This document shows positions 1 through 64,000 of a stretch of 64,000 nt of DNA, one piece after another. Source of the DNA: Sphingomonadaceae bacterium 3R27E2-A (GTDB lineage Bacteria; Pseudomonadota; Alphaproteobacteria; Sphingomonadales; Sphingomonadaceae); contig SCNT01000019.1 in assembly GCA_005503165.1 (NCBI GenBank), positions 1 through 64,000 on the forward strand. The letters run 5' to 3'. Every line of letters starts with the position of its first letter. Positions within the stretch are counted from its first letter, which is position 1. Below the pieces are notes generated by a model, which saw only the letters and a program-made list of their open reading frames with translations, was not told where the DNA came from and ran no database searches. Position numbers and translations under genes: made by a program.

Positions 1-112
1 TTCAACACCCCGATGATCTGCTCTTCCGAAAACCTCAAACGCTTCATCTGTCCGTCCTTCCTTCAAGACCGGACTCTAATCACTGTTGGAGGAAAATCAG
101 GGGGTCACGTCA
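1..112 (-). mobile_element. Terminal fragment of an IS3-family insertion sequence
   Basis: On the minus strand, bases 47 down to 1 read MKRLRFSEEQIIGVL, the characteristic start of an IS3-family OrfA transposase. The element runs off the left edge of the window. The stretch 91-112 (read on the minus strand as TGACGTGACCCCCTGATTTT and onward) looks like the terminal inverted repeat of this group. The exact end, near 106 or 112, cannot be fixed without the other terminus. The element abuts the AT-rich gene pair that follows, consistent with mobility of this region. Confidence 0.75.
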
Positions 113-183
113 CTGTTCATTGTTATCCAAAGGTAATTTTTGGAATTATTCACGCTGCGAAGCCGGGGAGGGGTTTGGTAGAA

Positions 184-1197
184 GTGACTGAAAGCGCAGA
201 TGATTCAGCCGGAGTTTTCACTCAAAGAGCGGCCAATGCCGATATCCGAATAGGAAATTTAAGGAGTGCGCTCGCTGAGAAGCTGTCCCTGCTTCCTCAG
301 TCTGTCCGACATCCCGACCTAACGATCTACGCCACGGGCTCATTGGCCCGCGGCGAAGCCACCGAAAATTCTGATCTTGATGCATTCTTCATGCTGTCTC
401 ATTCAGAAAAAGAAAAGCCAATTGGCCGTATCCGCGATGTAAAAATACTGAACGCCGTTCTCGAGGCCGCGGACGAGAATGGATTTCCCGACTTTTCAAA
501 TGACGGAGAATACCTAAAATTTCTCCATGTCGATGATATACTTAAACACATAGGGCGTCGAGAGGACGATTATATAAACGCATTCACAGCTAGAATGCTT
601 ATGATGCTCGAAAGTTCATGGCTATACAATGAAGATAATTTCAAATTATTCAAAGAAAAAATAATAAATTTTTACTTTGAAGATTTTCATGATCATTCAA
701 AAGATTTTATGCCGATTTTTCTTCTAAATGATATACTTAGATTCTGGAGAACACTTTGCCTAAACTATGAGAGCGGGAGGCAGTGGAGACCTGAAGAGGA
801 CGAACTGAAGAGAGCAAAGGGCCATCTGGATAATCTAAAGTTGAAATTTAGTAGATTAAACATATGCTTCTCTTTTATATGTCATCTAATGAACCAAGGT
901 GTCGGCCTTAACGCCGGCAATGCTATATACACGTCGTCAATGACGCCTTGGCAACGATTAGACGACATAGCCGCAAAGAACCCAGATCTGCAGCCCCAGA
1001 TATCGTCCATGAAACACCTTTACGCTTGGTTCTTGGAAACCACGGGGCACCCAAAGGATGACACGCTAAGATGGATATCCGTAGAAGAGAATCGCGTACA
1101 AGCGTTCTCAAAGGCTGCATCCTATATAGAAAATATGGGTGATCTAACGAAGAATATATCGCAAACTAATGGTTATCTTCGCTTCCTGATTGTTTAG
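184..1197 (+). CDS. Pol-beta superfamily nucleotidyltransferase, island gene
   Basis: This is a minimal nucleotidyltransferase of about 337 residues. The signature GSLARGEATENSDLD (about residues 52-66) gives the Gly-Ser helix start and the first two metal-binding Asp residues; a third acidic residue may lie in FLHVDD. The C-terminal half is helical (NDILRFWRTLCLNYE) and of unknown type. The reading frame is open upstream to 13, but that part runs through the IS end, so I place the start at GTG 184, about 10 bases after GGGGAGGGG; TTG 175 is possible. The gene is strikingly AT-rich with non-host codon use, and it ends 5 bases before a 2H phosphoesterase gene, so the two are co-translated. The substrate is unknown. 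Family membership is secure; function is not. Confidence 0.8.
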   Translation: MTESADDSAGVFTQRAANADIRIGNLRSALAEKLSLLPQSVRHPDLTIYATGSLARGEATENSDLDAFFMLSHSEKEKPIGRIRDVKILNAVLEAADENGFPDFSNDGEYLKFLHVDDILKHIGRREDDYINAFTARMLMMLESSWLYNEDNFKLFKEKIINFYFEDFHDHSKDFMPIFLLNDILRFWRTLCLNYESGRQWRPEEDELKRAKGHLDNLKLKFSRLNICFSFICHLMNQGVGLNAGNAIYTSSMTPWQRLDDIAAKNPDLQPQISSMKHLYAWFLETTGHPKDDTLRWISVEENRVQAFSKAASYIENMGDLTKNISQTNGYLRFLIV

Positions 1198-1202
1198 TAA
1201 TA

Positions 1203-1778
1203 ATGCCGAAACTATTCCTCTTCGCTTATCCCGATGACAAGAGGCTGGAGGACCTACTAAACCTCGCAATTTTCTCTCTCAATCCCGACGCGAAATGGCC
1301 TGCTCACGTCACGATCGCCGGGCCATTTCCTGCGGCACGTTCATTTTCAGTTCCAGACAAATTCTCTGCAACCGTTAGGGTTATTGGAGCAGGAAATTTC
1401 TTTAGATATGGATCATCTACGGTGTTTCTTCATGTTGGCGCGGAGGAATTACAGCCACTATTTAGAAAGCCGGATTTTAAAGGGAATATAGTGCCACATC
1501 TATCGCTATATGATGGGGAAAACAGAGGTCTCGCTGAGACATTTTACAAAAAAATATCTGAAATTAGACCTTTCTTCTTTTTTGTATCCAGTAAGCTTGA
1601 GATAGTTACCTCCGTTTCTGGTCAATTTAAGACTTATCTCAGGGAGAGGGTGAACCTAGATGCCATCCAAATTCCGAATGTCAAAACGGTCGATGATCTA
1701 AGGCGCTTACCCGTGGAAGAACGAATAGATGCCGCAGTTCTTTGTATTCGTAAGGCTCAATACTATTTGAAATTTTAG
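1203..1778 (+). CDS. 2H phosphoesterase (LigT/2'-5' RNA ligase-like)
   Basis: This 191-residue protein has the two H-x-[ST] motifs that define the 2H phosphoesterase superfamily: HVT at residues 35-37 (within AHVTIAGPF) and HLS at 99-101 (within PHLSLYDG). Members cleave or form 2',3'-cyclic or 2'-5' phosphodiester bonds in RNA or nucleotides. The length suits a stand-alone 2H domain with a short extra C-terminus. It is AT-rich like its partner, starts 5 bases after the nucleotidyltransferase stop with no clear Shine-Dalgarno, and is probably translated by coupling. The pairing suggests one enzyme adds a nucleotide or makes a phosphodiester that the other removes or processes; that is inference. 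Confidence 0.8.
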   Translation: MPKLFLFAYPDDKRLEDLLNLAIFSLNPDAKWPAHVTIAGPFPAARSFSVPDKFSATVRVIGAGNFFRYGSSTVFLHVGAEELQPLFRKPDFKGNIVPHLSLYDGENRGLAETFYKKISEIRPFFFFVSSKLEIVTSVSGQFKTYLRERVNLDAIQIPNVKTVDDLRRLPVEERIDAAVLCIRKAQYYLKF

Positions 1779-1928
1779 CTTTTATCGCAATCACGGCGAC
1801 AGAATTTACGGTGACAGGCGCAAACAACCCCTAAATAACCCGAGTCGCCACCCCACCAAATCCTATTTCGCACATCGCGTGCAAAAAACTTCTTTCCTAA
1901 TTTATTTCGCTATGTTCCAAACTGGCAG

Positions 1929-2075
1929 ATGAGCCACATAGCACCGATCCCCTCGCCCGATCCCGCCGCCGACACCGCGCTCGACGCGCATGGTCACGAC
2001 CCCGCCGCCTATCACTGGGTTCCGGTGCTGAAGAAGCGGCGCAAGGACGGCTGGTCGCGCTCGACGCATAAGGTG
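1929..2075 (+). pseudogene. Truncated N-terminus of a sphingomonad KDGWS-type protein
   Basis: The frame from ATG 1929 encodes a proline- and aspartate-rich start followed by HDPAAYHWVPVLKKRRKDGWS. As I recall it, this resembles the N-terminus of a conserved sphingomonad family in which KDGW(S/T) is followed by a helix-turn-helix region. Here the similarity stops after DGWS and the reading frame runs on into sequence that looks non-coding and overlaps the next gene. I read it as a fragment left when the downstream part was lost, possibly when the neighbouring AT-rich island arrived. The 3' limit is arbitrary. Confidence 0.4.
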
Positions 2076-2177
2076 GGCAAGAAGGGGGGTACGTACCGTG
2101 ACCTTTGTGACCTTTCGATCTTTGGCGGGTCGGTTCGCGCCCCGACGCCACCTGGTCTTCGGGCTTGGCGAGGCGCC

Positions 2178-2699
2178 TTAATTCACCGTCACGCCGCCCG
2201 GCGCCGCGCGCATCCCCGCCGCGGCGAACATCACCCCGCCCCTGACCGCTTCGGCCGAGCCTTCGAGCAGCGCCAGCTTCACCAGCTCGCGCGTCACTTC
2301 GCTGTCGTCGTCGACCACCAGCCGCAGCGTCTCCAGCCCCAGCCCGCTCCGCGCCGCGACCACGCCCCGCACCAGCGCCAGCGGCCAGCGCGCGCTGCCG
2401 CCGCGATAGAGCATGCTGCCGTCGTGCCGCACATAGGCATGGCGCCAGCGCCACAGCCGCCGGAACCAGACGAGCCCCAGCAGCGCGAGGGCCATCAGCG
2501 CGGTCATCGCCGCGTCGCCGAAGACGATGCTCGCCGCCACCTCGCCCGCCGTATCGCCGCGCGCCTGCGCGATGACGAGCGCGGCCAGCGCCAGCGCGCA
2601 CAGCAATTGCCCCGCGGCCAGCGGCTTCGGCTTCAGCCGCGCGATCACGACGAACGGCCGCGCGCCCGATCTCGCCCCATGTCTCATCGTCTCGTCCAT
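2178..2699 (-). CDS. Hypothetical inner-membrane protein with two TM segments
   Basis: This is a 173-residue protein starting MDETMRHG at 2699; an upstream in-frame ATG at 2756 would run into the dispersed repeat. Two hydrophobic segments near residues 30-50 and 60-80 are followed by a cytoplasmic-looking domain with VRHDGSMLYRGGSARWP and VVDDDSEVTRELVKLALLEGS. The topology, with paired helices and then a soluble domain beginning with a displayed Tyr-Arg-Gly motif, recalls PH-like membrane proteins, but I do not recognise the family. The coding frame has typical host codon use. It stands alone, with a repeat immediately upstream. Confidence 0.65.
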   Translation of the reverse strand: MDETMRHGARSGARPFVVIARLKPKPLAAGQLLCALALAALVIAQARGDTAGEVAASIVFGDAAMTALMALALLGLVWFRRLWRWRHAYVRHDGSMLYRGGSARWPLALVRGVVAARSGLGLETLRLVVDDDSEVTRELVKLALLEGSAEAVRGGVMFAAAGMRAAPGGVTVN

Positions 2700-2757
2700 C
2701 GCTCCCCAGATAGGCGCCCCCGTCCCGCCGCGCCAGCACCGGCTGGCGGCGGCCACT

Positions 2758-2905
2758 TAATCCTCCCTGTCGCGAAGCGATGGGGAGGGGGACCATGCGA
2801 AGCATGGTGGAGGGGCCGAGGCCTTGCGCGTTGGTCTCAGGCGGCCGCCCCTCCACCACCCTGCGGGCGGTCCCCCTCCCCACGGCTGCGCCGCAGGGAG
2901 GATCA
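2758..2905. repeat. Dispersed palindromic repeat, family A copy 1
   Basis: The outer arms TAATCCTCCCTGTCGC and the matching GCGACAGGGAGGATTA-type sequence enclose inner complementary arms around GGGGAGGGGGACC and GGTCCCCCTCCCC, plus a small hairpin CCATGCGAAGCATGG. Related copies lie at 13541, 20174, 31661, 53966 and 63311. It occupies the upstream side of the minus-strand gene ending at 2178, and nothing in it looks coding. Confidence 0.85.
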
Positions 2906-3048
2906 GGAACCCCACCAACGCTTGAAGCCGCCCGGCGCCATCCCTGGCGGGCGGGCGCCGCGGAACGATCGACCGCCCCGCCGCCGCGCCGAACCGCGCG
3001 CCGCGCGCGCCGATCCCTGCTATGGTGGCGGGCGGAAGGAGACTCGCC

Positions 3049-3195
3049 ATGCAGGCCGTAACCGAGGGCGACCGCCGCAAGGAAATCCGCGTGCTGCTCG
3101 ATCGGATCCAGGCGCATCCGGGGCGCGACTGGAGCGCCGCGCGCCGCCGCCTCGCGACGCTGACCCGGCTGGTCGCGCCGCCGCGCGCGCGCTGA
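3049..3195 (+). CDS. Small basic protein, 48 residues
   Basis: ATG 3049 is preceded by a near-perfect ribosome binding site, GGAAGGAGACTCGCC. The 48-residue product (MQAVTEGDRRKEIRVLL..., ending APPRAR) is rich in Arg and Leu, looks amphipathic-helical, and contains RDWSAARRRLATLTRLV. The strong initiation signal, the regular codon use and the terminator just downstream at 3214-3254 argue that it is a real gene. I do not recognise a family. The role is unknown; a basic helical protein of this size could bind nucleic acid or another protein. Confidence 0.6.
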   Translation: MQAVTEGDRRKEIRVLLDRIQAHPGRDWSAARRRLATLTRLVAPPRAR

Positions 3196-3213
3196 CGCCC
3201 GGCGCAAAAGAGA

Positions 3214-3254
3214 AGCGGGGCGCCGCGGTCCGGTCCGGATCCGCGCGCCCCGCT
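3214..3254. terminator. Bidirectional hairpin between convergent genes
   Basis: AGCGGGGCGC and GCGCCCCGCT form a perfect 10-bp stem with a 21-base loop region, located between the 48-residue gene on the plus strand and the lipoprotein gene on the minus strand. Confidence 0.6.
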
Positions 3255-3303
3255 CCCTTTGGCCCCTGGGCCGCGGGCATCCTTGCGGACGCCCGCGCGA
3301 TGC

Positions 3304-3807
3304 TTAGTCTTCCAGCCCGGCGAGCTTCGGGCCGATCGTCTTGGCGACGTCGACGCGCACCGATGCATTATGTTCGGCGACGGTCATCACGACCTTGCCG
3401 TCCTTGTCGAGCAGCACGGCTTCCTCGTCCGACCCTTCCGGCGCGAGCTGGACGATCAGCGGCCGCGGATAGAGGCGGTTGCTCGACCCGTTGCTGCCGT
3501 CGACCACGCCGCCGACGATCCCGCCGAGCAGGATGTTGCCGAACGCCGAACCGCCCAGCTTCGACTGGATCAGCACATAGGTCGGCTTGTACCCCGCCAG
3601 CGTGATGTCGGCGCGCTGGTCGTTCTTGCGCTTGAACTCGAGCTTGCACGGCGTGGTGCATTGCTCGCCGTTCGAGAATTTGACGAGCGCGCCGCCCGGC
3701 TTGGTTTCGGACGTGTAATCGGTCTTCGTGCCGTTCATGACCGTGGCGCAGCCCCCCAACCCCAAAGCAAGGACTGCTGCGACCGCCACGGAAAAATTCT
3801 TACGCAT
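3304..3807 (-). CDS. Outer-membrane-type lipoprotein, PEGA-like
   Basis: This 167-residue lipoprotein has a signal peptide ending in the lipobox LGGC (Cys at about residue 20) followed by ATVMNGTKTDYTSET. The early body contains two Cys (EQCTTPCKLEFKRK), then AGYKPTYVLIQ, a pattern often seen in small surface lipoproteins with a PEGA-like beta domain that present short substrate-like segments at the envelope. A glycine-rich stretch (FGNILLGGIVGGVVDG) may insert in or lie on a membrane, as in other small lipoproteins of this type. It is monocistronic, ending at the shared terminator. The precise function is unknown. Confidence 0.75.
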   Translation of the reverse strand: MRKNFSVAVAAVLALGLGGCATVMNGTKTDYTSETKPGGALVKFSNGEQCTTPCKLEFKRKNDQRADITLAGYKPTYVLIQSKLGGSAFGNILLGGIVGGVVDGSNGSSNRLYPRPLIVQLAPEGSDEEAVLLDKDGKVVMTVAEHNASVRVDVAKTIGPKLAGLED

Positions 3808-3970
3808 ATAATTACCCCCTGGTTAAAACCTTCCGGGACTTGGCGGCAAAAGCGGCGGCGGTAAAGCGTTATTTCCGGGCGACGAAAGGATTCGGGAAAA
3901 ACGCCGGAAATGGCGGGAATTCCGAACCTTAGCGTGGCGGAGGCGGGGGGTGCGCCGGACTGGCTTTGGG

Positions 3971-5554
3971 TCACGAGCCGGGGAAGTCGGATCCCGCCGT
4001 GACGCTCACCTCGCCGCGCGCGCCGCTCGGGATCACGCCGCGCCCGAACCACACATAGCGCGCGGTCGGGGCGTCGAGGTCGCGGTCGTAGCGCGCCTGC
4101 ACCGCCGCGCGGTCGTAGCCCATCCAGCCGAGGGTCGCGGGAAAGATCTGGCTCGTCGAATGGCCGGCGCGCGGCGCAGCGGCATAGCGCGCCGCGAGCG
4201 GCTCGGGCAGGAAGGCGAGCAAGGGCACGCGAAACTCGTCGGCGACCGGCGCCTGGCTGCAATGCGGCAGCGCGCCGGGGGTCAGGTTCTGGCCATGGTC
4301 GGAGGTATAGACGATCGCAACCTGCTCGCGGTCGACGCCGGCCAGCAACGCGTCGAAAAAGCCGCGCTTCGACCAGCCGAGCGCGGTGTCATATTGCCGC
4401 GCGACGGGGCTGTCCTCGGGGATGGTGCCCGCGGGATAATGGTCGCGATACTGGAAGTGGACGCCGCGCAAGACGACCATGGTGAAGCTCCTGCCCGGCG
4501 CTTTCATCGCCTTGTTCAACGCCGTGGCGATTTGTCGGTCGGTGTCGATACCCCCCGCCATCGGTCGAAGTTCGTCGATCAGCGCCGCTTCGGGGGCCAG
4601 CAGCAGGTTCTGCGGCGCCCCCGTGGTCTGCCCATCGATCAGCCGCGTCCGGTATCCCGCGCGCTTCGCATAGCCCCAGATCGACGGCGTCCGCCGCAGA
4701 TCCATATCCTTTGCAGCGTTCCGGACATCGACGCCCGACCGCAATGCGACCTGCGCCGGCGCGCTGCAATGCCCCAGCGCCGCCGCCGTGCCGAAGTCGC
4801 TATGCGGCAGTTCCGCCAGCATCGGCGCGACCAGCCGCGCGAACGGCGCCGCCGCGACGCTTTCGTCGACCAGCCAGACGATGTGCCGCGGGGCGCCCGC
4901 GCTATCGGGTATCAAGGTCACCGCGCTGCGCGGCGGCGGCGGCGCGGCCGTGGCCAGTTCCCAGGCGAGCCCATAAAGATTGCGCTCGGCCCCTTCGGGC
5001 CAGCGGTCGAGCGGGCGGATGAGCAGCCCGGGAAGCAGCAGCAGCACCGCGCCGGTCCACGCGAACCTCCGGCCCGTGGGCACCAGCCGCGATCGCAGCA
5101 ACGCTGCGCGCGCCGCGGCGAAGAAAGCCACCGAAAGCACCGTCTTCGCCCCGGCAAGCAGCAACGCTCCGCCGAATTCGCTCGCCGCATTGCCCGCCTG
5201 TCGCGCCTCGGCCGCCATCCATGCGAGCGTTCCGGCGGTCAGCAATTCGCGGACGAGCCCGACATAGCCGAGGTTGACCAAGATCGAGACGCCGGCGAGC
5301 CCGAGCAGCAGCATCGCCCAGCGCCGCGGCAGCCAGAGCAGCGCGGTGAGGAATCCCGCCGCCTGCGCCGCCAACACGGCAAAGGCGCTCGCCGCGCTCG
5401 CCGGGTCCCGCGCCGCGAGCCGATAGACGACGTCGTGGATCAGCTGATATTGGTTGGCGAGTGCGTAGCCGAGCGCGAACGCCAGCAGACCGGCCGCCGC
5501 CAGCCCACCCTGACGCCCCGCGCGCCGCGCAATTCGATCCGCTTCCGCCCCCAT
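3971..5554 (-). CDS. Membrane-anchored sulfatase/phosphoethanolamine-transferase-like protein
   Basis: The 527-residue protein has an N-terminal membrane half (about five hydrophobic segments within residues 15-190) and a periplasmic alkaline-phosphatase-fold half. In the latter, HIVWLVDESVAA supplies the first metal Asp and a probable nucleophilic Ser, and YTSDHGQNL carries the distal Asp-His metal ligands. A late His in RAGHSTSQI may be a further ligand. The layout matches lipid-modifying phosphotransferases of the EptA/OpgE kind and LTA-synthase-like sulfatases, which decorate lipids or glycans with phospho groups. The substrate cannot be told from sequence. It stands alone, about 165 bases upstream of the lipoprotein gene on the same strand. 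Confidence 0.75.
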   Translation of the reverse strand: MGAEADRIARRAGRQGGLAAAGLLAFALGYALANQYQLIHDVVYRLAARDPASAASAFAVLAAQAAGFLTALLWLPRRWAMLLLGLAGVSILVNLGYVGLVRELLTAGTLAWMAAEARQAGNAASEFGGALLLAGAKTVLSVAFFAAARAALLRSRLVPTGRRFAWTGAVLLLLPGLLIRPLDRWPEGAERNLYGLAWELATAAPPPPRSAVTLIPDSAGAPRHIVWLVDESVAAAPFARLVAPMLAELPHSDFGTAAALGHCSAPAQVALRSGVDVRNAAKDMDLRRTPSIWGYAKRAGYRTRLIDGQTTGAPQNLLLAPEAALIDELRPMAGGIDTDRQIATALNKAMKAPGRSFTMVVLRGVHFQYRDHYPAGTIPEDSPVARQYDTALGWSKRGFFDALLAGVDREQVAIVYTSDHGQNLTPGALPHCSQAPVADEFRVPLLAFLPEPLAARYAAAPRAGHSTSQIFPATLGWMGYDRAAVQARYDRDLDAPTARYVWFGRGVIPSGARGEVSVTAGSDFPGS

Positions 5555-5699
5555 GACGGCGCCAACCTAAGGCGAGGATGTTGAAAAATCACAAAAACCC
5601 GCACGCGGGCGCAGTCGGAAGCGCAAACCGCCCGCCCCGCACCAGCGGAGTGGCCGGTTTCGACGCCGCGACGCCCTACGGCGCCGTCGGCTCTTGCAC

Positions 5700-5957
5700 T
5701 TATTCCGCTTCCTCGAACAGGTCGACCGCATTGGCGGCATTCGCTGACAGTCGCACGGTGTCGCCCTCGACCGATGCGACCAGCCCGGCGGGCAGATAAT
5801 GATGCTTGCCGCCTTGCCCGTCCCCGGTCTGCGGACTGTCGGTCCGGGTCAGCTTGATGCGTTCGCCGTCGAGATGATCGACCGTGCCGACATGGACGCC
5901 GTCGGCGCCCACGACCTCCATATGTTCCTTGATCGCGCTATGGTCATGCTCTGCCAT
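5700..5957 (-). CDS. DUF2171-type small protein
   Basis: This is an 85-residue protein (MAEHDHSAIKEHMEVVGADG...) matching the pattern of DUF2171 proteins: IKEHMEVVGADGVHVGTVDHLDG followed by IKLTR, a short Gly-rich loop, HHYLPAGLVASV and a C-terminal acidic helix. The fold resembles PRC-barrel domains. The start is supported by AAGGAGACTCCCC just before ATG. The role is unknown; such proteins are common and often stress-related in alphaproteobacteria. The frame stays open upstream through 6863 but that part shadows the next gene. Confidence 0.8.
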   Translation of the reverse strand: MAEHDHSAIKEHMEVVGADGVHVGTVDHLDGERIKLTRTDSPQTGDGQGGKHHYLPAGLVASVEGDTVRLSANAANAVDLFEEAE

Positions 5958-6088
5958 GGGGAGTCTCCTTGCTGCGGATGGCGGGTGAACGCGCCTTCGC
6001 TCCGCCGGTTGCATGATCGCGCCCAGCTGCACCAAAGTCGCGTTCGCCTTATCCTTCCGCCAGTCCCCCGACGGCAAAAATGACCGCG

Positions 6089-6826
6089 CTATTTGGCCGC
6101 CTTGCCGCCGAACACCTTCTTCTCGACATATTCGGCAAAGTCCTTCGCATAGGCGTCGCGCAGCTCGGCCTTGGCCTGGTCGACCATCTCGGGGGTCTTT
6201 GGCGGGAAATGCTCGAGCGGGTTCTTCACCTGCCCCGTCGCCGTCTTCTTCGCCTTCCCCGTCGCCGGGAACTCGCGATAGATCCAGCCGGTGAACAGGT
6301 TGCTGCCGTACATCATCGCCTTGTGATAGAAGATGTGCGTGGTGATCAGCTCGGCGTAACAGGGGTTCGTCGACCCTGACAAACGCTCGCCCGCCTTGAT
6401 CTTGGCGTTCATCGCCTTGACCTTGGCCTTCAGCTCGGGGTTGTTCTTCAGATCCTCGTTGAACGGCGTCGGCTCCTCGAGGATCACGCGATAGGTCTCG
6501 GGCAGTTTGAGCATCGCGCGATAGTTCATCCGTTCGAGCTCGGCCATCTGGACATCGGGGCCCAGATATTCGCGCATCAGATCCTTGACCGTCGCGACCT
6601 TGCCCTTGTGCGCCTCCATGTCGGCGACCGCGCCGATCGGCCCGAAGCCCGACAGCAGCCCCATATTGACGCCGATATAGTTGTCGGTCGGCCAGACGTG
6701 CAGCTCGCAAGTCTGTTCCGCCGCGGGCGCGGCTTCGGACGCCGCGCTCGTTTCCTGCGCCGATGCGGGCATCGCCGCGAGGCCGATCGATGCGACCGCG
6801 GACAGCACAAATTTCTTCAATGTCAT
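6089..6826 (-). CDS. Secreted hypothetical protein, 245 residues
   Basis: A clean Sec signal peptide (MTLKKFVLSAVASIGLAAMPASAQ) precedes a mature protein with an Ala-rich linker, TCELHVWPTDNYIGVNMG and a largely helical C-terminus containing YAELITTHIFYHKAMMYGSNLF and FREF-like aromatic segments. The start at 6826 is chosen because GGGGAG lies 6 bases upstream and the signal peptide begins there; the longer in-frame start at 6916 adds a non-signal extension. I do not recognise the family. Two Cys (TCEL and NPCYAEL) may form a disulfide. Confidence 0.7.
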   Translation of the reverse strand: MTLKKFVLSAVASIGLAAMPASAQETSAASEAAPAAEQTCELHVWPTDNYIGVNMGLLSGFGPIGAVADMEAHKGKVATVKDLMREYLGPDVQMAELERMNYRAMLKLPETYRVILEEPTPFNEDLKNNPELKAKVKAMNAKIKAGERLSGSTNPCYAELITTHIFYHKAMMYGSNLFTGWIYREFPATGKAKKTATGQVKNPLEHFPPKTPEMVDQAKAELRDAYAKDFAEYVEKKVFGGKAAK

Positions 6827-6945
6827 GATCTGCTCCCCCTTTGATACGGACAGGAAACAGCAAAGAAAACGCGCGCCGACAAGCGGAAAATCGTGGGGGC
6901 AGCGACCCGCTTTCAAGCGCCGCCCGATCGCGCTAGCATCGCGCG

Positions 6946-7620
6946 ATGCACCGCTTGCTGTTTCCGCTCGCCGCCCTCGCCTGCCTCGTGGCCCCGCCCG
7001 CGGTCGCCTGTTCGCCGGTCCCCGGATACCGCGTGCCGACCAATATGGAGCTGACGGCCGACGCCGACCTTATCCTGCTCGCCATCGTTACCGGCGGCAC
7101 GCCAATGGACGCCCGGGATGGTGGTCCCAGCAGCATGCGGATCGTCATCCAGCCGATCGCCGCGCTGAAAGGCGATCTTGCGGCAGCCCCGACATCGCTC
7201 GAAGTCGGGCTCGCAACCGGCCGTTTCGCGCTGCTCAGCAACCCCTATGAACTCGCCGAGGCGCATCCGCTTTCTTATGTCGGCGGCTGCATTCGCTATA
7301 TGGTCCCGCTCGGTTCGCGCCTGCTCTTCTTCCTCGATCGCCACGAACAGGGCTGGATTCCCGCCGGCGGCCCCTTCTCGCGCTGGGCCGAAGATGTGCT
7401 GACCGACGACGCGCCCTGGCTCGTCGCGGTGAAATACCATCTCGAAGTCCAGGCGCTGCCCGAAAGCGAGCGTAGCGCCGCGCTGACCGCGCGCCGCGAC
7501 GTGCTTCGCAAGCAGGCGCTCGACCCGGTCGCCCAATTGCTCGCCGACGACCTCGACCGCCAGCTTGCCGGCCCGAATGAGCCGCTGCGCGCCGAATTGC
7601 CCCCGGCGCCCGAGGACTGA
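6946..7620 (+). CDS. Secreted hypothetical protein with N-terminal ACSPVPGY
   Basis: A signal peptide (about residues 1-21, ending AVAC or just before) precedes CSPVPGYRVPTNMELTADADLILLAIV. The N-terminal Cys-Ser-Pro after a signal peptide, followed by a beta-rich region with ADADLILLAIV and later GGCIRYMVPLGSRLLFFL, resembles TIMP/netrin-like small secreted domains in bacteria, where the first Cys pairs with an internal Cys; that is a tentative analogy. The 224-residue protein is convergent with the nuclease-like gene, with 4 bases between stops, and divergent from the secreted-protein gene upstream. Confidence 0.65.
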   Translation: MHRLLFPLAALACLVAPPAVACSPVPGYRVPTNMELTADADLILLAIVTGGTPMDARDGGPSSMRIVIQPIAALKGDLAAAPTSLEVGLATGRFALLSNPYELAEAHPLSYVGGCIRYMVPLGSRLLFFLDRHEQGWIPAGGPFSRWAEDVLTDDAPWLVAVKYHLEVQALPESERSAALTARRDVLRKQALDPVAQLLADDLDRQLAGPNEPLRAELPPAPED

Positions 7621-7624
7621 GCGC

Positions 7625-8200
7625 TCAACACCACGGCCGCCGTTTGCCCTCCCACGGCCGCGCCAGCCCCTCGCCAATCAGCGTGTCGGCGACGCTCGCC
7701 CCGCCGCGCGTCACTATGCGCAGCTTGCGGCCATAGCGGTCGATGTCGCGCCCCGCGCTTTCCAGGCTGAAGGCGCCCTCGTTCATCCATGCCCGCAGCC
7801 GCACCGTCGCGGCATCCCCCAGCCGTGCTTCCTCGACGCAGCGCGCGGGGTGCGTTTCGGGCGTGTCGATGTCGGCGATGCGATATTTCTCGCCGCCGAA
7901 CCAGAAGGTGTCGCCGTCGACGATGCAATTGATCCCCTCGCCGCTGTGGCAGAGGGCGAAGCTCGCCGTCAGCCGGTCGGTCGGCGCGTTCGTCCCCGCG
8001 CCCGACGCCAGTGCAAGGGCGCTGGCCGGCACGCCGTCGAGCCCCGCGGGCGGCATTTGCAGCGCCGCAAGCGTTCCCAGAAACCCGATCGCCATCACAG
8101 GCATAACCAAGCGGATCGTGCCGACGCCGCGGCGGGCCCGCACCGGTTGACGATAGCGCCGCTGGCGGCGGTGAGTGGATAGGAAATCGGGGCCGGCCAT
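7625..8200 (-). CDS. Membrane-anchored thermonuclease-like (SNase) protein
   Basis: The 191-residue protein has a basic cytoplasmic N-terminus, one membrane segment (about residues 29-48) and a staphylococcal-nuclease-like domain. Active-site pattern residues are visible in VDGDTFWFGGEKYRIADID (Asp cluster and Arg), TPETH and DRYGRKLRIV (Arg). In the family these bind calcium and cleave nucleic acid, but many bacterial copies are uncharacterised. The C-terminus ends in WEGKRRPWC. A second such protein lies at 55798. Anchoring would place the domain in the periplasm. Confidence 0.8.
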   Translation of the reverse strand: MAGPDFLSTHRRQRRYRQPVRARRGVGTIRLVMPVMAIGFLGTLAALQMPPAGLDGVPASALALASGAGTNAPTDRLTASFALCHSGEGINCIVDGDTFWFGGEKYRIADIDTPETHPARCVEEARLGDAATVRLRAWMNEGAFSLESAGRDIDRYGRKLRIVTRGGASVADTLIGEGLARPWEGKRRPWC

Positions 8201-8365
8201 CGACCGACCCTGCCATCAAACCCTTACCAGCGTCTCAAGCGGTCCACCCCGCTATGGCCGCCGATCGCGACAAATAGCGCCGACCCGGCGCCAACTTTGA
8301 CCAAAATCAATGCGCGCTTCGCGGTTGGTAGCAAAGCCGACGCGCCGACTGCCAAGGAGCATATA

Positions 8366-8488
8366 ATGTCACAACCCCTTCTTCAAACCCCGGTGCTGGT
8401 TTTTGCCGCCATGATGGGAGCGTTCATAATCACCCTCGCGCCGGTCGCACTTTTCGATCTGATCCGTTCGCGCCGCAGCGGGGACTGA
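8366..8488 (+). CDS. Small single-pass membrane protein, 40 residues
   Basis: The frame beginning MSQPLLQTPVLVF encodes one transmembrane helix (about residues 10-32) flanked by a short polar N-terminus and a basic RSRRSGD tail, so the C-terminus should be cytoplasmic. AAGGAG sits 7 bases before ATG 8366. The frame is open further upstream to 8297, but that extension has no Shine-Dalgarno. Function unknown; the size and layout match the small membrane proteins often missed in annotation. Confidence 0.6.
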   Translation: MSQPLLQTPVLVFAAMMGAFIITLAPVALFDLIRSRRSGD

Positions 8489-8492
8489 GGCG

Positions 8493-8798
8493 TCAGGGCG
8501 CGCCGCGCGGTTCGCCGTCCTCGATCCCGCCTTCGCCCAGTTCGCCATCCTCATCGTCGTCGCTGCGCTCGCCGCGATAGGCGTCCATGTCGATCCGCCC
8601 CGACCGCTCCATCTGGCGCATATGGTCGACTAGGTCCTGCGCGTCGTCGCCCTCGCCGCGCGACGGCGGCTTGTCGCTGTCGCCCAGCCGCCGCTCGCGC
8701 CGCGCCGCCTCGGCGACGCTCTGCGCCTGCGCCTCCTCATCCTCCTGCTCGCGGTTCACCGTTTCGGGGGCTGCGTCGTCGCGGGGGTCTTGGGTCAT
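8493..8798 (-). CDS. Small acidic hydrophilic protein, 101 residues
   Basis: The protein is strongly charged (MTQDPRDDAAPETVNREQEDEE...) with an acidic Gly-rich tail (DDDEDGELGEGG), and no hydrophobic core is obvious, so it is probably disordered. The start at 8798 has AAAGGA nearby and sets the frame clearly; a longer frame upstream overlaps the dsbA-like gene. Its stop lies 4 bases from the plus-strand small membrane gene. No family recognised. Confidence 0.6.
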   Translation of the reverse strand: MTQDPRDDAAPETVNREQEDEEAQAQSVAEAARRERRLGDSDKPPSRGEGDDAQDLVDHMRQMERSGRIDMDAYRGERSDDDEDGELGEGGIEDGEPRGAP

Positions 8799-8851
8799 GG
8801 CCGTTCCTTTCATGGACGACCGATCAACGCGCAAGGGCGCGCCTCTGTTCC

Positions 8852-9544
8852 TCAGGCCGCGTCGGCGAGGACCTTGCGCTCGATCACGCGGATGAACACC
8901 TCGGGATCCTGTGCGCCGGGCACGAGCATCCGTCCCCCGAGGATGAAGGCCGGCACGCCGGTGATGTTCTGGTCGGCCCAATAGGTTTCCTCGACGCGCA
9001 CAATCTCGCCGAATTCATCGCTCGCGAGGATCGCCCGCGCGCGCGCCGCGTCGAGCCCGACCGACGCCGCAACGTCGGCGAGGACGTCATGGTCGCTGAC
9101 ATCGCGATTGTCGGAGAAATGCGCGCGGAACAGGGCAAGCTTGAGCGCGGTCTGCACCCCCGTCGCTTTGGCCTGCTCGGGCTCCTCAAGCGCTCCGGCC
9201 CAGCTCAGCAGCCGGTGCGCGTCGAAGCTGTTGCGCATGCGAAAATCGGGCCCGCGGTTAAAGGCGAAGCCGAGCTCCGCGGCAACCCCCGCCATCTTGC
9301 CACTGTTCGCGCGGCTCTGTTCGGCGGTGATGCCATATTTGCGCATCACATGGCTCGCGGCGTCCTCGCCCTCGGGCGGCATGTCGGGATTGAGCTCGAA
9401 CGGATGCCATTGCACGCGAAAATCGAGCCGCCCCGCGAAATGGGCCATCACCTTTTCGAATTTCAGCCAGCCGATGATGCACCAGGGGCACATCACGTCG
9501 GACACGATATCGACGCTCAGGGGCGGCAGCGGGCTTTGGGTCAT
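8852..9544 (-). CDS. FrnE-like DsbA family oxidoreductase
   Basis: This 230-residue thioredoxin-fold protein begins with VDIVSDVMCPWCIIGWLKFEKV, giving the CPWC active site near residues 19-22, the hallmark of the FrnE branch of DsbA-like oxidoreductases. The helical insert (about residues 60-150) and the C-terminal ITGVPAFILGGRMLVPGAQ cis-Pro region (VPAF) are typical. There is no signal peptide, so it acts in the cytoplasm, probably as a thiol oxidoreductase in redox stress. It is followed on the same strand by the small acidic protein gene (53 bases), which may be co-transcribed. Confidence 0.85.
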   Translation of the reverse strand: MTQSPLPPLSVDIVSDVMCPWCIIGWLKFEKVMAHFAGRLDFRVQWHPFELNPDMPPEGEDAASHVMRKYGITAEQSRANSGKMAGVAAELGFAFNRGPDFRMRNSFDAHRLLSWAGALEEPEQAKATGVQTALKLALFRAHFSDNRDVSDHDVLADVAASVGLDAARARAILASDEFGEIVRVEETYWADQNITGVPAFILGGRMLVPGAQDPEVFIRVIERKVLADAA

Positions 9545-9600
9545 GGCGGGGCCTTTCTCTGGCCCAGCCTAGCCGCGCTGCGCGCGCGGCACCAGTCCGC

Positions 9601-9744
9601 TCAAAAGACGATGCGGCGATCGGTTCCCGAACGGCGGTCGCGACCCGAGCGGCGCTCGGGACCGGTGTAATTCGGATCCCGCGCCTTGCGGCGGCCCTCG
9701 CTGCGACGACCGAGGCCGCTGCGCTGGTCTGCATTGGGTTCCAT
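9601..9744 (-). CDS. Small Arg-rich protein with GPERRSGRDRRSG motif
   Basis: A 47-residue protein starts at MEPNADQRSG, with GGAGGGATCA placed just before ATG 9744. Its C-terminal half, TGPERRSGRDRRSGTDRR, repeats the G-x-(E/D)-RRSG unit found in short bacterial Arg-rich proteins and tails of uncertain role. An in-frame start at 9798 gives an 18-residue extension with weaker signals. The Arg density suggests contact with nucleic acid or membrane phosphates. Confidence 0.6.
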   Translation of the reverse strand: MEPNADQRSGLGRRSEGRRKARDPNYTGPERRSGRDRRSGTDRRIVF

Positions 9745-9819
9745 TGATCCCTCCACCCCGCCCCACCGGCAGGAGGGAAGACTATCGCGAAAAAGCAATG
9801 CGAAAGCGTTAACGGGCGC

Positions 9820-10233
9820 TTAGCCAGCCTCGGCGGGCGCCGCGACCACCGGCGGCTGCAAAAGCACCCACCAGCTACCGACCAGCAGCAGCACCGACAG
9901 CGCCTCGACGATCATGCCCTGCACAATCCCGAAATTGGTCGGGTCGCCCATCGCCACTCCGATCAGCCGCCCGGTCAGCGCCGTACCGAACAGCGCCGCG
10001 GGCACCAGCAGCGCGCGTACCCATGCCGGCACCAGCGCGCCGAGCGCCGCTGCGCCCGCCGAAACCAGGAAGAAGGACGACAGGTCGGCGCGCAGCGTGT
10101 TGATCGCTACCCCGCTGATCGTAAAGCCGAAGGTCTCGGTATAGCTCGCCGGGTCGAGCAACCCGCGCACGCCGATCATGAAGAAGAACAGCGCCCACAG
10201 CAGGACCGCGCCGCGCAAAACCCAATTGACCAT
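9820..10233 (-). CDS. DUF4345-like four-helix membrane protein
   Basis: Four hydrophobic segments in 137 residues (starting MVNWVLRGAVLLWALFFFMIG; further helices near 50-70, 75-95 and 105-125) match the small integral membrane proteins classed around DUF4345. A conserved-looking first periplasmic loop contains RGLLDPASYTETFGF. GAGGGAGACGATC precedes ATG 10233. It is monocistronic. The function of this family is unknown. Confidence 0.7.
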   Translation of the reverse strand: MVNWVLRGAVLLWALFFFMIGVRGLLDPASYTETFGFTISGVAINTLRADLSSFFLVSAGAAALGALVPAWVRALLVPAALFGTALTGRLIGVAMGDPTNFGIVQGMIVEALSVLLLVGSWWVLLQPPVVAAPAEAG

Positions 10234-10326
10234 GATCGTCTCCCTCATTGCCGGCAAGCTGCGGCATCGGTGGGGAAAAAGCAATGTCGGACAGCGGCTT
10301 TTGGGCGCAGGCGGACCGTCGCCGGG

Positions 10327-11232
10327 CTATAGTCGAGCCCCCAGCCACCGCGCACAATCATCCCTGACCCGCGCATCGCGATCGCGCAGCCCGCGTTCCA
10401 GCACCGCGGCCCTGCCCGCGCCCGCCTCCACCGCCGCCAACGCGGCGATGGCGCCCGCGCGGACGCGGGGGACCGGGTGGGCTTTCGCGAAATGGTCGGC
10501 GACGTCCATGCCCTCCTCGGTCAGGTGGACGGCGCAGCGCAGCAGCATCTCGGCCGGGGTCAGCGTCGGGAGGCGCGCGATCGCGCCGCGCCCGTCCGCT
10601 GTCCGGGGAAGGTCGACGATATATTGGTCGCGCCAGGGAAGTTGCTCGCCCTCCTCCATGATGTTGAGGCTGACCGAGAGGCGCTCGGGCGGGCGCTGGC
10701 TGTGGATGTCGCGGTGGGCACGGTAGAGCATCGTCTTGCCTTCGCTCAGCTGGCTACGCCCGGTGAAGGTCAGGTTCAGCACTTCGCCGAGGCGGCCGTC
10801 GACGGCTTCGGCGTCATAGTCGTAATCGTCGCTGACATAGCCCGGGCCCCAATAGCCGGTGGTGAGGAAGCTGAAATTATGGTCGTGCGGCAGGCCGTAG
10901 GCAAAGGCCTGGGCGCCGCTGGCCATGTAGGACGCGTCGCTCGCGGCGGGCCAGAGGTTGGCGCGCAGGAAAGGACCGCGAGGGCTGCGGTGGAGGAGGA
11001 AGACCTGCGCCGAATAGCGGCTGAGGCTGAGCTGGTTCGCGAAGCTGGCCTTGAGCTCGGCGACGATATGGTCGGCGAGGAAGTCGCGGTTTCGCGCGAG
11101 CCCGGCGAGCAGCCCGGCGGCGTGGGCGAGGCTGGCTTCGTCGCCGAAATCGACGCCGCTTTCGTCGAGGCGCGCGGCGACCTCTGCAAGGTCGAGCGTG
11201 GGGCCGGCGGGCGGATCGATCAGACGGGGCAT
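10327..11232 (-). CDS. Cupin-like/2OG-like protein with C-terminal HEAT repeat
   Basis: The 301-residue protein has a helical N-terminus, then a central beta region with two histidine clusters, GLPHDHNFSF (His116 and His118) and YRAHRDIHSQRPPER (His173 and His177). That spacing fits a metal-binding double-stranded beta-helix such as a cupin or Fe(II)/2-oxoglutarate-type oxygenase; the second cluster ends with SLN. The aromatic block TTGYWGPGYVSDDYDYD between them is distinctive. The C-terminus (about residues 245-300) is HEAT-like: HPVPRVRAGAIAALAAVEAG and DRDARVRDDCARWLG. It is the last gene of a three-gene operon, overlapping the upstream gene by 13 bases. Catalysis is inferred; the family is not known to me. 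Confidence 0.65.
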   Translation of the reverse strand: MPRLIDPPAGPTLDLAEVAARLDESGVDFGDEASLAHAAGLLAGLARNRDFLADHIVAELKASFANQLSLSRYSAQVFLLHRSPRGPFLRANLWPAASDASYMASGAQAFAYGLPHDHNFSFLTTGYWGPGYVSDDYDYDAEAVDGRLGEVLNLTFTGRSQLSEGKTMLYRAHRDIHSQRPPERLSVSLNIMEEGEQLPWRDQYIVDLPRTADGRGAIARLPTLTPAEMLLRCAVHLTEEGMDVADHFAKAHPVPRVRAGAIAALAAVEAGAGRAAVLERGLRDRDARVRDDCARWLGARL

Positions 11233-12203
11233 GGTCTGGCCTCCCCCGATGCGTAGAGCGCGAGCGTCGCGGCGGCGGCGGCGCGAACCTCGGGATGCGG
11301 GTCGTCCGCCGCCATCTGCGCGAGGCGCGGGCGTGCGGCGGCGGGGTCGAGCGCGACGAGGTCGCGCATCGCGGCCCAGCGCGCGGCGAAATCCCCCGCA
11401 TGCGTCGCGGCGAGGAAGAGCGGCGCGGCGGCGCGGCGCTCCATCGCGCGCAGCAGCGCAAGCGCCATCTGGCGAAAGCTGCTGTCGCGACGCGAGGCGG
11501 CGAGATGGACGAGGCGGCCGCTCGCGATGTCGTGCGCGCGCGCCGGCAGCGGCGACGGCGGGCGCACCGACAGGTCGAGCAGCAAAACGTCGCCGCGCGC
11601 ACCCGCGACGGTGAAGGCGGTGCGCGTAGTGTCGAGCTCGAGGCGCTCGCCGTCGTGCAGCGGGCGCGGCGGATCGCTGGCGCAGCGCGCAGCGCCGGCC
11701 GCGGTGAAGGCGCCGGCTTCCTCGGCCTTCGACAGCGCGACATGGTGGAGGGCGAGGCTGGCGCCGCCGGCGGCGAGAACGCGGATCGCGGCGCGGCCGG
11801 GGACGAAGAGCGCGGTCGCGGGCGCCGCGCCGGCGATCTCGAATGGCAGCAGCTGGAGCGAAAGGCGCACCGCGCCGCGCTCGGCGAGGATCAGCCCGCC
11901 GGGCCCGCCGCCGCTTCCGACGACGGGCAAGGGCGGGCGCGCGAAAGGGTCGGCGGCGAGCAGGGCGAGCGCGTCGGCGAGGCGCGCGGCGAGCCAGCCT
12001 GTGTCGGCGAGCCACGGGCGGAGATACTCGATCGCGCGGCCGGGATCGGCGGCAGTGGCATCGGCGGCGGCCATCGCGGCGGCGAGGCCCGCGGGGCGCG
12101 CATCCGCGCTGCGCCAGCGCGCCGCAAGACCGGCCTCGGCCGCGCGCAGCGCAGCGCAGCGCGCGGCGTCGGCCCGCGGATAATGTTCGTGGCGCGATGG
12201 CAT
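11220..12203 (-). CDS. Hypothetical protein with C-terminal HEAT-like repeats
   Basis: This is a 327-residue Ala-rich cytoplasmic protein. The N-terminal third is helical; the middle (about residues 90-220) is predicted beta-rich, with GGGPGGLILAERGAVRLSLQLLPFEI and TAFTVAGARGDVLLLDLSV. The C-terminus carries a HEAT-like helix pair (DPHPEVRAAAAATLALYA). It sits 24 bases after the 48-residue peptide gene and overlaps the next gene by 13 bases, so translation is coupled. The middle domain could be a degenerate partner of the cupin-like domain next door. No catalytic residues can be named. Confidence 0.6.
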   Translation of the reverse strand: MPSRHEHYPRADAARCAALRAAEAGLAARWRSADARPAGLAAAMAAADATAADPGRAIEYLRPWLADTGWLAARLADALALLAADPFARPPLPVVGSGGGPGGLILAERGAVRLSLQLLPFEIAGAAPATALFVPGRAAIRVLAAGGASLALHHVALSKAEEAGAFTAAGAARCASDPPRPLHDGERLELDTTRTAFTVAGARGDVLLLDLSVRPPSPLPARAHDIASGRLVHLAASRRDSSFRQMALALLRAMERRAAAPLFLAATHAGDFAARWAAMRDLVALDPAAARPRLAQMAADDPHPEVRAAAAATLALYASGEARPCPV

Positions 12204-12227
12204 CGGGGGCGCCCGGCGCGGGGCGGA

Positions 12228-12374
12228 TCAGTCGTTGATGATCAGGATGACGGTGACCGATACCTCGAAGACCGACGGCCCCGAGGTCGCGCCGGGCGCG
12301 ACGAGCGATCCGAACAGCCCGACCATGGTATCGAGCAGGGGCAGGGCGTCGGGGTCGATGGTCGGCAGGTTCAT
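12228..12374 (-). CDS. 48-residue peptide heading the HEAT/cupin operon
   Basis: ATG 12374 is preceded by GGGAG at 8 bases and encodes MNLPTIDPDALPLLDTMVG..., ending SVTVILIIND. The N-terminal half is acidic and leader-like (TIDPDALPLLDT), followed by GLFGSLVAPGATSGPSVFE, rich in Gly, Ser and Thr, then a hydrophobic beta-like tail. The gene is too short for routine calls. It is the first gene of the operon with the two HEAT-containing proteins downstream (gaps 24 and -13). The layout resembles a precursor peptide with modifying enzymes, but no known RiPP class is recognisable; a regulatory or structural peptide is also possible. Confidence 0.55.
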   Translation of the reverse strand: MNLPTIDPDALPLLDTMVGLFGSLVAPGATSGPSVFEVSVTVILIIND

Positions 12375-12544
12375 GGGTCGCTCTCCCGGTCAGCGCGGCG
12401 CGCGTCGGCCGCAGGCAAAGGATGCGGAGCGCGGCCCCGCGAGGCCAATGAACTTATCGTAATCTGGTCATGTCGCTTGTCGAACGGCGGTTGCCCGCGC
12501 GAGGGCGCCGCATAAGGTGGCGCACCTGTCCCCGGGAGACGATG

Positions 12545-13495
12545 ATGAGCCGTGCTGCCACACTCCTGTCGATCCTGCTGCTCGCCGTGCCGCCGGTCGC
12601 GGCCGAGAGCCTGCTGATCGGCAACAAGGGCGAGGATACGCTGAGCCTCGTCGCGCTGGAAACCGGCGCCGAGGTCGCGCGGCTGCCGACGGGCCGGATG
12701 CCGCACGAGATCGCGGTGTCGCCCGACGGCAGGCAGGCGGCGGTGGTCGCCTATGGCGGGACGACGATCGACATATTCGACGTCGCCGCGAAGACGAAGC
12801 TCAAGACGATCGACATCGCCCCCAACCAGCGGCCGCACGGGCTGCTGTGGCTTTCCGACGGGCGGCTGGTCGCGACCGCCGAGGGGAGCCAGTCGGTCGC
12901 GGTGGTCGCCCCCGACGGCGCGGTCACCTCGATCGCGACAGGGCAGCTGGGCTCACATATGATCGTCGTCGCGCCCGACAACCGCACCGCCTATACCGCC
13001 AATATCGCCTCGGGGACGGTGAGCGTGCTCGACCTGAAGGATGCGAAGAAGCTTCGCGACCTCCCCATCGGCGGCAAGCCCGAGGGGCTGGCGCTGGCGA
13101 AGGGCGGGCGCGAATTGTGGGTCGGCGACCTCGATGCGCCGCGCGTATCGGTATGGGACACGAGGACCGGCGAGAAGGTCGCCGAGCATAAGGTCGACCC
13201 CGTGGCGATCCGCGTGCTCGCGAGCCCCGACGGCAAGCTGATCGCGACGAGCAATATCGGCACGGGGACGATCAGCCTGTTCGACGCCGGGACGCGCGCG
13301 CCGGTGAAGGTGATCCAGGTGTCGGAGGGCGATGCGGCGCGGCAGGTGACCCTGCTGTTCAGTGCCGATTCGAAGCGGCTCTACGCCGCCGAGACGGGGC
13401 ACGACAAGGTCGCCGAGATCGACGTCGCGAGCGGCAAGGTGCTGCGCCGTCTGCCCGCGGGCAAGAATGGCGACGGGCTGGCGATCGCGCCTTAG
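12545..13495 (+). CDS. YVTN-type seven-bladed beta-propeller, secreted
   Basis: The 316-residue protein has a signal peptide (AATLLSILLLAVPPVAAE) and repeated blades with YVTN-style units: LLIGNKGEDTLSLVALETG, MPHEIAVSPDGRQAAVV, AYTANIASGTVSVLDL and LYAAETGHDKVAEID. Such periplasmic propellers bind partners or metals rather than catalyse. GGGAG at 12534-12538 favours ATG 12545 (spacing 6) over ATG 12542. It is transcribed divergently from the peptide/HEAT operon across a 170-base gap, so shared regulation is possible but unproven. Confidence 0.85.
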   Translation: MSRAATLLSILLLAVPPVAAESLLIGNKGEDTLSLVALETGAEVARLPTGRMPHEIAVSPDGRQAAVVAYGGTTIDIFDVAAKTKLKTIDIAPNQRPHGLLWLSDGRLVATAEGSQSVAVVAPDGAVTSIATGQLGSHMIVVAPDNRTAYTANIASGTVSVLDLKDAKKLRDLPIGGKPEGLALAKGGRELWVGDLDAPRVSVWDTRTGEKVAEHKVDPVAIRVLASPDGKLIATSNIGTGTISLFDAGTRAPVKVIQVSEGDAARQVTLLFSADSKRLYAAETGHDKVAEIDVASGKVLRRLPAGKNGDGLAIAP

Positions 13496-13540
13496 GGGCG
13501 TGCATTTGGATGGCAGGATTGGGGTGGGAAGCGGACATAA

Positions 13541-13694
13541 TAATCCTCCCTGTCGCGCAGCGATGGGGAGGTGGCAGCGCGAAGCGCTGACGGAAGGGCC
13601 GACGCCGTCAGGCGTCGCGCAAGCTTTCGGCCCCTCCACCACGCCCTGCGGGCGCGGCCCCCCTCCCCATGGCCTCCGGCCACAGGGAGGATTA
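13541..13694. repeat. Dispersed palindromic repeat, family A copy 2
   Basis: It carries the same TAATCCTCCCTGTCGC outer arm and AGGGAGGATTA closing arm as copy 1, with inner sequence GCTGACGGAAGGGCC instead of the CCATGCGAAGCATGG hairpin. The left flank GGGGTGGGAAGCGGACATAA is shared almost exactly with the copy near 53966, so the repeat unit is longer than the palindrome. It lies between the beta-propeller gene and the convergent cysG-like gene and may help terminate both. Confidence 0.85.
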
Positions 13695-13712
13695 AACGTC
13701 CCCTAACGGTCG

Positions 13713-14495
13713 CTAGCCGCCCTTCCCCAAGCTTGAAATCTCCAGCCAGAGCGACAGGCCCGGCGGCGGATCGGCAGGCGGGGCATCGGCCGAGTGGCGC
13801 ACGGCGTCGGCGCGTGCGCGGTCGAGGATCGCCGCGGGGATCGACGCCGGGTGGAAGACATGGTCGGCCTCGCCGAGCAACCGCGCCGCGCGGAGCGTGA
13901 GATCGTCGGGGTCGAAGCTGGTCAGCGCGATCGTTTCGAGGCGCGAGGACATGGCCGGACCGTCGGCGGCGAGCCAGGCGTCGACGCGATCTGGTGCGCC
14001 TTCGTTAAGCGGATCGAGCGCGCCGCCGCTTGCCAGCGCCGCATCGACCGCGCGGCGGCGGTCGGCGGCGGCGGGCCAGCGCGCCTTCATCGCGGCGCGC
14101 GCGGCATAGAGCGCCGACGCCAGCGCGCCGAGACGCGTGGGGAGCAGCGCCTCGATGCGCTGCCGCACCGCCTTGGCGAGCCCCGCCGAGGCGCCGCCGG
14201 TGCCGATCGCGATCGTCACCGGCGCGCGGTCGACGATCGCGGGGGTGGTGAAATCGCAAAGGTCAGGGCGGTCGACGACGTTGACCAGCAGGCCGCGGGC
14301 GCGCAGGTCCGCCGCGGCGGCCTCGGCGCCTTCGTCGAGCGCGACGAAGGCGAGGCTCGCGCCCGCCTCCCACGCCGGAACGATGCGCCCGCCCGCGCGC
14401 GCGATCAGCCGCGCCTTGGCATCGGCGGCTTCCCCCTCCCCGACCAGCACGACCGTGCGGCCGCTGAGATTCAGGAAGATGGGGAGTTGGTGCAT
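13713..14495 (-). CDS. CysG N-terminal-type precorrin-2 dehydrogenase/ferrochelatase
   Basis: The 260-residue protein begins LPIFLNLSGRTVVLVGEGEAADAKARLIARAGG, the NAD-binding entry of siroheme synthase modules. It continues with DFTTPAIVDRAPVTIAIGTGGASAGLAKAVRQRIEALLP, matching the precorrin-2 oxidase/ferrochelatase half of CysG (Met8-like), which converts precorrin-2 to siroheme for sulfite and nitrite reductases. After residue 180, SFDPDDLTLRAARLLGEADHVFHPA and a short Pro-rich tail resemble only the start of a uroporphyrinogen methyltransferase domain; the rest of that domain is absent. The methyltransferase must be elsewhere. It is not co-transcribed with sulfur genes here. Confidence 0.85.
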   Translation of the reverse strand: MHQLPIFLNLSGRTVVLVGEGEAADAKARLIARAGGRIVPAWEAGASLAFVALDEGAEAAAADLRARGLLVNVVDRPDLCDFTTPAIVDRAPVTIAIGTGGASAGLAKAVRQRIEALLPTRLGALASALYAARAAMKARWPAAADRRRAVDAALASGGALDPLNEGAPDRVDAWLAADGPAMSSRLETIALTSFDPDDLTLRAARLLGEADHVFHPASIPAAILDRARADAVRHSADAPPADPPPGLSLWLEISSLGKGG

Positions 14496-14511
14496 GGCGA
14501 CGACCTATAAC

Positions 14512-14699
14512 AAGCGCCTCCCCTTTAGGGGAGGGGTCGGGGTGGGGGCTATCAGCATTGTGCAAGGCCGATGGACCCCACCCGCTGCGACTAACCAGCA
14601 AGCTGGCAAGTCTCGCTGCCAGTGTCGGGTGAACAGTCCCCCGGACTGGTCAGGTCGGTCCGGGGGACCGACCGACCCGGCACTCCTGAAGGGGAGGGC
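14512..14699. repeat. Intergenic palindromic repeat (family E)
   Basis: GCGCCTCCCCTTTAGGGGAGG at the left end and a CTGAAGGGGAGGG end enclose GGTCGGGGTGGGGG and CCCCACCC arms and an internal strong hairpin CCCCCGGACTGG...CCGGGGG. The sub-sequence AACCAGCAAGCTGGCAAGTCT, with its own small stem, recurs as AGGCAGCAAGCTGCCAAGTCT in the copy at 22589. It lies between lysA and the cysG-like gene on the minus strand. Confidence 0.7.
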
Positions 14700-14709
14700 C
14701 CGATGGAGG

Positions 14710-15975
14710 TCAGTCGATCCAGTCGGGGACGCGTTCGGCGGCCATGATCGTGCCCGCGGCAATGCGGTCGGCAACGACGGCGTAGCGATCGCCGTCGACG
14801 AGCACCTCGGGAACGAGGCTGCGGCTGTTGTAGGTCGACGCCATCGTCGCGCCATAGGCGCCCGCGCTGCAGAAGACCGCGAGGTCGCCTGCCTCGACCT
14901 TGTCGATCAGCCGGTCGCGCGCAAAGGTGTCGCCGGTTTCGCAGACCGGGCCGACGATCGACGCGGTCATCGTCTCGCCCGATGGCTTGACCGCGAGAAA
15001 ATCGTGCCAGGCGTCGTAGAGCGCGGGCCGGGCTAGGTCGTTCATCGCCGCGTCGACGATCACGAAGGGGTGCGTCGCGCCGGGCTTCACCCACAAGGTC
15101 TCGGTCAGCAACACCCCCGAATTGCCCGCGATGACGCGGCCGGGTTCGAACATCAATGTGACGTCCCAGTCCCTGGTCACGCGCGCGACCATCGCGCCAT
15201 AATCGGCGGGCGACGGCGGAATGACATTGTCGCCCGCGCGATAGGGCACGCCGAGGCCGCCGCCGAGGTCGACATGGGTGATGCTGTGCCCCGCGGCGCG
15301 GAGGTCCGCGACGAGTTCGCCGACGCGCTTGAATGCCGCCTCGAACGGCGCGAGGCTGGTCAGCTGGCTGCCGATATGCACCGCGACCCCGCGCATGTTG
15401 AGCCCGGGCAGCGCCGCGAGGCGCGCGAAGATTTCGGGCGCGGCGTCGATGCCGACGCCGAACTTGTTCTCGGCCTTGCCGGTCGAGATCTTGGCGTGGG
15501 TGCCTGCGTCGACGTCGGGGTTGACGCGCAGCACCGCGGGCGCGGTCATTTCCTTGCGCAGCGCGATCTCGGCGAGCGCGATACCCTCGGGCTCGTGCTC
15601 GATGTTGAACTGGCCGATGCCGCGGTCGAGGCCCAGCGCCAGTTCGGCGCGCGTCTTGCCGACCCCCGAAAAGACGATGTCCTCGGCCGCCATGCCGGCC
15701 GCGAGCGCGCGCTCGAGCTCGCCGCCCGAAACGACGTCGGCGCCATAGCCCTGCCGCGCGAGCACGCGCAGCACGCCGAGGTTGGGGTTGGACTTGATCG
15801 CGAAGGCGAGGTGCTTCTTCGGCACGTCCTTCAGCCCGTCGCGGAACGCCTGGGCATGGCGTTCGAGCGTCGCGCGCGAATAGACATAGACGGGGGTGCC
15901 GATTTCCTCGGCGATCCGCGGCAGCGGAACATCTTCGGCGTGCATGACGCCGTCACGAATGTCGAAATGGTTCAT
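14710..15975 (-). CDS. lysA: Diaminopimelate decarboxylase
   Basis: LysA (421 residues) decarboxylates meso-diaminopimelate to lysine using PLP. Visible markers are AFAIKSNPNLGVL (the PLP Lys at about residue 60), GVAVHIGSQL (His), THVDLGGGLGVPYR (Gly-rich phosphate loop), FEPGRVIAGNSGVLL, and the C-terminal CETGDTFA and AGAYGATMASTYNSR motifs that are specific to DapDC. MNHFDIRDGV at 15975 is the start used; the frame is open upstream but that part lies over the lipoprotein gene. It is downstream of argH and the small lipoprotein gene, forming an amino-acid operon on the minus strand. Confidence 0.95.
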   Translation of the reverse strand: MNHFDIRDGVMHAEDVPLPRIAEEIGTPVYVYSRATLERHAQAFRDGLKDVPKKHLAFAIKSNPNLGVLRVLARQGYGADVVSGGELERALAAGMAAEDIVFSGVGKTRAELALGLDRGIGQFNIEHEPEGIALAEIALRKEMTAPAVLRVNPDVDAGTHAKISTGKAENKFGVGIDAAPEIFARLAALPGLNMRGVAVHIGSQLTSLAPFEAAFKRVGELVADLRAAGHSITHVDLGGGLGVPYRAGDNVIPPSPADYGAMVARVTRDWDVTLMFEPGRVIAGNSGVLLTETLWVKPGATHPFVIVDAAMNDLARPALYDAWHDFLAVKPSGETMTASIVGPVCETGDTFARDRLIDKVEAGDLAVFCSAGAYGATMASTYNSRSLVPEVLVDGDRYAVVADRIAAGTIMAAERVPDWID

Positions 15976-15994
15976 CGAAGGAAGTCCTGTGTGC

Positions 15995-16261
15995 TCAGCC
16001 CGGAGGCGGCAGGTCGAAATCGTCGGGTTCGCGTTGCTCGGATCGTTTGAGAAGTTCGTCGCTGCGCGCCGGCTTGGCCTGCGCGTCAGGCGTCGTAAGC
16101 TCCTCCGTGGTCGGCGCACGCCTGGCCCCGACGGGCAGCGGCGCGGGCGGGTCGCCGGCGATCGGCTTCAGATCTTCCTTCTTGCCGCACGCGCCGAGCG
16201 CGCCGGTGAGCAGCGCGCCGCCGAGGACGGTCAGGACAAGGTGGCGCGTCGCGTGCATCAT
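15995..16261 (-). CDS. Small lipoprotein, LptM-like context
   Basis: This 88-residue lipoprotein has a signal peptide and lipobox LGAC (about residues 22-25), followed by GKKEDLKP and a Pro-rich, charged, disordered tail. Its position directly upstream of lysA, with the Gly-Lys-Lys start of the mature part, matches the small YifL/LptM-like lipoproteins that in E. coli also sit near lysine-pathway genes and assist LptD maturation; the functional match is inferred. The start overlaps the argH stop by 4 bases (ATGA), so it is translated with argH. Confidence 0.8.
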
Positions 16262-17655
16262 TCCTCCAGCGCGGCGCGCGCCGCGGCAATGGCCTGCCTT
16301 ACCCGTTCGGGCGCGGTGCCGCCATAGCTTGTTCGGCTGGCGACCGATGCCTCGACGGTGAGCGCCGCGAGCGCCGCGGGGGTGACCGCGGCGTGGATCG
16401 CAGCGGCTTCCGCGGGCGGCAACGCCGACAGCTCAACGCCGAGTTCTTCGGATCGTTTCACGCAGGCGCCGACGATATGATGCGCGTCGCGGAACGGCAC
16501 CCCCGCCTCGCGCACCAGCCAGTCGGCGAGATCGGTCGCGGTCGAGAAGCCCGAGGCGGCGAGCGCGCGCATGCGGTCGGTGCGGAAGACCAAGGTTTCG
16601 ACCATGCCGGTCATCGCGGCGAGCGACAGCGCGAGCGCGTCGAAGGCGCCGAAGACGGATTCCTTGTCGTCCTGCAGGTCCTTCGAATAGGTGAGCGGCA
16701 GCCCCTTCACGATCACGCTGAGGCGCTGGAACGCGCCGAGCAGCAGGCCCGCGCGGCCGCGCACCAGTTCGGCGGCGTCGGGGTTGCGCTTTTGCGGCAT
16801 GATCGAGCTGCCGGTCGACCAGGCGTCGGGCAATTGCACGAAACCGAAAGGCTGGCTCGCCCAGATCACGACTTCCTCGGCGAGGCGCGAGAGGTGGATC
16901 GCGGCGATGCTGGCAGACGCACAAAATTCGAGCGCGAAGTCGCGGTCCGAGACCGCGTCGATGCTGTTCGCCATCGGGCGATCGAAGCCGAGTGCGGCCG
17001 CGGTGGCATTGCGGTCGAGCGGGAAGCTGGTGCCCGCGAGCGCCGCGGCGCCGAGCGGCGATTCGTTGAGGCGCTTGGCGGCGTCGGCGAAGCGGCCGCG
17101 GTCGCGGCCGAACATCTCGACATAGGCGAGCAGGTGATGGCCGAGCGTCACCGGCTGCGCGACCTGGAGGTGCGTGAAGCCGGGCATGATGCTGTCCGCA
17201 TGTTCCTCGGCGCGCGCGATCAGCGCCGCCTGGATCGCCTTCAGCCCGGCATCGATGCGCGCGCAGGCGGTGCGCACCCACAGGCGGAAATCGGTCGCGA
17301 CCTGGTCGTTGCGCGAGCGCGCGGTGTGGAGGCGCCCGGCGGGCTCGCCAATGATCTCCTTGAGCCGCGATTCGACGGTCATGTGGATGTCTTCGAGCGC
17401 GAGGTCGACGGGCACGCCGTTCGCCGCGAACTCGCCGGCGATCTGTGCGAGGCCGGCGTCGATCCTGGCGGCGTCATCGGCTGTGATGATCCCCGCCGCG
17501 CTGATCATCGCGGCGTGCGCGCGGCTGGCGGCGATATCTTCTTCCCACAGGCGCTTATCGACGGGGATCGACGCGTTTATCTCTTGCATGATCGCCGCGG
17601 GACCGGCACCGAAGCGGCCGCCCCACATGCTGTTGCTGTCCGGAGAATCCACCAT
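16258..17655 (-). CDS. argH: Argininosuccinate lyase
   Basis: ArgH (465 residues, the usual length) cleaves argininosuccinate to arginine and fumarate as a tetramer. The family signature [12 protein letters not shown] is present (about residues 285-296), as are [18 protein letters not shown] and the catalytic His region [22 protein letters not shown]. Its start ([16 protein letters not shown]) at 17655 overlaps the opposite-strand 5' end of the tlpA-like gene by about 29 bases, so the two divergent promoters lie inside each other's coding 5' ends. It is the first gene of argH-lipoprotein-lysA. Confidence 0.95.
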
Positions 17656-18253
17656 CCGCCGCGTCCAAAGCCTTTACACGTTGATTCCGGCGCTGGTGCT
17701 GGCCGGATCGATCGCGGGTTGCGATAGGCAAAAGGCTGGCGGGGAGCAACCCGGCGCGTCCCAAGCAAATATTTCGGCTTCCGAAGCCAAGTCGGGGGTC
17801 GAGACGTTCAAGCATCAGGTGATCCGCACCGACGCGGGCAAGCCCGTGCCCGCGGCGAGCTTCACCGGACCCGACGATGCGCCGGTGACGCTGGCGTCCT
17901 TCCGCGGCAAGCCCTTGCTGGTCAATCTGTGGGCGACCTGGTGTGCGCCGTGCGTCGCCGAGATGCCGACACTCGACAAGCTCGCCGCAGCGCAGAAAGA
18001 CAAGCTGGCGGTGGTCGCGGTCGCGCAGGATCTGCAGGGCGCGGCGGTGGTCGATCCGTGGTTCGCGAGGGCGAAGCTTTCGGCGCTCGAGCCCTATCTC
18101 GATCCCGACAACCACCTGCTCGACGTCTATAACAGCGCGCTGCCGACGAGCATCCTCTACGACGCCGAGGGGCGCGAGGTGTGGCGCGTGGTCGGCGCGA
18201 TCGACTGGCAGGGCGAAGAGGCGAAGGCGCTGCTGGGCGAAGCGGGCTTCTGA
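17627..18253 (+). CDS. TlpA/ResA-like thioredoxin lipoprotein
   Basis: A 208-residue protein in which a short N-terminus leads to the lipobox-like LAGSIAGC, so it is probably an envelope lipoprotein. The thioredoxin-like domain begins [40 protein letters not shown], with the CAPC redox site (about residues 107-110) of the TlpA/ResA family, which reduce periplasmic disulfides, for example in cytochrome c maturation. The cis-Pro region reads [12 protein letters not shown]. The start at ATG 17627 is the only ATG that yields a lipoprotein signal, but no good Shine-Dalgarno is seen. It is divergent from argH. Confidence 0.8.
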
Positions 18254-18314
18254 GGAAGGGGCCCTTGGCTCGGTGGCGGCGGCTTTGGGGTGGTTTCCAG
18301 ACCGCACTCTAACT

Positions 18315-18393
18315 CCGTTCGTGTCGAGCGAAGTCGAGACACCCATAGGTAGCGCGTGCGTTCGCGTGTCTCGACTTCGCTCGACACGAACGG
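18315..18393. repeat. Dispersed palindromic repeat, family B copy 1
   Basis: CCGTTCGTGTCGAGCGAAGT (28-base arm to GAGACAC) is followed after 23 bases by its exact reverse complement ending ACACGAACGG. The same arms occur at 32757 and, with small changes, at 59555. It lies between the convergent tlpA-like and IclR genes and can fold into a long hairpin, which could act as a terminator. Confidence 0.9.
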
Positions 18394-18427
18394 GTTTATA
18401 AGTTGGCCTGAACTCTCTCGCCCGAAT

Positions 18428-19159
18428 TCACCCCTCGGCGGACGCCGCCAGTTCGACCAGCGCGCGGCCGAGCGCCGCGACCTCGGCGGCGCCGCGCGCG
18501 CCGGCGAAAAAGCTTGCCGAAGCGCAATATTCGGCGCCGCGACCCGGCACCACCGCGGCCAGCGTCCAGATCCCGATATGCGTATGGCCTTCGTCAAGCG
18601 CATAACCCGCCCGCGCGGCGATTTCGATTTGGTTGGCATAGTCGGCGAAGCTGACGGGCTTTTCCCAGCGCACCCCGGCAAAGCGCCGCGCGATCTCCGC
18701 CTCGCCGGGCGCCTGGGCCGCGGCGATCGCGCGCCCGACGGCGCCGCCGCCGAGCGGCTGGCGCTGCCCCTGCGCGAGGTGGATGCGCAGCACGGCATTG
18801 CTCTCGGCATGCGCGACGAGTTGCAGCCGGTCCTTCGACGCGACCTGCCACAACCCCGCGGTCACGCCATGCGCCTGCGCGAAGCGCGTCATAGGCGGGC
18901 GCAGCCGATCGATCATCCGCCGCGCGTCGCCGTCGCGCAGCAGCCCCGAGCGCGCCCAGCCGTCGGCGAGGCGATAACGCTTCCCCGGCGCCTCGCGCAC
19001 CACCGCCCCCTCGGCAACGAGCGTGCCGAGCAGGTTGAAGCAGGAGGAAGCACCGAGCCCGAGCGCGCGGCCGATGTCGGACAGCGTCATCGGGTCGCGC
19101 CCGGCGAGCAGGCGGAGCACCGCGAACGCCTGCGACACCGATCTTACTTCACCTGCCAT
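18428..19159 (-). CDS. IclR-family transcriptional regulator
   Basis: This 243-residue protein begins MAGEVRSVSQAFAVLRLLAG, then a winged helix-turn-helix (LSDIGRALGLGASSCFNLLGTLVAEGAVVR, about residues 24-53). An effector-binding domain follows, with QPLGGGAVGRAIAAAQ and HIGIWTLAAVVPG. IclR proteins bind small aromatic or acyl metabolites and control adjacent operons. I prefer the start at 19159, since AAGAGAG precedes it; 19174 is possible. It is transcribed away from the acyl-CoA gene cluster, and two inverted repeats lie in the gap, so it probably regulates that cluster and itself. Confidence 0.85.
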   Translation of the reverse strand: MAGEVRSVSQAFAVLRLLAGRDPMTLSDIGRALGLGASSCFNLLGTLVAEGAVVREAPGKRYRLADGWARSGLLRDGDARRMIDRLRPPMTRFAQAHGVTAGLWQVASKDRLQLVAHAESNAVLRIHLAQGQRQPLGGGAVGRAIAAAQAPGEAEIARRFAGVRWEKPVSFADYANQIEIAARAGYALDEGHTHIGIWTLAAVVPGRGAEYCASASFFAGARGAAEVAALGRALVELAASAEG

Positions 19160-19167
19160 GCGCTCTC

Positions 19168-19207
19168 TTTTCATAAATATGAAAACCATATTCTTTATAT
19201 TGAATAT
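19168..19207. promoter_or_regulatory. Tandem inverted repeats, candidate IclR operators
   Basis: TTTTCAT-AAAT-ATGAAAA (19168-19185) and ATATTC-8-GAATAT (19188-19207) lie back to back in the AT-rich gap between the divergent IclR and SDR genes. Such dyads near the start of the regulator gene are typical of IclR binding sites. The first overlaps the alternative regulator start. Confidence 0.5.
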
Positions 19208-19256
19208 CACGAAAAGCTCAACTAGCCGGATCGCAATTCATCGAAGGGAGAGTCGC

Positions 19257-20171
19257 ATGGGCATGCTGGACGGCAAGGTGGTCGCGGTGACAGGCGCGGG
19301 ACGCGGCGTCGGGCGCGAGATCGCACTGCTCTGCGCCACGGAAGGCGCATCGGTCGTCGTCAACGACCTCGGCGGCAGCGCCGAGGGCGAAGGGGCCGAC
19401 CTCTCCCCGGCGCAGGAGACGGTGAACGACATCAAGGCGGCGGGCGGCAAGGCGCTGGCGAACGGCGCCAGCGTCGCCGATCCCAAGGGCGCAGCGAGCA
19501 TCATCGAGGATGCGGTGCAGGCGTTCGGCCGCATCGACGCGGTGGTGAACAATGCCGGCATCCTGCGCGACCGCATCTGGCACAAGATGAGCCACGAGGA
19601 CTGGAACGCGGTGATCGACGTCCACCTCAACGGCTGCTTCAACGTGTCGAAGGCCGCGACGCCCTATTTTCGCGACCAGCAGTCGGGCAGCTTCATCCAT
19701 TTCACCTCGACCAGCGGGCTGATCGGCAATTTCGGCCAGGCCAATTATTCGGCCGCGAAGCTCGGCATCGTCGGGCTGTCGCAGTCGATCGCGCTCGACA
19801 TGGCGCGCGCCGGGGTACGCTCGAACTGCATCGCGCCCTTCGCGTGGAGCCGGCTGATCGCGACGATCCCCGCGACCAACGAGGCCGAGGCGCAGCGCAT
19901 CGAGCGCATGAAGACGATGACCGCCGACAAGATCGCGCCGCTCGTCGCCTTCCTCGCGAGCGACGCGTCGCAGGAAGTGTCGAACCAGGTCTTCGGCGTG
20001 CGCAAGAACGAGATCTTCCTCTTCTCGAAACCGCGGCCGATCCGGTCGATGCAGAAGAGCGAGGGCTGGACCGCGCAGGCGATCGCCGACGAAATGCTCC
20101 CGGCGTTCCGCGGAAGCTTCGCCAACCCGGCCGAACGCTCGGGGGATGTGTTCGGTTATGATCCGATTTGA
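19257..20171 (+). CDS. SDR family 3-hydroxyacyl-CoA dehydrogenase-like
   Basis: A 304-residue short-chain dehydrogenase. TGAGRGVGREIALLCATEG is the NAD-binding Rossmann start (about residues 12-30), NNAGILRDRIWHKM the family NNAG motif, and YSAAKLGIVG the catalytic Tyr and Lys. The closest pattern is the dehydrogenase part of peroxisomal multifunctional enzyme type 2, including ATPYFRDQQSGSFIHFTSTSG, which oxidises 3-hydroxyacyl-CoA. The start follows GAAGGGAGAGTCGC. It is the first gene of the acyl-CoA cluster under the IclR regulator, and the MaoC-like hydratase next to it supplies the preceding step. Confidence 0.85.
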   Translation: MGMLDGKVVAVTGAGRGVGREIALLCATEGASVVVNDLGGSAEGEGADLSPAQETVNDIKAAGGKALANGASVADPKGAASIIEDAVQAFGRIDAVVNNAGILRDRIWHKMSHEDWNAVIDVHLNGCFNVSKAATPYFRDQQSGSFIHFTSTSGLIGNFGQANYSAAKLGIVGLSQSIALDMARAGVRSNCIAPFAWSRLIATIPATNEAEAQRIERMKTMTADKIAPLVAFLASDASQEVSNQVFGVRKNEIFLFSKPRPIRSMQKSEGWTAQAIADEMLPAFRGSFANPAERSGDVFGYDPI

Positions 20172-20173
20172 TA

Positions 20174-20318
20174 AAATCCTCCCCGATTGCGGGGAGGTGG
20201 CAGACGCGCAGCGGCTGACGGAGGGGGTTATCGTGGCCCGCCGACGTCGCGCGAGGACGCGAGCCCCCTCCTCCACCGCTTCGCGGCGGCCCCCCTCCCC
20301 ACAAGTGGGGAGGATTTC
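20174..20318. repeat. Dispersed palindromic repeat, family A variant, carries RBS
   Basis: The outer arms AAAATCCTCCCC and GGGGAGGATTT enclose GGAGGGGGTTATC and the CCCCCTCCTCCACCGC arm, a divergent form of family A. Its right arm GTGGGGAGGATTTC ends directly at ATG 20319, so the repeat itself provides the Shine-Dalgarno (GGGGAGG) of the hydratase gene. The hairpin could sequester that site. Confidence 0.8.
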
Positions 20319-21152
20319 ATGATCGACCCCACCGCTCTCCTCACCATGCCGCCGATCGTTACGCGGCAGACGCTCACCGCGCGCGATACGATCCTCTATG
20401 CACTCGGCACCGGGGCGAGCGAACTCGACTTCATCTATGAGGAGCGGCTGAAGGCGCTGCCGACGATGGCGGTGACTTTGGGCTATCCCGGCTTCATCTG
20501 GCGCGACCCGGCGCTCGGCGCGAACTGGCAGAAGGTGCTGCACGGCGAGCAGTCGACCATCCTGCATGCTCCGCTTCCGGTCGAGGGCGAGATCACTGGG
20601 TCGACGGTGATCGAGGCGATCTACGATAAGGGCGCCGACAAGGGCGCCCTCGCGATGGTGACGCGCGAGATTCACGACGGTGCGGGTACGCATCTCGCCA
20701 CCTCGCGCGCGATGACCTTCCTGCGCGGCGACGGCGGATTCGGGGGTTCGGCCGAGGGGGCGCCGGTGCCGCACGCCATCCCCGACCGCGCGCCCGACGA
20801 TGTCGTGACGCTGAGCACCGCCGCCAACCTCGCGCAAATCTATCGCCTGTCGGGCGACCTCAATCCGCTGCATATCGACCCCGATGTCGCCAAAGTGGGC
20901 GGCTTCGATGCGCCGATCCTCCACGGCCTCGCCACCTATGGCGTGATCGGGCGGGCGTTGCTCGCGGCGCGCTGCGGCAATGCGCCCGCGCGGCTCAAGC
21001 GACTCGACGGGCGCTTTTCGGCGCCGGTCTATCCCGGCGAAACGATCGAGACCTCGATCTGGGACGAAGAGGGTGGCAAGCTCGCCTTCCGCGCCCGCGT
21101 CGTCGAGCGCGACAAGATTGTTTTCACCAACGGCTATGCGGAGACGGCATGA
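20319..21152 (+). CDS. MaoC-like enoyl-CoA hydratase (hydratase 2)
   Basis: A 277-residue double-hotdog protein. The hydratase-2 signature YRLSGDLNPLHIDPDVAK (about residues 175-192), with catalytic Asp and His, is followed by GGFDAPILHGLATYGV. The N-terminal hotdog has FIYEERLKALPTMAVTLGYPG. It hydrates trans-2-enoyl-CoA to (R)-3-hydroxyacyl-CoA, matching the MFE-2-like dehydrogenase upstream. The ribosome binding site comes from the repeat immediately upstream. It overlaps the next gene by 4 bases. Confidence 0.9.
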   Translation: MIDPTALLTMPPIVTRQTLTARDTILYALGTGASELDFIYEERLKALPTMAVTLGYPGFIWRDPALGANWQKVLHGEQSTILHAPLPVEGEITGSTVIEAIYDKGADKGALAMVTREIHDGAGTHLATSRAMTFLRGDGGFGGSAEGAPVPHAIPDRAPDDVVTLSTAANLAQIYRLSGDLNPLHIDPDVAKVGGFDAPILHGLATYGVIGRALLAARCGNAPARLKRLDGRFSAPVYPGETIETSIWDEEGGKLAFRARVVERDKIVFTNGYAETA

Positions 21153-22588
21153 GCGAGTTCGGAATATTGTCCTTCGGCGCCTATGTGCCGATCACCCGGC
21201 TGCAGCGCAGCACAATCCACGCGACGAACAGCTGGTTCGCGGGCGGGCTGCGCGGGCTCGCCAAGGGCGAGAAAGCCGTCGCCAATTGGGACGAGGACAG
21301 CGTCACCATGGCGCTCGAGGCGGCGCGCGACGCGCTCGACGGCATCGACCGGGCGACGGTGCAGCGCGTCGCCATCGCCTCGACCACCCTGCCCTTCGCC
21401 GACCGCCAGAATGCCGGCATCGTCAAGGAAGCGCTGAACCTGCCCGACGCGGTCGGCGCGATCGACGTCGCGGGATCGCAGCGCGCGGCGACCTCGGCGC
21501 TGCTGGTGGCGCTTGGCGGCAATGAGACTACGCTGGTCACCGCCGCCGAGATCGCGACGCCCAAGCCCGCGTCCGAGCGCGAGATGACCAGCGGCGACGC
21601 CGCGGCCGCTGTCCTCGTCGGCACCGGTGCGCCGATCGCGACGCTCGTCGCGAGCCACAGCGTGACGATGGATTTCGTCGACCATTTCCGCGAGGCGGGC
21701 GAAGCGCACGACTATGACTGGGAGGCGCGCTGGGTGCGCGACGAGGGCTTTGCGCGGATCATGAACCCCGCGATCGCGGCGCTGCTCAAAAAAGCCGGGG
21801 TCGAAGGCGCGGCAATCGACCATTTCCTCGTCCCCGTCGCGGTCAAGGGCGTGCCCGAAATGCTCGCGAAGAAGGCCGGTATCGGCGAGGGCGCGGTCGC
21901 CGACACGCTGGGCGCGAGCCTCGGCCATGCCGGCGCCGCGCATGCGCTGGTGATGCTCAGCGCCGCGCTCGAAAAGGCGAAGGCGGGCGAGTTCATCCTG
22001 CTCGCGAGCTTCGGGCAGGGCTGCGACCTGCTGTTGTTCGAGGTCACCGCTGCCATCGGGTCGGTGAAGCCGCGGCTCGGGCTATCGGGCTGGCTCGCGC
22101 GGCGCATCGAGTCGACCAATTACGCCAAATATCTCTTTCACCGCGGACTGCTCCAGCTCGACCGCGGCGCGCGCGCCGAGCATGACAGCAAGACCGCGCT
22201 GACCGCCTTGTGGCGCAATCGCAAGGCGGTGCTCGGGCTCGTCGGCGGGCGCTGCACCAAGACCGGGACGGTGCAATTTCCGAAGAGCGAGGTCAGCGTG
22301 AACGCCAATGACCATGCGGTCGGCACGCAGGAGGATTATCCGCTCGCCGAGGTGCCCGCGAAGGTGATGACCTGGACCGCCGACGCGCTGACCTATTCGC
22401 CCGACCCGCCGAGCTATTATGGCAATATCGACTTTGTCGGCGGCGGGCGGATGATGGCCGAGTTTACCGATTTCGCGGGCGAAGCGCTGGACGTGGGCGC
22501 CGATCTGCGGATGATGTTCCGCATCAAGGCGTATGACGAGAATCGCGGGTTCCGCCGCTATTTCTGGAAAGCCGCGCCGGCTTTCTAA
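21149..22588 (+). CDS. Thiolase/HMG-CoA-synthase-like domain fused to OB-fold DUF35
   Basis: The 479-residue protein starts MSEFGILSFGAYVPITRL, the entry of 3-hydroxy-3-methylglutaryl-CoA synthase-like thiolase-fold proteins. The fold spans about residues 1-330, with a region around AAVLVGTGAPIATLVASHS and LGASLGHAGAAHALVML. The C-terminal 120 residues are a DUF35 OB-fold (EVPAKVMTWTADALTYSPDPP, DFVGGGRMMAEFTDF). The zinc-ribbon that normally precedes this fold has only one Cys (GRCTKTGTVQFPKS), so it probably no longer binds zinc. Such fusions act as thiolases or retro-aldolases in side-chain degradation. It overlaps the MaoC gene by 4 bases. Confidence 0.75.
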   Translation: MSEFGILSFGAYVPITRLQRSTIHATNSWFAGGLRGLAKGEKAVANWDEDSVTMALEAARDALDGIDRATVQRVAIASTTLPFADRQNAGIVKEALNLPDAVGAIDVAGSQRAATSALLVALGGNETTLVTAAEIATPKPASEREMTSGDAAAAVLVGTGAPIATLVASHSVTMDFVDHFREAGEAHDYDWEARWVRDEGFARIMNPAIAALLKKAGVEGAAIDHFLVPVAVKGVPEMLAKKAGIGEGAVADTLGASLGHAGAAHALVMLSAALEKAKAGEFILLASFGQGCDLLLFEVTAAIGSVKPRLGLSGWLARRIESTNYAKYLFHRGLLQLDRGARAEHDSKTALTALWRNRKAVLGLVGGRCTKTGTVQFPKSEVSVNANDHAVGTQEDYPLAEVPAKVMTWTADALTYSPDPPSYYGNIDFVGGGRMMAEFTDFAGEALDVGADLRMMFRIKAYDENRGFRRYFWKAAPAF

Positions 22589-22742
22589 TTCCTTCTCCCC
22601 TTGCGGGAGAAGGATACGCAGCCTTGCCGCGAAGCGGCTAGGCGAAGTTGGATGAGGGATCGACCGTATCAGACCCTCACCCAGCGCCGACTAGGCAGCA
22701 AGCTGCCAAGTCTTTGCAACCCTCTCCCCCAAGGGGAGAGGG
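22589..22742. repeat. Intergenic palindromic repeat (family E variant)
   Basis: TTCCTTCTCCCCTTGCGGGAGAAGG, the internal AGGCAGCAAGCTGCCAAGTC and a closing CCCTCTCCCCCAAGGGGAGAGGG form nested dyads. Part of the core matches the repeat at 14512. It fills the gap between the fused thiolase gene and the SCP2-type thiolase gene. Confidence 0.7.
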
Positions 22743-22762
22743 ATTTGGTTGGAGACGAGACG

Positions 22763-23968
22763 ATGGCCAAAGGTATCCGCGACAAGGTCGCCATTTTGGG
22801 CATGGGCTGTGCCAAGTTCGGCGAACGCTGGGACAAGGACGAGGACCAGCTGATGCTCGAGGCTTATGAGGAGGCGATGGCCGACGCCGGGATCGAGGCG
22901 AGCCAGATCGACGCCGCCTGGCTGGGCGCCGCGTTCGACGCCCAGAATATCGGGCCGAGCGGCATCCCGCTCGCGGTCGCGCTGCGCCTGCCCGACATCG
23001 GGGTAACCAAGGTCGAGAATTACTGCGCGAGCGGCACCGAAAGCTTTCGCGGCGCGGTCTATGCGGTCGCCTCGGGCGCGTGCGACATCGCGCTCGCGAT
23101 GGGGGCGGAGAAATTGAAGGACACCGGCTATGGCGGGCTGCCTGTCCGCACGCGCGGCACGACGCACGACATGGTCGGCATCACCGGGTCGGCGCCGGGG
23201 AATTTCGCCCAGCTCGCGAGCGCCTATCGCGGGGTCCATGGCGTCGGCAAGGACGACCTCAAGCGCGCGATGGCGCATGTCTCGGTCAAGAGCCATGCCA
23301 ATGGCGCGAAAAACCCCAAGGCGCATCTGCAGAAGGCAGTGACGATGGACCAGGTGCTGGGCGCACCGATGATCGCCGAACCGCTCGGCCTGTTCGACTG
23401 CTGCGGGGTCAGCGACGGCGCCGCCTGCGCGATCGTGACCACGCCGGAGATCGCGCGCGCGCTCGGCAAGACCGACATCGTCACGGTGAAGGCGCTCCAG
23501 CTCGCGACCTCGAACGGCTGGGAGATGCAGGCGCAGGGGTGGAACGGCAGCTATTTCCACACCACCCGCGTTGCCGCGACCAAAGCCTATGACGAGGCCG
23601 GGATCACCGATCCGCGGTCGCAGTTGAGCCTGATCGAGGTCCACGACTGCTTCTCGGTCACCGAGCTGGTGACGATGGAAGACCTCCACATCTCCAAGGA
23701 AGGCCAGGGCTGGCGCGACGTGCTCGACGGCTTCTACGACGCCGACGGGGCGATCCCGTGCCAGATCGACGGCGGACTCAAATGCTTTGGCCATCCGATC
23801 GGCGCGTCGGGGCTGCGGATGATCTATGAAAACTATCTCCAGATCCTCGGCCGCGCGGGCGAGCGGCAGCGACAGGACAATCCGGTGTTCGCCTTGAGCC
23901 ACAATCTCGGCGGGATGCCGAACCAGAATGTGTCGTCGATCGCGATCATCGGGAAGGCCGATGCGTGA
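22763..23968 (+). CDS. SCP2-type thiolase (lipid transfer protein/thiolase)
   Basis: A 401-residue thiolase of the SCP-x branch: VAILGMGCAKFGERWDK at the start, an active-site Cys in VENYCASGTESFRGAVYAVASG (about residue 90), SLIEVHDCFSVTELV and GGLKCFGHPIGASGLRM (the catalytic His region). Members cleave branched 3-ketoacyl-CoA substrates, such as steroid or isoprenoid side chains, rather than straight chains. GGAGACGAGACG precedes ATG 22763. The frame is open further upstream through the repeat, which is not part of the protein. It likely performs the last step of the cluster. Confidence 0.9.
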   Translation: MAKGIRDKVAILGMGCAKFGERWDKDEDQLMLEAYEEAMADAGIEASQIDAAWLGAAFDAQNIGPSGIPLAVALRLPDIGVTKVENYCASGTESFRGAVYAVASGACDIALAMGAEKLKDTGYGGLPVRTRGTTHDMVGITGSAPGNFAQLASAYRGVHGVGKDDLKRAMAHVSVKSHANGAKNPKAHLQKAVTMDQVLGAPMIAEPLGLFDCCGVSDGAACAIVTTPEIARALGKTDIVTVKALQLATSNGWEMQAQGWNGSYFHTTRVAATKAYDEAGITDPRSQLSLIEVHDCFSVTELVTMEDLHISKEGQGWRDVLDGFYDADGAIPCQIDGGLKCFGHPIGASGLRMIYENYLQILGRAGERQRQDNPVFALSHNLGGMPNQNVSSIAIIGKADA

Positions 23969-23975
23969 GCCTATG

Positions 23976-24063
23976 CCGTTCCCCGGCGAAAGCCGGGGCC
24001 CAGAGCGTAATGGCGCAACGCTTATTTGGAACCGCATGGGCCCCGGCTTTCGCCGGGGAACGG
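23976..24063. repeat. Dispersed palindromic repeat, family D copy 1
   Basis: CCGTTCCCCGGCGAAAGCCGGGGCC and its reverse complement GGCCCCGGCTTTCGCCGGGGAACGG enclose 38 bases, giving a long hairpin 7 bases before the CoA-transferase start. The same arms recur inside edd at 42141. It may attenuate read-through between the thiolase and the CoA-transferase. Confidence 0.85.
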
Positions 24064-24069
24064 TAGGCC

Positions 24070-25266
24070 GTGTATAACCTCCTCCCCAATCTCTCGGTCA
24101 TCGAGGCGTCTTCCTTTGTCGCGTCGCCGACCGCGGGCCTTTATCTTGCACAGATGGGGGCGGAGGTGATCCGCGTCGACCAGATCGGCGGCGGCCCCGA
24201 TTTCCGGCGCTGGCCGGTCACCGACAACAATGACTCCCTCTATTGGGAAAATCTCAACCGCGCGAAAAAGTCGGTCGCGCTCGACCTCGGGCGGCCCGAG
24301 GGGCGCGAGCTGCTGCAGGCGCTGGTGCGCGCGACCGGCCAGTTCGTCACCAACTTCCCCGTCGGCGGCTTCCTGTCGCACGAGACGCTCGCGGAGGGAC
24401 GCCCCGACCTGATCACCGTGCGCGTGATGGGCTGGGCCGACGGCTCGCCCGCGCTCGACTATACGGTGAACAATGCGGTCGGCTATCCGATGCTCACCGG
24501 CGCCGGGCCCGAGCCCGTCAACCATGTGCTGCCCGCCTGGGATCTGCTCACCGGCGCCTATGCCGCCTTCGCGCTGATGGCGGCGATCCAGCGCCGCGCA
24601 GCGACCGGCGAAGGCGGCGAGGTGCGGCTGCCGCTGTCCGACATTGCGATCGGTACCGTCGCCAATCTGGGGGGCATCGCCGAGGTCCTGTACGGCGGCA
24701 CGAACCGGCCGCGGCTGGGCAATGCGGTCTACGGCCTGTTCGGGCGCGATTTCGTGACGCGCGACGGCACCCGCACGATGATCGTCGTCGTGACACCGCG
24801 CCAATGGGCGAACCTGGTTGCCGCCCTGGACCTCGGTCAGGCTGTCGCCGCGATCGAGGCGGACCGCGGCGTGTCCTTCGCCAGGGACGACGGGGTGCGT
24901 TTCGAGCACCGCGACGCGCTCTATCCCTTGTTCGAGGCGGCAATCGCCGCGCGCGATCATGCCGATCTCGCTACCGCCTTCGACGCGGGCGGGATCGTCC
25001 ATTCGCCGTACCGGACGATGCTCGATGCCGCGAACGATCCGGCGCTGGTCGCGAACAATCCGATCTTCGGTGCGGCGGCGAACCCGAGCGGCTTCGCCTA
25101 TCCCGCCGCTGGCGCCTTTGCGATCATCCCGCAGGCCCAGCGCCGGCCGCCCGCCCCCGCCCCGCGCAACGGCCAGCATAGCGAGGCGGTGCTCGCCGAG
25201 CGGCTGGGCCTTTCCAGCGGCGCGATCGCCGCGCTCATCGACAAGGGACTGGTCCACCAGGCATGA
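24070..25266 (+). CDS. Family III CoA-transferase (CaiB/BaiF)
   Basis: A 398-residue protein beginning (GTG start) VYNLLPNLSVIEASSFVASPTAGLYLAQMGAEVIRVDQIGGG, the usual opening of type III CoA-transferases. Further markers are NLNRAKKSVALDLGRPEGRELL, VGYPMLTGAGP and AWDLLTGAYAAFALMAAIQRR, where the Asp of AWD is the expected catalytic carboxylate. It transfers CoA between acids and so activates a substrate for the degradation pathway. It is slightly shorter than the 410-430 residue norm. There is little Shine-Dalgarno beside GTG 24070; the repeat immediately upstream occupies that space. It overlaps the acyl-CoA dehydrogenase gene by 4 bases. Confidence 0.9.
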   Translation: MYNLLPNLSVIEASSFVASPTAGLYLAQMGAEVIRVDQIGGGPDFRRWPVTDNNDSLYWENLNRAKKSVALDLGRPEGRELLQALVRATGQFVTNFPVGGFLSHETLAEGRPDLITVRVMGWADGSPALDYTVNNAVGYPMLTGAGPEPVNHVLPAWDLLTGAYAAFALMAAIQRRAATGEGGEVRLPLSDIAIGTVANLGGIAEVLYGGTNRPRLGNAVYGLFGRDFVTRDGTRTMIVVVTPRQWANLVAALDLGQAVAAIEADRGVSFARDDGVRFEHRDALYPLFEAAIAARDHADLATAFDAGGIVHSPYRTMLDAANDPALVANNPIFGAAANPSGFAYPAAGAFAIIPQAQRRPPAPAPRNGQHSEAVLAERLGLSSGAIAALIDKGLVHQA

Positions 25267-26417
25267 CGCAGGATTACACCGCCATCCGCGAGGAGGTCGC
25301 AAAGCTTTGCGCGCAGTTTCCGGGCCCCTATTGGCAGGCGAAGGACCGGGCGCGCGAATATCCCAGCGAGTTCGTCGCCGCGCTCGGCGAAGCGGGCTAT
25401 CTCGCCGCGCTGATTCCCGAAGACTATGGCGGCGCGGGGCTCCCGCTGTCGGCCGCGGCGGCGATCCTCGAGGAAATCCAGCGGCAGGGCTGCAACGGCG
25501 GCGCGGTGCATGCGCAAATGTATGTGATGGGCACGGTGCTGCGCCACGGGTCGGAGGAGCAGAAGGCGCGCTACCTGCCGCGCGTCGCGACCGGCGAGCT
25601 GCGGCTGCAGGCCTTCGGGGTCACCGAGCCGACGAGCGGGACCGACACGCTGAGCCTGAAGACGACGGCAAAGCGCGACGGCGACGAATATGTCGTCAAT
25701 GGCCAGAAGCTGTGGACCAGCCGCGCCGAGCATAGCGACCTCATGATCCTGCTCGCGCGCACGACGCCCCGCGAAGAGGCGGCGAGCCGCACCGAGGGGC
25801 TTTCGGTCTTCCTGGTCGACATGAAGGAAGCGCTCGCCGCGGGCACGCTGTCGATCCGCCCGATCGACACGATGATGAACCATGCGACGACCGAAATCTT
25901 CTTCGACAATATGCGCATCCCCGCCGCGAACCTGATCGGCGAGGAGGGCAAGGGGTTCCGCTACATATTGTCGGGCATGAACGCCGAACGGCTGCTGATC
26001 GCCGCCGAGTGCATCGGCGATGCGAAGTGGTTCATCGAAAAGGCGAGTGCATACGCAAAGGAGCGCGTGCTGTTCGGACGCCCGATCGGCCAGAACCAGG
26101 GCGTGCAATTCCCGATCGCGCGCGCCTATGCCCAGATGCGCGCCGCCGAACTCCTCGTCCACGACGGCATCGCCAGATATGAAGCGGGCGAGAATGCCGG
26201 GGCCGAAGCCAATATGGCCAAGATGCTCGCCGCCGAGGCGAGCTGGGCCGCGGGCGAAGCGTGCATCCAGACCCACGGCGGCTTCGGCTTCGCCGCGGAG
26301 TACGACATCGAGCGGAAGTTCCGCGAGACGCGCCTCTATCAGGTCGCGCCGATCAGCACGAACATGATCCTGTCCTATGTGGCCGAGCATGTGCTGGGAA
26401 TGCCGCGCAGCTATTGA
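25263..26417 (+). CDS. Acyl-CoA dehydrogenase
   Basis: A 384-residue flavoenzyme with the acyl-CoA dehydrogenase layout: a helical N-terminus with YLAALIPEDYGGAGLPLSAAAAILEEI, the beta domain with AFGVTEPTSGTDTLSLKT and VNGQKLWTSRAEHSD (FAD and substrate contacts), and a C-terminal helical domain with KERVLFGRPIGQNQGVQFPIA, CIQTHGGFGFAAEYDIERKFRETRL. It introduces the alpha-beta double bond that the MaoC hydratase then hydrates. It is the last gene of the cluster and is followed by a terminator at 26422. The catalytic base cannot be assigned with certainty. Confidence 0.92.
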   Translation: MTQDYTAIREEVAKLCAQFPGPYWQAKDRAREYPSEFVAALGEAGYLAALIPEDYGGAGLPLSAAAAILEEIQRQGCNGGAVHAQMYVMGTVLRHGSEEQKARYLPRVATGELRLQAFGVTEPTSGTDTLSLKTTAKRDGDEYVVNGQKLWTSRAEHSDLMILLARTTPREEAASRTEGLSVFLVDMKEALAAGTLSIRPIDTMMNHATTEIFFDNMRIPAANLIGEEGKGFRYILSGMNAERLLIAAECIGDAKWFIEKASAYAKERVLFGRPIGQNQGVQFPIARAYAQMRAAELLVHDGIARYEAGENAGAEANMAKMLAAEASWAAGEACIQTHGGFGFAAEYDIERKFRETRLYQVAPISTNMILSYVAEHVLGMPRSY

Positions 26418-26421
26418 AAAA

Positions 26422-26445
26422 GGGCGGGCCGCGAGGGGCCCGCCC
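26422..26445. terminator. Hairpin ending the acyl-CoA operon
   Basis: GGGCGGGCC and GGCCCGCCC form a 9-bp stem with a 6-base loop, 5 bases after the acyl-CoA dehydrogenase stop; it also faces the convergent minus-strand gene. Confidence 0.75.
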
Positions 26446-26500
26446 AGTGTGCGACCGGCGACTTGGGGGTCTGGCCGGCCGCCCCTTCCTTCCGGAAAGG

Positions 26501-27391
26501 TCAGCGCCGGTGGCCCTCGCGCGGCTCGGGAGCGGGCGCGGGCGCACCGTCCGCTTCCTGCGCCTTGGCCTCGTCCTTCAGCTGGCCCTTGGTCATGCCG
26601 GTGACGAGCACGTCGCCCGAGCCGGCGAAATTCGCGGCGGGAAGCGTCGCGAAGCGGTCGCCGACCTCGACGGTCACGGCCTCGACGACGCCGCGCCCGG
26701 TCTGGCGCACGCTCTGCACATAGCCGATCGCCTTGCCGCGCGCGTCGGTCACCGGCATGCCGGGCTCGACCGCGAACATGCCGTTGGCGCTCGCCGCGCC
26801 GCTGCCCGCAGCCGCGAGCTGGCCGAGGCTGCCCTGGAAGCTGCCCGTCGCCGAGCCCGCGCCGCTCGCCGACCCCGATACGCCCGACAGCGCGCCGCCG
26901 GCCTGGTCGCGGACCCCGCCGGCCGCGCCGCGTGCGGTACCGGTGACGCTCGAGGCGGCGCCGCGCGCGGAGTCGACCGCGCCGCGCCCGGCCTGGCCGG
27001 CGAAATCGGTGCCGACCGCCTGTACGCCGAGCGCACCCTGCCCCGACGCGCCGCCTTCGCCCGCGGCATTGCCACCGACCGCATTGCCGAGCAGCTCCCC
27101 CTCGCCGTTCACCGAGCCCTTGCCGCGGACTTCGCCCTGGCCATTGCCCTGGACGCGGCCCGAGCGGCGGTCGACCTTGGCCTCGCCGCGGCCCGAACCG
27201 GTGAGGTCGCCCGCCGAGCCGAGCGTACCGCCGACGGGACCAATGGGTCCGCCAAGCGTGCCGCCTAAATTGCCGCCAAGCCCGCCGGTCAGCCCGCCGC
27301 CGCCGCCGAGCAACTGCGCCGAGGCCGGCGCGGACAGCGCCAGCGCCGAAGCGGCGAGCGCGAGGGTCGAAACGAGGAAACGATGGGCCAT
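26501..27391 (-). CDS. Secreted Gly/Ala-rich protein with C-terminal PRC-barrel-like domain
   Basis: A signal peptide (MAHRFLVSTLALAASALALS..., cleaved after APASA) leads into about 180 residues of Gly-Ala-Ser-rich low-complexity sequence (GGLTGGLGGNLGGTLGG, GRGEAKVDRRSGRVQGNGQG). A compact C-terminal domain (about residues 208-270: GMPVTDARGKAIGYVQSVRQ, AVTVEVGDRFATLPAANFAGSG) resembles a PRC-barrel. The tail is charged and Pro-rich. It is probably an envelope or extracellular-matrix protein. It ends 55 bases from the terminator of the opposite operon. The low-complexity region may vary in length between strains. Confidence 0.7.
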   Translation of the reverse strand: MAHRFLVSTLALAASALALSAPASAQLLGGGGGLTGGLGGNLGGTLGGPIGPVGGTLGSAGDLTGSGRGEAKVDRRSGRVQGNGQGEVRGKGSVNGEGELLGNAVGGNAAGEGGASGQGALGVQAVGTDFAGQAGRGAVDSARGAASSVTGTARGAAGGVRDQAGGALSGVSGSASGAGSATGSFQGSLGQLAAAGSGAASANGMFAVEPGMPVTDARGKAIGYVQSVRQTGRGVVEAVTVEVGDRFATLPAANFAGSGDVLVTGMTKGQLKDEAKAQEADGAPAPAPEPREGHRR

Positions 27392-27461
27392 AGGTCTTCT
27401 CCTGAACTTGCGGCCCGCAAGCCGGGCCTGGCTGGAGAACGACGGGGCTTTCGATTTTATT

Positions 27462-27476
27462 CCCGAAAAATTCGGG
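27462..27476 (-). terminator. Small hairpin after the subtilase gene
   Basis: Read on the minus strand this is CCCGAATTTTTCGGG followed by AATAAAATCG, a 6-bp stem with a 3-base loop just past the protease stop. It is weak but well placed. Confidence 0.4.
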
Positions 27477-27485
27477 AGGCGCGAT

Positions 27486-28745
27486 TCAGCGGCCGCAATC
27501 GCCGCAAATCAGCCCGTGGCCATAGACATTGTCGCGGCCCTTCTTGCCGAGGTCGCGCGCCTCGCCGATCAGCGCGGTCACCGACTCCTCGACCCGGCCG
27601 ACGACGGGGGCAGGGTAGAATCTCACGAGCCGCCCCGCGACGAGCGGCGCGGCGAAGGAGGTGCCGCGCAGCCGCTCGGTCGATGCCGCCCCCGTCGCGG
27701 CGAGCACGTCGGCGCCCGGCGCGGCGAAGTCGACCGGCGTCTTGCGCCCCGCCTCGGGCAATGCGCGACCCTTGGCATCGACCCCGGTCACCCCGAGCAC
27801 GCCCGGATAGGCGGCGGGATATGCAGGCGGCGCGGCGGGTCCGTCGTTGCCGACCGCCGCGACGATCAGCATGCCGCGTTGCTGCGCACGCGACACGGCG
27901 GTACGCAGCAACTTATTGTCGGGGCCGACGAGGCTGATCGTCGCCACCGCGACGTCGCCCTCGACCAGCCAGCCGAGCGCGCGCGCGATCGCGCTGGCGT
28001 TGCCGCCCGCGGGGTCGCTGCCATAGACGTCGGCCGCCCGCAGCCGCTGCCCCGGAGCGGCGCCGCGCACCGCGCCGCTGCCCACCAGCAGCGAGGCGAC
28101 CGCCGTGCCGTGGCGGCTCGCCGCCGGCGCGCCCTTGGCAAAGCCGCGCTGCTCGACGCGCCCCGCGACCGAGGGATGCGCCGCGACGCCGCCGTCGATC
28201 AGGCCGAGCGATGCGGTGCCCCCGCCCGCCGTGCTCGCGATCGCCGCGCCGGGGAGCATAGCGCCCGAACCCGAAGCACCGCTGGCGAAATAGAGATGGT
28301 CGGCGTCGATTTCGGCCTCGGGCAGCAATTTACCGAGCTGCTTTTGCGCGCGCGCCAGACTGCGCCCCTTGGGCACCGCAAATCGCACGACCTCTAGGTC
28401 GAGCCCTTCGATCCGCTCGCGGTCGATCACGGCAAAGCCCGCGCCGGCGGCGCGCGCGGTCATCGCGGCGTCGACCCCGGTCGCGACGAGCACGCCGCGC
28501 ACCGCCGGCTCGCCATTGCGGTCGACCTCGACCCGGTCGCCATGGTCGCGCAGCAGGTCCGTGATCCGGTCGAGCCGCAGCCGCGCCAGCGTCGCGCGCG
28601 TCGTCGCCAGCGGGTCCATGTCGAGTTTCGGCAGCGGCGGGACGATCCGCGCGGCATCGGGCAGCGGCACCGCGACCTGCGCCTGCCCAGCGCCGGCGAC
28701 CAGCATCAGCGGAAGCAGAAACAGGCCGGCCAGCAATCGCATCAT
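27486..28745 (-). CDS. Secreted S8 family serine protease (subtilase)
   Basis: The 419-residue protein has a signal peptide (about residues 1-22), a prodomain-like region to about residue 170 (LRDHGDRVEVDRNGEPAVRG, LARAQKQLGKLLPEAEIDADHLYFAS), and a subtilisin core. Catalytic residues are visible as SLGLIDGGV (Asp), SRHGTAVASLL (His), VGNDGPA (oxyanion Asn) and RGTSFAAPLVAG (Ser). It acts in the periplasm or outside. The C-terminal HGLICGDCGR ends with a Cys-Gly-Asp-Cys pair. It is divergent from the ECF sigma gene and its promoter overlaps that gene's symmetric promoter, so it is probably sigma-controlled. Confidence 0.88.
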   Translation of the reverse strand: MMRLLAGLFLLPLMLVAGAGQAQVAVPLPDAARIVPPLPKLDMDPLATTRATLARLRLDRITDLLRDHGDRVEVDRNGEPAVRGVLVATGVDAAMTARAAGAGFAVIDRERIEGLDLEVVRFAVPKGRSLARAQKQLGKLLPEAEIDADHLYFASGASGSGAMLPGAAIASTAGGGTASLGLIDGGVAAHPSVAGRVEQRGFAKGAPAASRHGTAVASLLVGSGAVRGAAPGQRLRAADVYGSDPAGGNASAIARALGWLVEGDVAVATISLVGPDNKLLRTAVSRAQQRGMLIVAAVGNDGPAAPPAYPAAYPGVLGVTGVDAKGRALPEAGRKTPVDFAAPGADVLAATGAASTERLRGTSFAAPLVAGRLVRFYPAPVVGRVEESVTALIGEARDLGKKGRDNVYGHGLICGDCGR

Positions 28746-28798
28746 TCATCCTTGTCGCAGCCGAAGCCCGTCGCTCCGGAATTTTTTTAGCAGGATGC

Positions 28799-28830
28799 GG
28801 AAGAAACGATACAAGGCGGTCGTTTCTTCC
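28799..28830. promoter_or_regulatory. Symmetric bidirectional ECF-type promoter
   Basis: GGAAGAAACG (28799-28808) and its exact reverse complement CGTTTCTTCC (28821-28830) flank 12 bases. In each direction GGAA and CGTT are 18 bases apart, so both strands carry a GGAA-N18-CGTT promoter. One faces the sigma gene (ATG 28852) and the other the subtilase (28745). The layout implies autoregulation by the adjacent ECF factor. A very similar element occurs at 30529. Confidence 0.65.
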
Positions 28831-28851
28831 CCGCACGGCAAAAAGGCGGAT

Positions 28852-29340
28852 ATGCGCTTCGAAGAACAATTGATCGAAATCCTGCCGCGCCTGCGCCGGT
28901 TCGCGCGCGGGCTGGCGGGGAGTGCCGCCGACGCCGACGACCTGTGCCAGGCCGCGATCGAGCGCGTGCTGAAGTCGCAGGGCCAATGGCAGCAAGGAAC
29001 GAGACTGGACAGCTGGATGTACCGCATCACCCGTAACCTGTGGATCGACGAACGCCGCGCGAGCGGCCGCCGCGGCGTCCACACGCCGATCGACGAGGCC
29101 GCCATCCAGATCGCAGGCGACGACGCCGACAGCGTCGAGGCGGGCACGCTGCGCGGCGACATCGACGGGGCGATGGCGCGCCTGCCCGATGAGCAGCGCG
29201 AAGTCGTGATGCTCGTGCTCGTCGAAGGCTATGCCTATCGCGAGGCGGCGGAAATATTGGACGTGCCGATCGGCACCGTCACCTCGCGCCTCGCGCGCGG
29301 GCGCGATACGCTGATGCACCTGCTCGGAGAAGCCGCATGA
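28852..29340 (+). CDS. ECF (sigma-70 family) RNA polymerase sigma factor
   Basis: A 162-residue ECF sigma factor: region 2 (IEILPRLRRFARGLAGSAADADDLCQAAIERVL, with the -10-binding RLDSWMYRITRNLWIDERRA) and region 4 (DEQREVVMLVLVEGYAYREAAEILDVPIGTVTSRLARGR). The start at 28852 follows AAAAGGCGG. It probably recognises the GGAA-N18-CGTT sites at 28799 and 30529. Its stop overlaps the anti-sigma gene start by 4 bases. The ECF subgroup is not assignable by eye; the companion anti-sigma is membrane-anchored. Confidence 0.9.
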   Translation: MRFEEQLIEILPRLRRFARGLAGSAADADDLCQAAIERVLKSQGQWQQGTRLDSWMYRITRNLWIDERRASGRRGVHTPIDEAAIQIAGDDADSVEAGTLRGDIDGAMARLPDEQREVVMLVLVEGYAYREAAEILDVPIGTVTSRLARGRDTLMHLLGEAA

Positions 29341-30050
29341 CCCATGAAAAGGCCACCATTGCCGCCTTTGTCGATGGCGAACTCGACGACCTGACCGCGC
29401 GCCGGATCGAGCGCGAGGCGGCGACCGACGCCGCGCTCGCGGACGAGATCGCGCGCCACCGGGCGCTCACCGACCGGTTGCAGCGCCACTATGATCCCGT
29501 CGCCGACGAGACGATCCCCGACGAATTGCTGAAGCTGCTCGCGCGCTCCGAGGCGGAATCCCCTGCACCCGCCGTCGATACCAGCCTCGCGGCGCGCCGC
29601 GAGGCGAAGCGCGCGCGCTTCGCCCCGATGCACTGGGGCGCGATTGCTGCGTCGCTGGTGCTCGGCCTGGCGCTCGGCACCCAGCCGTGGCGGACGCCCG
29701 CCGACGTCGTGACCGAAGGCGGTGCCCTGGTCGCGTCAGGCGCGCTCGCGGCCGCGCTCGATACGCAGCTAGCGTCGAACCAAGCCGCCGACGCGCCGGT
29801 GCGCATCGGCCTCAGCTTCCGCGACCGGGCGGGGCGCACCTGCCGCAGCTTCGAAGGCGCGGCGCTGGCCGGGATCGGGTGCCGCGGTGCGGAGGGTTGG
29901 ACGCTCGAACGCACGATGCGGGAAAGCCGCCAGGGCGATTACCGCCAGGCGAGTTCGGGCGAACTCGCCGCCGCCGCCGCGGCCATGATGGCGGGCGAGC
30001 CCTTCGACGAGGCCGCCGAGCGCAAGGCTCGCGCCGAAGGCTGGCGCTAA
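29337..30050 (+). CDS. Anti-sigma factor, membrane-anchored
   Basis: A 237-residue protein. The N-terminus (HEKATIAAFVDGELDDLTARRIEREAATDAALADEIARH) is the anti-sigma helical domain pattern, with the short FVDGEL motif of zinc-free anti-sigma factors. One transmembrane helix follows (about residues 101-118, HWGAIAASLVLGLALGTQ), and then a periplasmic part with SFRDRAGRTCRSFEGAALAGIGC. Two Cys in the periplasmic part (TCRSFE and IGCRG) could sense redox state. It overlaps the sigma gene by 4 bases, so they are made in step. It is convergent with the small secreted protein gene. Confidence 0.85.
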   Translation: MTHEKATIAAFVDGELDDLTARRIEREAATDAALADEIARHRALTDRLQRHYDPVADETIPDELLKLLARSEAESPAPAVDTSLAARREAKRARFAPMHWGAIAASLVLGLALGTQPWRTPADVVTEGGALVASGALAAALDTQLASNQAADAPVRIGLSFRDRAGRTCRSFEGAALAGIGCRGAEGWTLERTMRESRQGDYRQASSGELAAAAAAMMAGEPFDEAAERKARAEGWR

Positions 30051-30074
30051 AGCTTCTGGAACGCGAACGAGAGA

Positions 30075-30105
30075 AAGGGCGGGCGCCCCATGTGACGCCC
30101 CCCTT
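30075..30105. terminator. Bidirectional hairpin between convergent genes
   Basis: AAGGGCGGGCG and CGCCCCCCTT pair with one bulged base, between the anti-sigma stop (30050) and the minus-strand small secreted gene stop (30151). Confidence 0.6.
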
Positions 30106-30150
30106 CCCTTGCGACCCGGAAGTCTCCTCCCGGGGAGCTCATGGCGTGGC

Positions 30151-30486
30151 TCAGCCGCCGACCGTCACGCGGCCGACGCGATAGCCTTTCTTGCGCATTT
30201 CCTTCACATAATCCTTGTCGGCGTCGGTCACCTCGACGGTCCATTCGTCCCACGCGTCCCAGCGATCCTCGCGGTCGGTCGCATGGCGAAGGTCGCTGAC
30301 CAGCTCCTTCTCGGCCTCCAGGATATCGGCTTTGTAATTATACCAATATTGGTTGTAGACGCCCGCGATCGGCTTCGAACGCACCGGCGGCGCGTCGAAG
30401 CCCGGGGGCATCGAGCCATAGGGAATTGCGGCAAAGGCGCTGGCCGGGAGAGCCAGGCAGACTGCCAGGGTGGTCCACTTTTTCAT
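30151..30486 (-). CDS. Small secreted protein, ECF regulon candidate
   Basis: A 111-residue protein with a signal peptide (MKKWTTLAVCLALPASAFAA) and a mature part rich in Trp, Tyr and acidic residues (GVYNQYWYNYKADILEAEKELVSDL, RWDAWDEWTVEVTDADKDYV). It ends in a basic stretch YRVGRVTVGG. AGGAGATGGACG precedes ATG 30486. The region immediately upstream contains an ECF-type promoter like that of the sigma gene, so it is probably induced by the same sigma factor. Its function is unknown, but its small size and envelope location fit an ECF envelope-stress response gene. Confidence 0.75.
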   Translation of the reverse strand: MKKWTTLAVCLALPASAFAAIPYGSMPPGFDAPPVRSKPIAGVYNQYWYNYKADILEAEKELVSDLRHATDREDRWDAWDEWTVEVTDADKDYVKEMRKKGYRVGRVTVGG

Positions 30487-30528
30487 CGTCCATCTCCTGA
30501 TAAACACGCCCGGATGATGCGGGTCGCA

Positions 30529-30561
30529 GGGAAGAACGAGCCAGCAGGCGGATTTCTTCCC
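30529..30561 (-). promoter_or_regulatory. ECF-type promoter of the small secreted gene
   Basis: On the minus strand this reads GGGAAGAA, 17 bases, then TTCTTCCC (an 8-bp dyad), with GGAA and CGTT again 18 bases apart (GGAAGAAATCC and CTCGTTC). It matches the element at 28799 in both boxes and in symmetry. Confidence 0.6.
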
Positions 30562-30601
30562 GGCCTGACGGAGATTCCGAACGTCTCGCGGCGGAATCGC
30601 C

Positions 30602-31603
30602 TCAGCCAGGATGCGCTTCGTCGCCGACCGACGAGCGGAGCAGGCCGCGAAACACCTCCTGCGCGTCGCGTTTGCCCTGCGTCACATCATAAACGTCCTG
30701 CGCGATCGGCATCGCGAGCCCGTGCTTTTCGGCGAGCGCGATTACCGTCGGGGCGCTCTTCACCCCCTCGGCGACCATATTCATGCCCGCGATGATGTCG
30801 TCGATCCTGCGCCCCTTGCCGAGTTCGACCCCGACATGGCGGTTGCGGCTCAAGGGACTGGTGCAGGTCGCGATGAGGTCGCCCATGCCGGTTAGCCCCG
30901 CAAAGGTCTCGGCGCGCCCGCCCATCGCGACACCGAGCCGCGTGATCTCGGCGAGACCGCGTGTCATCAGCGCCGATCGCGTGTTGTCGCCCGCGCCCAG
31001 ACCGTCGCCCATGCCGACCGCGATCGCGATGATATTCTTGAGCACCCCGCCGAGTTCGCAGCCGAGGAGGTCGGTGTTGGTGTAGACGCGGAACAGCCCC
31101 GAGTGGAACACCGGCTGGAGCGCGCGAACGACGATCTCGTCCTCCATCGACAGGACGCTCGCCGCCGCCTGGCCGGTCATGATCTCGCGCGCGAGGTTCG
31201 GGCCGGTGAGCACGCCGACGGGGTGGCCGGGCAGCACCTCCTCGATCAGCTCGGTCATGCGCTTGCCCGACGAAAGTTCGAGGCCCTTGGTCAGGCTGAT
31301 GACGGGCACCCACGGGCGGAGATGCGCCTTCGCCTCTTCGAGCACGCCGCGGAAGCTGTGCGAGGGCACGCCCATCACGAGCACATCGGCGCCGGCGACG
31401 ACCTCCGCCATGTCGTTTGTCGCGCGCAGCGCCGACGGCAGCGTGATGCCTGGGAGATATTTCCTGTTCTCGCGGGCGCCGTTGATGCCCTCGACGGTCT
31501 CGGCATCGCGCGCCCACAAAGTGATCGGCGCGTTGCGCGACACCACCGCCGCCACTGTCGTACCCCAGCTGCCCCCACCGAGCAGGCCGACTTTCAGACG
31601 CAT
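30602..31603 (-). CDS. gpsA: Glycerol-3-phosphate dehydrogenase [NAD(P)+]
   Basis: GpsA (333 residues) reduces dihydroxyacetone phosphate to sn-glycerol 3-phosphate, the backbone of glycerolipids. The N-terminal GLLGGGSWGTTVAAVVSRN is the NAD(P)-binding site. VISLTKGLEL, VGVLTGPNLAREIMTGQAA, LGGVLKNIIAIAVGMGDGLGAG and RNRHVGVELGKG are all characteristic. GGGAGAGGCTC precedes ATG 31603. It is the first step of the lipid-associated genes that follow toward 40.8 kb, and glpD at 45951 runs the reverse reaction. Confidence 0.95.
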   Translation of the reverse strand: MRLKVGLLGGGSWGTTVAAVVSRNAPITLWARDAETVEGINGARENRKYLPGITLPSALRATNDMAEVVAGADVLVMGVPSHSFRGVLEEAKAHLRPWVPVISLTKGLELSSGKRMTELIEEVLPGHPVGVLTGPNLAREIMTGQAAASVLSMEDEIVVRALQPVFHSGLFRVYTNTDLLGCELGGVLKNIIAIAVGMGDGLGAGDNTRSALMTRGLAEITRLGVAMGGRAETFAGLTGMGDLIATCTSPLSRNRHVGVELGKGRRIDDIIAGMNMVAEGVKSAPTVIALAEKHGLAMPIAQDVYDVTQGKRDAQEVFRGLLRSSVGDEAHPG

Positions 31604-31660
31604 GAGCCTCTCCCGTGTTTTGGGGGAGAGTGGCGCGGGAATGGGTGGTTGGCAAGGTCA

Positions 31661-31800
31661 TGATCCTCCCTGTGGCGCAGCCATGGGGAGGTGTCAGCGC
31701 GCAGCGCTGACGGAGCGGCAAAGACGCAAGGTTGCTGGCCCCCTCCACCATCCGCTTCGCGGACGGTCCCCCTCCCCATCGCATCGCGACAGGGAGCATT
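31661..31800. repeat. Dispersed palindromic repeat, family A copy
   Basis: TGATCCTCCCTGTGGCGCAGCC opens the repeat and GCGACAGGGAGCATT closes it, with GCTGACGGAGCGGC and a GCTTCGCGG-type loop between. It fills the gap between gpsA and the alpha/beta hydrolase gene, both on the minus strand. Confidence 0.8.
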
Positions 31801-32733
31801 TTAGTGTTTGGCCAGAAAGCCCTTCATCACGGCGGCGGTCGCCTTCGGGTCCTCGATCATCGGAACGTGACCGACATGTTCGAAGATATGGCTCCGGCTG
31901 CCCGCGATGCCCGCTTCGAGCACGGGCACGCAGCTGACGTCGAGCAGCCGGTCGTGGCGGCCCCAGATGATCAGGGTCGGCGCCTTCACCTCGCCCAGCC
32001 GGTCGTTCAGCGGGTGGTCGCGGCCCTCGGTCGCGATGACCCAGAAGATCGTATCGAGCTGGTCGCGATATTTGAGCGCATCGGCGTAGAGGACGGGTTT
32101 GAGCCGCGCTGGTATAAAGGGCGGCTTGTGCACTACCATCGCGACCAGCCGGTCGGCATCCTCGAGATTGGCGAGGACGAGCGGGTTATAGTCCTCGTTC
32201 GCCGCCTGTTTCTGGAGATCGCTTTCGTTCGCGCCATTGACCCCGGCGTTGTTGAGCAGGGTCAGGCTGGCGAGCGCACCCGGATAGTCGAGCGCGTAGC
32301 GCAGCGCGATCCAGCCGCCCATGCTGTTGCCCGCGATGTGCGGACGTTCCAGCTTTAGCGCGTCGGCGAACTGCTTGAGCCGCGCGGTCTGGGCCGCGAT
32401 GTCGTAAGCGAGCTCGGGGTTGCGCTCGTTCTGCCCGAAACCCGGCAGGTCGGGCGCGACGACGTGATAGTCGCGCGTGAGATAGGGCGCGATCATCGAC
32501 CAATTATCCTTGTCGCCCGCGAAACCGTGGACAAGCAGCAGCAAGGGCTTCGACGAATCGCCGCCCTCCAGATAGGGCCAGTCGCGGCCATCGACGGTCA
32601 CGCTCTTCCGGACCGTGCCGCCGCGCTTGCGGAGCATCCAGCGACCCAGCGCAACGAGGCGGCCGGGGAAGAGGAAATAGAGCAGCGCGAGGGTGATCAG
32701 CGGCGCGAAGATCAGAACGAGAAGGATACGCAT
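31801..32733 (-). CDS. Alpha/beta hydrolase, membrane-anchored
   Basis: A 310-residue protein with an N-terminal hydrophobic anchor (MRILLVLIFAPLITLALLYF) and an alpha/beta-hydrolase domain: LLLLVHGFAGDKDNWSMIAPYL (oxyanion region), GNSMGGWIALRYAL (nucleophilic Ser), WGRHDRLLDV (Asp) and EHVGHVPMIEDP (His). It resembles esterases and lipases such as the MGLL/ABHD6 type. The start at 32733 has no convincing Shine-Dalgarno, and a family B repeat lies just upstream. It sits in a glycerolipid region, so a lipid substrate is plausible. Confidence 0.85.
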   Translation of the reverse strand: MRILLVLIFAPLITLALLYFLFPGRLVALGRWMLRKRGGTVRKSVTVDGRDWPYLEGGDSSKPLLLLVHGFAGDKDNWSMIAPYLTRDYHVVAPDLPGFGQNERNPELAYDIAAQTARLKQFADALKLERPHIAGNSMGGWIALRYALDYPGALASLTLLNNAGVNGANESDLQKQAANEDYNPLVLANLEDADRLVAMVVHKPPFIPARLKPVLYADALKYRDQLDTIFWVIATEGRDHPLNDRLGEVKAPTLIIWGRHDRLLDVSCVPVLEAGIAGSRSHIFEHVGHVPMIEDPKATAAVMKGFLAKH

Positions 32734-32756
32734 GAGTTTAAGTCTGTCCTCTCCAT

Positions 32757-32826
32757 CCGTTCGTGTCGAGCGAAGTCGAGACACGCTTCGACGTCGAGGT
32801 GTCTCGACTTCGCTCGACACGAACGG
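32757..32826. repeat. Dispersed palindromic repeat, family B copy 2
   Basis: It has the same 28-base arms as at 18315 (CCGTTCGTGTCGAGCGAAGT... and its complement ACACGAACGG) around a 14-base loop. It lies 24 bases upstream of the hydrolase start on the minus strand and 15 bases from the stop of the next gene (32841), between two genes in the same direction. Confidence 0.9.
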
Positions 32827-32840
32827 GATTTTGGGTGGGC

Positions 32841-33692
32841 CTAGCGCCGCGCGACATGCGCGTCGAACCAGGCGACCAGATCGTCCAGCACCATAGCTTG
32901 TTCGGGCTCGTTATAGATTTCGTGGAACAGGCCGGGATAGATCTTCAGCACCTTGTCGGCCGACGACACATGGTCGAACAGATATTGCGACCCCGCGACC
33001 GCGGCGAGGCTGTCCTTCTCGCCGTGCTGGAGCAGGATCGGCAGCGTGATCTGCGGCGCGCCCGCCTGCGCGGCCGCCATCGCGTCCATGAATTCCTTGC
33101 CGAGCCGCGCGCCGATCTTGCCGGTGTAGACGAGCGGGTCGGCGCGATATGCGGCGACCACCGCGGGATCGCGGCTCACCCCGTTCGCATCGAGCGAGAG
33201 GACGCCGAGCCGCGAGAAGAAACGCGAGAGGAAACGGCTGATCCAGATCGTGAAGCGCGAGGGCGACGCGCCAGGCACGATCGCAGGGCCTGACAGGGCC
33301 GCGGCGACGAACGCCGACTGGCGCTCGGTCAGGAACAGCGTCGAAATCAGCCCGCCCATGCTGTGGCCGAGGAGCAGCCGCGGCGTGTCGCCATGGTTGA
33401 CCTCGACCAATGTCAGCAGTTCGGCCATCCCGTCGGTAAAGGCCGAAAAGCGCGGCACGAAACCCGGCGTGCCGTCGGACTTGCCATGCCCCCAATGGTC
33501 GATGGCATAGATGGCATAACCCGCATCGGTCAGCCGCTTCGCAACATGCTCGTAGCGCCCGGCATGCTCGGCATAGCCGTGCGCGAGCAGGACCACCGCC
33601 TTGGGCAAGCCCGCGGGAAGCCAGTGGGTGATATGCAGCTTCGCGCCCGCGCCGGCCGATCCGGCGGGCAGGATCACCGCGCCGTCGGCCAC
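32841..33692 (-). CDS. Monoacylglycerol-lipase-like alpha/beta hydrolase
   Basis: A 283-residue serine hydrolase. AVVLLAHGYAEHAGRYEHVAKRLTDAGYAIYAIDHWGHGKSDG carries the HG oxyanion motif typical of monoacylglycerol lipases. LLGHSMGGLISTLFL supplies the nucleophilic Ser in GHSMGG, LLQHGEKDSLAAVAG the acidic residue and LYPGLFHEIYNEPE the His. It should release fatty acid from monoglycerides. It starts with GTG at 33692 one base after the upstream lipase stop (33694), so it is in an operon with the patatin-like lipase and the WS/DGAT gene. Confidence 0.9.
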   Translation of the reverse strand: MADGAVILPAGSAGAGAKLHITHWLPAGLPKAVVLLAHGYAEHAGRYEHVAKRLTDAGYAIYAIDHWGHGKSDGTPGFVPRFSAFTDGMAELLTLVEVNHGDTPRLLLGHSMGGLISTLFLTERQSAFVAAALSGPAIVPGASPSRFTIWISRFLSRFFSRLGVLSLDANGVSRDPAVVAAYRADPLVYTGKIGARLGKEFMDAMAAAQAGAPQITLPILLQHGEKDSLAAVAGSQYLFDHVSSADKVLKIYPGLFHEIYNEPEQAMVLDDLVAWFDAHVARR

Positions 33693-33693
33693 C

Positions 33694-35142
33694 TCAGCGC
33701 ACCGCCTTCTTGAGTGCGGCGCTGCGGTGGCCGGGGCCGTTGTCGCCGGCCTTGTCCAGCTTCGCCAAAATGCCCTCGAGCGCGCGGCTGATCGCGGTCT
33801 GGGTGCGCACCATTTCGACCTTGGGCCAGGCGGTGCGCTGCCCCGTGTCGATCAGCTCGTCGATATCCTCCTGCGCCAGGTCCGACAGGATCTTGGTCGG
33901 TGACCAGAATTTGGGCGGGCGGATGATGTTGATGTCGCCGGTATATTCCTGGTTGATCACCGAGCGCGCGAGATTGGCGATGCTGTTGATCGGGGGAACC
34001 CATTCGAGCGGCTTCTGGAAGATGATCATATTGGCGTTGAGCCACGCCTTGAAGGTCGCCATCGACGCGTGCTGGATCGCCTCGATCGGCGCCATCTGCT
34101 TGCGCGTGTCGCTGGCGAAGGGCAGCGCGATCGGGTTCGCCTGGCTGACGATATGATGGTTAACGCCGTACAGGCGTTCGAGCCGCTTTGTCGGGATGTC
34201 GTGCGTCACCGAGCCGTCGACCCAGCGCCGGTCGGGCTGATAGGGTACGCGTTCGCCGCTGTCGTCGCGCGCCATCAGCATCACCGGCGGGAAGACCCCG
34301 GGCACCGCGCACGAGGCGAGCACGGCTTCGCGGATCAGCACATTGGGCGCGGTGATCGCGTTGAGGAGGCGGCCGTTCTGGTGCTTCTCCGCCGGCGCGA
34401 CCGAGACGTTCAGATGGCGGCCGCTGATCTCATAGGCCTCCTGGAAGGTCAGGTCGGGGATCAGGTCGGCGAGCCGGTCGCGGACCTCGTCGGGGGCGAG
34501 GCGCCGCGTGTCGGGGCTGCGCGCCGGGTTGGCGAGCCGGTCGCTAGCGAGGAAGGCGCCGATGTCCGCGTCCTTGCGCGTGCAGACGACCGCGGCGACG
34601 ATCGATCCGCCGCTGGCGCCCGACATGATCGCGGGCAGGACGCCCTCTTGCCACAGCGCCTTCACGACGCCGATGTGGAAGAAGAGGAAGCTGCCCGAGC
34701 CCGAGAGCAGCAGCGCCGAGCGGCCGTAGCAATGCTGGGCGCGGCGGAAGAAGTCGCGCTTCTCCTCGCGGCCGATGCTGCGCGACGCCGCGATCGAGCC
34801 CAGCGCCGACACGACCTCGGCGACATAATCCTCGATCAGTCTCTTGGTGCCAAAGCGCGCCTTCGCATAGAGACGCTCGTGCCCCATGCCGTCGATATTG
34901 CCGTGGATGCCCTCGTTGAGCACGAAGAGCAGCCCCTTGACGTCGCCTGCCTTCGACAGGCTGCCCAGTTTTTCGAGCCGGGCGCGGATCGCCCTATAAT
35001 CGAAATGCTTGCTCTCGTCGGCGTCGCGCCACGCCTGCATCCCCGATTTCCGGTCATGTTCGCGCGCGGCCTTCGACCAGGCGGCATAGTCGGACGCAGT
35101 CACGAGATCGCGGTCGGCGCTTAGCGTCGGGGTGAAAAGCAT
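33694..35142 (-). CDS. DUF3336-patatin acylhydrolase (TAG-lipase-like)
   Basis: A 482-residue protein with an N-terminal DUF3336-like helical region (AAWSKAAREHDRKSGMQAWR, residues about 15-130) and a patatin-like domain: LLLSGSGSFLFFHIGVVKAL, GASGGSIVAAVVCTR (the GxSxG-type Ser) and RRWVDGSVTHDIPTKRL (the Asp of DG). This pair of domains is shared with yeast Tgl3/4/5 and plant SDP1 lipases, which act on triacylglycerol. I use ATG 35142, since AGGA precedes it at 7 bases; TTG 35157 adds five residues. It is upstream of the monoacylglycerol-lipase-like gene in one operon. Confidence 0.85.
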   Translation of the reverse strand: MLFTPTLSADRDLVTASDYAAWSKAAREHDRKSGMQAWRDADESKHFDYRAIRARLEKLGSLSKAGDVKGLLFVLNEGIHGNIDGMGHERLYAKARFGTKRLIEDYVAEVVSALGSIAASRSIGREEKRDFFRRAQHCYGRSALLLSGSGSFLFFHIGVVKALWQEGVLPAIMSGASGGSIVAAVVCTRKDADIGAFLASDRLANPARSPDTRRLAPDEVRDRLADLIPDLTFQEAYEISGRHLNVSVAPAEKHQNGRLLNAITAPNVLIREAVLASCAVPGVFPPVMLMARDDSGERVPYQPDRRWVDGSVTHDIPTKRLERLYGVNHHIVSQANPIALPFASDTRKQMAPIEAIQHASMATFKAWLNANMIIFQKPLEWVPPINSIANLARSVINQEYTGDINIIRPPKFWSPTKILSDLAQEDIDELIDTGQRTAWPKVEMVRTQTAISRALEGILAKLDKAGDNGPGHRSAALKKAVR

Positions 35143-35165
35143 GCGGTCGTCCTGCAAGGCATGGT

Positions 35166-36755
35166 TTATTTTTTCTGAGTCTTGCGGGTTGCGTTGCCTT
35201 TGGCAACCGGTTTCCGTTTGGTTTTGCTCGTAGGAGCCGTCCCGCTTTTGGCCGGAGCCTTGGGCGCGGGCTTGGGCTTCGCCGCGGTTTTCGGCTTTGC
35301 CGTAACGGCTTTGGGCTTAGCCGCCGGCTTTTCGGGCTTCGGCTCGGCCGCCATCAGGTCGGCGAAACTTTCGTCGACGCACTCGCGAAAGAAAGCAATG
35401 TCGGGCATGATCGCGCGCTCGCTGATGATCGAGAAGGCGATGCGGCCGTTGTAGCTGGGGGTCGCCACGAACAGCCCCATATTGTTCGCGAGCGGTGCCA
35501 TGCCGTGCTGCTGCACGAGCTGTGCCCCCGCGAGATAGAGCGGCACCTGCGCGCCGGGCACGTTCGAGATGAAGAGATTGGTGCCGCGCACCGCGAAACG
35601 CTCGCTGGTCAGGATACGCGCGACCGCGGCCATCGTCGCTCCCGGGATATGCTGCGACAGGTCGGTCATGATCCGCGCGCTGACCCCCGCCTTGGCTTCC
35701 TTCGCCTCGACCGTATAGTCGCGGATCGCCGCGAGCCGATCGAGCGGATCGGCGATGTCGGTGCGCACCGGCACGCTCATCGCCGACACCTGGTTGCCCG
35801 GCGTTGACGCCTTGCCCGCGCCCTTGTCCTTGCCGCGCAAATTGATCGGCGCCACCGCGACCAGGCTCTCCTTCGGCAGTTCCTTGTGCTTGATGAGATA
35901 TTTGCGCAGCGCGCCGCCGACAGTGGTGAGCACGACGTCATTGACCGTCGCCCCCGGCATCTTCTTGCGGATCGCCGCGACATCGGACAGCGCAACGGTG
36001 GTGGCGTCGAACATCTTGTGTGGTCCGACCGGCGCGTTGAAGCGCGTTTCGGGAACCCCCGCGGTCATCCCTCCCTCGGCCATCGACTTGCGCGCCGAGG
36101 CGACGATGGCGGGCGAGACCTTGAGCAGCGCGTTCACGAACTTCACGGGCGATTGCATCGACGCCGACCAGGCGCGGGTCAGCGTCTCGGCGCTCGACGG
36201 CGCGCGGCCGAGGTCTTCGGGCGGCGGCGGTTCGGCAATGGCGGGGGTGCCCTGGGCGTCGATGTCGCTCATCGCGATGAAGGCGTGCGCACCCGAGGCG
36301 CCGTCGACCGCGGCATGGTGGACGCGGTGGAGCATCGCGAAGCTGCCCTTCGGGATGCCGGGAATGCGGTCGAGCCCCTCGATGACGTAGATGTCCCACA
36401 AGGGGCGGTTCATATCCATCGGCTTCGAGAAATAGCGCGCGACGGCGATGCAGAACTGGCGCCAGTCGCCGGGCTCGGGAAGGCGCGCGTGGCTCATATG
36501 CGCCTCGATGTCGAAATGCTCGTCCTCGACCCAATAGGGATGGTCCATGTCGAAGGGCAGCCGGTGCAGCCGGCGCTTGAACAGCGGCGAGGTGCCGACG
36601 CGGCTCTCGACGTGGCGGATGATGTCCTTGAAGCGCACGAAGCCGCCCGGCGCGGTCGACGGATCGTAGATGTACACGCCCATGATGTGGGTCAGGTTGT
36701 TCGCGGTCTGGGTGTAGAGGAACTGGGCGTCCTGCGCGCTGAGCTGTTTAAGCAT
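35166..36755 (-). CDS. Wax ester synthase/diacylglycerol acyltransferase (WS/DGAT)
   Basis: A 529-residue bifunctional acyltransferase that makes wax esters or triacylglycerol. HRVHHAAVDG (His146, His147, Asp151) is the HHxxxDG catalytic motif. The C-terminal ISNVPGAQVPLYLAGA matches the WS/DGAT structural core. The last 75 residues are an Ala-Lys-Pro tail (KPKAVTAKPKTAAKPKPAPK and onward) that resembles histone-like tails. It overlaps the plsB gene by 8 bases and lies about 23 bases from the patatin gene, so storage-lipid synthesis and hydrolysis genes share an operon. Confidence 0.92.
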   Translation of the reverse strand: MLKQLSAQDAQFLYTQTANNLTHIMGVYIYDPSTAPGGFVRFKDIIRHVESRVGTSPLFKRRLHRLPFDMDHPYWVEDEHFDIEAHMSHARLPEPGDWRQFCIAVARYFSKPMDMNRPLWDIYVIEGLDRIPGIPKGSFAMLHRVHHAAVDGASGAHAFIAMSDIDAQGTPAIAEPPPPEDLGRAPSSAETLTRAWSASMQSPVKFVNALLKVSPAIVASARKSMAEGGMTAGVPETRFNAPVGPHKMFDATTVALSDVAAIRKKMPGATVNDVVLTTVGGALRKYLIKHKELPKESLVAVAPINLRGKDKGAGKASTPGNQVSAMSVPVRTDIADPLDRLAAIRDYTVEAKEAKAGVSARIMTDLSQHIPGATMAAVARILTSERFAVRGTNLFISNVPGAQVPLYLAGAQLVQQHGMAPLANNMGLFVATPSYNGRIAFSIISERAIMPDIAFFRECVDESFADLMAAEPKPEKPAAKPKAVTAKPKTAAKPKPAPKAPAKSGTAPTSKTKRKPVAKGNATRKTQKK

Positions 36756-39096
36756 CCTGTCCTCCTGGTGTCGGCAAGCGGTCCGCGAGCGCCACGGTCG
36801 CGAGGCGCATCGATTCCATCACGTTGGCGAGCCCGCGCAGTTCCATCAGCAGCGCGCGCCGCGCCGCGAGGATCTCGGGGGTCGCGGGCTCGGCGAGCCC
36901 CATATGCCGCATCAGCGAAAGGCCGTTGGCGAAAAGCAGTTTGCCGATCGCCGCCTCGCTGCTGATCCGACGAAGCAGCCAGGCCTGCTTGCCCTCGACC
37001 AGCGCCGCCGCTTCGAGCGCCTTCTCGTCGACCGCCTCGCCCGGCCGCGCACGCGACAGGAGGTCGGCGACGACCGAATAAGCCTCGGCGAAACTCAGCA
37101 ATACCGCATGGCCGACGAGCGGCTGGCAGCGGCGGATGAGCTGCGCGACGCCGCGGTCGCCGCTCGCGAGGCGCTTTTCCCAAGCCGGGTCGATGCGCGC
37201 GAGTTCGGCCGCGATTGCGGCCTGATGTTCCTCGCGCGGGGGGTAGAAAAATTCGAATTTGAACAGGTCGCGGAGGCGATCGACATGCGCCCAGAAGGCT
37301 GCGGTCGCATCGCCGCTGTCGGCATCGCGCAGTTGGAACAGCGCGATCTCGATCATCGCGCGGTCGAGGAAATGATGGACGACGATGTTGCGGTAATAGC
37401 TCGCCATCGGATGCTTGGCGGGGTCGATCGAATAGACATTCTCGCTGCCCGCTTCGTAGCGCGCGAGTAGCCCGCTCTCGACCAGCGTGTCGACCGTCGC
37501 CGACAGCGCAGCATCGTCGCCGCTTTCGAGTTCCCTGCTGAGCCTGATGCCGCGCGCGCGCGCCCATTCCTTGAGCGCGCCGATCGCCATCAGCAGTTCG
37601 GCCGCGGTGGCGCCGCGCGGCGCGGTGCCGAGCAGGATCAGGCACATCACCGACGACACCGTCAGCGGGGTGACGCGATTGGCCTCGACCGCGACCGAAA
37701 AGGCGATCTTCTCGAGCGCGCGTTTGTCCTCGGGACCCGGGGCATCCTCGATCACCACCGGCTTGCCGATGTCGAGCCGGATGCGCCCCGACGGCTTCTT
37801 GAGGTTGCGGATATAGCCGACGAACCAGCCGAGACTCTCCGCCTTCTTCACCCGGCCGGTCTGTTCGGCGGCATATTCCTCGACGTCGAGGATCAGGTCG
37901 AAGCTCGTGACGAAGGGGACGAAATGCACACCCCTGGTCCCCGTCGCATGCGCGGCGTCGAGGACATATTTCATCAGGCCATATTTGGGCGGCATCAGCT
38001 TGCCGAGCCGCGAGCGCGTACCCTCGAACGCCCAGCTCAGGGGGAAGCGCTTGGCGAGCAGCCAGGCGATATAGTGCCGCAACACCAGCTTGTAGACCGG
38101 CTGGTCCTGGAAGCTCCGCCGGATGAAAATCATCCCCGAACGGCGGAAAAATTCGCCCATGACCGCGAAGTCGAGGTTCGCGCCACCGAAGCTGTGCAGC
38201 ATCGGCATATCGTTTTCATAGGTCAGCCGGCTGGGCGTGGCGCCGTCGATATAGGTCTTGTGGGTGAAGAGGATCGCGGTCGGGTGTTCGCGCAGGATCG
38301 AGCGGAGCTTCGCGAGTTCGGCGGCGTCGATCTCCATTTCGGGCGCATAGCCGCCGAACATCATGCGATCGAGTCTGGCGCGAAGGTCGAGGAACAGCGC
38401 CGAGGGTCGCGCGATGACCTCCTTCATCAGCGGGCGCGCCTCGCGGTAGAGGTCGGCGACCGGGCGGCCGAGCGTTTCGGCGAGGTCGGCGAGCGCGGCG
38501 CGGAACTTGGGACTGGTGCGGAGGCTGTCGGCGACGAAGCGCGGGACCTTGTAGCGCGTGCCGCGCACCCCGCGTTCGGCGACGTCGAGCGCGAGCGCCG
38601 CCTGCCGCGCGACGAAGCGCGCGAATTCGGGGCTATCGCTCCCCTCGCCGTCGCCGCCGCCGGTCTGCGCGCAATAACGCTCGCGCAATGTATCGAGCGA
38701 GGCGGCCTCGCCGACCAATATCTGCGCGCGCCGTCGGTCGCGGAGCAGGATCAGCCGCGACCGCAGCGGGCCGGGATGGCGCGGGTCGCCGAAAATCAGG
38801 TGGCGAAACTTGAGCGCGCGCGCGCGCTCGAACCCCGGGATGCGCCACGCGACGCGCAGCGGCACGACCTGCCGCGACGGCGCCCCGCCGAGACGCACGC
38901 GCAGCATCTCGACGGGCAGCGCATGGTCGTCATCCTCGATCGCGAGGCTCGCCCATTGCGGCGTATCGTCGCCCGCGGTGGCGTGGATCCAGTCGAGGAG
39001 CAAATGCCGCTCGACCCCGTGGCGCGCGTCGATGATGTAAAGCCGCTCGGCCGCGTCCTCCGCCACGATGGTGGTGCGGGGCGTTCCGTCGGCCAT
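36748..39096 (-). CDS. plsB: Glycerol-3-phosphate acyltransferase
   Basis: A 782-residue PlsB-type enzyme; this family is long, about 800 residues. It acylates the sn-1 position of glycerol 3-phosphate. The acyltransferase site reads AILFTHKTYIDGATPSRLTYEN (HxxxxD, about residues 280-300), with the glycerophosphate-binding region WAFEGTRSRLGKLMPPKYGL downstream. Residues 1-260 and the C-terminal 300 are the PlsB-specific extensions. It is translated with the WS/DGAT gene, 8-base overlap. Glycerol 3-phosphate for it would come from GpsA nearby. Confidence 0.93.
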   Translation of the reverse strand: MADGTPRTTIVAEDAAERLYIIDARHGVERHLLLDWIHATAGDDTPQWASLAIEDDDHALPVEMLRVRLGGAPSRQVVPLRVAWRIPGFERARALKFRHLIFGDPRHPGPLRSRLILLRDRRRAQILVGEAASLDTLRERYCAQTGGGDGEGSDSPEFARFVARQAALALDVAERGVRGTRYKVPRFVADSLRTSPKFRAALADLAETLGRPVADLYREARPLMKEVIARPSALFLDLRARLDRMMFGGYAPEMEIDAAELAKLRSILREHPTAILFTHKTYIDGATPSRLTYENDMPMLHSFGGANLDFAVMGEFFRRSGMIFIRRSFQDQPVYKLVLRHYIAWLLAKRFPLSWAFEGTRSRLGKLMPPKYGLMKYVLDAAHATGTRGVHFVPFVTSFDLILDVEEYAAEQTGRVKKAESLGWFVGYIRNLKKPSGRIRLDIGKPVVIEDAPGPEDKRALEKIAFSVAVEANRVTPLTVSSVMCLILLGTAPRGATAAELLMAIGALKEWARARGIRLSRELESGDDAALSATVDTLVESGLLARYEAGSENVYSIDPAKHPMASYYRNIVVHHFLDRAMIEIALFQLRDADSGDATAAFWAHVDRLRDLFKFEFFYPPREEHQAAIAAELARIDPAWEKRLASGDRGVAQLIRRCQPLVGHAVLLSFAEAYSVVADLLSRARPGEAVDEKALEAAALVEGKQAWLLRRISSEAAIGKLLFANGLSLMRHMGLAEPATPEILAARRALLMELRGLANVMESMRLATVALADRLPTPGGQDA

Positions 39097-39114
39097 ATCG
39101 CTAAAATCCGTCCA

Positions 39115-39195
39115 TCATTGCGAGGAGCGAAGCGACGCGGCAATCCAGCGTGGCGTAACCCGCCGTAGATTGCTTCGCTTCGCTCGCAATGACGA
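39115..39195. repeat. Dispersed palindromic repeat, family C copy 1
   Basis: TCATTGCGAGGAGCGAAGCG and its complement TTCGCTTCGCTCGCAATGA enclose a loop region with a TAACCCGCCGTAGATTG core. A second copy lies at 50899. It sits in the gap between plsB and the HAD-PlsC gene. Confidence 0.85.
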
Positions 39196-39208
39196 GGTGA
39201 GACATGCG

Positions 39209-40783
39209 CTAGGCCGCCCTTCCCTTCCGCGGGGAGGGCTTCTTCGCCGACGGCCTTTTCTTGGTGGCGGGCTTATTCGCGACCGCCTTCTTCGGCGCCT
39301 TTTGAGGCTTCGCCGCGGGGGCGGGCTCGGCAGCAACCGATTCCGCCACCGTCTCCTCGGGCTGGCCGAGCGTGCGCAGGAACATGTTCCTTACGTCGCG
39401 GACATGGCGGTTGATCGTCCGCGGGCTCCAGCCCGAGGTATCGACCGGCGGCAGCACGGTGACGCGCACCGTCGCGGGGCGCATCACGAACTCGTTCTTG
39501 GGCGCGACGTCGGTGGCGTTGTGGATCACGATCGGGACGATCGGCACCCCCGCCTGCATCGCCAGGTGGAACGCGCCCTTCTTGAAGGGTTCGAGCTTCG
39601 GCGTCAGGCTTCGCGTACCTTCGGGGGCGATGCAGATCGACTTGCCTTCCTGCTGGATCGCATCGACGAGCGGCTCCATCGCCTTGATCGCGCTCTTGCC
39701 GTCGGCGCGGTCGACGAAGACGGTGCCGCCCCATTCCATCAGCTTGCCGAGGATGGGGATGTCCTTGATCTCCTTCTTGCCCACGCCGCCCATGTCGCGG
39801 CGGATGAGCTTGGCGAGGATCATCACATCGGCCTTGCTCTGGTGGTTGAAGATGAAGACGCAGGGGCGCGAGGGCCAGAGATGCTTCTCGTCCTCGACCT
39901 CGAGTTCGACCCCGGTGATCGCGGTCGCGAAATCGCCGAACAGCCCGATCGAGAAATTCGCCGCCTCGCGCTGCGAACGCGTCAGCGCCCAGATCGGCAG
40001 GCCGGCGGCGAAAGCGCCGACGAGCGAGCCGGTGGCGTAGATCGTCCGCGTATAGTCCACCCATGACGGCGTGCCGCGGCTCGCGAAGCGCTGGACCGGC
40101 CAGCCCCGCTCGTCGGCGATGCCCTTGAGCTTCAGATTCGGGTTGAGCGGGCGCGGCTTGCCGACGCGTTCGAGCAATTCGATATCGTCGTCGCTGTCCG
40201 AATAGAAAAAGCTCTGGTCGAGATCGAGACCGTATTCGGCGGCCAGTTCCTCGGCGGCGAACACCTTGCCCTCGCCGAAGCAAAGGGGCCGGATGATTTC
40301 GCCCGTGAACACGCCGTCCTCGATCTCATAGGCCGAGCATTTGATGTCGGTGATGCCAAGGTCGCGCGCGGTGGGTTCGATCTGGTAGATCGTCGCCGAC
40401 GAGATGATCGCGACGCGGTGGCCCTTCGCCTGGTGCGCCTCGATGATCGCGCGCGTCTCGGGATAGATCTTTCGCGCGATATGCTTCTTGTAGAGCTCCT
40501 CGCCGAACGCGACGAAACTCTCTTCCTCGACGCCCTTCATGAATTTGGCGGCGGCGGACATCAGGCCCGAGAAGCCGAGCTGGCCGAGGCTGTGCTGCGC
40601 GACGACCTGCGCGGTTTCGGCGATTTCCTCGACCGACATCTCGCGGCGCTGGAATTTCTCGCGCAGCATCGCGGTCGCCGAATAGCCTGAGATGATCGTG
40701 CCGTCGAAGTCGAAGAGCGCGGCGATGTGCGATCCGGGTTCGGACGCGAGGACTTCTTCCAGATGCGGCTGCGGTCGTGGCAC
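39209..40783 (-). CDS. HAD-PlsC fusion: HAD phosphatase plus 1-acyl-G3P acyltransferase
   Basis: A 524-residue two-domain protein. Residues 20-250 form a HAD-IB phosphatase: ALFDFDGTIISGYSA (Asp25 nucleophile, Asp27), SSATIYQI (motif II) and SDSDDDIELL (motif III). Residues 290-480 are a PlsC-type acyltransferase with NHQSKADVM (NHxxxxD), GAHL-like and EGTRSLTPK (glycerophosphate-binding). A Lys-Ala-Pro tail follows (KKAVANKPATKKRPSAKKPS), like that of the WS/DGAT. It starts with GTG at 40783 after GGAGACCGCT. The phosphatase half may convert lysophosphatidic or phosphatidic acid to diacylglycerol, but this is inference. Confidence 0.9.
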   Translation of the reverse strand: MPRPQPHLEEVLASEPGSHIAALFDFDGTIISGYSATAMLREKFQRREMSVEEIAETAQVVAQHSLGQLGFSGLMSAAAKFMKGVEEESFVAFGEELYKKHIARKIYPETRAIIEAHQAKGHRVAIISSATIYQIEPTARDLGITDIKCSAYEIEDGVFTGEIIRPLCFGEGKVFAAEELAAEYGLDLDQSFFYSDSDDDIELLERVGKPRPLNPNLKLKGIADERGWPVQRFASRGTPSWVDYTRTIYATGSLVGAFAAGLPIWALTRSQREAANFSIGLFGDFATAITGVELEVEDEKHLWPSRPCVFIFNHQSKADVMILAKLIRRDMGGVGKKEIKDIPILGKLMEWGGTVFVDRADGKSAIKAMEPLVDAIQQEGKSICIAPEGTRSLTPKLEPFKKGAFHLAMQAGVPIVPIVIHNATDVAPKNEFVMRPATVRVTVLPPVDTSGWSPRTINRHVRDVRNMFLRTLGQPEETVAESVAAEPAPAAKPQKAPKKAVANKPATKKRPSAKKPSPRKGRAA

Positions 40784-40850
40784 AGCGGTCTCCCCACCGG
40801 CGGCTATATTGCCGCTTATCCCTGCACGATGGCAGGTAAGATGGGGTTAA

Positions 40851-41471
40851 TCAATGGCGGGAAAGCGTCGCCGCCTCGCGCGCCAAAGCCTCGATCCGGG
40901 CCCGGTCGAGCGGGCCGGCTGGCACCACCCAGCTGCCGCCGACGCAGCGCACCGCATCGAGCGCGAGCCACTCTGGCGCGGTCGCCAGCGTGATGCCGCC
41001 GGTGGGGCAGAAGCGCGCCTGGCCGAAGGGGCCCGCGAGCGCCTTCAAGGCCGGGATGCCGCCGCTGGTCGCCGCGGGGAAGAATTTGAAGCGGTCGAGC
41101 CCGAGGTCCACGCCGCGCATGATGTCGCCGGCGTTGGCGGTTCCGGGCAGGAAGGGGATACCGCTGGCAACCGCGGCCTTGCCGAGATTCTCGGTCAGGC
41201 CGGGCGAGACGATGAATTCGGCGCCGGCGTGGATCGCGGCGGTCAGCATCGCGGGGTTGAGCACCGTCCCGGCGCCGACAACCGCGCCCTTGACGGCCTT
41301 CATCGCGGTGAGCGCGTCGAGCGCGGCGGGGGTGCGCAGCGTGACTTCGAGCACGGGCAGGCCGCCCGCGACGAGCGCCTCGGCCATCGGCACCGCATCC
41401 TCGACCCGATCGATCACGATCACCGGGATGACGGGGGCGAGCGCCATGATATGGTCGATGGACTGGGTCAA
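40851..41471 (-). CDS. eda: 2-dehydro-3-deoxy-phosphogluconate aldolase
   Basis: KDPG aldolase (206 residues) splits KDPG into pyruvate and glyceraldehyde 3-phosphate. Markers are [12 protein letters not shown] (catalytic Glu), [24 protein letters not shown], and [23 protein letters not shown] (Schiff-base Lys within FKFFPA). I choose the TTG start at 41471, which overlaps the edd stop as TTGA and has GGAG 8 bases upstream within edd; ATG 41447 is the alternative. It is the third gene of zwf-edd-eda. Confidence 0.93.
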
Positions 41472-43390
41472 ACTATGGCCTCCATGGCAGCGAGGATCGC
41501 CGACCCGCCCTTTTCGGCTTCGTCGGCGTGAAAGCGGAACAGGGCGAAGAGTTCGCGGCCGACGCCCAGCGCGGGCGGCGGAGCAACGGCGGGGCTGCGC
41601 GCGGCCCAGATCGCGGGATCGACCAGCGCGAGCACTTCGCCCTTGCGCGCGCAGACGCGAACGATGTCGCCATCGACGAGGAAGGCGAGCGGTCCGCTCA
41701 CCCCGTCGGGGCCGGGCAGCGCTTCGGGCGAGAGGTGGATCACCGCGGGTACCTTGCCGCTCGCGCCCGACATGCGGCCGTCGGTGAGCAAGGCGACCCG
41801 GAAACCCTTGTCCTGCAGCACGCCCAATGCCGGGGTGAGCTTGTGCAATTCGGGCATGCCGTTGGCGCGCGGGCCCTGGAAACGGACGACGACGACGACG
41901 TCGCGGTCGAGTTCGCCCGCCTTGAACGCGGCGAGCACCTGGTTCTGGTCGTCGAAGATGCGGCACGGCGCCTCGATCGTCCAGCGGTCTTCGGCGACCG
42001 CGCTGGTCTTGATGATCGCACGCCCGAGATTGCCCGCGAGCAGGCGCATGCCGCCGTCGGGCGAGAAAGGCGCCGCGACGGGACGCAGCATCGTGTCGTC
42101 CCGCGAGAACTCTGGGGCGGGGCGCCATGCGAGAGGGCTGTTCCCCGCCGAAAGCCGGGGCCCATCTTCCAACGGCGCAACTGGGCCCCGGCTTTCGCCG
42201 GGGAGCACTTCTTCTTCAGCATCACTAAGGACCGGCTCGCTGCCATAATCGGCCATCGTCCCGCCGACGGTGAGCACATCGCCGTGGAGCAATCCCGCGC
42301 CGAGCAGTTCGCGCACGACATAGCCAATACCACCTGCGGCGTGGAAATTGTTCACGTCGCCCGCGCCGTTCGGATAGACGCGCGCGAGCAACGGCACCGC
42401 GTGGCTGAGTTCGTCGAAATCCTGCCAGTCGATGATGATACCAGCCGCGCGCGCGATCGCGGGCAGGTGGATCGCATGGTTGGTCGAGCCGCCCGTCGCG
42501 AGCAGGCCGATCGCGGCGTTGACGATCGCCTTCTCGTCGACGCAACGTGCCAGCGGGCGATAGTCGTCGCCGTCCCAGCCGATCTTCGCAATCCGGTGCG
42601 TCGCGGCGCGCGTCAGTTCCTGGCGCAGCCTGGTGCCGGGGTTGGTGAAGGCGCTGCCGGGGATATGGAGCCCCATCAGCTCCATCATCATCTGGTTCGA
42701 GTTCGCGGTGCCGTAAAAGGTGCAGGTCCCCGCCCCATGATAGGAGGCCGCTTCGGCCTCGAGCAGTTCGTCGCGGCTCGCCTTGCCCTCGGCATAGAGC
42801 TGGCGGACGCGCTGCTTCTCCTTGTTCGCGAGGCCCGAGGGCATCGGGCCGGCGGGGATCAATATCTGCGGCAGATGGCCGAAGCGCAGCGCGCCGATCA
42901 GGAGGCCGGGAACGATCTTGTCGCAGATGCCGAGGAGCAGCGCACCCTCGAACATCGCATGGCTGAGCGCGATCACCGTGCCCTGCGCGATATTGTCGCG
43001 GCTGAACAGCGACAGGTCCATGCCCGCCTGCCCCTGCGTCACCCCGTCGCACATCGCCGGCACGCCGCCCGCGACCTGTGCGGTGACGCCGACCTCGCGC
43101 GCGAAGAGTTTGATCTGCTCGGGATAGCGTCCGTACGGCTGATGCGCCGAGAGCATGTCGTTGTAGCTGGTGACAATGCCGATGTTCATCGCCGCGCCGG
43201 TGCGGATGACGGGCTTGTCGTCGCCCGCCGCGGCGAAGCCGTGCGCAAGGTTGCCGCACGACAGGTTACCGCGGTTGGTGCCGGCCTCGCGCTGGCGGTC
43301 CATGAGGTCGAGATAGGCGGCGCGGCCCTTCCTGCTGCGCTCGACGATCCGTTCGGTGACCTTTGCGATGGCGGGGTGGAGATCAATCAT
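41468..43390 (-). CDS. edd: Phosphogluconate dehydratase (carries an in-frame repeat)
   Basis: Edd (640 residues) dehydrates 6-phosphogluconate to KDPG with a [4Fe-4S] cluster; the family norm is about 600-608 residues. [73 protein letters not shown] and TDGRMSG motifs are present. About residues 395-417 ([20 protein letters not shown] and neighbours) encode a dispersed palindromic repeat that is absent from the family, making the protein longer. The domain around it is otherwise intact, so it may still work. It overlaps zwf by 8 bases. Confidence 0.9.
42141..42204. repeat. Family D repeat inserted in frame inside edd
   Basis: TTCCCCGCCGAAAGCCGGGG and the complementary CCCCGGCTTTCGCCGGGGA flank a 20-base loop, the same arms as at 23976. 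Read in the edd frame the element encodes PGESRGP followed by a short linker, adding about 22 residues with no frameshift. Confidence 0.85.
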
Positions 43391-44846
43391 GCCAGCTCGC
43401 CCCGTCGCGTTCGATCAGCGCGATCGACGAACTCGGACCCCAGCTGCCCGCGGTATAGCTTTGCGGCGCCATGTCGACCGCGGCCCAGGCGTCGCGGATC
43501 GAATCGATCCATTGCCATTGCGCCTCGACCTCGTCGCGGCGCACGAACAAAGTCTGGTCGCCCTCGATGAAGTCGAGCAGCAGCCGTTCATAGGCGATCC
43601 GCCGCCGCTCGCCGGCGAAACTGTGCGAGAGCGAGACGTCCATCGTCACCTCTTTCAGCTTCACGCCGTCGCGGTCGAGGCCGGGCTGTTTGGCCATGAC
43701 CTTGACGCGGATATTTTCTTCGGGCTGGAGGTTAATGATCATGCTGTTGGCGTCGAGCTTCGGCGCGCCGACGCGCGCGAATATATTGTGCGGCACCGGC
43801 TTGAACTGGATCAGCACCTCCGACTTGCGCTGCGGCATGCGCTTGCCGGTGCGCAGATAGAAGGGGACGCCCTTCCAGCGCCAGTTATCGATAAAGGCCT
43901 TGATCGCGACGAAGGTCTCGGTGTTCGACGGCTGGCCGAGTTCGTCGGCATAGCCCTTCACCGCCGCGCCGCCGACCGCGCCGCTGCTGTACTGCCCCTT
44001 GACGCTGTGCGTCTTCACATCCTCGGCCTTCATGCGGCGGAGGCTGCGCAGCAGCTTGACCTTTTCGTCGCGCACCGCGGTCGACGAGACGCTGGCGGGC
44101 GGCTCCATGGCGATGATCGCGAGCAGCTGGAGCATATGGTTCTGCACCATGTCCTTCAGCGCGCCGACGCCGTCGTAATAGGAGACGCGGCCTTCGAGCC
44201 CGACCGTCTCGGCCACCGTGATCTGGACATGGTCGATCGCCTGCGCGTTCCACAAGGGCTCGAAGAGCATGTTGGCGAAGCGCAAGGCCAGCAGGTTCTG
44301 GACGGTTTCCTTGCCGAGATAATGGTCGATGCGGAAAACATGGTCTTCGGCAAAGGCGTCGCCGACCTGTTCGTTGACCTCCAGCGAAGAGGCGAGGTCG
44401 TGGCCGATCGGCTTTTCCATCGCGATGCGGCATTCGGTGCAGGCGATGCCCGCGCCCTTCAGCCCCTGCGCGATCGGGCCGAACATCGACGGCGGCGTCG
44501 AGAGATAGGCGCCGATGGGGCGGCCGAGCCGGTCGCCGAGCTGCGCGGCGAGGTCGTCGTAACCGGTGCCCGCGCCGGCATCGACCGGGCAATAATCGAC
44601 CCGGTCGAGGAAGGCCATGATGGCGCTATCGTCGAGGCGGTCGGCGGAGAGATGGTCGGTCAGCGCCGTCCGCACCAGCTTGTGTACGCCATCGCGGTCC
44701 ATCTTCGAGCGGCCCGAAGCGACGATCGTCAGTTCGGGCGCGAGCAGCCCGTCGAGGTGGAGGTTGTAGAGCGAGGGGAAGAGCATGCGCTGGGCAAGGT
44801 CGCCCGTCGCCCCGAACAGGATCAATGTCTCGACTTTGACGCTCAC
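43383..44846 (-). CDS. zwf: Glucose-6-phosphate 1-dehydrogenase
   Basis: Zwf (487 residues, the usual length) oxidises glucose 6-phosphate, feeding 6-phosphogluconate (via gluconolactonase) to Edd. The start at GTG 44846 follows AAGGGGACGATC and gives [26 protein letters not shown] (coenzyme fold). The DHYLGKE active-site motif is present ([17 protein letters not shown], about residues 170-187), as is EKPIGHD. The reading frame is open upstream to 45188 but that part is a shadow. It leads the zwf-edd-eda operon and is divergent from a secreted hydrolase gene. Confidence 0.95.
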
Positions 44847-44948
44847 GATCGTCCCCTTGGATATCCGAGGGAGGAAATGGCGGACGGGCGGCCCGATTGC
44901 AACGCGCATACGTAAACGCGGGGCGCGCGACGCCCGCGACGCAAAATC

Positions 44949-44965
44949 ATTACCTGGCGGGTAAT
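44949..44965. promoter_or_regulatory. Inverted repeat in the zwf/hydrolase gap
   Basis: ATTACC-TGGCG-GGTAAT is a perfect 6-bp dyad in the 178-base gap between zwf and the Tat-exported hydrolase gene. It is well placed to be an operator, but the regulator is unknown. Confidence 0.35.
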
Positions 44966-45024
44966 CGTCAGCCCGCAGGCAAGATCCTAGTCCGCCATCG
45001 ACACCGCAGAGGAGGAACCGGATC

Positions 45025-45936
45025 ATGCACAGACGCGAAACCTTCAAGCTGATCGCCGGCGCGGGCGCGCTCGGGCTGGCGATGGGCGCAACAAGCGGCG
45101 TCGGCGCCGCCGCTCCAAAGACGAAGGCCGACCATGTGACCGCGGCCGACGGCACGCGCCTGTTCGTGCGCGACTGGGGTAGCGGCAAGCCCGTGCTGTT
45201 CCTCGCCGGCTGGACACTGCCCTCGGATTTCTGGGGCTATCAGATGGCGGCGGTCGCCGAGGCCCGGATGCGCGCGGTCGCTTACGACCGGCGCGGGCAT
45301 GGGCGCTCGTCCGATCCGGGGCGCAATTACGATCATGACACGCTCGCCGACGACCTGGCGCGGGTGATCGCCGCGCTGGAACTCGAGGATGTGACGCTCG
45401 TCGCGCATTCGATGGGCGGGACCGAGGTTGCGCGCTATTTCGCGCGGCACGGCGGGCGCGGCGTCGCGAAGGTCGTGCTCGTCGGGACGATCACGCCTTT
45501 CCTGATGAGAAGCGCCGACAACCCGCACGGCATCGACCCCGCGATGCTCGCCGCGCTGCGCGCACCGCTCGGCGTTGATTTCCCCGGCTGGATCGATGCC
45601 AATGCCAGGCCCTTCTTCGTTCCCGAGACATCGGCGGCGATGATCGAATGGGGCAAGGGGCTGATGCTCCAGACCTCGCTGCACGCCGCGATGGCGATGG
45701 CGCGAGCCAATGCCGAGACCGATTTCCGCGCCGATATGCGGCGGATCGGCGTGCCGACCTTGCTGGTGCACGGCGACAAGGACGCCTCGGCGCCGCTGCC
45801 GCTGACCGCGCAGGCGAGCGCGGCGCTGATCCCGCACGCCCGGCTCGAGATTTTCGAGGGCGCGCCGCACGGCCTGCCGCTGACGCATGTCGCGCGGCTC
45901 AACCGCACGCTGCTGGACTTCGCCGCGAAGGGCTGA
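45025..45936 (+). CDS. Tat-exported alpha/beta hydrolase
   Basis: A 303-residue protein. The N-terminus MHRRETFKLIAGAGALGLAMG fits a Tat signal (RRETF, twin Arg). The hydrolase domain has DWGSGKPVLFLAGWTLPSDF, YDRRGHGRSSDPGRNYDHDTLADDL, VAHSMGGTEVARYF (nucleophilic Ser), VHGDKDASAPL (Asp) and EGAPHGLPLTH (His). It resembles non-heme chloroperoxidases and arylesterases. GGAGGAACCGGATC precedes ATG. glpD follows 14 bases after its stop, so they are likely co-transcribed. Confidence 0.88.
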   Translation: MHRRETFKLIAGAGALGLAMGATSGVGAAAPKTKADHVTAADGTRLFVRDWGSGKPVLFLAGWTLPSDFWGYQMAAVAEARMRAVAYDRRGHGRSSDPGRNYDHDTLADDLARVIAALELEDVTLVAHSMGGTEVARYFARHGGRGVAKVVLVGTITPFLMRSADNPHGIDPAMLAALRAPLGVDFPGWIDANARPFFVPETSAAMIEWGKGLMLQTSLHAAMAMARANAETDFRADMRRIGVPTLLVHGDKDASAPLPLTAQASAALIPHARLEIFEGAPHGLPLTHVARLNRTLLDFAAKG

Positions 45937-45950
45937 CAGGGAATGGCGCG

Positions 45951-47504
45951 ATGAGCGACGCGCCGCCCCCCTATGATGTCATCGTGATCGGCGGCGGCGT
46001 CAACGGCGCCGGGGTCGCGCGCGATGCAGCGGGGCGCGGGGCGCGGGTGCTGCTGATCGAGGCCGGCGACCTCGCGCAGGGCACCTCCTCGGCCTCGACC
46101 AAGCTGATCCACGGCGGGCTGCGCTATCTCGAACATTATGAGTTCGCGCTGGTGCGCGAGGCGCTGAAGGAGCGCGAAATATTGTGGGGCATCGCGCCGC
46201 ATATCATCCGGCCCTTGCGCTTCGTGCTGCCCTATCGCAGCGGGCTGCGGCCGCGCTGGCTGTTGCGGCTGGGGCTTTTTCTCTACGACCATATCGGCGG
46301 GCGCAGGAAATTGCCCGCGACGCGCTCGATCGATCTCAGGCGCCATCCCGCGGGCGCGCCGCTGCAGGCGCAATATGTCCGTGGTTTCGAATATTCGGAC
46401 GGCTGGGTCGACGATGCGCGGCTGGTGATGCTCAACGCGCGCGACGCCGCGGAGCATGGCGCGAAGGTGCGTACGGGCACGCGCGCCGAGCAATTGCGCT
46501 GCGAAAACGGGCTGTGGGTGGTCGAGGCGAACTGCGACAACGGCCATCGCTACCGTTTCACCGGGCGCAGCGTCGTCAACGCCTCCGGGCCGGCGGTCCT
46601 CGACCTGCTGCGCCGCGCCGACGCCGAGCCCGACCACAAGATGCGGCTGGTGCGCGGCTCGCATATCGTCGTGCGCAAGAAGTTCGAACATGAGTTTGCG
46701 TATTTCTTCCAGCTGCCCGACGGGCGCATCTTCTTCGCCATTCCCTATGAGCGCGACTTCACGCTGATCGGCACCACCGACCTCGATCATGACGGGCCGC
46801 TCGGCGAGGTGAAGGCGAGCGACGAAGAGATCGCATATCTCTGCGAAGGCGCGAGCCTCTATTTCCGCGAGCCCGTCGTGCCCGCCGATGTCGTGTGGAC
46901 CTATTCGGGGGTGCGGCCGCTGATCGAGGACGGGTCGGGACGCCCCGAGGCGGCGACGCGCGGCTATCGCATCGACATCGACCGCGACGAGGGCGCGCCG
47001 TTGCTCACCATCTATGGCGGCAAGATCACCAGCTACCGCCACGTCGCCGAGGCCGCGGTCGATGCGCTGGCGGGGGAGATCGACGCGCTGGCGGGCAAGC
47101 CCTGGACCGGCAGGAAACCCCTGCCCGGCGGCGATTTCCCGACCGACGGCGCCGCGGCGCTCAAGGCCGACGTCAAGCTCGCTTATCCGTTCCTGCCCGC
47201 AGCCACTGTCGACCGGATCGCCCAGGCCTATGGCACCGAGGCGCGGGCCTGGCTCGGCGAAGCGCAGGGCTGGGGCGACCTCGGCGGCGAAATCGCGCAC
47301 GGGCTGAGCCTCGCCGAACTGCGCTGGATGGTGACGCGCGAATGGGCGCGGACCGCCGACGATGTGCTGTGGCGGCGGAGCAAGCTGGGGCTGCATTTCA
47401 CCCCCTACGAGACGGCGCTCCTTGCCGAACACACCGAGCGGCTGGTCACCGAAGCGCGGCTCGCCGATCCCGAATATTTCGAGGGTCGCCTCGCCCACGT
47501 CTGA
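45951..47504 (+). CDS. glpD: Aerobic glycerol-3-phosphate dehydrogenase
   Basis: GlpD (517 residues) is an FAD enzyme that oxidises glycerol 3-phosphate to dihydroxyacetone phosphate at the inner membrane, passing electrons to quinone. FAD-binding DVIVIGGGVNGAGVARDAAGRGARVLLIEAGDLA opens the protein, then TSSASTKLIHGGLRYLEHYEF. EGAPLLTIYGGKITSYRHVAEAAVD follows near the C-terminus. AGGGAATGGCGCG precedes ATG 45951, and the frame upstream is a shadow. It complements gpsA and plsB in glycerolipid turnover. Confidence 0.95.
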   Translation: MSDAPPPYDVIVIGGGVNGAGVARDAAGRGARVLLIEAGDLAQGTSSASTKLIHGGLRYLEHYEFALVREALKEREILWGIAPHIIRPLRFVLPYRSGLRPRWLLRLGLFLYDHIGGRRKLPATRSIDLRRHPAGAPLQAQYVRGFEYSDGWVDDARLVMLNARDAAEHGAKVRTGTRAEQLRCENGLWVVEANCDNGHRYRFTGRSVVNASGPAVLDLLRRADAEPDHKMRLVRGSHIVVRKKFEHEFAYFFQLPDGRIFFAIPYERDFTLIGTTDLDHDGPLGEVKASDEEIAYLCEGASLYFREPVVPADVVWTYSGVRPLIEDGSGRPEAATRGYRIDIDRDEGAPLLTIYGGKITSYRHVAEAAVDALAGEIDALAGKPWTGRKPLPGGDFPTDGAAALKADVKLAYPFLPAATVDRIAQAYGTEARAWLGEAQGWGDLGGEIAHGLSLAELRWMVTREWARTADDVLWRRSKLGLHFTPYETALLAEHTERLVTEARLADPEYFEGRLAHV

Positions 47505-47508
47505 CGCG

Positions 47509-48249
47509 TCATCCGGCCGCCAAGGCGAGCGCGTCGGCTCCAGCGGGGAAATGCGGCGCGCCCGTTTCGTCGTACACCGCTGCCCACACCGCCTTGGCAA
47601 CATCATTTTCGGTGGTGAACTGCGCGGGCGCGGCCATGGCAGCGAGAATCGGCTCGGCGTGGGCCCCATAGGGTTCGGGGAGCACGTCGCCGAGGCTGAT
47701 CTCGGTATTCGCCGCGAAGGCGGTGGTCGGGCCGTAACCGGGCTCGACGAGCTTCACTGAAATACCGAGCGGCGCGAGTTCGTGTGCGAGGCTGCCGGTA
47801 AATCCCTGGATCGCGCTCTTGCTGCCCGTATAAGCCGCGGCGAAGGGGAAAGGCGCAAGCGTCGCCGACGAGGTGACATTAACGATCGTGCCCGCGCCGC
47901 GCGCGCGCATTCCGGGGATCACCGCCTGCGTCATTGCGATCGTGCCGAGCGTGTTGGTGGCGTAGACTGAGCGGATCTTGGCCATCGGCGAATGTTCGAG
48001 CGAGCCGAAGAGGCCGATGCCGGCATTGTTGACGAGCACGTCGATCGGACCCGCGGCGTCGATCGCCGCGGCGATGCTCGCGTCGTCGGTGACGTCGAGC
48101 GGGAGCAGGCGGAGATTTTCGGAAGGTTGCAAAGGTGCCGCGGCGGGATTGCGCATCGTGGCGACAACCTTCCAACCGCGGGCGTGGAAATGGCGCGCGG
48201 TTTCGAGGCCGTAGCCCGAGGAGCAGCCGGTGATCAGGATCGTCTTCAT
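47509..48249 (-). CDS. SDR family oxidoreductase
   Basis: A 246-residue classical short-chain dehydrogenase: ILITGCSSGYGLETARHFHARGWKVVATMRN (NAD(P) site), NNAGIGLFGSLEHSP, and SAAYTGSKSAIQGFTGSLAHELAPLGISVKLVEPG (catalytic Tyr/Lys). The start at 48249 has AAAGGA upstream at about 10 bases, while an ATG at 48267 lacks one. It is divergent from the AraC-type regulator next door, which probably controls it, a common arrangement for such enzymes. Substrate unknown. Confidence 0.85.
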   Translation of the reverse strand: MKTILITGCSSGYGLETARHFHARGWKVVATMRNPAAAPLQPSENLRLLPLDVTDDASIAAAIDAAGPIDVLVNNAGIGLFGSLEHSPMAKIRSVYATNTLGTIAMTQAVIPGMRARGAGTIVNVTSSATLAPFPFAAAYTGSKSAIQGFTGSLAHELAPLGISVKLVEPGYGPTTAFAANTEISLGDVLPEPYGAHAEPILAAMAAPAQFTTENDVAKAVWAAVYDETGAPHFPAGADALALAAG

Positions 48250-48348
48250 GAGGGTGGTTCCTTTCATCTGGGGACGACAAACCTCTAGATCGAGCGCTCA
48301 GGACTATCTATAAGCTATCATCCATATTTCTTTAGTGATCGTCCCGAT

Positions 48349-49251
48349 ATGCTCGACCCCCTCTCCGACCTCATCGCGCTGCTGCGGCCGAGCACTGTTT
48401 TGTCGAAGGGGATCAGCGGCGCGGGGGCGTGGGCGGTGCGCTATTCGGATTTCGGGCATCCGGGTTTCTGCACGGTACTCGAAGGATCGTGCCGGCTCGC
48501 GGTCGATGGGCAGGATGCGGTGACGCTTGCGGCGGGCGATTTCGTGCTGCTGCCCGCGACGCCCGGCTTCACCATGTCGGGATTCGAAGCTGCCGAGCCA
48601 GCGCTGCTCGACCCGCATGCGACCGCGGGGATCGCGGGCGAGGTGCGGCACGGGACACAAGACGGTCCGCCCGATGTGCGGTTGATGGGCGGCCATTTCG
48701 CCTTCGCGTCGCCCGACGCCAGCCTGCTGGTCGAGCAATTGCCCGCGATGATCCAACTGCGCGGCGCCGAGCGGCTGACGGCGCTGGTCGCGATGCTGCG
48801 CGAGGAGACCAGCGCCGAGCGGCCTGGACGCGACCTGCTGCTGGCGCGGCTGGTCGAGATCCTGCTGGTCGAGGCGCTGCGCGCAGTCGGCGGCGACGCA
48901 GCGCCGCCGGGGCTGCTGCGCGGCCTCAGCGATCCACGGCTCGCGGCGGCGATACGGCAGATGCACGCCGAGCCCGCGCGCGCATGGACCACCGCAGAGC
49001 TCGCGAAGGAGGCAGCGCTGTCGCGCTCGGCCTTCTTCGACCGCTTCGCACGCACCGTCGGGGTGCCGCCGATGGAATATCTGCTCGGCTGGCGGATGAG
49101 CCTCGCCAAGGATCTGCTGCGCCGCGGCGCCGGGCGGATCGAGGAGATTGCGCTCCGCGTGGGTTACGGGTCGGCGAGCGCGTTCAGCACGGCGTTCGCG
49201 CGGCAGGTGGGGATGCCGCCGAAACGGTTCGCGGGGATGGGGGCCGCTTGA
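48349..49251 (+). CDS. AraC family regulator with cupin domain
   Basis: A 300-residue regulator. The N-terminal half (about residues 1-160) is an AraC-type cupin_6 effector domain with GFCTVLEGSCRLAVDGQDAVTLAAGDFVLLPATPGF. The C-terminal 100 residues are the double helix-turn-helix: LAKEAALSRSAFFDRFARTVGVPPMEYLLGWRMSLAKDLLRR and RIEEIALRVGYGSASAFSTAFARQVGMPPKRF. It faces the SDR gene across a 99-base gap and probably activates it. The stop codon overlaps the start of the terminator hairpin by one base. Confidence 0.88.
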   Translation: MLDPLSDLIALLRPSTVLSKGISGAGAWAVRYSDFGHPGFCTVLEGSCRLAVDGQDAVTLAAGDFVLLPATPGFTMSGFEAAEPALLDPHATAGIAGEVRHGTQDGPPDVRLMGGHFAFASPDASLLVEQLPAMIQLRGAERLTALVAMLREETSAERPGRDLLLARLVEILLVEALRAVGGDAAPPGLLRGLSDPRLAAAIRQMHAEPARAWTTAELAKEAALSRSAFFDRFARTVGVPPMEYLLGWRMSLAKDLLRRGAGRIEEIALRVGYGSASAFSTAFARQVGMPPKRFAGMGAA

Positions 49252-49281
49252 TCCTCCCCATCGACTTGCGATGGGGAGGAT
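49251..49281. terminator. Perfect 13-bp hairpin between convergent genes
   Basis: ATCCTCCCCATCG and CGATGGGGAGGAT with a 5-base loop, between the AraC gene and ahpF. It resembles a minimal version of the family A repeat arms. Confidence 0.75.
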
Positions 49282-49285
49282 TATC

Positions 49286-50869
49286 TTATGCCGCCTCGGC
49301 TTCGACCTCGGCGGGCAAACGGATCATATAGTCAAACGCCGACAGCGCGGCCTTCGAGCCTTCGCCCATCGCGATGACGATCTGCTTGTACGGCACCGTC
49401 GTGCAGTCGCCCGCAGCGAAGATGCCGGGCTGGCTCGTCTCGCCGCAATGATCGACCTCGATCTCGCCGTGGCGCGACAGCGCGACGCTGTCCTTCAGCC
49501 ATTCGGTGTTGGGGACGAGGCCGATCTGGACAAAGATGCCTTCGAGTTCGACCTGGTGCAGCGCGTCCTTGCCCCGGTCCCTGTACGACAGGCCCGTCAC
49601 CTTCGCGCCGTCGCCGAGCACTTCGGTGGTCAGCGCCGAGGTGATGATCTTGACGTTGGGCAGGCTCGCCAATTTCCGCTGGAGCACCGCGTCGGCGCGC
49701 AGCTCGCTGTCATATTCGATCAAGGTGACGTGCGCAACGAGGCCCGCGAGGTCGATCGCCGCCTCGACGCCGCTGTTGCCGCCGCCGATCACCGCAACGC
49801 GCTTGCCCTTGTAGAGCGGGCCGTCGCAATGCGGGCAATAGGCCACGCCCTTGTTGCGATATTCGTCCTCGCCCGGCACGCCGAGCTGGCGCCAGCGCGC
49901 GCCGGTCGAGAGGATGACGGTGCGCGCCTTGAGCGACGCGCCGCTCGCAAGCTTCACCTCGTGGAGCCCGCCCTCGGTCTTCGCAGGGATCAGCTGCTCG
50001 GCGCGCTGCAGGTTCATGATGTCGACGTCATAATCTTTGATGTGCTGTTCGAGCTGCGCGACGAGCTTCGGCCCCTCGGTGTGCTGGACCGATATGAAAT
50101 TCTCGATTCCCATCGTGTCGAGCACCTGTCCGCCGAAACGTTCTGCGGCGATGCCGGTACGGATGCCCTTGCGCGCGGCGTAGATCGCGGCGGCCGCACC
50201 CGCGGGGCCACCCCCGACGACGAGCACGTCGAAGGCGTCCTTGGCGGCGATCTTCTCGGCCGCCTTGGCTTCGGCGCCGCTGTCGAGTTTGGCAAGGATC
50301 TGTTCGAGTTCCATGCGGCCCTGGCCAAAAGTCTCGCCGTTCAGGAAGATCGTCGGCACCGCCATGATCTTGCGATCCTCGACCTCGGCCTGGAACAGCC
50401 CACCGTCGATCGCGGTGTGGGTGATGCGCGGGTTGACGACCGACATCAGGTTGAGCGCCTGGACGATGTCGGGGCAATTCTGGCACGACAAAGAGAAATA
50501 GGTTTCGAAATGATAGTCGCCGTCGAGCGCGGCCACTTGCTCGAGCACCTCGGGCGCGACCTTCGGCGGGTGGCCGCCGACCTGCAGCAAAGCAAGGACG
50601 AGCGAGGTGAACTCATGTCCCATAGGGATGCCGGCAAAACGCACCGCGACCTTGGCGTCGCTCGCGCGGCGGATGAGGAAGCTGGGGCGGCGCGCCTCGT
50701 CGTCGACCTGGGTCACGCTGACCAAGTCCGAGAGCGCGGCGATGTCGCCCAGCAGGGTCGCCAGCTCGGCCGATTTGGCGTCGTCGCCGAGCGACGAAAC
50801 GAGTTCGATCGGTTCGCGAAGATTCGTGAGGAGGCCTTGAAGCTGCTGCTTCAGATCGGCGTCGAGCAT
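49286..50869 (-). CDS. ahpF: Alkyl hydroperoxide reductase subunit F
   Basis: AhpF (527 residues, the usual length) is the NADH-dependent flavoprotein that reduces AhpC. The N-terminal double thioredoxin-like part contains CQNC ([21 protein letters not shown]), and the thioredoxin-reductase-like part has CPHC ([32 protein letters not shown]), with FAD site [22 protein letters not shown]. The start at 50869 follows AGGAGCTCTCCCC. It lies on the same strand as ahpC, separated by a family C repeat (50899). Confidence 0.95.
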
Positions 50870-50898
50870 GGGGAGAGCTCCTGCTTGAGTTGAGATCG

Positions 50899-50995
50899 TC
50901 ATTGCGAGGAGCCGAAGGCGACACGGCGATCCCCAGTCATGGACCTTGCGGAAAGTTTCAGGCTGGAGATTGCTTCGCTTCGCTCGCAATGACGA
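50899..50995. repeat. Family C repeat between ahpC and ahpF
   Basis: TCATTGCGAGGAGCCGAAGG opens it and TTCGCTTCGCTCGCAATGA closes it, as at 39115, with a 57-base centre. It separates ahpC from ahpF and could adjust the ratio of the two products by stabilising or stopping transcripts. Confidence 0.85.
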
Positions 50996-51053
50996 GTGTC
51001 AGGTTGCCGCGTGCCCCGCCTTCGCAGGAGCACGCGGACTTCATTCGGTCAGC

Positions 51054-51617
51054 TTAGATCTTGCCGACGAGGTCAAGCGAAGGGGCGAGCGTCTCGGCGC
51101 CCTCTTCCCACTTCGCGGGGCAGACTTCGCCCGGGTGGCTGACCCAATATTGCAGCGCCTTGATCTTGCGGAGGAGTTCGGCGGCGTTGCGGCCCACGCC
51201 CTCGGGGGTGATTTCGAGCAGCTGGATCTCGCCATTGGGATCGAGCACGAAGGTGCCGCGGTCGGCGAGTCCGACCCCCTCACGCAGGACCTCGAAGTTC
51301 TTCGACAGATTGTGGTTCTGGTCGCCGACCATGAAATAGTCGATCTTGCCGATCGCCGGCGAGGTGTCGTGCCAGGCCTTGTGGCAGAAATGGGTGTCGG
51401 TCGACACGGCATAGACCTCGACGTCCATCTTCTGCAGCGTCGGATAAATGTCGGCGAGATCTTCGAGCTCGGTCGGGCAAACGAAGGTGAAGTCGGCGGG
51501 GTAGAAGAAAAAGACCGCCCATTTGCCCTTCACGTCGGCATCGCTGATGTCGACGAACTTGCCGCCCTTATAGGCGGTCGCGTTGAAGGGCTTGAGAATG
51601 GTGTTGAGCACGGACAT
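51054..51617 (-). CDS. ahpC: Alkyl hydroperoxide reductase subunit C (peroxiredoxin)
   Basis: AhpC (187 residues) is a 2-Cys peroxiredoxin that reduces hydroperoxides. YPADFTFVCPTELEDLADIY holds the peroxidatic Cys (Cys47), and HPGEVCPAKWEEG the resolving Cys near residue 166. The start at 51617 follows GGAAAGG. It is upstream of ahpF on the minus strand. I see no clear OxyR site in the 196-base gap toward 51813, though ATCGGAAATTTCGAT there is a near-palindrome. Confidence 0.95.
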   Translation of the reverse strand: MSVLNTILKPFNATAYKGGKFVDISDADVKGKWAVFFFYPADFTFVCPTELEDLADIYPTLQKMDVEVYAVSTDTHFCHKAWHDTSPAIGKIDYFMVGDQNHNLSKNFEVLREGVGLADRGTFVLDPNGEIQLLEITPEGVGRNAAELLRKIKALQYWVSHPGEVCPAKWEEGAETLAPSLDLVGKI

Positions 51618-51813
51618 GGAGAGCCTTTCCTTGTTGTTGGAACCTCCCCCTAGCCAGTCATGTTGCAGTGCGACAATTGGAATGTTGAGCGGACGTGATC
51701 GGAAATTTCGATTATGCGGCCGTCGGCGGCATGAAGTGGCTGGCTGACGTTCGCCCTGTCCCCCGCCACCACCCGCGCTTGCGGCGCCCCCACCGGCATG
51801 GCAAGACGCGCCG

Positions 51814-52482
51814 ATGCCGCTGGCCATCGAAAGCATTGGCGCCGAGGCGCAGCCGCTCTGCATCCTCGACGATTTTGCGCCCGATCCAGAGGCGCTGCGC
51901 GAATATGCCGCCGCGGCGCGTTTCGAGGCGGGGCGCAATCACTATCCCGGTGTGCGCGCCGAACTCCCGGGCGATTACCTGGCCACGCGATTGCCGCTGA
52001 TCGCCGAGACCGCAGCGCGCGCCTTCGGAGGCAGCGGCCCGGTCGAGGTGATCGACGCGAGCTTCTCGATCGTCTGCACGTCCGCGGATGCGCTGTCGGT
52101 GCCGCAGCGGTTGCCGCATGTCGACGCCTTCACCCCCAACCGCATCGCGCTGGTCCATTTCCTGTCGGCAGATCATGACGGCACCGCCTTCTTCCGCCAT
52201 CGGTCGACGGGGTTCGAGACGGTGACCGACGAGCGGCGCGACCTCTATTTCCGCCAGCTCGAAACCGAGCTGCGCTACGCCGGCCCCCCCGCGCCGGGCT
52301 ATATCGCAGGCGACACGCCACTGTTCGAATGCATCCGGGCCGCCGAAGCGCGCTTCAACCGCGCCCTGCTCTATCGCAGCAGCAACCTCCACAGCGGCGC
52401 GATTTCGCCGGGCGCGGCGCTGCCCGCCGACCCGCAGGGCGGCCGGCTGACGGTGACGGCGTTCCTGTCGGCGGGCGCCTGA
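51814..52482 (+). CDS. DUF6445-like protein, probable 2OG oxygenase fold
   Basis: A 222-residue protein beginning MPLAIESIGAEAQPLCILDDFAPDPEALREYAAAARF. The pattern LPHVDAF with HxD, FFRHRSTG, then YRSSNLHSGAISPG with a later His fits a double-stranded beta-helix with an HxD...H metal site, as in Fe(II)/2-oxoglutarate oxygenases of the DUF6445 group. Such genes often lie near tryptophan halogenases and TonB receptors, but none is seen here. It is divergent from ahpC. Catalysis is inferred. Confidence 0.7.
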   Translation: MPLAIESIGAEAQPLCILDDFAPDPEALREYAAAARFEAGRNHYPGVRAELPGDYLATRLPLIAETAARAFGGSGPVEVIDASFSIVCTSADALSVPQRLPHVDAFTPNRIALVHFLSADHDGTAFFRHRSTGFETVTDERRDLYFRQLETELRYAGPPAPGYIAGDTPLFECIRAAEARFNRALLYRSSNLHSGAISPGAALPADPQGGRLTVTAFLSAGA

Positions 52483-52565
52483 GCCGCGGGTGCGGACATT
52501 TCCATTCGCACGGGTCACCCATTTCATAATTTACATGCGCGTCCGGCGCGGCTAAGCGCGCCGGC

Positions 52566-53766
<1,201 letters not shown>

Positions 53767-53774
53767 CCGGCAGG

Positions 53775-53806
53775 CCGGCGGCGCTTCCGAAGCAGGGCGC
53801 CGCCGG
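53775..53806 (+). terminator. Terminator after asd
   Basis: CCGGCGGCGC and GCGCCGCCGG form a perfect 10-bp stem, followed by GCCTTTCG, starting 9 bases after the asd stop. Confidence 0.7.
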
Positions 53807-53965
53807 GCCTTTCGGGTCGGCACGGCAACGGACCGGAACTTGGCGCGCCGCGACCGCCGAAAATGAGCAAAACCGCCTGGGGCTATTGCCTTCTCGACTA
53901 CGCGAGCTAACGCCACCCTACCCCGTCAGCGTAGATGTCCGAAATGGGGTGGGAAGCGGACGTAA

Positions 53966-54113
53966 TAATCCTCCCTGTCGCGAAGCGATGGGGAGGGGGA
54001 CCATGCGAAGCATGGTGGAGGGGCGGCCGCCTGGAACCTGGGCCTGGGGCATCGGCCCCTCCACCACCCTACGGGTGGTCCCCCTCCCCACGGCTACGCC
54101 GCAGGGAGGATTA
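53966..54113. repeat. Dispersed palindromic repeat, family A copy
   Basis: TAATCCTCCCTGTCGCGAAGCG opens and GCAGGGAGGATTAAG closes it, with the CCATGCGAAGCATGG hairpin inside, as in the first copy. The flank GGGGTGGGAAGCGGAC before it matches the flank of the copy at 13541. Confidence 0.85.
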
Positions 54114-54390
54114 AGAACGTCCCCTTCCGCCCGATTACGGCCATCTAATTTCATCACCGGATACGACAGGTCCGATGCGCAACTGTGCGCATCATTCACG
54201 CAACGCATCCTCCGACTGCAAAAACGGCCAATGGAGAACCGTCTGGAACTCGTACCCTGATGGCAGTGCCGGAAGCGTCTCTACAGCACGCTGGATAAGT
54301 ATCGAGGCTACCGGAAGCCGCCAACAAAGCGCATCATAATGCGAGAAAATGGCTATCGGTCGCGCAATTACGAGGGAAGCCACGACTGGG
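54114..54390. other. Lower-GC gap downstream of tRNA-Val
   Basis: About 280 bases between the repeat and the 3' end of tRNA-Val, with a visibly lower GC content than the rest of the window and no convincing gene. An open frame of 100 residues on the minus strand runs through it only because it overlaps the tRNA. It may be a relic of an element that once integrated at the tRNA. Confidence 0.35.
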
Positions 54391-54466
54391 TGGTGGGCGC
54401 TGACGGGCTCGAACCGCCGACCCTCTCGGTGTAAACGAGATGCTCTACCAACTGAGCTAAGCGCCC
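54391..54466 (-). tRNA. tRNA-Val (TAC anticodon)
   Basis: Read on the minus strand, this is a 76-base cloverleaf ending in an encoded CCA: acceptor GGGCGCT/AGCGCCC, D-stem GCTC/GAGC, anticodon stem TCTCG/CGAGA around loop TTTACAC (anticodon TAC, Val), and T-arm GGCGG-TTCGAGC-CCGTC. All stems pair. Confidence 0.95.
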
Positions 54467-54539
54467 CCTCTCGGAAGAAGCGAGCCCCTGCCACAGCTTG
54501 GGGGCGGGGGCAAGCTTCGGCTCGTAGGACCCTCGGTGC

Positions 54540-55565
54540 CTATTCCTCGAGCGCTTCGAAATAGCGGCCCATCGCGTCGTGCGCCGATTCGGCGAGGCCG
54601 ATGAAGATGCGGCGGCCGTCGTGCGGGTCGGCCTCGCGCAGAAAGAGGCCCGCGTCGGTCATCGTCTTGATCCAGCGCAGCGCCGTGGTCGCGGGCACCG
54701 CGGCGGCGATGCACAGGCTGGAGACCGAGACGGGCTGGCGTTCGAGCCGCGCGGCATACAGGTCGAGCAGCATGTCCCACGCGGGATCGGCGAAGAGGTC
54801 GGCGGGGAAATATTGTTCGCGCATCCGCCGCTGCCGCAGCATCCGGCGCACCGCCTTGGCGCGCAGGCGCTGGATCGTGCGCTCCTCGGGCTCGAAGCTG
54901 CGCGGCGTCGACGAGAAATCGCGGATCGGCGAGCGGACCTGGCCCATGGCATCGGCGCCGCTCTCGCCCGGCGGCGCATAGGCGGTGGGCGTTCCCGGCA
55001 GCGCACGCTGGCCCGCCAGGTCGCCGAGCAGCCGCGAGATGCGCGCGACCTCGTCCTGCAAGCGGTCGATGCGCTCCATCGTTTCGTCGCGCGCGGCGTC
55101 GTGGACGACATGCGCCGACGAACGCGACGCCGACGCGAGCGCGACGATGCGGTCGGCGGGGTCGGGGTCGACCAGCCATTCGGTGCGGATCGTCTCGGGA
55201 ACCTGCGCCGCGACGCGGTCGAGCGCGCCGAGCGAGGTTTCGCACACGAGGCCGCATTCCATCGCCGCGACCGCGTCGCAGATGTCGGCGAAGTTCGCCT
55301 CCTCGATCGTTTCGGCGTCGAAGAGCCAGACGATGTCGGGCAGCGCCATGTCGCGCAGATGCGCGGCGACACGCGCCGGCGCGACCTGGTCGATCACCCG
55401 CGCGCGGCTGGCGCGCGCCAGCTCGGCGCCGATCGCGCGCGGGCCGGTGAACAGGATCGCGGCGCGGTAGCCGGCATCCGCCGTCCCCGGCCAAGGCTCG
55501 GCCGCATCGATGCGCGGCGTCGGTGACGCCCCGGTCCGCAGGTTCGTGTCGATCAACTGGTCCAT
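54540..55565 (-). CDS. Regulator with C-terminal winged helix (MarR-like)
   Basis: A 341-residue protein. The N-terminal half (about residues 1-170) has a Rossmann-like alternation (AILFTGPRAIGAELARASRARVIDQ, LPDIVWLFDAETIEEANF) without catalytic residues. The C-terminal 100 residues are a winged helix: LERQPVSVSSLCIAAAVPATTALRWIKTMTDAGLFLREADPHDGRRIFIGLAESA, with the wing DPHDGRRIFI typical of MarR proteins. Sphingomonads have several such fused regulators. It is preceded by a 230-base gap and faces the nuclease-like gene. Confidence 0.75.
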   Translation of the reverse strand: MDQLIDTNLRTGASPTPRIDAAEPWPGTADAGYRAAILFTGPRAIGAELARASRARVIDQVAPARVAAHLRDMALPDIVWLFDAETIEEANFADICDAVAAMECGLVCETSLGALDRVAAQVPETIRTEWLVDPDPADRIVALASASRSSAHVVHDAARDETMERIDRLQDEVARISRLLGDLAGQRALPGTPTAYAPPGESGADAMGQVRSPIRDFSSTPRSFEPEERTIQRLRAKAVRRMLRQRRMREQYFPADLFADPAWDMLLDLYAARLERQPVSVSSLCIAAAVPATTALRWIKTMTDAGLFLREADPHDGRRIFIGLAESAHDAMGRYFEALEE

Positions 55566-55797
55566 CGTGCCGCCCTTCCTCGCCGCCGCGCCACCCTGGC
55601 GTCCTTATGCCGTCAAAATGGCGATATTCACCTTTTGTTCGTTCCGGACTGCCGCCGATCCGGACATTGGTGCCAAGAGGCCCATGTTCGACCGGACGGG
55701 TGGCTTGGGAATTGCCTCCATTTTGGACATGTTTTGTTCTCGCCGTCAATAGCCTTTCGCGCTTGCCAGCTTGGCAGTGCCCGCCGATGGTCGCGCC

Positions 55798-56373
55798 ATG
55801 GCGCCGCGCCTTTCCTTCTCGACCCGGCTGCGCTGGCGACGGCGGCTTCGATCGCTCGGCGCACTGCTGATGCTCGCGGCGATGGCGGCGGCGCTGTGGC
55901 TGGCGCAGACGGGCCCCGCGGAGGCGGTGCCGCTGGTGCAGGTGATCGACGGCGACAGCCTGTCGGTGCACCAGGAGGGCGCGGTGCGCACCATCCGGCT
56001 GCGCGGGCTCGATGCGGTCGAATATCGCCAGCGCTGCACGCGCGCCGACGGCAGCGGCTGGGCTTGCGGACAGGCGGCGCGGGCGGCGCTGGTGAAGCTC
56101 GCGGGGCGCGGGCCACTGTTCTGCAGCTTCGCGGCGAAGGACAAATATCGCCGCACGCTGGCGGCGTGCCGCACGCGGCCCGAACCGGGCGGCGTCGACC
56201 TGTCGGCGGAGATGATCCGCTTGGGCTGGGCAGTCGCGACCGACGAGGCGCTGATGGCCGAAGAGGGCGAAGCCGAGCGCGCGCGGCGCGGCATTTGGGT
56301 CGGCGACTTCGACCGCCCCGCCGACTGGCGCGCGGCGCATGTCCGTCCGGCGGCGATCCTTGCCGACCATTGA
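55798..56373 (+). CDS. Membrane-anchored nuclease-like protein (SNase fold)
   Basis: A 191-residue protein with a basic N-terminus, one membrane helix (about residues 22-40) and a thermonuclease-like domain: VPLVQVIDGDSLSVHQEGAVRTIRLRGLDAVEYRQRC, then KYRRTLAACRT. The arrangement of Asp and Arg follows the SNase pattern. The core resembles the protein at 7625, but they are not close copies. I use ATG 55798; GTG 55771 would add nine residues and also lacks a Shine-Dalgarno. It starts the plus-strand run that includes crcB 36 bases downstream. Confidence 0.78.
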   Translation: MAPRLSFSTRLRWRRRLRSLGALLMLAAMAAALWLAQTGPAEAVPLVQVIDGDSLSVHQEGAVRTIRLRGLDAVEYRQRCTRADGSGWACGQAARAALVKLAGRGPLFCSFAAKDKYRRTLAACRTRPEPGGVDLSAEMIRLGWAVATDEALMAEEGEAERARRGIWVGDFDRPADWRAAHVRPAAILADH

Positions 56374-56409
56374 CTTTCCGCGCCGCGCTTTTGCGGCTAG
56401 GGCGGGCGG

Positions 56410-56787
56410 ATGAACGGTCTTTTTCCTGTAATGATCGGCGGCGCGCTGGGCGCCGGCGCGCGGCATCTTGTCGGCGGCGCGATGCTCGCGCGGCTCGGTC
56501 CCGGCTTTCCCTGGTGGACCTTGTCGATCAATATCGCGGGCAGTCTGCTCATGGGCCTCCTGGTCGGCTGGCTCGCACGCAGCGGCGGCGGCGAGGCGGC
56601 GCGGCTGTTCTTCGGGGTCGGCGTGCTCGGGGGCTTTACGACCTTTTCGGCGTTCAGCATAGAGTTTTGGGCGCTGTTCGAGCGCGGGCAGAGCGCGCAG
56701 GCCTTCGCCTATGTCGCCGCTTCGGTGATCGGCGCGGTCGCCACCTGCGGGCTCGGCCTGCTGATGATGCGGCAGGTGCCGGCATGA
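56410..56787 (+). CDS. crcB: Fluoride channel CrcB (Fluc)
   Basis: A 125-residue four-helix membrane protein. The Fluc signature GGFTTFSAFS (about residues 74-83) and the conserved Asn in SINIAGSLLMG are present. It forms a dimeric channel that exports fluoride. No fluoride riboswitch is recognisable in the 36 bases before it, nor in the gap before the preceding gene. Its stop overlaps the start of the pseudouridine synthase gene (ATGA). Confidence 0.93.
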   Translation: MNGLFPVMIGGALGAGARHLVGGAMLARLGPGFPWWTLSINIAGSLLMGLLVGWLARSGGGEAARLFFGVGVLGGFTTFSAFSIEFWALFERGQSAQAFAYVAASVIGAVATCGLGLLMMRQVPA

Positions 56788-58013
56788 GCGAGAAAGCGAA
56801 GTTGGACGCTGCCAAGATGGACCGGGCGACGATCGCCGAGGAGGATGACGGCATCCGCCTCGACCGCTGGTTCAAGCGCCACCGCGAAGGCACGCCGCAC
56901 GCGCTGCTCGCGCGCTGGGCGCGCTCGGGCCAACTGACGCTCGACGGCAAAAAGGCCGATGTGTCCGACCGAATCGCCACCGGGCAGGAATTGGTCATGC
57001 CGATCCCGCCGGTCGAGGCCGAAGCGCGGCCGGCGCGCAAGGGACGGCCGCTGACCGACGCCGATGTCGAGCTGGCGACCGGGATGATGATCCACCGCGA
57101 CGCCAGCGCAATCGTGCTCAACAAGCTGCCGGGGCTGGCGACGCAGGGCGGGACCAAGACCGAGAGCCACGTCGACGGGCTGCTCGATGCGCTGAAGTTC
57201 GACGGGCCGGTGCGGCCCAAGCTGGTCCACCGGCTCGACAAGGATACGTCGGGGGCGCTGCTGATCGCGCGGACGCCGCGCGCCGCGGCCTATTTCGCCA
57301 AAAGCTTTTCGAACCGCAGCGCGAAAAAAACCTATTGGGCGCTGATCGTCGGCGTGCCCGACATCGCGCAGGGCGAGATCGACCTGCCGCTCGCCAAGCA
57401 GCCCGGGTCGGGCGGCGAAAAGATGCATGTCGACGACAAGGGCCTGCCGTCGAAGACGCGCTATCGCATCATCGAACGCGCGGGGAACAGCGCAGCGTGG
57501 GTCGAGCTGCAGCCGCTGACCGGGCGCACCCATCAGCTGCGCGTGCATATGGCGGCGATCGGCCATCCGATCGTCGGCGACGGCAAATATGGCGGCAAGG
57601 GCGCGTTCCTGACGGGGACGATCAGCCGCAAAATGCATCTGCACAGCCGCCGCCTGCGCATCGACCACCCCGACGGCGGCGCGATCGATATCAGCGCCGA
57701 GGTGCCCGAGCATTTCGCCGCGAGCCTCGACGCGCTGGGGTTCGACCCGCTGCTCGGCGAGGTCGGGATCGACGCTCAGGAAAAGGGTCCGCCACCGAAA
57801 TCGGCGCTGAAGGCCCAGGCCAAGGCGCACAGCAAGCAGATCCGCAAGGCACGGCGCGGCGAGCGGCGCGGGCGTACCGCGGACAGCAAGCCGACCGACT
57901 TCGTCGGCAAGCCCAAGCCCAAGGCGAAATCGGGCAAGCCTTCGCCGCCCAGGCCCGCGGGCAAGAAGCCGACCGCGAGGAAGCATCCGGCGCGGCCCGC
58001 CAGGCCGCGCTGA
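56784..58013 (+). CDS. RluC-type pseudouridine synthase with basic tail
   Basis: A 409-residue enzyme that isomerises uridine in rRNA. An S4-like RNA-binding part comes first (residues about 20-75: GIRLDRWFKRHREGTPHALLARWARSGQLTLDGKKADVSDRI). The catalytic motif is HRLDKDTSG (Asp152), then PLTGRTHQLRVHMAAIGHPIVGDGKYGG. The last 95 residues are a Lys-Arg-Pro tail (SKQIRKARRGERRGRTAD...), not present in all family members. It lies inside an overlapping operon with crcB and a PaiB-like gene. Confidence 0.9.
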   Translation: MSEKAKLDAAKMDRATIAEEDDGIRLDRWFKRHREGTPHALLARWARSGQLTLDGKKADVSDRIATGQELVMPIPPVEAEARPARKGRPLTDADVELATGMMIHRDASAIVLNKLPGLATQGGTKTESHVDGLLDALKFDGPVRPKLVHRLDKDTSGALLIARTPRAAAYFAKSFSNRSAKKTYWALIVGVPDIAQGEIDLPLAKQPGSGGEKMHVDDKGLPSKTRYRIIERAGNSAAWVELQPLTGRTHQLRVHMAAIGHPIVGDGKYGGKGAFLTGTISRKMHLHSRRLRIDHPDGGAIDISAEVPEHFAASLDALGFDPLLGEVGIDAQEKGPPPKSALKAQAKAHSKQIRKARRGERRGRTADSKPTDFVGKPKPKAKSGKPSPPRPAGKKPTARKHPARPARPR

Positions 58014-58624
58014 TGCATCCCGATCCGTCTTTTCGGCCCAAGGATGCGGACCTTGCCGCGCTGCTGGTGCGCGAGATCGGATTTGCGGCGATCTTCGCCA
58101 GCCCGCCCGACGGCCCGCGCGTCGCGCATGCGCCAGTGGTGCTGGGCGCCGACGAGCGCACGCTGCAATTCCATCTGTCGCGCGGCAACGGGCTGACCAA
58201 GCATCTGGACGGCGCGTTGGCGCTGGCAGTGGTGCAGGGTCCCGACGCCTATGTCAGCGCGAGCTGGTACAGCGCTGCCGACCAGGTGCCGACGTGGAAT
58301 TATGTCGCGGTCGAGATGGAAGGCCGCGTCCGCAAGCTCGATCGCGAGGCGCTGGTGGCGCAACTCGAAACGCTTTCCGCGAACCATGAGGCGCGCGTCG
58401 GCGCCACCCCGCCGTGGACGCGCGACAAGATGAGCGCGGCGGTCTTCGGCAAGATGACCGATGCGATCACCGGCTTCGAACTGGCGATCAGCGCGTGGCG
58501 GCCGACGCTGAAACTGTCGCAGAACAAGCCCGCCGACGAACGCGCGCGCGTGATCGAAGGATTGAACGCGCAGGGCCATGGCGCGCTCGCGCATCTGATG
58601 GAACAATTGGGAGATAGACGATGA
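58013..58624 (+). CDS. FMN-binding (PaiB-like) protein
   Basis: A 203-residue protein beginning MHPDPSFRPKDADLAALLVREIGFAAIFASP, which matches the FMN-binding split-barrel PaiB family (negative regulators and related flavoproteins). Further matches are HLSRGNGLTKHLDGALALAVVQGPDAYVSASWY and TPPWTRDKMSAAV. The role in B. subtilis is in repression, but here the function may be enzymatic. Its start overlaps the pseudouridine synthase stop by one base (TGATG). Confidence 0.88.
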   Translation: MHPDPSFRPKDADLAALLVREIGFAAIFASPPDGPRVAHAPVVLGADERTLQFHLSRGNGLTKHLDGALALAVVQGPDAYVSASWYSAADQVPTWNYVAVEMEGRVRKLDREALVAQLETLSANHEARVGATPPWTRDKMSAAVFGKMTDAITGFELAISAWRPTLKLSQNKPADERARVIEGLNAQGHGALAHLMEQLGDRR

Positions 58625-58857
58625 GCCCGGCCGACGAGGCGCTCGCGAAGAAACGCTTTTTTGCGATCAATCTGATGCGCGTGATCGGCGCGCTGTTCAT
58701 CATGGCGGGTTTCCTGCTCGTCGCGGGGCGTTGGGAAATCGCGGGCATGCCGACCGACCGTTACATCGGCGTCGCGCTTGTGCTGATGGGCGCGTTCGAC
58801 TTCGCGGTCTTTCCGATGCTGCTCGCGCGGCGCTGGCGTTCACCGCGCGATCTATGA
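58621..58857 (+). CDS. Small inner-membrane protein, 78 residues
   Basis: Two transmembrane helices (about residues 17-36 and 48-67) in a 78-residue protein with a basic N-terminus and a basic tail (ARRWRSPRDL). The start overlaps the upstream stop by 4 bases (ATGA) and its own stop overlaps the ATP12 gene start by 4 bases. It is conserved in sphingomonad-like operons as far as I can judge, but I know no function. Confidence 0.75.
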   Translation: MSPADEALAKKRFFAINLMRVIGALFIMAGFLLVAGRWEIAGMPTDRYIGVALVLMGAFDFAVFPMLLARRWRSPRDL

Positions 58858-59543
58858 AGCGTTTCTGGAAAGACGTTGCCGTCGTCCCCGAGGGCGGCGG
58901 CTGGGGTATCGCGCTCGACGGGCGGCCGGTGCGTACGCCGCAGCGCACGCCGCTGGCGGTGGCGAGCACGGCGCTTGCCGAAGCGATCGCTGCCGAATGG
59001 CGCGCCGTCGGCGAGACGATCGACCCCGCGGCGATGCCGATGACGGGGCTGAGCAACGCGGCGATCGATATAGCGGCGCCCGACCTTTCTGCCTTCGCCG
59101 CGCCGGTCGCGGCCTATGCGGCGAGCGAGCTTTTCTGTTACCGTGAGGATCGCGACGCGATGCTGCTCGCCGAGCAGGCGGCGCTGTGGAACCCGCTGCT
59201 GGCGTGGGCCGAGGCGCGTTACGGCGTCGAATTCGCGATCACGCAGGGCATCTTGCCGGTGGACCAGCCGCCGGCGACCGTCGCGGCCTTGCGCGGCGCG
59301 GTTCTGGCGCTCGATGCATGGCGGCTGACCGCGCTGACCCCGCTGGTGACGATCGGCGGGTCGCTGGTCGCGGGGCTGGCGCTGGTCGAAGCAGCACATG
59401 ACGCCGATGCCTTGTGGCAGGCGGTGAGCCTCGACGAGCTGTACCAGGAGCGGCGCTGGGGTGCCGACGCGCTGGCGATTGCGGCGCGCGAGACGAAGCG
59501 GGCCGACTGGGACAATGCGGCGCGGTTTTTGAACCTCATATAA
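58854..59543 (+). CDS. ATP12-family F1-ATPase assembly chaperone
   Basis: A 229-residue protein beginning MKRFWKDVAVVPEGGGWGIALDGRPVRTPQRTPLAVASTALAEAIAAEW, the conserved N-terminus of ATP12 proteins, which assist assembly of F1 alpha subunits. TLVT-like and VDQPPATVAALRGAVLALDAWRLTALTPLV follow. ATGA overlap with the upstream small membrane gene sets the start at 58854. It is the last gene of the crcB operon. The assignment is secure from the opening motif. Confidence 0.92.
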   Translation: MKRFWKDVAVVPEGGGWGIALDGRPVRTPQRTPLAVASTALAEAIAAEWRAVGETIDPAAMPMTGLSNAAIDIAAPDLSAFAAPVAAYAASELFCYREDRDAMLLAEQAALWNPLLAWAEARYGVEFAITQGILPVDQPPATVAALRGAVLALDAWRLTALTPLVTIGGSLVAGLALVEAAHDADALWQAVSLDELYQERRWGADALAIAARETKRADWDNAARFLNLI

Positions 59544-59554
59544 GATCCCCTCTT

Positions 59555-59628
59555 CCGTTCGTGTCGAGCGAAGTCGAGACACGCCAGCGCCGCGCCAGAC
59601 GTCCCTCGACTTCGCTCGGGACGAACGG
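59555..59628. repeat. Dispersed palindromic repeat, family B copy 3
   Basis: CCGTTCGTGTCGAGCGAAGT...GAGACAC is followed by a diverged second arm CCCTCGACTTCGCTCGGGACGAACGG. It lies between the convergent ATP12 and enoyl-CoA hydratase genes. Confidence 0.85.
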
Positions 59629-59655
59629 AGGAGGAGAAGCTATGCTTCGGGCCGC

Positions 59656-60459
59656 TCAGTCCGCAAAATTCGGCGCGCGCTTTTCCATTCCGGCCATCAC
59701 CGCCTCGATCTGGTTCGGTGTGCGGATCACTTTGACCTGCTCGTCGCTCTCGGCCTGCAGGATTTCGGCGTCGCTCGCGTCGGCGAGCATGTTGCAGAGG
59801 CGCTTGGCGCCGCGGATCGCGTGGGGGTTCTTGTTCGCGATGACCTCGGCCAGTTCCATCGCCTTCGCCAGCGGCTCGTCCGAGACATGCGTCGCGAGGC
59901 CGAGCAGTTTCGCTTCCGATCCGTTGAATTCGCGGTTGGTGTAGATCAGCTCGCGCAGCACATCGTCGGCGACCTGCGTGCGCCACAGCGCCATGCCCGC
60001 GACATCGGGGACGAGGCCCCAGCGCATTTCCATGATCGCGATGCGCGTGTCGGGGTGGACGATGCGGATGTCGGCGGCGGCCATGATCTGGCTGCCCGCG
60101 CCGAAGGCGACGCCGTGCACCGCGGCGATCACCGGCACCGGCAGTTCGCGCCAGCCCCAGGCGGCATATTGGGCGTTGTTCGACACCCCGCGCGTGCGGT
60201 TCGAGAGCGTCCCACCCGCACTGCTGGCGCCCGGATCGCGGTCGGCGCTGAGGCTCGACAGGTCGAGCCCGGCGCAGAAGGCGCGGCCCTCGCCCGACAG
60301 CACGACGACGCGCAGCCCCGCAGTGGCCTTAAGCTGGTCGATCGCCTCGGCCAGCGCCGCCCACATCGCCGCGTCGAGCGCGTTCATCTTGTCGGTGCGG
60401 ATCAGCCGGACGTCGGCGATGCCACCTTCCAGCATGGTGATCGAGATGCGGTCTTTCAT
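59656..60459 (-). CDS. Enoyl-CoA hydratase/isomerase (crotonase)
   Basis: A 267-residue crotonase. VVVLSGEGRAFCAGLDLSSL carries the first oxyanion Gly, and VIAAVHGVAFGAGSQIMAAADIRIVHPD the second. MRWGLVPDVAGMALW and NREFNGSEAKLLGLATHV follow. The catalytic Glu that typical hydratases place near GLVPE is replaced by an Asp-like pattern (LVPDVAG), so isomerase or another activity is possible. It overlaps the HCCA-isomerase-like gene by 4 bases. Confidence 0.9.
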   Translation of the reverse strand: MKDRISITMLEGGIADVRLIRTDKMNALDAAMWAALAEAIDQLKATAGLRVVVLSGEGRAFCAGLDLSSLSADRDPGASSAGGTLSNRTRGVSNNAQYAAWGWRELPVPVIAAVHGVAFGAGSQIMAAADIRIVHPDTRIAIMEMRWGLVPDVAGMALWRTQVADDVLRELIYTNREFNGSEAKLLGLATHVSDEPLAKAMELAEVIANKNPHAIRGAKRLCNMLADASDAEILQAESDEQVKVIRTPNQIEAVMAGMEKRAPNFAD

Positions 60460-61073
60460 TCAGCTCTCCTGGCGAGCGCCGCCTCTACGAGCGGCAGTTG
60501 GTCGTTGCCGAAATACATGTCGTCGCCATCGACGAAGATCGTCGGCGAGCCATAGCCGCCGCGCGCGATCAGTTCCTCGGTATTGGCGCGGAGCCGCGCC
60601 TTGACCGGGTCGCTGCCCGCCGCCGCGGCGAGCGCGGCGCCGTCGAGCCCCTCGGCGTCGGCGACCGCCGCGAGCACCGCGGGATCGTCGAGATTTTCCT
60701 GCCGGTCGAAATAGCTGGCGAAGGCGCCGCGCGCAAAGCGCACCAGCGCCGGCTGGTCGTCCTCGAGCGCGCAGCAGAAGCGCATCGCCGCGATGCTCTT
60801 TGCCGGGTGCCACTGCGACGGGAAATTCATCGGCACGCCCGCGAGCGCCGCCCAGTCCTTCAGCACTTTCCAGCTGTGCTGGAGCCGCCGGTTGTCGGCC
60901 TGTTCGCGCGCAGCATAGACCGCGGGATTGACCGCGTTGAACACCCCGCCGACGAGGATCGGGCGATAGCGCGCGCTCGCCCCGGTGCGGCCCAGCACGG
61001 CGGGTAGATTATGGAAGGCGAGACAGGTCCAGGGCGAGGACAGGTCAAAGAAAAATTCGACGCGGTCGTTCAC
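60456..61073 (-). CDS. DsbA-like 2-hydroxychromene-2-carboxylate isomerase family
   Basis: A 205-residue thioredoxin-fold protein of the HCCA isomerase type: VEFFFDLSSPWTCLAFHNLP (SSPWT instead of a CxxC), PILVGGVFNAVNPAVYA, MNFPSQWHPAKSIAAMRFCC and YGSPTIFVDGDDMYFGNDQL. These glutathione-dependent enzymes take part in naphthalene-type degradation, but many have unknown substrates. The start of the crotonase gene overlaps its stop by 4 bases, so they are co-expressed. Confidence 0.85.
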   Translation of the reverse strand: MNDRVEFFFDLSSPWTCLAFHNLPAVLGRTGASARYRPILVGGVFNAVNPAVYAAREQADNRRLQHSWKVLKDWAALAGVPMNFPSQWHPAKSIAAMRFCCALEDDQPALVRFARGAFASYFDRQENLDDPAVLAAVADAEGLDGAALAAAAGSDPVKARLRANTEELIARGGYGSPTIFVDGDDMYFGNDQLPLVEAALARRAE

Positions 61074-61088
61074 CCCGGACCTCCCCGA

Positions 61089-61574
61089 TCAGCCGACCTT
61101 GAGTTCTATGTCGGGCGCGTTGGGACAGACGACGCGGACCGAATTATACGCGGGCTGCGCGTTCGGAATGTCGAGGCTGAGGTCTACCTTCGTCACCACC
61201 TGCGGCGTCGCGCCGTCGGGGGCGTTGGCGCGCAGCAGCACGACCTGGTTCGGCGGGTTCATCTTGTCGAGCGGACCGGCCTGCAGCGCGGTCGCATAAC
61301 CCGCGACCGGGGCGTTGGCGGTCCCGCTGATCTTGAGCGTCTTGGTCGCCGCGTCGATCGTCGCCGCGAGCTTGACGTCGGTCAGCTTGTCGCAGGCGTT
61401 GGGTTTCGCCGGATCGATCGGGATCGGCGCCTGCGCGGGCGCAGCTGCGGGGGCCGCCGGGGTCGCGGCCGTGTCGGCGGCGGCGGTTTCGGCGGGCGGC
61501 GGCGTTTCCTTCTTGCCGCAGCCTGCCAGTCCCACGGCCAGCACGATCGCCGCCGTCATCATCGCCTTGTTCAT
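61089..61574 (-). CDS. Hypothetical lipoprotein
   Basis: A 161-residue protein with signal MNKAMMTAAIVLAVGLAGC (lipobox LAGC), then GKKETPPP and an Ala-Pro-Thr linker to about residue 50. The compact C-terminal part contains two Cys (NACDKLTDV and VVCPNAPD) and strand-rich segments (TLKISGTANAPVAG, VVTKVDLSLDIPNAQ). It is probably an outer-membrane or periplasmic lipoprotein with a disulfide-linked beta domain. It lies 15 bases from the HCCA-isomerase gene on the minus strand. Family unknown. Confidence 0.75.
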   Translation of the reverse strand: MNKAMMTAAIVLAVGLAGCGKKETPPPAETAAADTAATPAAPAAAPAQAPIPIDPAKPNACDKLTDVKLAATIDAATKTLKISGTANAPVAGYATALQAGPLDKMNPPNQVVLLRANAPDGATPQVVTKVDLSLDIPNAQPAYNSVRVVCPNAPDIELKVG

Positions 61575-61629
61575 ATGCCTGCCTCCAGTTCGGGGCGGCG
61601 GTCCGTCGGTCCGCCGCCGACTCGCGCGG

Positions 61630-63153
61630 TCAATTCGTCCGCGCCCAATATTGGTCGCGGAGCAGGCGCTTGTATAGCTTGCCGGTGTCGTGGCGCGGCA
61701 GCGCTTCCATGAAATCGATGCGGCGGGGGATTTTTACGCCCGACAGTTTTTCGCGCGCATAAGCAATGAGTTCGTCGCGCAGCGCATCGCCGGCGTCGGC
61801 CATGTTCGCGGGCTGGATCACCGCGATCACCTCCTCGCCGAAATCGTCGTGCGGGCCGCCGACGACCGCCACATCGGCGACCGCGGGGTGGGTGACGAGA
61901 TGATTCTCGATCTCCTGCGGATAGACGTTCACCCCGCCGGTGATGATCATGAAGCTCTTACGGTCGGTCAAATAGAGGAAACCTTCTTCGTCGAGCTTGC
62001 CGACGTCGCCGAGCGTCGACCAGCCCTTCGAATTGCGGCTCGACGCGGTCTTTTCGTCGTCGCCGTGATATTCGAAGACATTCTCGCTTTCGAAGAAGAC
62101 GGTGCCTTCCTCGTTCGGCCCGAGCTCGGTCTCGTTATCCTCGCCCATGATGTGCACGGTACCGAGGATCGGGCGGCCGACGCTGCCCTTGTGCGTCAGC
62201 CAGTCGGCGCTGGAGATGAAGGTCATGCCATTGCCCTCCGACCCCGCATAATATTCGAAGAGAACGGGACCCCACCATTCGATCATCGCCTGCTTGACCG
62301 GCACCGGGCAAGGTGCCGCTGCGTGGATCGCGACCTTCATCGACGACACGTCGTAGCGCGCGCGGACCTTGTCGGGCAGCTTGAGCATGCGCACGAAATG
62401 CGTCGGGACCCACTGGCTGGCGTTGACGCGATATTTTTCGATGAACGACAACGCCGCCTCGGGATCGAATTTCTTCATCAGGACGACGGTGCCGCCGAGA
62501 CGGTGGATCGTCATCGACCAGCGGAGCGGCGCGGCGTGATAGAGCGGCGCGGGCGAGAGATAGACACTGTCGGCGTTGATCTGGAACACCGCCGACGCGA
62601 GCATGACGAGGCTGTTGGTCGCGTCGATCGCCGGATCCTCGGGCAGCGGCACGCGCACCCCCTTGGGCCGGCCGGTGGTGCCCGACGAATAGAGCATGTC
62701 GACGCCCGCGCGCTCGTCGGCGACCGGGGTCGCGGGCATCGCGGCGACGGCATCATCCCAATTGGCGTAGCCCGGAATGGTGCCGCCCATCGCGAAGCGT
62801 TCGATGGGGGTGGTCAGCGCCTGCGCCGCCTCGGCGAGGCTGGCCGAGACGACGAGCAGCTTCGCCCCCGAATTTTCCAGGATATAGTCGGTCTCGTCCT
62901 GCGTCAGCCGCGACGAGATGCAGACGTAACGCAGCCCCGCACGCTGCGCGCCCCAGGTCAGCGAATAATAGTCCGGGCTATTGTCGAGCATGAATGCGAC
63001 GACATCGTCGTGCCCCAGGCCGTGCGCGCGGAACAGCTGCGCGACGCGATTCGATGCGGCGTCGAGCTCGGCATAGCTGATCGCCTCCCCCGTTTCGGCG
63101 ACGATGATCGCGGGCTTGCCGGGGTTGGTGCGCGCGTGGACGGACGGATGCAT
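61630..63153 (-). CDS. Acyl-CoA synthetase (AMP-binding)
   Basis: A 507-residue adenylate-forming enzyme. LYSSGTTGRPKGVRVPLP is the P-loop-like adenylation motif, FEYYAGSEGNGMTFISS the second, GWSTLGDVGKLDEEGFLYLTDRKSFMIITGGVNVYPQEIEN the Y/F-TGD and hinge motifs, and RHDTGKLYKRLLRDQY the C-terminal catalytic Lys. It resembles fatty-acid or short-branched acyl ligases. It is the first gene of the minus-strand group that ends with the crotonase. The start at 63153 is at MHPSVHARTNPGKPAII. Confidence 0.92.
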   Translation of the reverse strand: MHPSVHARTNPGKPAIIVAETGEAISYAELDAASNRVAQLFRAHGLGHDDVVAFMLDNSPDYYSLTWGAQRAGLRYVCISSRLTQDETDYILENSGAKLLVVSASLAEAAQALTTPIERFAMGGTIPGYANWDDAVAAMPATPVADERAGVDMLYSSGTTGRPKGVRVPLPEDPAIDATNSLVMLASAVFQINADSVYLSPAPLYHAAPLRWSMTIHRLGGTVVLMKKFDPEAALSFIEKYRVNASQWVPTHFVRMLKLPDKVRARYDVSSMKVAIHAAAPCPVPVKQAMIEWWGPVLFEYYAGSEGNGMTFISSADWLTHKGSVGRPILGTVHIMGEDNETELGPNEEGTVFFESENVFEYHGDDEKTASSRNSKGWSTLGDVGKLDEEGFLYLTDRKSFMIITGGVNVYPQEIENHLVTHPAVADVAVVGGPHDDFGEEVIAVIQPANMADAGDALRDELIAYAREKLSGVKIPRRIDFMEALPRHDTGKLYKRLLRDQYWARTN

Positions 63154-63310
63154 CGGGGCTTCTCTCCAGCAGGGGTCATTGGTTTCTTTATGTCCGAAGT
63201 CAGTAGCAAGCTGAAACTTTTGGTCAAGCGAGGCCGGGGAAGGGTCGGAAAGGGGAATGGCGGGGCAAGATTGAGGGAGGTTGGTGGGTATCGGGCGATT
63301 GCGGACATCT

Positions 63311-63456
63311 TAATCCTCCCTGTCGCGCAGCGATGGGGAGGGGGACCATGCGAAGCATGGTGGAGGGGCGGAGGCCTTAGACCACGGCTTATGACATCGG
63401 CCCCTCCACCGCCTTCGGCGGTCCCCCTCCCCACGGCTTCGCCGCAGGGAGGATTA
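63311..63456. repeat. Dispersed palindromic repeat, family A copy
   Basis: TAATCCTCCCTGTCGCGCAGCG and the closing GCAGGGAGGATTATT arms, with the CCATGCGAAGCATGG hairpin inside. It occupies the gap between the response regulator and acyl-CoA synthetase genes. The remaining sequence of that gap (63154-63310) shows no gene or clear signal. Confidence 0.85.
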
Positions 63457-63475
63457 TTGTGCCCATCAACCCCCC

Positions 63476-64000
63476 TCACCAATCCGGCCGCGAGCGCAGG
63501 GCGTAGCCCTGCCCCTTCACCGTATGCAGCATCGGCCATTCAAACCCGCGGTCGACCTTGGCGCGGAGCCGCGACATATGGACCTCGACGCGGTTGGTGC
63601 CGGGGTCGAAGTCGATCCGCCACACCGCCTTCAGCAAGGCTGCGCGCGACACCGGCCGGTCGGGAACGCGCGCGAGGTTGGCGAGCAGGTCGAATTCGCG
63701 CAGCGGCATCGCGATCACTCGGCCCGCGCGCTCCACACGCCGGTCGATCAGGTCGATGCGCAGCTCGCCCTCGCCGAGCTGCCCCTTGGCCATCCGGCTT
63801 CGCCGCAGCAGCGCGGCAATCCGCGCAACGACCTCGGTAGGGTCGGCGGCCCAGCCGACCGCGTCGTCGGCCCCCGCGGCAAGCGCGAGCAGGCGGTCGG
63901 CACGGCGGTCGCGGTCGCTCAGCACCAGCAGCGGCCGCCGCTCGGCGATCCCGCGAGCCAGCGTGACGATTGCGGCGGGATCGGCATCGTCGTGAAAGGG
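63476..64000 (-). CDS. OmpR-type response regulator, C-terminal part
   Basis: The gene runs off the right edge; 174 codons are visible. The end of a receiver domain (PLLVLSDRDRRADRLLALAAGADDAVGWAADPTEVVARIAALLRR) is followed by a winged-helix DNA-binding domain (VIAMPLREFDLLANLARVPDRPVSRAALLKAVW, VEVHMSRLRAKVDRGFEWPMLHTVKGQGYALR). The phosphoacceptor Asp lies outside the window. No sensor kinase is visible before the repeat; it may lie beyond the edge. Confidence 0.88.
   Translation of the reverse strand, partial: PFHDDADPAAIVTLARGIAERRPLLVLSDRDRRADRLLALAAGADDAVGWAADPTEVVARIAALLRRSRMAKGQLGEGELRIDLIDRRVERAGRVIAMPLREFDLLANLARVPDRPVSRAALLKAVWRIDFDPGTNRVEVHMSRLRAKVDRGFEWPMLHTVKGQGYALRSRPDW

What the first reader, a model, noticed from the sequence alone, without database searches (positions are those of the whole stretch)
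113..1790. AT-rich two-gene module: nucleotidyltransferase + 2H phosphoesterase beside an IS3 element
Seen: two genes 5 bases apart, clearly lower in GC than the rest of the window, next to an IS end and followed by a truncated gene. The first has a pol-beta-type GS...DxD motif; the second has two HxT/HxS motifs of 2H phosphoesterases. Known: nucleotidyltransferases make or attach nucleotides (tRNA CCA addition, cyclic oligonucleotides, AMPylation), and 2H enzymes cleave 2'-5' or 2',3'-cyclic phosphodiesters. Inference: a coupled write/erase or RNA repair/defence module acquired horizontally. No effector of CBASS type is visible, so this would not be a standard CBASS. I know of no described system of this exact pair.
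Basis: partly seen in the sequence, partly recalled or inferred. Interest (0 to 1): 0.78.

Follow-up and report, generated by a model that had tools for sequence, protein, structure and literature searches.

The report
Mobile nucleotidyltransferase and phosphodiesterase gene pair
A low-GC two-gene cassette pairs an enzyme that attaches nucleotides with one that cuts nucleotide bonds; relatives of the first enzyme usually sit beside such a cutting enzyme of one kind or another, which suggests a little-known family of bacterial antivirus or toxin-control switches.

Summary
A nucleotidyltransferase (NT, 184-1197) and a 2H phosphoesterase (1203-1778) lie 5 bases apart, at 43% GC in a 67% GC window, behind an ISSpma3 end. 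The pair is conserved: 14 of 86 NT rows form one clade; 11 have this 2H, one a different 2H, two an upstream 3'-5' exonuclease. The 2H subfamily was found only beside the NT (2 of 385 class genomes, 2 of 80 genus genomes, own included). NT and 2H divergence match (Mantel r 0.96).

Elsewhere the NT family pairs with a SAMHD1-like HD protein (55 of 86 rows, 17 with a histidine phosphatase too) or a CbiR-like TIM barrel (12; PADLOC candidate PDC-M70). Two of 86 show no recognised neighbour.

Best reading (mechanism inferred): a horizontally moving defence or toxin-control pair in which the NT product restrains its partner hydrolase, as in Clover; writer/eraser coupling is a serious rival. It is not CBASS, Hailong, MntA/HepT or PDC-M70 proper; kinship with CloB could not be tested. 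No description of the NT+2H pair turned up in the searches made. New variant of a known kind.

The parts
1..112 (-). end of an ISSpma3 copy (IS3-like); contig end
   Evidence: 98.2% identity to ISSpma3; same bases at the ends of 7 other contigs; strand from my reading of the start of the transposase frame
165..173 (+). possible ribosome-binding site GGGGAGGGG before GTG 184
   Evidence: read from the sequence; inference
184..1197 (+). pol-beta-superfamily nucleotidyltransferase, 337 aa, GlnE/DrrA-like fold, distant relative of PDC-M70A
   Evidence: Pfam PF01909 5.3e-7; PADLOC PDC-M70A 1.1e-23; model pLDDT 91.6; fold matches; family alignment
337..381 (+). catalytic motif G52 S53 ... D64-x-D66
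   Evidence: invariant in 77 aligned rows
1203..1778 (+). 2H phosphoesterase, 191 aa, partner of the nucleotidyltransferase
   Evidence: PF13563 7.5e-5, below cut-off; model pLDDT 83.6; fold matches to a phage PDE, Arabidopsis CPDase, YjcG, Acb1
1305..1313 (+). first 2H motif H35-V-T37
1497..1505 (+). second 2H motif H99-L-S101
1801..1801 (.). approximate right edge of the inserted module; homology to the nearest genus relative starts here
1929..2057 (+). remnant (43 codons) of the conserved HTH-type gene that flanks the spot (HTH label read by eye)
   Evidence: tblastn 100% over 43 aa; full gene 233 aa in L146

Best explanation
It is a two-gene cassette that moves between bacteria as a unit. 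Gene 1 is a GlnE/DrrA-fold nucleotidyltransferase that makes a nucleotide product (a short oligonucleotide, or a nucleotidylated partner). Gene 2 is a 2H phosphodiesterase that would harm the cell, or a phage, by cutting a nucleotide-containing target. In the healthy cell the NT product keeps the 2H enzyme quiet; infection disturbs the nucleotide supply or the product, the 2H enzyme is released, and phage growth stops. The 2H gene is then one interchangeable effector of an NT family whose other effectors are an HD dNTPase, a CbiR-like TIM barrel and a DEDD exonuclease. Shown here: the pair, its conservation, its signs of mobility, the intact active-site residues, and the change of partner between clades. 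Inferred: that the product restrains rather than feeds the 2H enzyme, what the product is, and that the role is defence.
For: Partner survey: of 86 NT rows, 55 have an HD gene directly upstream (17 of them also a downstream histidine phosphatase), 12 a TIM barrel, 11 this 2H, 1 a 2H-SAK, 1 another 2H with an upstream histidine phosphatase, 1 a histidine phosphatase alone, 5 none of these on the same strand; of those 5, two have an overlapping upstream DEDD exonuclease and one a TIM-barrel gene on the other strand 25 bases away. Partner type follows the NT tree: 12 changes against 43.7 in shuffles. A dNTPase with an NT is the make-up of Clover, where CloB makes p3diT that restrains CloA (PMC12265719). 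The HD partners keep the HD pair and the H..E dyad at the spacing reported for CloA in 52 of 52 aligned, and a profile of 8 of them matches SAMHD1-type dNTPases. The exonuclease partner matches PADLOC's model 'Effector / Exonuclease' at 7.3e-42. Mobility: GC below surroundings in all 14 rows of the 2H clade; an HD-NT-phosphatase copy on a viral contig; variable spot in the genus.
Against: No 2H enzyme is known to me as the toxic arm of such a system; 2H enzymes are better known as erasers of nucleotide signals or as RNA end-healing enzymes (partly recalled; passages). The closest folds of the NT, GlnE and DrrA, modify proteins (function recalled). All swapped partners are phosphohydrolases, which fits an eraser at least as well as an effector. 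No defence island is shown around the 2H loci. The NT rows are 306-419 aa, longer than CloB can be (under about 280 aa, if the cloned 2.2-kb operons hold just a CloA of at least 452 aa and CloB), so the NT may not be a CloB.
Confidence: 0.42

Rival explanations
1. Writer/eraser: the NT attaches a nucleotide to a protein, RNA or small molecule (or makes a signal), and the 2H enzyme removes or degrades exactly that bond. The NT may be the toxic or regulatory arm and the phosphohydrolase its antidote.
For: Every partner seen can in principle hydrolyse a phosphodiester or phosphate of a nucleotide product: 2H, DEDD exonuclease, CbiR-like TIM barrel (3.4e-8, below cut-off, one protein), CobC-like histidine phosphatase (7.9e-20, below cut-off, one protein), HD. 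GlnD joins an NT and an HD domain as writer and eraser in one protein (recalled). Fold closest to the nucleotidylating enzymes GlnE and DrrA. 2H fold close to nucleotide phosphodiesterases incl. Acb1.
Against: The commonest partner is of the SAMHD1/dNTPase type with the dNTPase dyad, for which restraint, not erasure, is the experimental precedent (PMC12265719). HD and histidine phosphatase occur together in 17 rows, so one eraser slot does not explain all.
Confidence: 0.32
2. RNA 3'-end repair: the 2H enzyme opens 2',3'-cyclic phosphates left by ribotoxins and the NT adds nucleotides back to the 3' end.
For: Passages in PMC7824862 and PMC9503650 describe, for phages, 2H enzymes that clean such ends and template-independent NTs (RlaP, a Pol-beta family) that restore bases, together with RNA ligases. 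Fold matches of the 2H protein to CPDase, LigT and Usb1. An exonuclease partner with a Rv2179c-like exoribonuclease match (27.3 bits, cut-off 27) could trim ends. The E. coli CCA enzyme joins NT and HD (recalled).
Against: No RNA ligase lies among the partner genes found; the NT fold is closest to GlnE and DrrA, with Cid1-type polymerases far lower; no RNA family in window 1-3000; a dNTPase-type HD partner does not fit.
Confidence: 0.12
3. Small-molecule modification, such as an aminoglycoside-type adenylyltransferase with an accessory phosphoesterase.
For: AadA, AAD(9) and ANT among the fold matches (Z 5.3 to 7.8); one relative (L012) lies among glycosyltransferase, aminotransferase and MFS genes.
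Against: Better matches to GlnE and DrrA; the kinds of partner and the spread over several phyla (titles) do not fit resistance. The flanks of the 2H loci were listed but not annotated for this.
Confidence: 0.06

Closest known systems
PADLOC candidate PDC-M70 (PDC-M70A + PDC-M70B)
   Same: The NT matches PDC-M70A (1.1e-23); two-gene unit, NT first, hydrolase second in 11 of the 12 TIM-barrel rows.
   Different: The partner is a 2H phosphoesterase, not the TIM-barrel PDC-M70B; the NT matches only 190 of 355 profile positions.
Clover (CloA dNTPase + CloB nucleotidyltransferase; PMC12265719)
   Same: Pol-beta NT paired with a nucleotide hydrolase; 55 of 86 NT rows have an HD dNTPase-like gene directly upstream. 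The DxD of the L010 NT is at residues 60/62 (my count), near D61/D63 named for CloB in one legend; other passages give D71/D73.
   Different: In the window the partner is a 2H enzyme. The HD partners are mostly 310-440 aa and SAMHD1-like, shorter than CloA; the NT is longer than CloB can be. Homology to CloB itself not tested.
Hailong (HalA + HalB)
   Same: Pol-beta NT with one partner (recalled for Hailong); HalB is a weak match (0.14 in NCBIfam; 0.003 with the family profile).
   Different: Score 11.8 bits against a cut-off of 190; partner is not a membrane protein by its predicted fold.
GlnE / DrrA nucleotidyltransferases
   Same: Whole-length fold match (Z 15.0 DrrA, 14.6 GlnE), GS...DxD motif.
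   Different: 8-12% identity; substrates of the NT unknown.
2H phosphoesterases (phage BCSR5 PDE, Arabidopsis CPDase, YjcG, LigT, Acb1, Usb1)
   Same: Fold (Z up to 10.8) and two HxT/S motifs.
   Different: 10-20% identity; a C-terminal helix beyond the matched part; beside the NT wherever found in the sample.

Membership tests
Pol-beta nucleotidyltransferase superfamily | GS...DxD catalytic motif in an NT domain | tested here: met
   PF01909 30.4 bits over cut-off 21; invariant in 77 rows
2H phosphoesterase superfamily | two H-x-[TS] motifs in the 2H fold | tested here: met
   both histidines 12 of 12; Z 10.8 to YjcG and CPDase; Pfam 23.3 bits is below the cut-off of 27 for the window protein, 27.4 for L021
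PDC-M70 | NT homologous to PDC-M70A | tested here: met
   82.1 bits, 1.1e-23, but only profile positions 33-222 of 355
PDC-M70 | adjacent PDC-M70B TIM barrel | tested here: not met
   partner has no PADLOC match at E up to 10; no TIM-barrel hit in the 2.2 kb after the window NT
Clover | adjacent CloA-type HD dNTPase | tested here: not met
   no HD hit in the 2.2 kb after the window NT, nor within 3 kb on either side in the intact relative L021; the window's own upstream side is a contig end
Clover | NT is a CloB homologue | not testable with these tools
   no CloB sequence obtained; the two E. coli regions tried did not hold Clover
Clover | p3diT synthesis and binding | not testable with these tools
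   needs biochemistry
Hailong | HalB equivalog | tested here: not met
   11.8 bits against cut-off 190
CBASS | match to a CBASS cyclase or effector model | tested here: not met
   only PDC-M70A and PDC-S09 matched the NT and nothing the 2H at E up to 10 in PADLOC; that PADLOC holds CD-NTase models is recalled
Type VII toxin-antitoxin MntA/HepT | MntA equivalog with HEPN partner | tested here: not met
   17 bits against cut-off 60; partner is 2H
GlnD/GlnE | equivalog score | tested here: not met
   best GlnD model 18.2 bits against a cut-off of 799; no GlnE model listed for the window NT

The most novel reading that the evidence does not exclude
One nucleotidyltransferase family is a general module that has been coupled, in separate clades, to unrelated phosphohydrolases (HD dNTPase, 2H phosphodiesterase, CbiR-like TIM barrel, DEDD exonuclease), each held in check by, or acting on, the same kind of nucleotide product. 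The 2H phosphodiesterase would then be a new effector class of inhibitory nucleotide signalling, and PDC-M70, the NT+2H pair and the HD+NT+phosphatase systems would be one system class beside Clover.
Probability: 0.35. Interest if true: 0.8.

Novelty: new variant of a known kind. Interest (0 to 1): 0.62.

Why it matters
Inhibitory nucleotide signals (Clover, Hailong, Panoptes) are a new idea in bacterial immunity. A single NT family with four or five exchangeable hydrolase partners would show that this logic is broad, would give the PADLOC candidate PDC-M70 a mechanism to test, and would make the nature of the shared NT product directly testable by comparing clades.

Tried and rejected
First relative search with the window NT alone in genome contigs found none; the five-row alignment then found 163, of which the tool kept 80, confirmed against and ranked by likeness to the window NT, so partner shares are not population frequencies.

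The phylum search with A2 at E 1e-4 gave 121 of 299 genomes, but only the window and G660 are full-length among the matches listed (the list is cut); the other listed ones cover only the NT core, many in frames of GlnD length. Not used for prevalence. Sampled prevalence of the NT, own genome included: family 2 of 397, class 7 of 385, one of these a weak partial match in a long frame, L020, genus 2 of 80.

Phages: no match to the NT. Viral contigs: one NT, no 2H. Plasmids: the same 4 NT relatives with each of three queries, no 2H. E. coli genomes: 1 of 5426 holds the L010 pair at DNA level.

CloB could not be obtained: the E. coli H5 and H6 regions gave housekeeping genes. Paper searches: PDC-M70, NT with 2H, NT with xylose-isomerase-like TIM barrel, PADLOC candidates, Clover and related, 2H with phage BCSR5. 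Of these I saw the listings; I opened PMC12265719 (sections named in the report) and looked up passages on 2H and nucleotidyltransferases in PMC9503650, PMC7824862 and PMC5512222, which speak of 2H and NTs in RNA repair, or of 2H as a counter to nucleotide signals, not of this pair. The other listed papers were not opened, and only open-licence papers are held. The legend of Extended Data Fig. 1a of PMC12265719 says that CloB homologues are coloured by adjacent effector, so its authors may know further partners; figures and supplements were not seen. Nicastro et al. 2023, cited there for the dNTPase-NTase pair, could not be found under the DOI that I recalled.

RNA families in 1-3000: none at gathering score. 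Cobamide metabolism as a common theme (CbiR and CobC as nearest NCBIfam names of two partners) was considered and dropped: the scores are below the cut-offs; cobamide genes nearby were not searched for.

Rows dropped before the tree count (93 loci with an NT hit, 8 dropped, window row added): the window copies L001 and L009, L017 (taken as the same genome as L045 from equal NT length and contig length), L020 (GlnD-like), L050 and L055 (fragments), L077 and L094 (over-long frames). L050 has the 2H, L077 and L094 TIM-barrel hits. Of the 5 rows without a same-strand partner, L016 has only about 1.4 kb on each side and L095 only 397 bases downstream.

The defence-context scan used 79 flanking proteins picked by eye from 122 predicted frames of 13 loci; left out were the 2H partners, frames I judged spurious and a few others. 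It includes the two exonucleases and the L026 fusion. 28 PADLOC families were matched at 1e-10, such as mad3 (5 members), mad8 (3), HEC-07, PDC-M34, SoFic, CorA (1 each); I did not trace them to loci, so the scan neither shows nor excludes defence islands.

Full report
1. The observation. The window begins at a contig end: bases 1-112 are the end of an ISSpma3 copy (98.2% identity) that also lies at the ends of 7 other contigs. Then come two genes on the + strand, NT (GTG 184 to 1197) and 2H (1203-1778), 5 bases apart. Their GC is 0.43 each; the whole window has 0.674 and the lowest of 302 overlapping 1.6-kb windows in the rest has 0.626. This is not chance. The open frame upstream of 184 runs into the IS; I take it as no part of the gene. 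After the pair come the first 43 codons of an HTH-type gene (1929-2057), whose remainder is missing here but present in a genus relative.

2. The proteins. The NT has PF01909 (30.4 bits, cut-off 21) and matches the PADLOC candidate PDC-M70A at 1.1e-23 over 190 of 355 profile positions. Its AlphaFold model has pLDDT 91.6. The best solved folds are DrrA (Z 15.0, rmsd 5.0, 270 aligned) and GlnE (Z 14.6, rmsd 5.1, 268 aligned), over both the NT domain and the helical domain; the tool warns that mostly helical models often reach such Z, but DrrA also has a weak sequence match (0.0029). G52, S53, R56, D64, D66, G124, D128, R137, E143, D183, R189 and R224 are among the invariant residues of 77 rows. 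The 2H protein is below the Pfam cut-off (23.3 of 27 bits), but its model (pLDDT 83.6) matches a phage phosphodiesterase (Foldseek 8.0e-6), YjcG and Arabidopsis CPDase (Z 10.8 each) and Acb1 (Z 9.0), and both motif histidines are invariant in 12 of 12 aligned. Both enzymes are therefore predicted to be active.

3. The pair is a unit. The 80 relatives kept of 163 found in genome contigs, 4 plasmid relatives and hits from whole-genome searches were surveyed with models of each partner. On a tree of 86 NT rows, 14 form one group with SH-aLRT 100: 11 with this 2H (the window included), one with a 2H-SAK (L026), two (L023, L024) with an upstream overlapping DEDD exonuclease. Gaps from NT to 2H run from -55 to +15 bases in 12 loci. 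Pairwise identities of NT and 2H correlate at r 0.96, reached by 0 of 5000 permutations (11 pairs); this is what co-inheritance gives. Reverse test: the 2H alignment found matches in 2 of 385 genomes of the class, the window's and G523, which was not in the alignment, and in 2 of 80 of the genus, the window's and G1040; each lies beside the NT. G1040 agrees in coordinates with Sphingopyxis sp. JAI108 (L021), which was in the alignment. The samples are small in positives, so 'only beside the NT' rests on three genomes here.

4. It moves. In 12 loci of the 2H clade the module has lower GC than its flanks (0.358-0.540 against 0.483-0.715), and so do the two genes of G523 (0.50 and 0.52, locus 0.646) and the window. 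In L021 the pair lies between nrdB with a short DUF gene and the HTH-type gene, the same spot as in the window. In two other genus members this spot holds other cargo: an HTH gene with an ImmA/IrrE-type peptidase (L146) and a 363-aa protein with a C-terminal hydrophobic segment (L147); these labels are my reading of the sequences. L021 shows no further gene between the DUF gene and the NT, so the IS in the window probably hides none, but the assembly gap leaves this open; the other side of the gap is probably contig C8. An HD-NT-phosphatase relative lies on a viral contig beside a Zot-like gene and a DNA methylase (L133; both labels read by eye).

5. The NT family has other partners. Of 86 rows: HD 38, HD with histidine phosphatase 17, TIM barrel 12, this 2H 11, 2H-SAK 1, upstream histidine phosphatase with another 2H 1, histidine phosphatase alone 1, none of these on the same strand 5. 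Of the 5, two have the exonuclease, L084 has a TIM-barrel gene on the other strand, and L016 and L095, both with a short flank, show nothing. Partner type needs 12 changes on the tree against 43.7 in shuffles. All 55 HD genes lie upstream on the same strand. In the 52 aligned (those of 300-445 aa among the 54 first found) the residues H77, H109, D110, H118, E121 and D187 are invariant; HD and H..E have the spacing reported for CloA. A profile of 8 of them matches the SAMHD1-like 2o6i (4.2e-21) far better than the antiphage dGTPase 9p8w (3.9e-5). Three of three TIM barrels tested are PDC-M70B (2.2e-105 to 1e-91); one tested is weakly CbiR-like (3.4e-8). One phosphatase tested is weakly CobC-like. 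The exonucleases match PADLOC's 'Effector, Exonuclease' (7.3e-42; 2 members). In L026 a divergent neighbour fuses a 2H domain to a type II DNA methyltransferase.

6. Mechanism. A dNTPase with an NT is the make-up of Clover, of which I read the abstract with introduction, the sections on p3diT and on mechanism, the CloB bioinformatics section, Extended Data legends and figure legends (PMC12265719) and passages found by search. There CloB makes p3diT, which restrains the dGTPase CloA; without active CloB the effector is toxic. The native gene order was not read. The simplest extension is that the NT of this family also makes a product that restrains its partner, and that the 2H enzyme is one of several exchangeable effectors. 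Against this, all partners are phosphohydrolases and could be erasers of what the NT writes, as the HD domain of GlnD is (recalled). The data do not separate the two; I put 0.42 on restraint and 0.32 on writer/eraser. That the pair is a conserved, mobile, functionally coupled module I hold at about 0.9.

7. Defence? For: signs of mobility, PADLOC candidate status of the NT family, dNTPase-like and 'effector' exonuclease partners, a viral-contig copy, variable spot. Open: 79 flanking proteins of 13 loci gave matches to 28 PADLOC families at 1e-10, which I did not trace to loci; by eye many flanks are ordinary genes.

8. Novelty. The NT+2H pair was not found in the searches and passages listed under Tried and rejected, in an open-licence library only. 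The NT family is in PADLOC through PDC-M70. Hence a new variant of a known kind, not categorically new.

Noticed in passing
L133 4759-7347: HD + NT + histidine phosphatase module on an IMG/VR contig beside a Zot-like gene and a DNA methylase (labels by eye); looks like cargo of a filamentous phage.
   Followed up: partly
L026 3484-5622 (-) and 6912-7367 (+): A 2H domain fused to an Eco57I-type DNA methyltransferase lies divergent to the NT, which is also followed by a 2H-SAK gene.
   Followed up: partly
L023 192-875, L024 5301-5978: DEDD 3'-5' exonuclease overlapping the NT start, in place of the 2H partner in the 2H clade.
   Followed up: partly
L146 4522-5518, L147 2472-3563: The spot beside nrdB in this genus holds different cargo in the genomes looked at, perhaps a small integration hotspot.
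   Followed up: partly
L012 1-12028: NT + histidine phosphatase without HD inside a cluster of glycosyltransferase, DegT aminotransferase, oxidoreductase and MFS genes on a Rhizobium plasmid.
   Followed up: no
L010 1-1706: A 4.5-kb E. coli plasmid that carries an HD + NT pair (the HD gene seems to run across the record start); 1 of 5426 complete E. coli genomes at DNA level.
   Followed up: partly
L079 4802-7514: Ruegeria: upstream histidine phosphatase with an N-terminal extension, NT, and a different 2H gene, apparently an independent NT-2H pairing.
   Followed up: no
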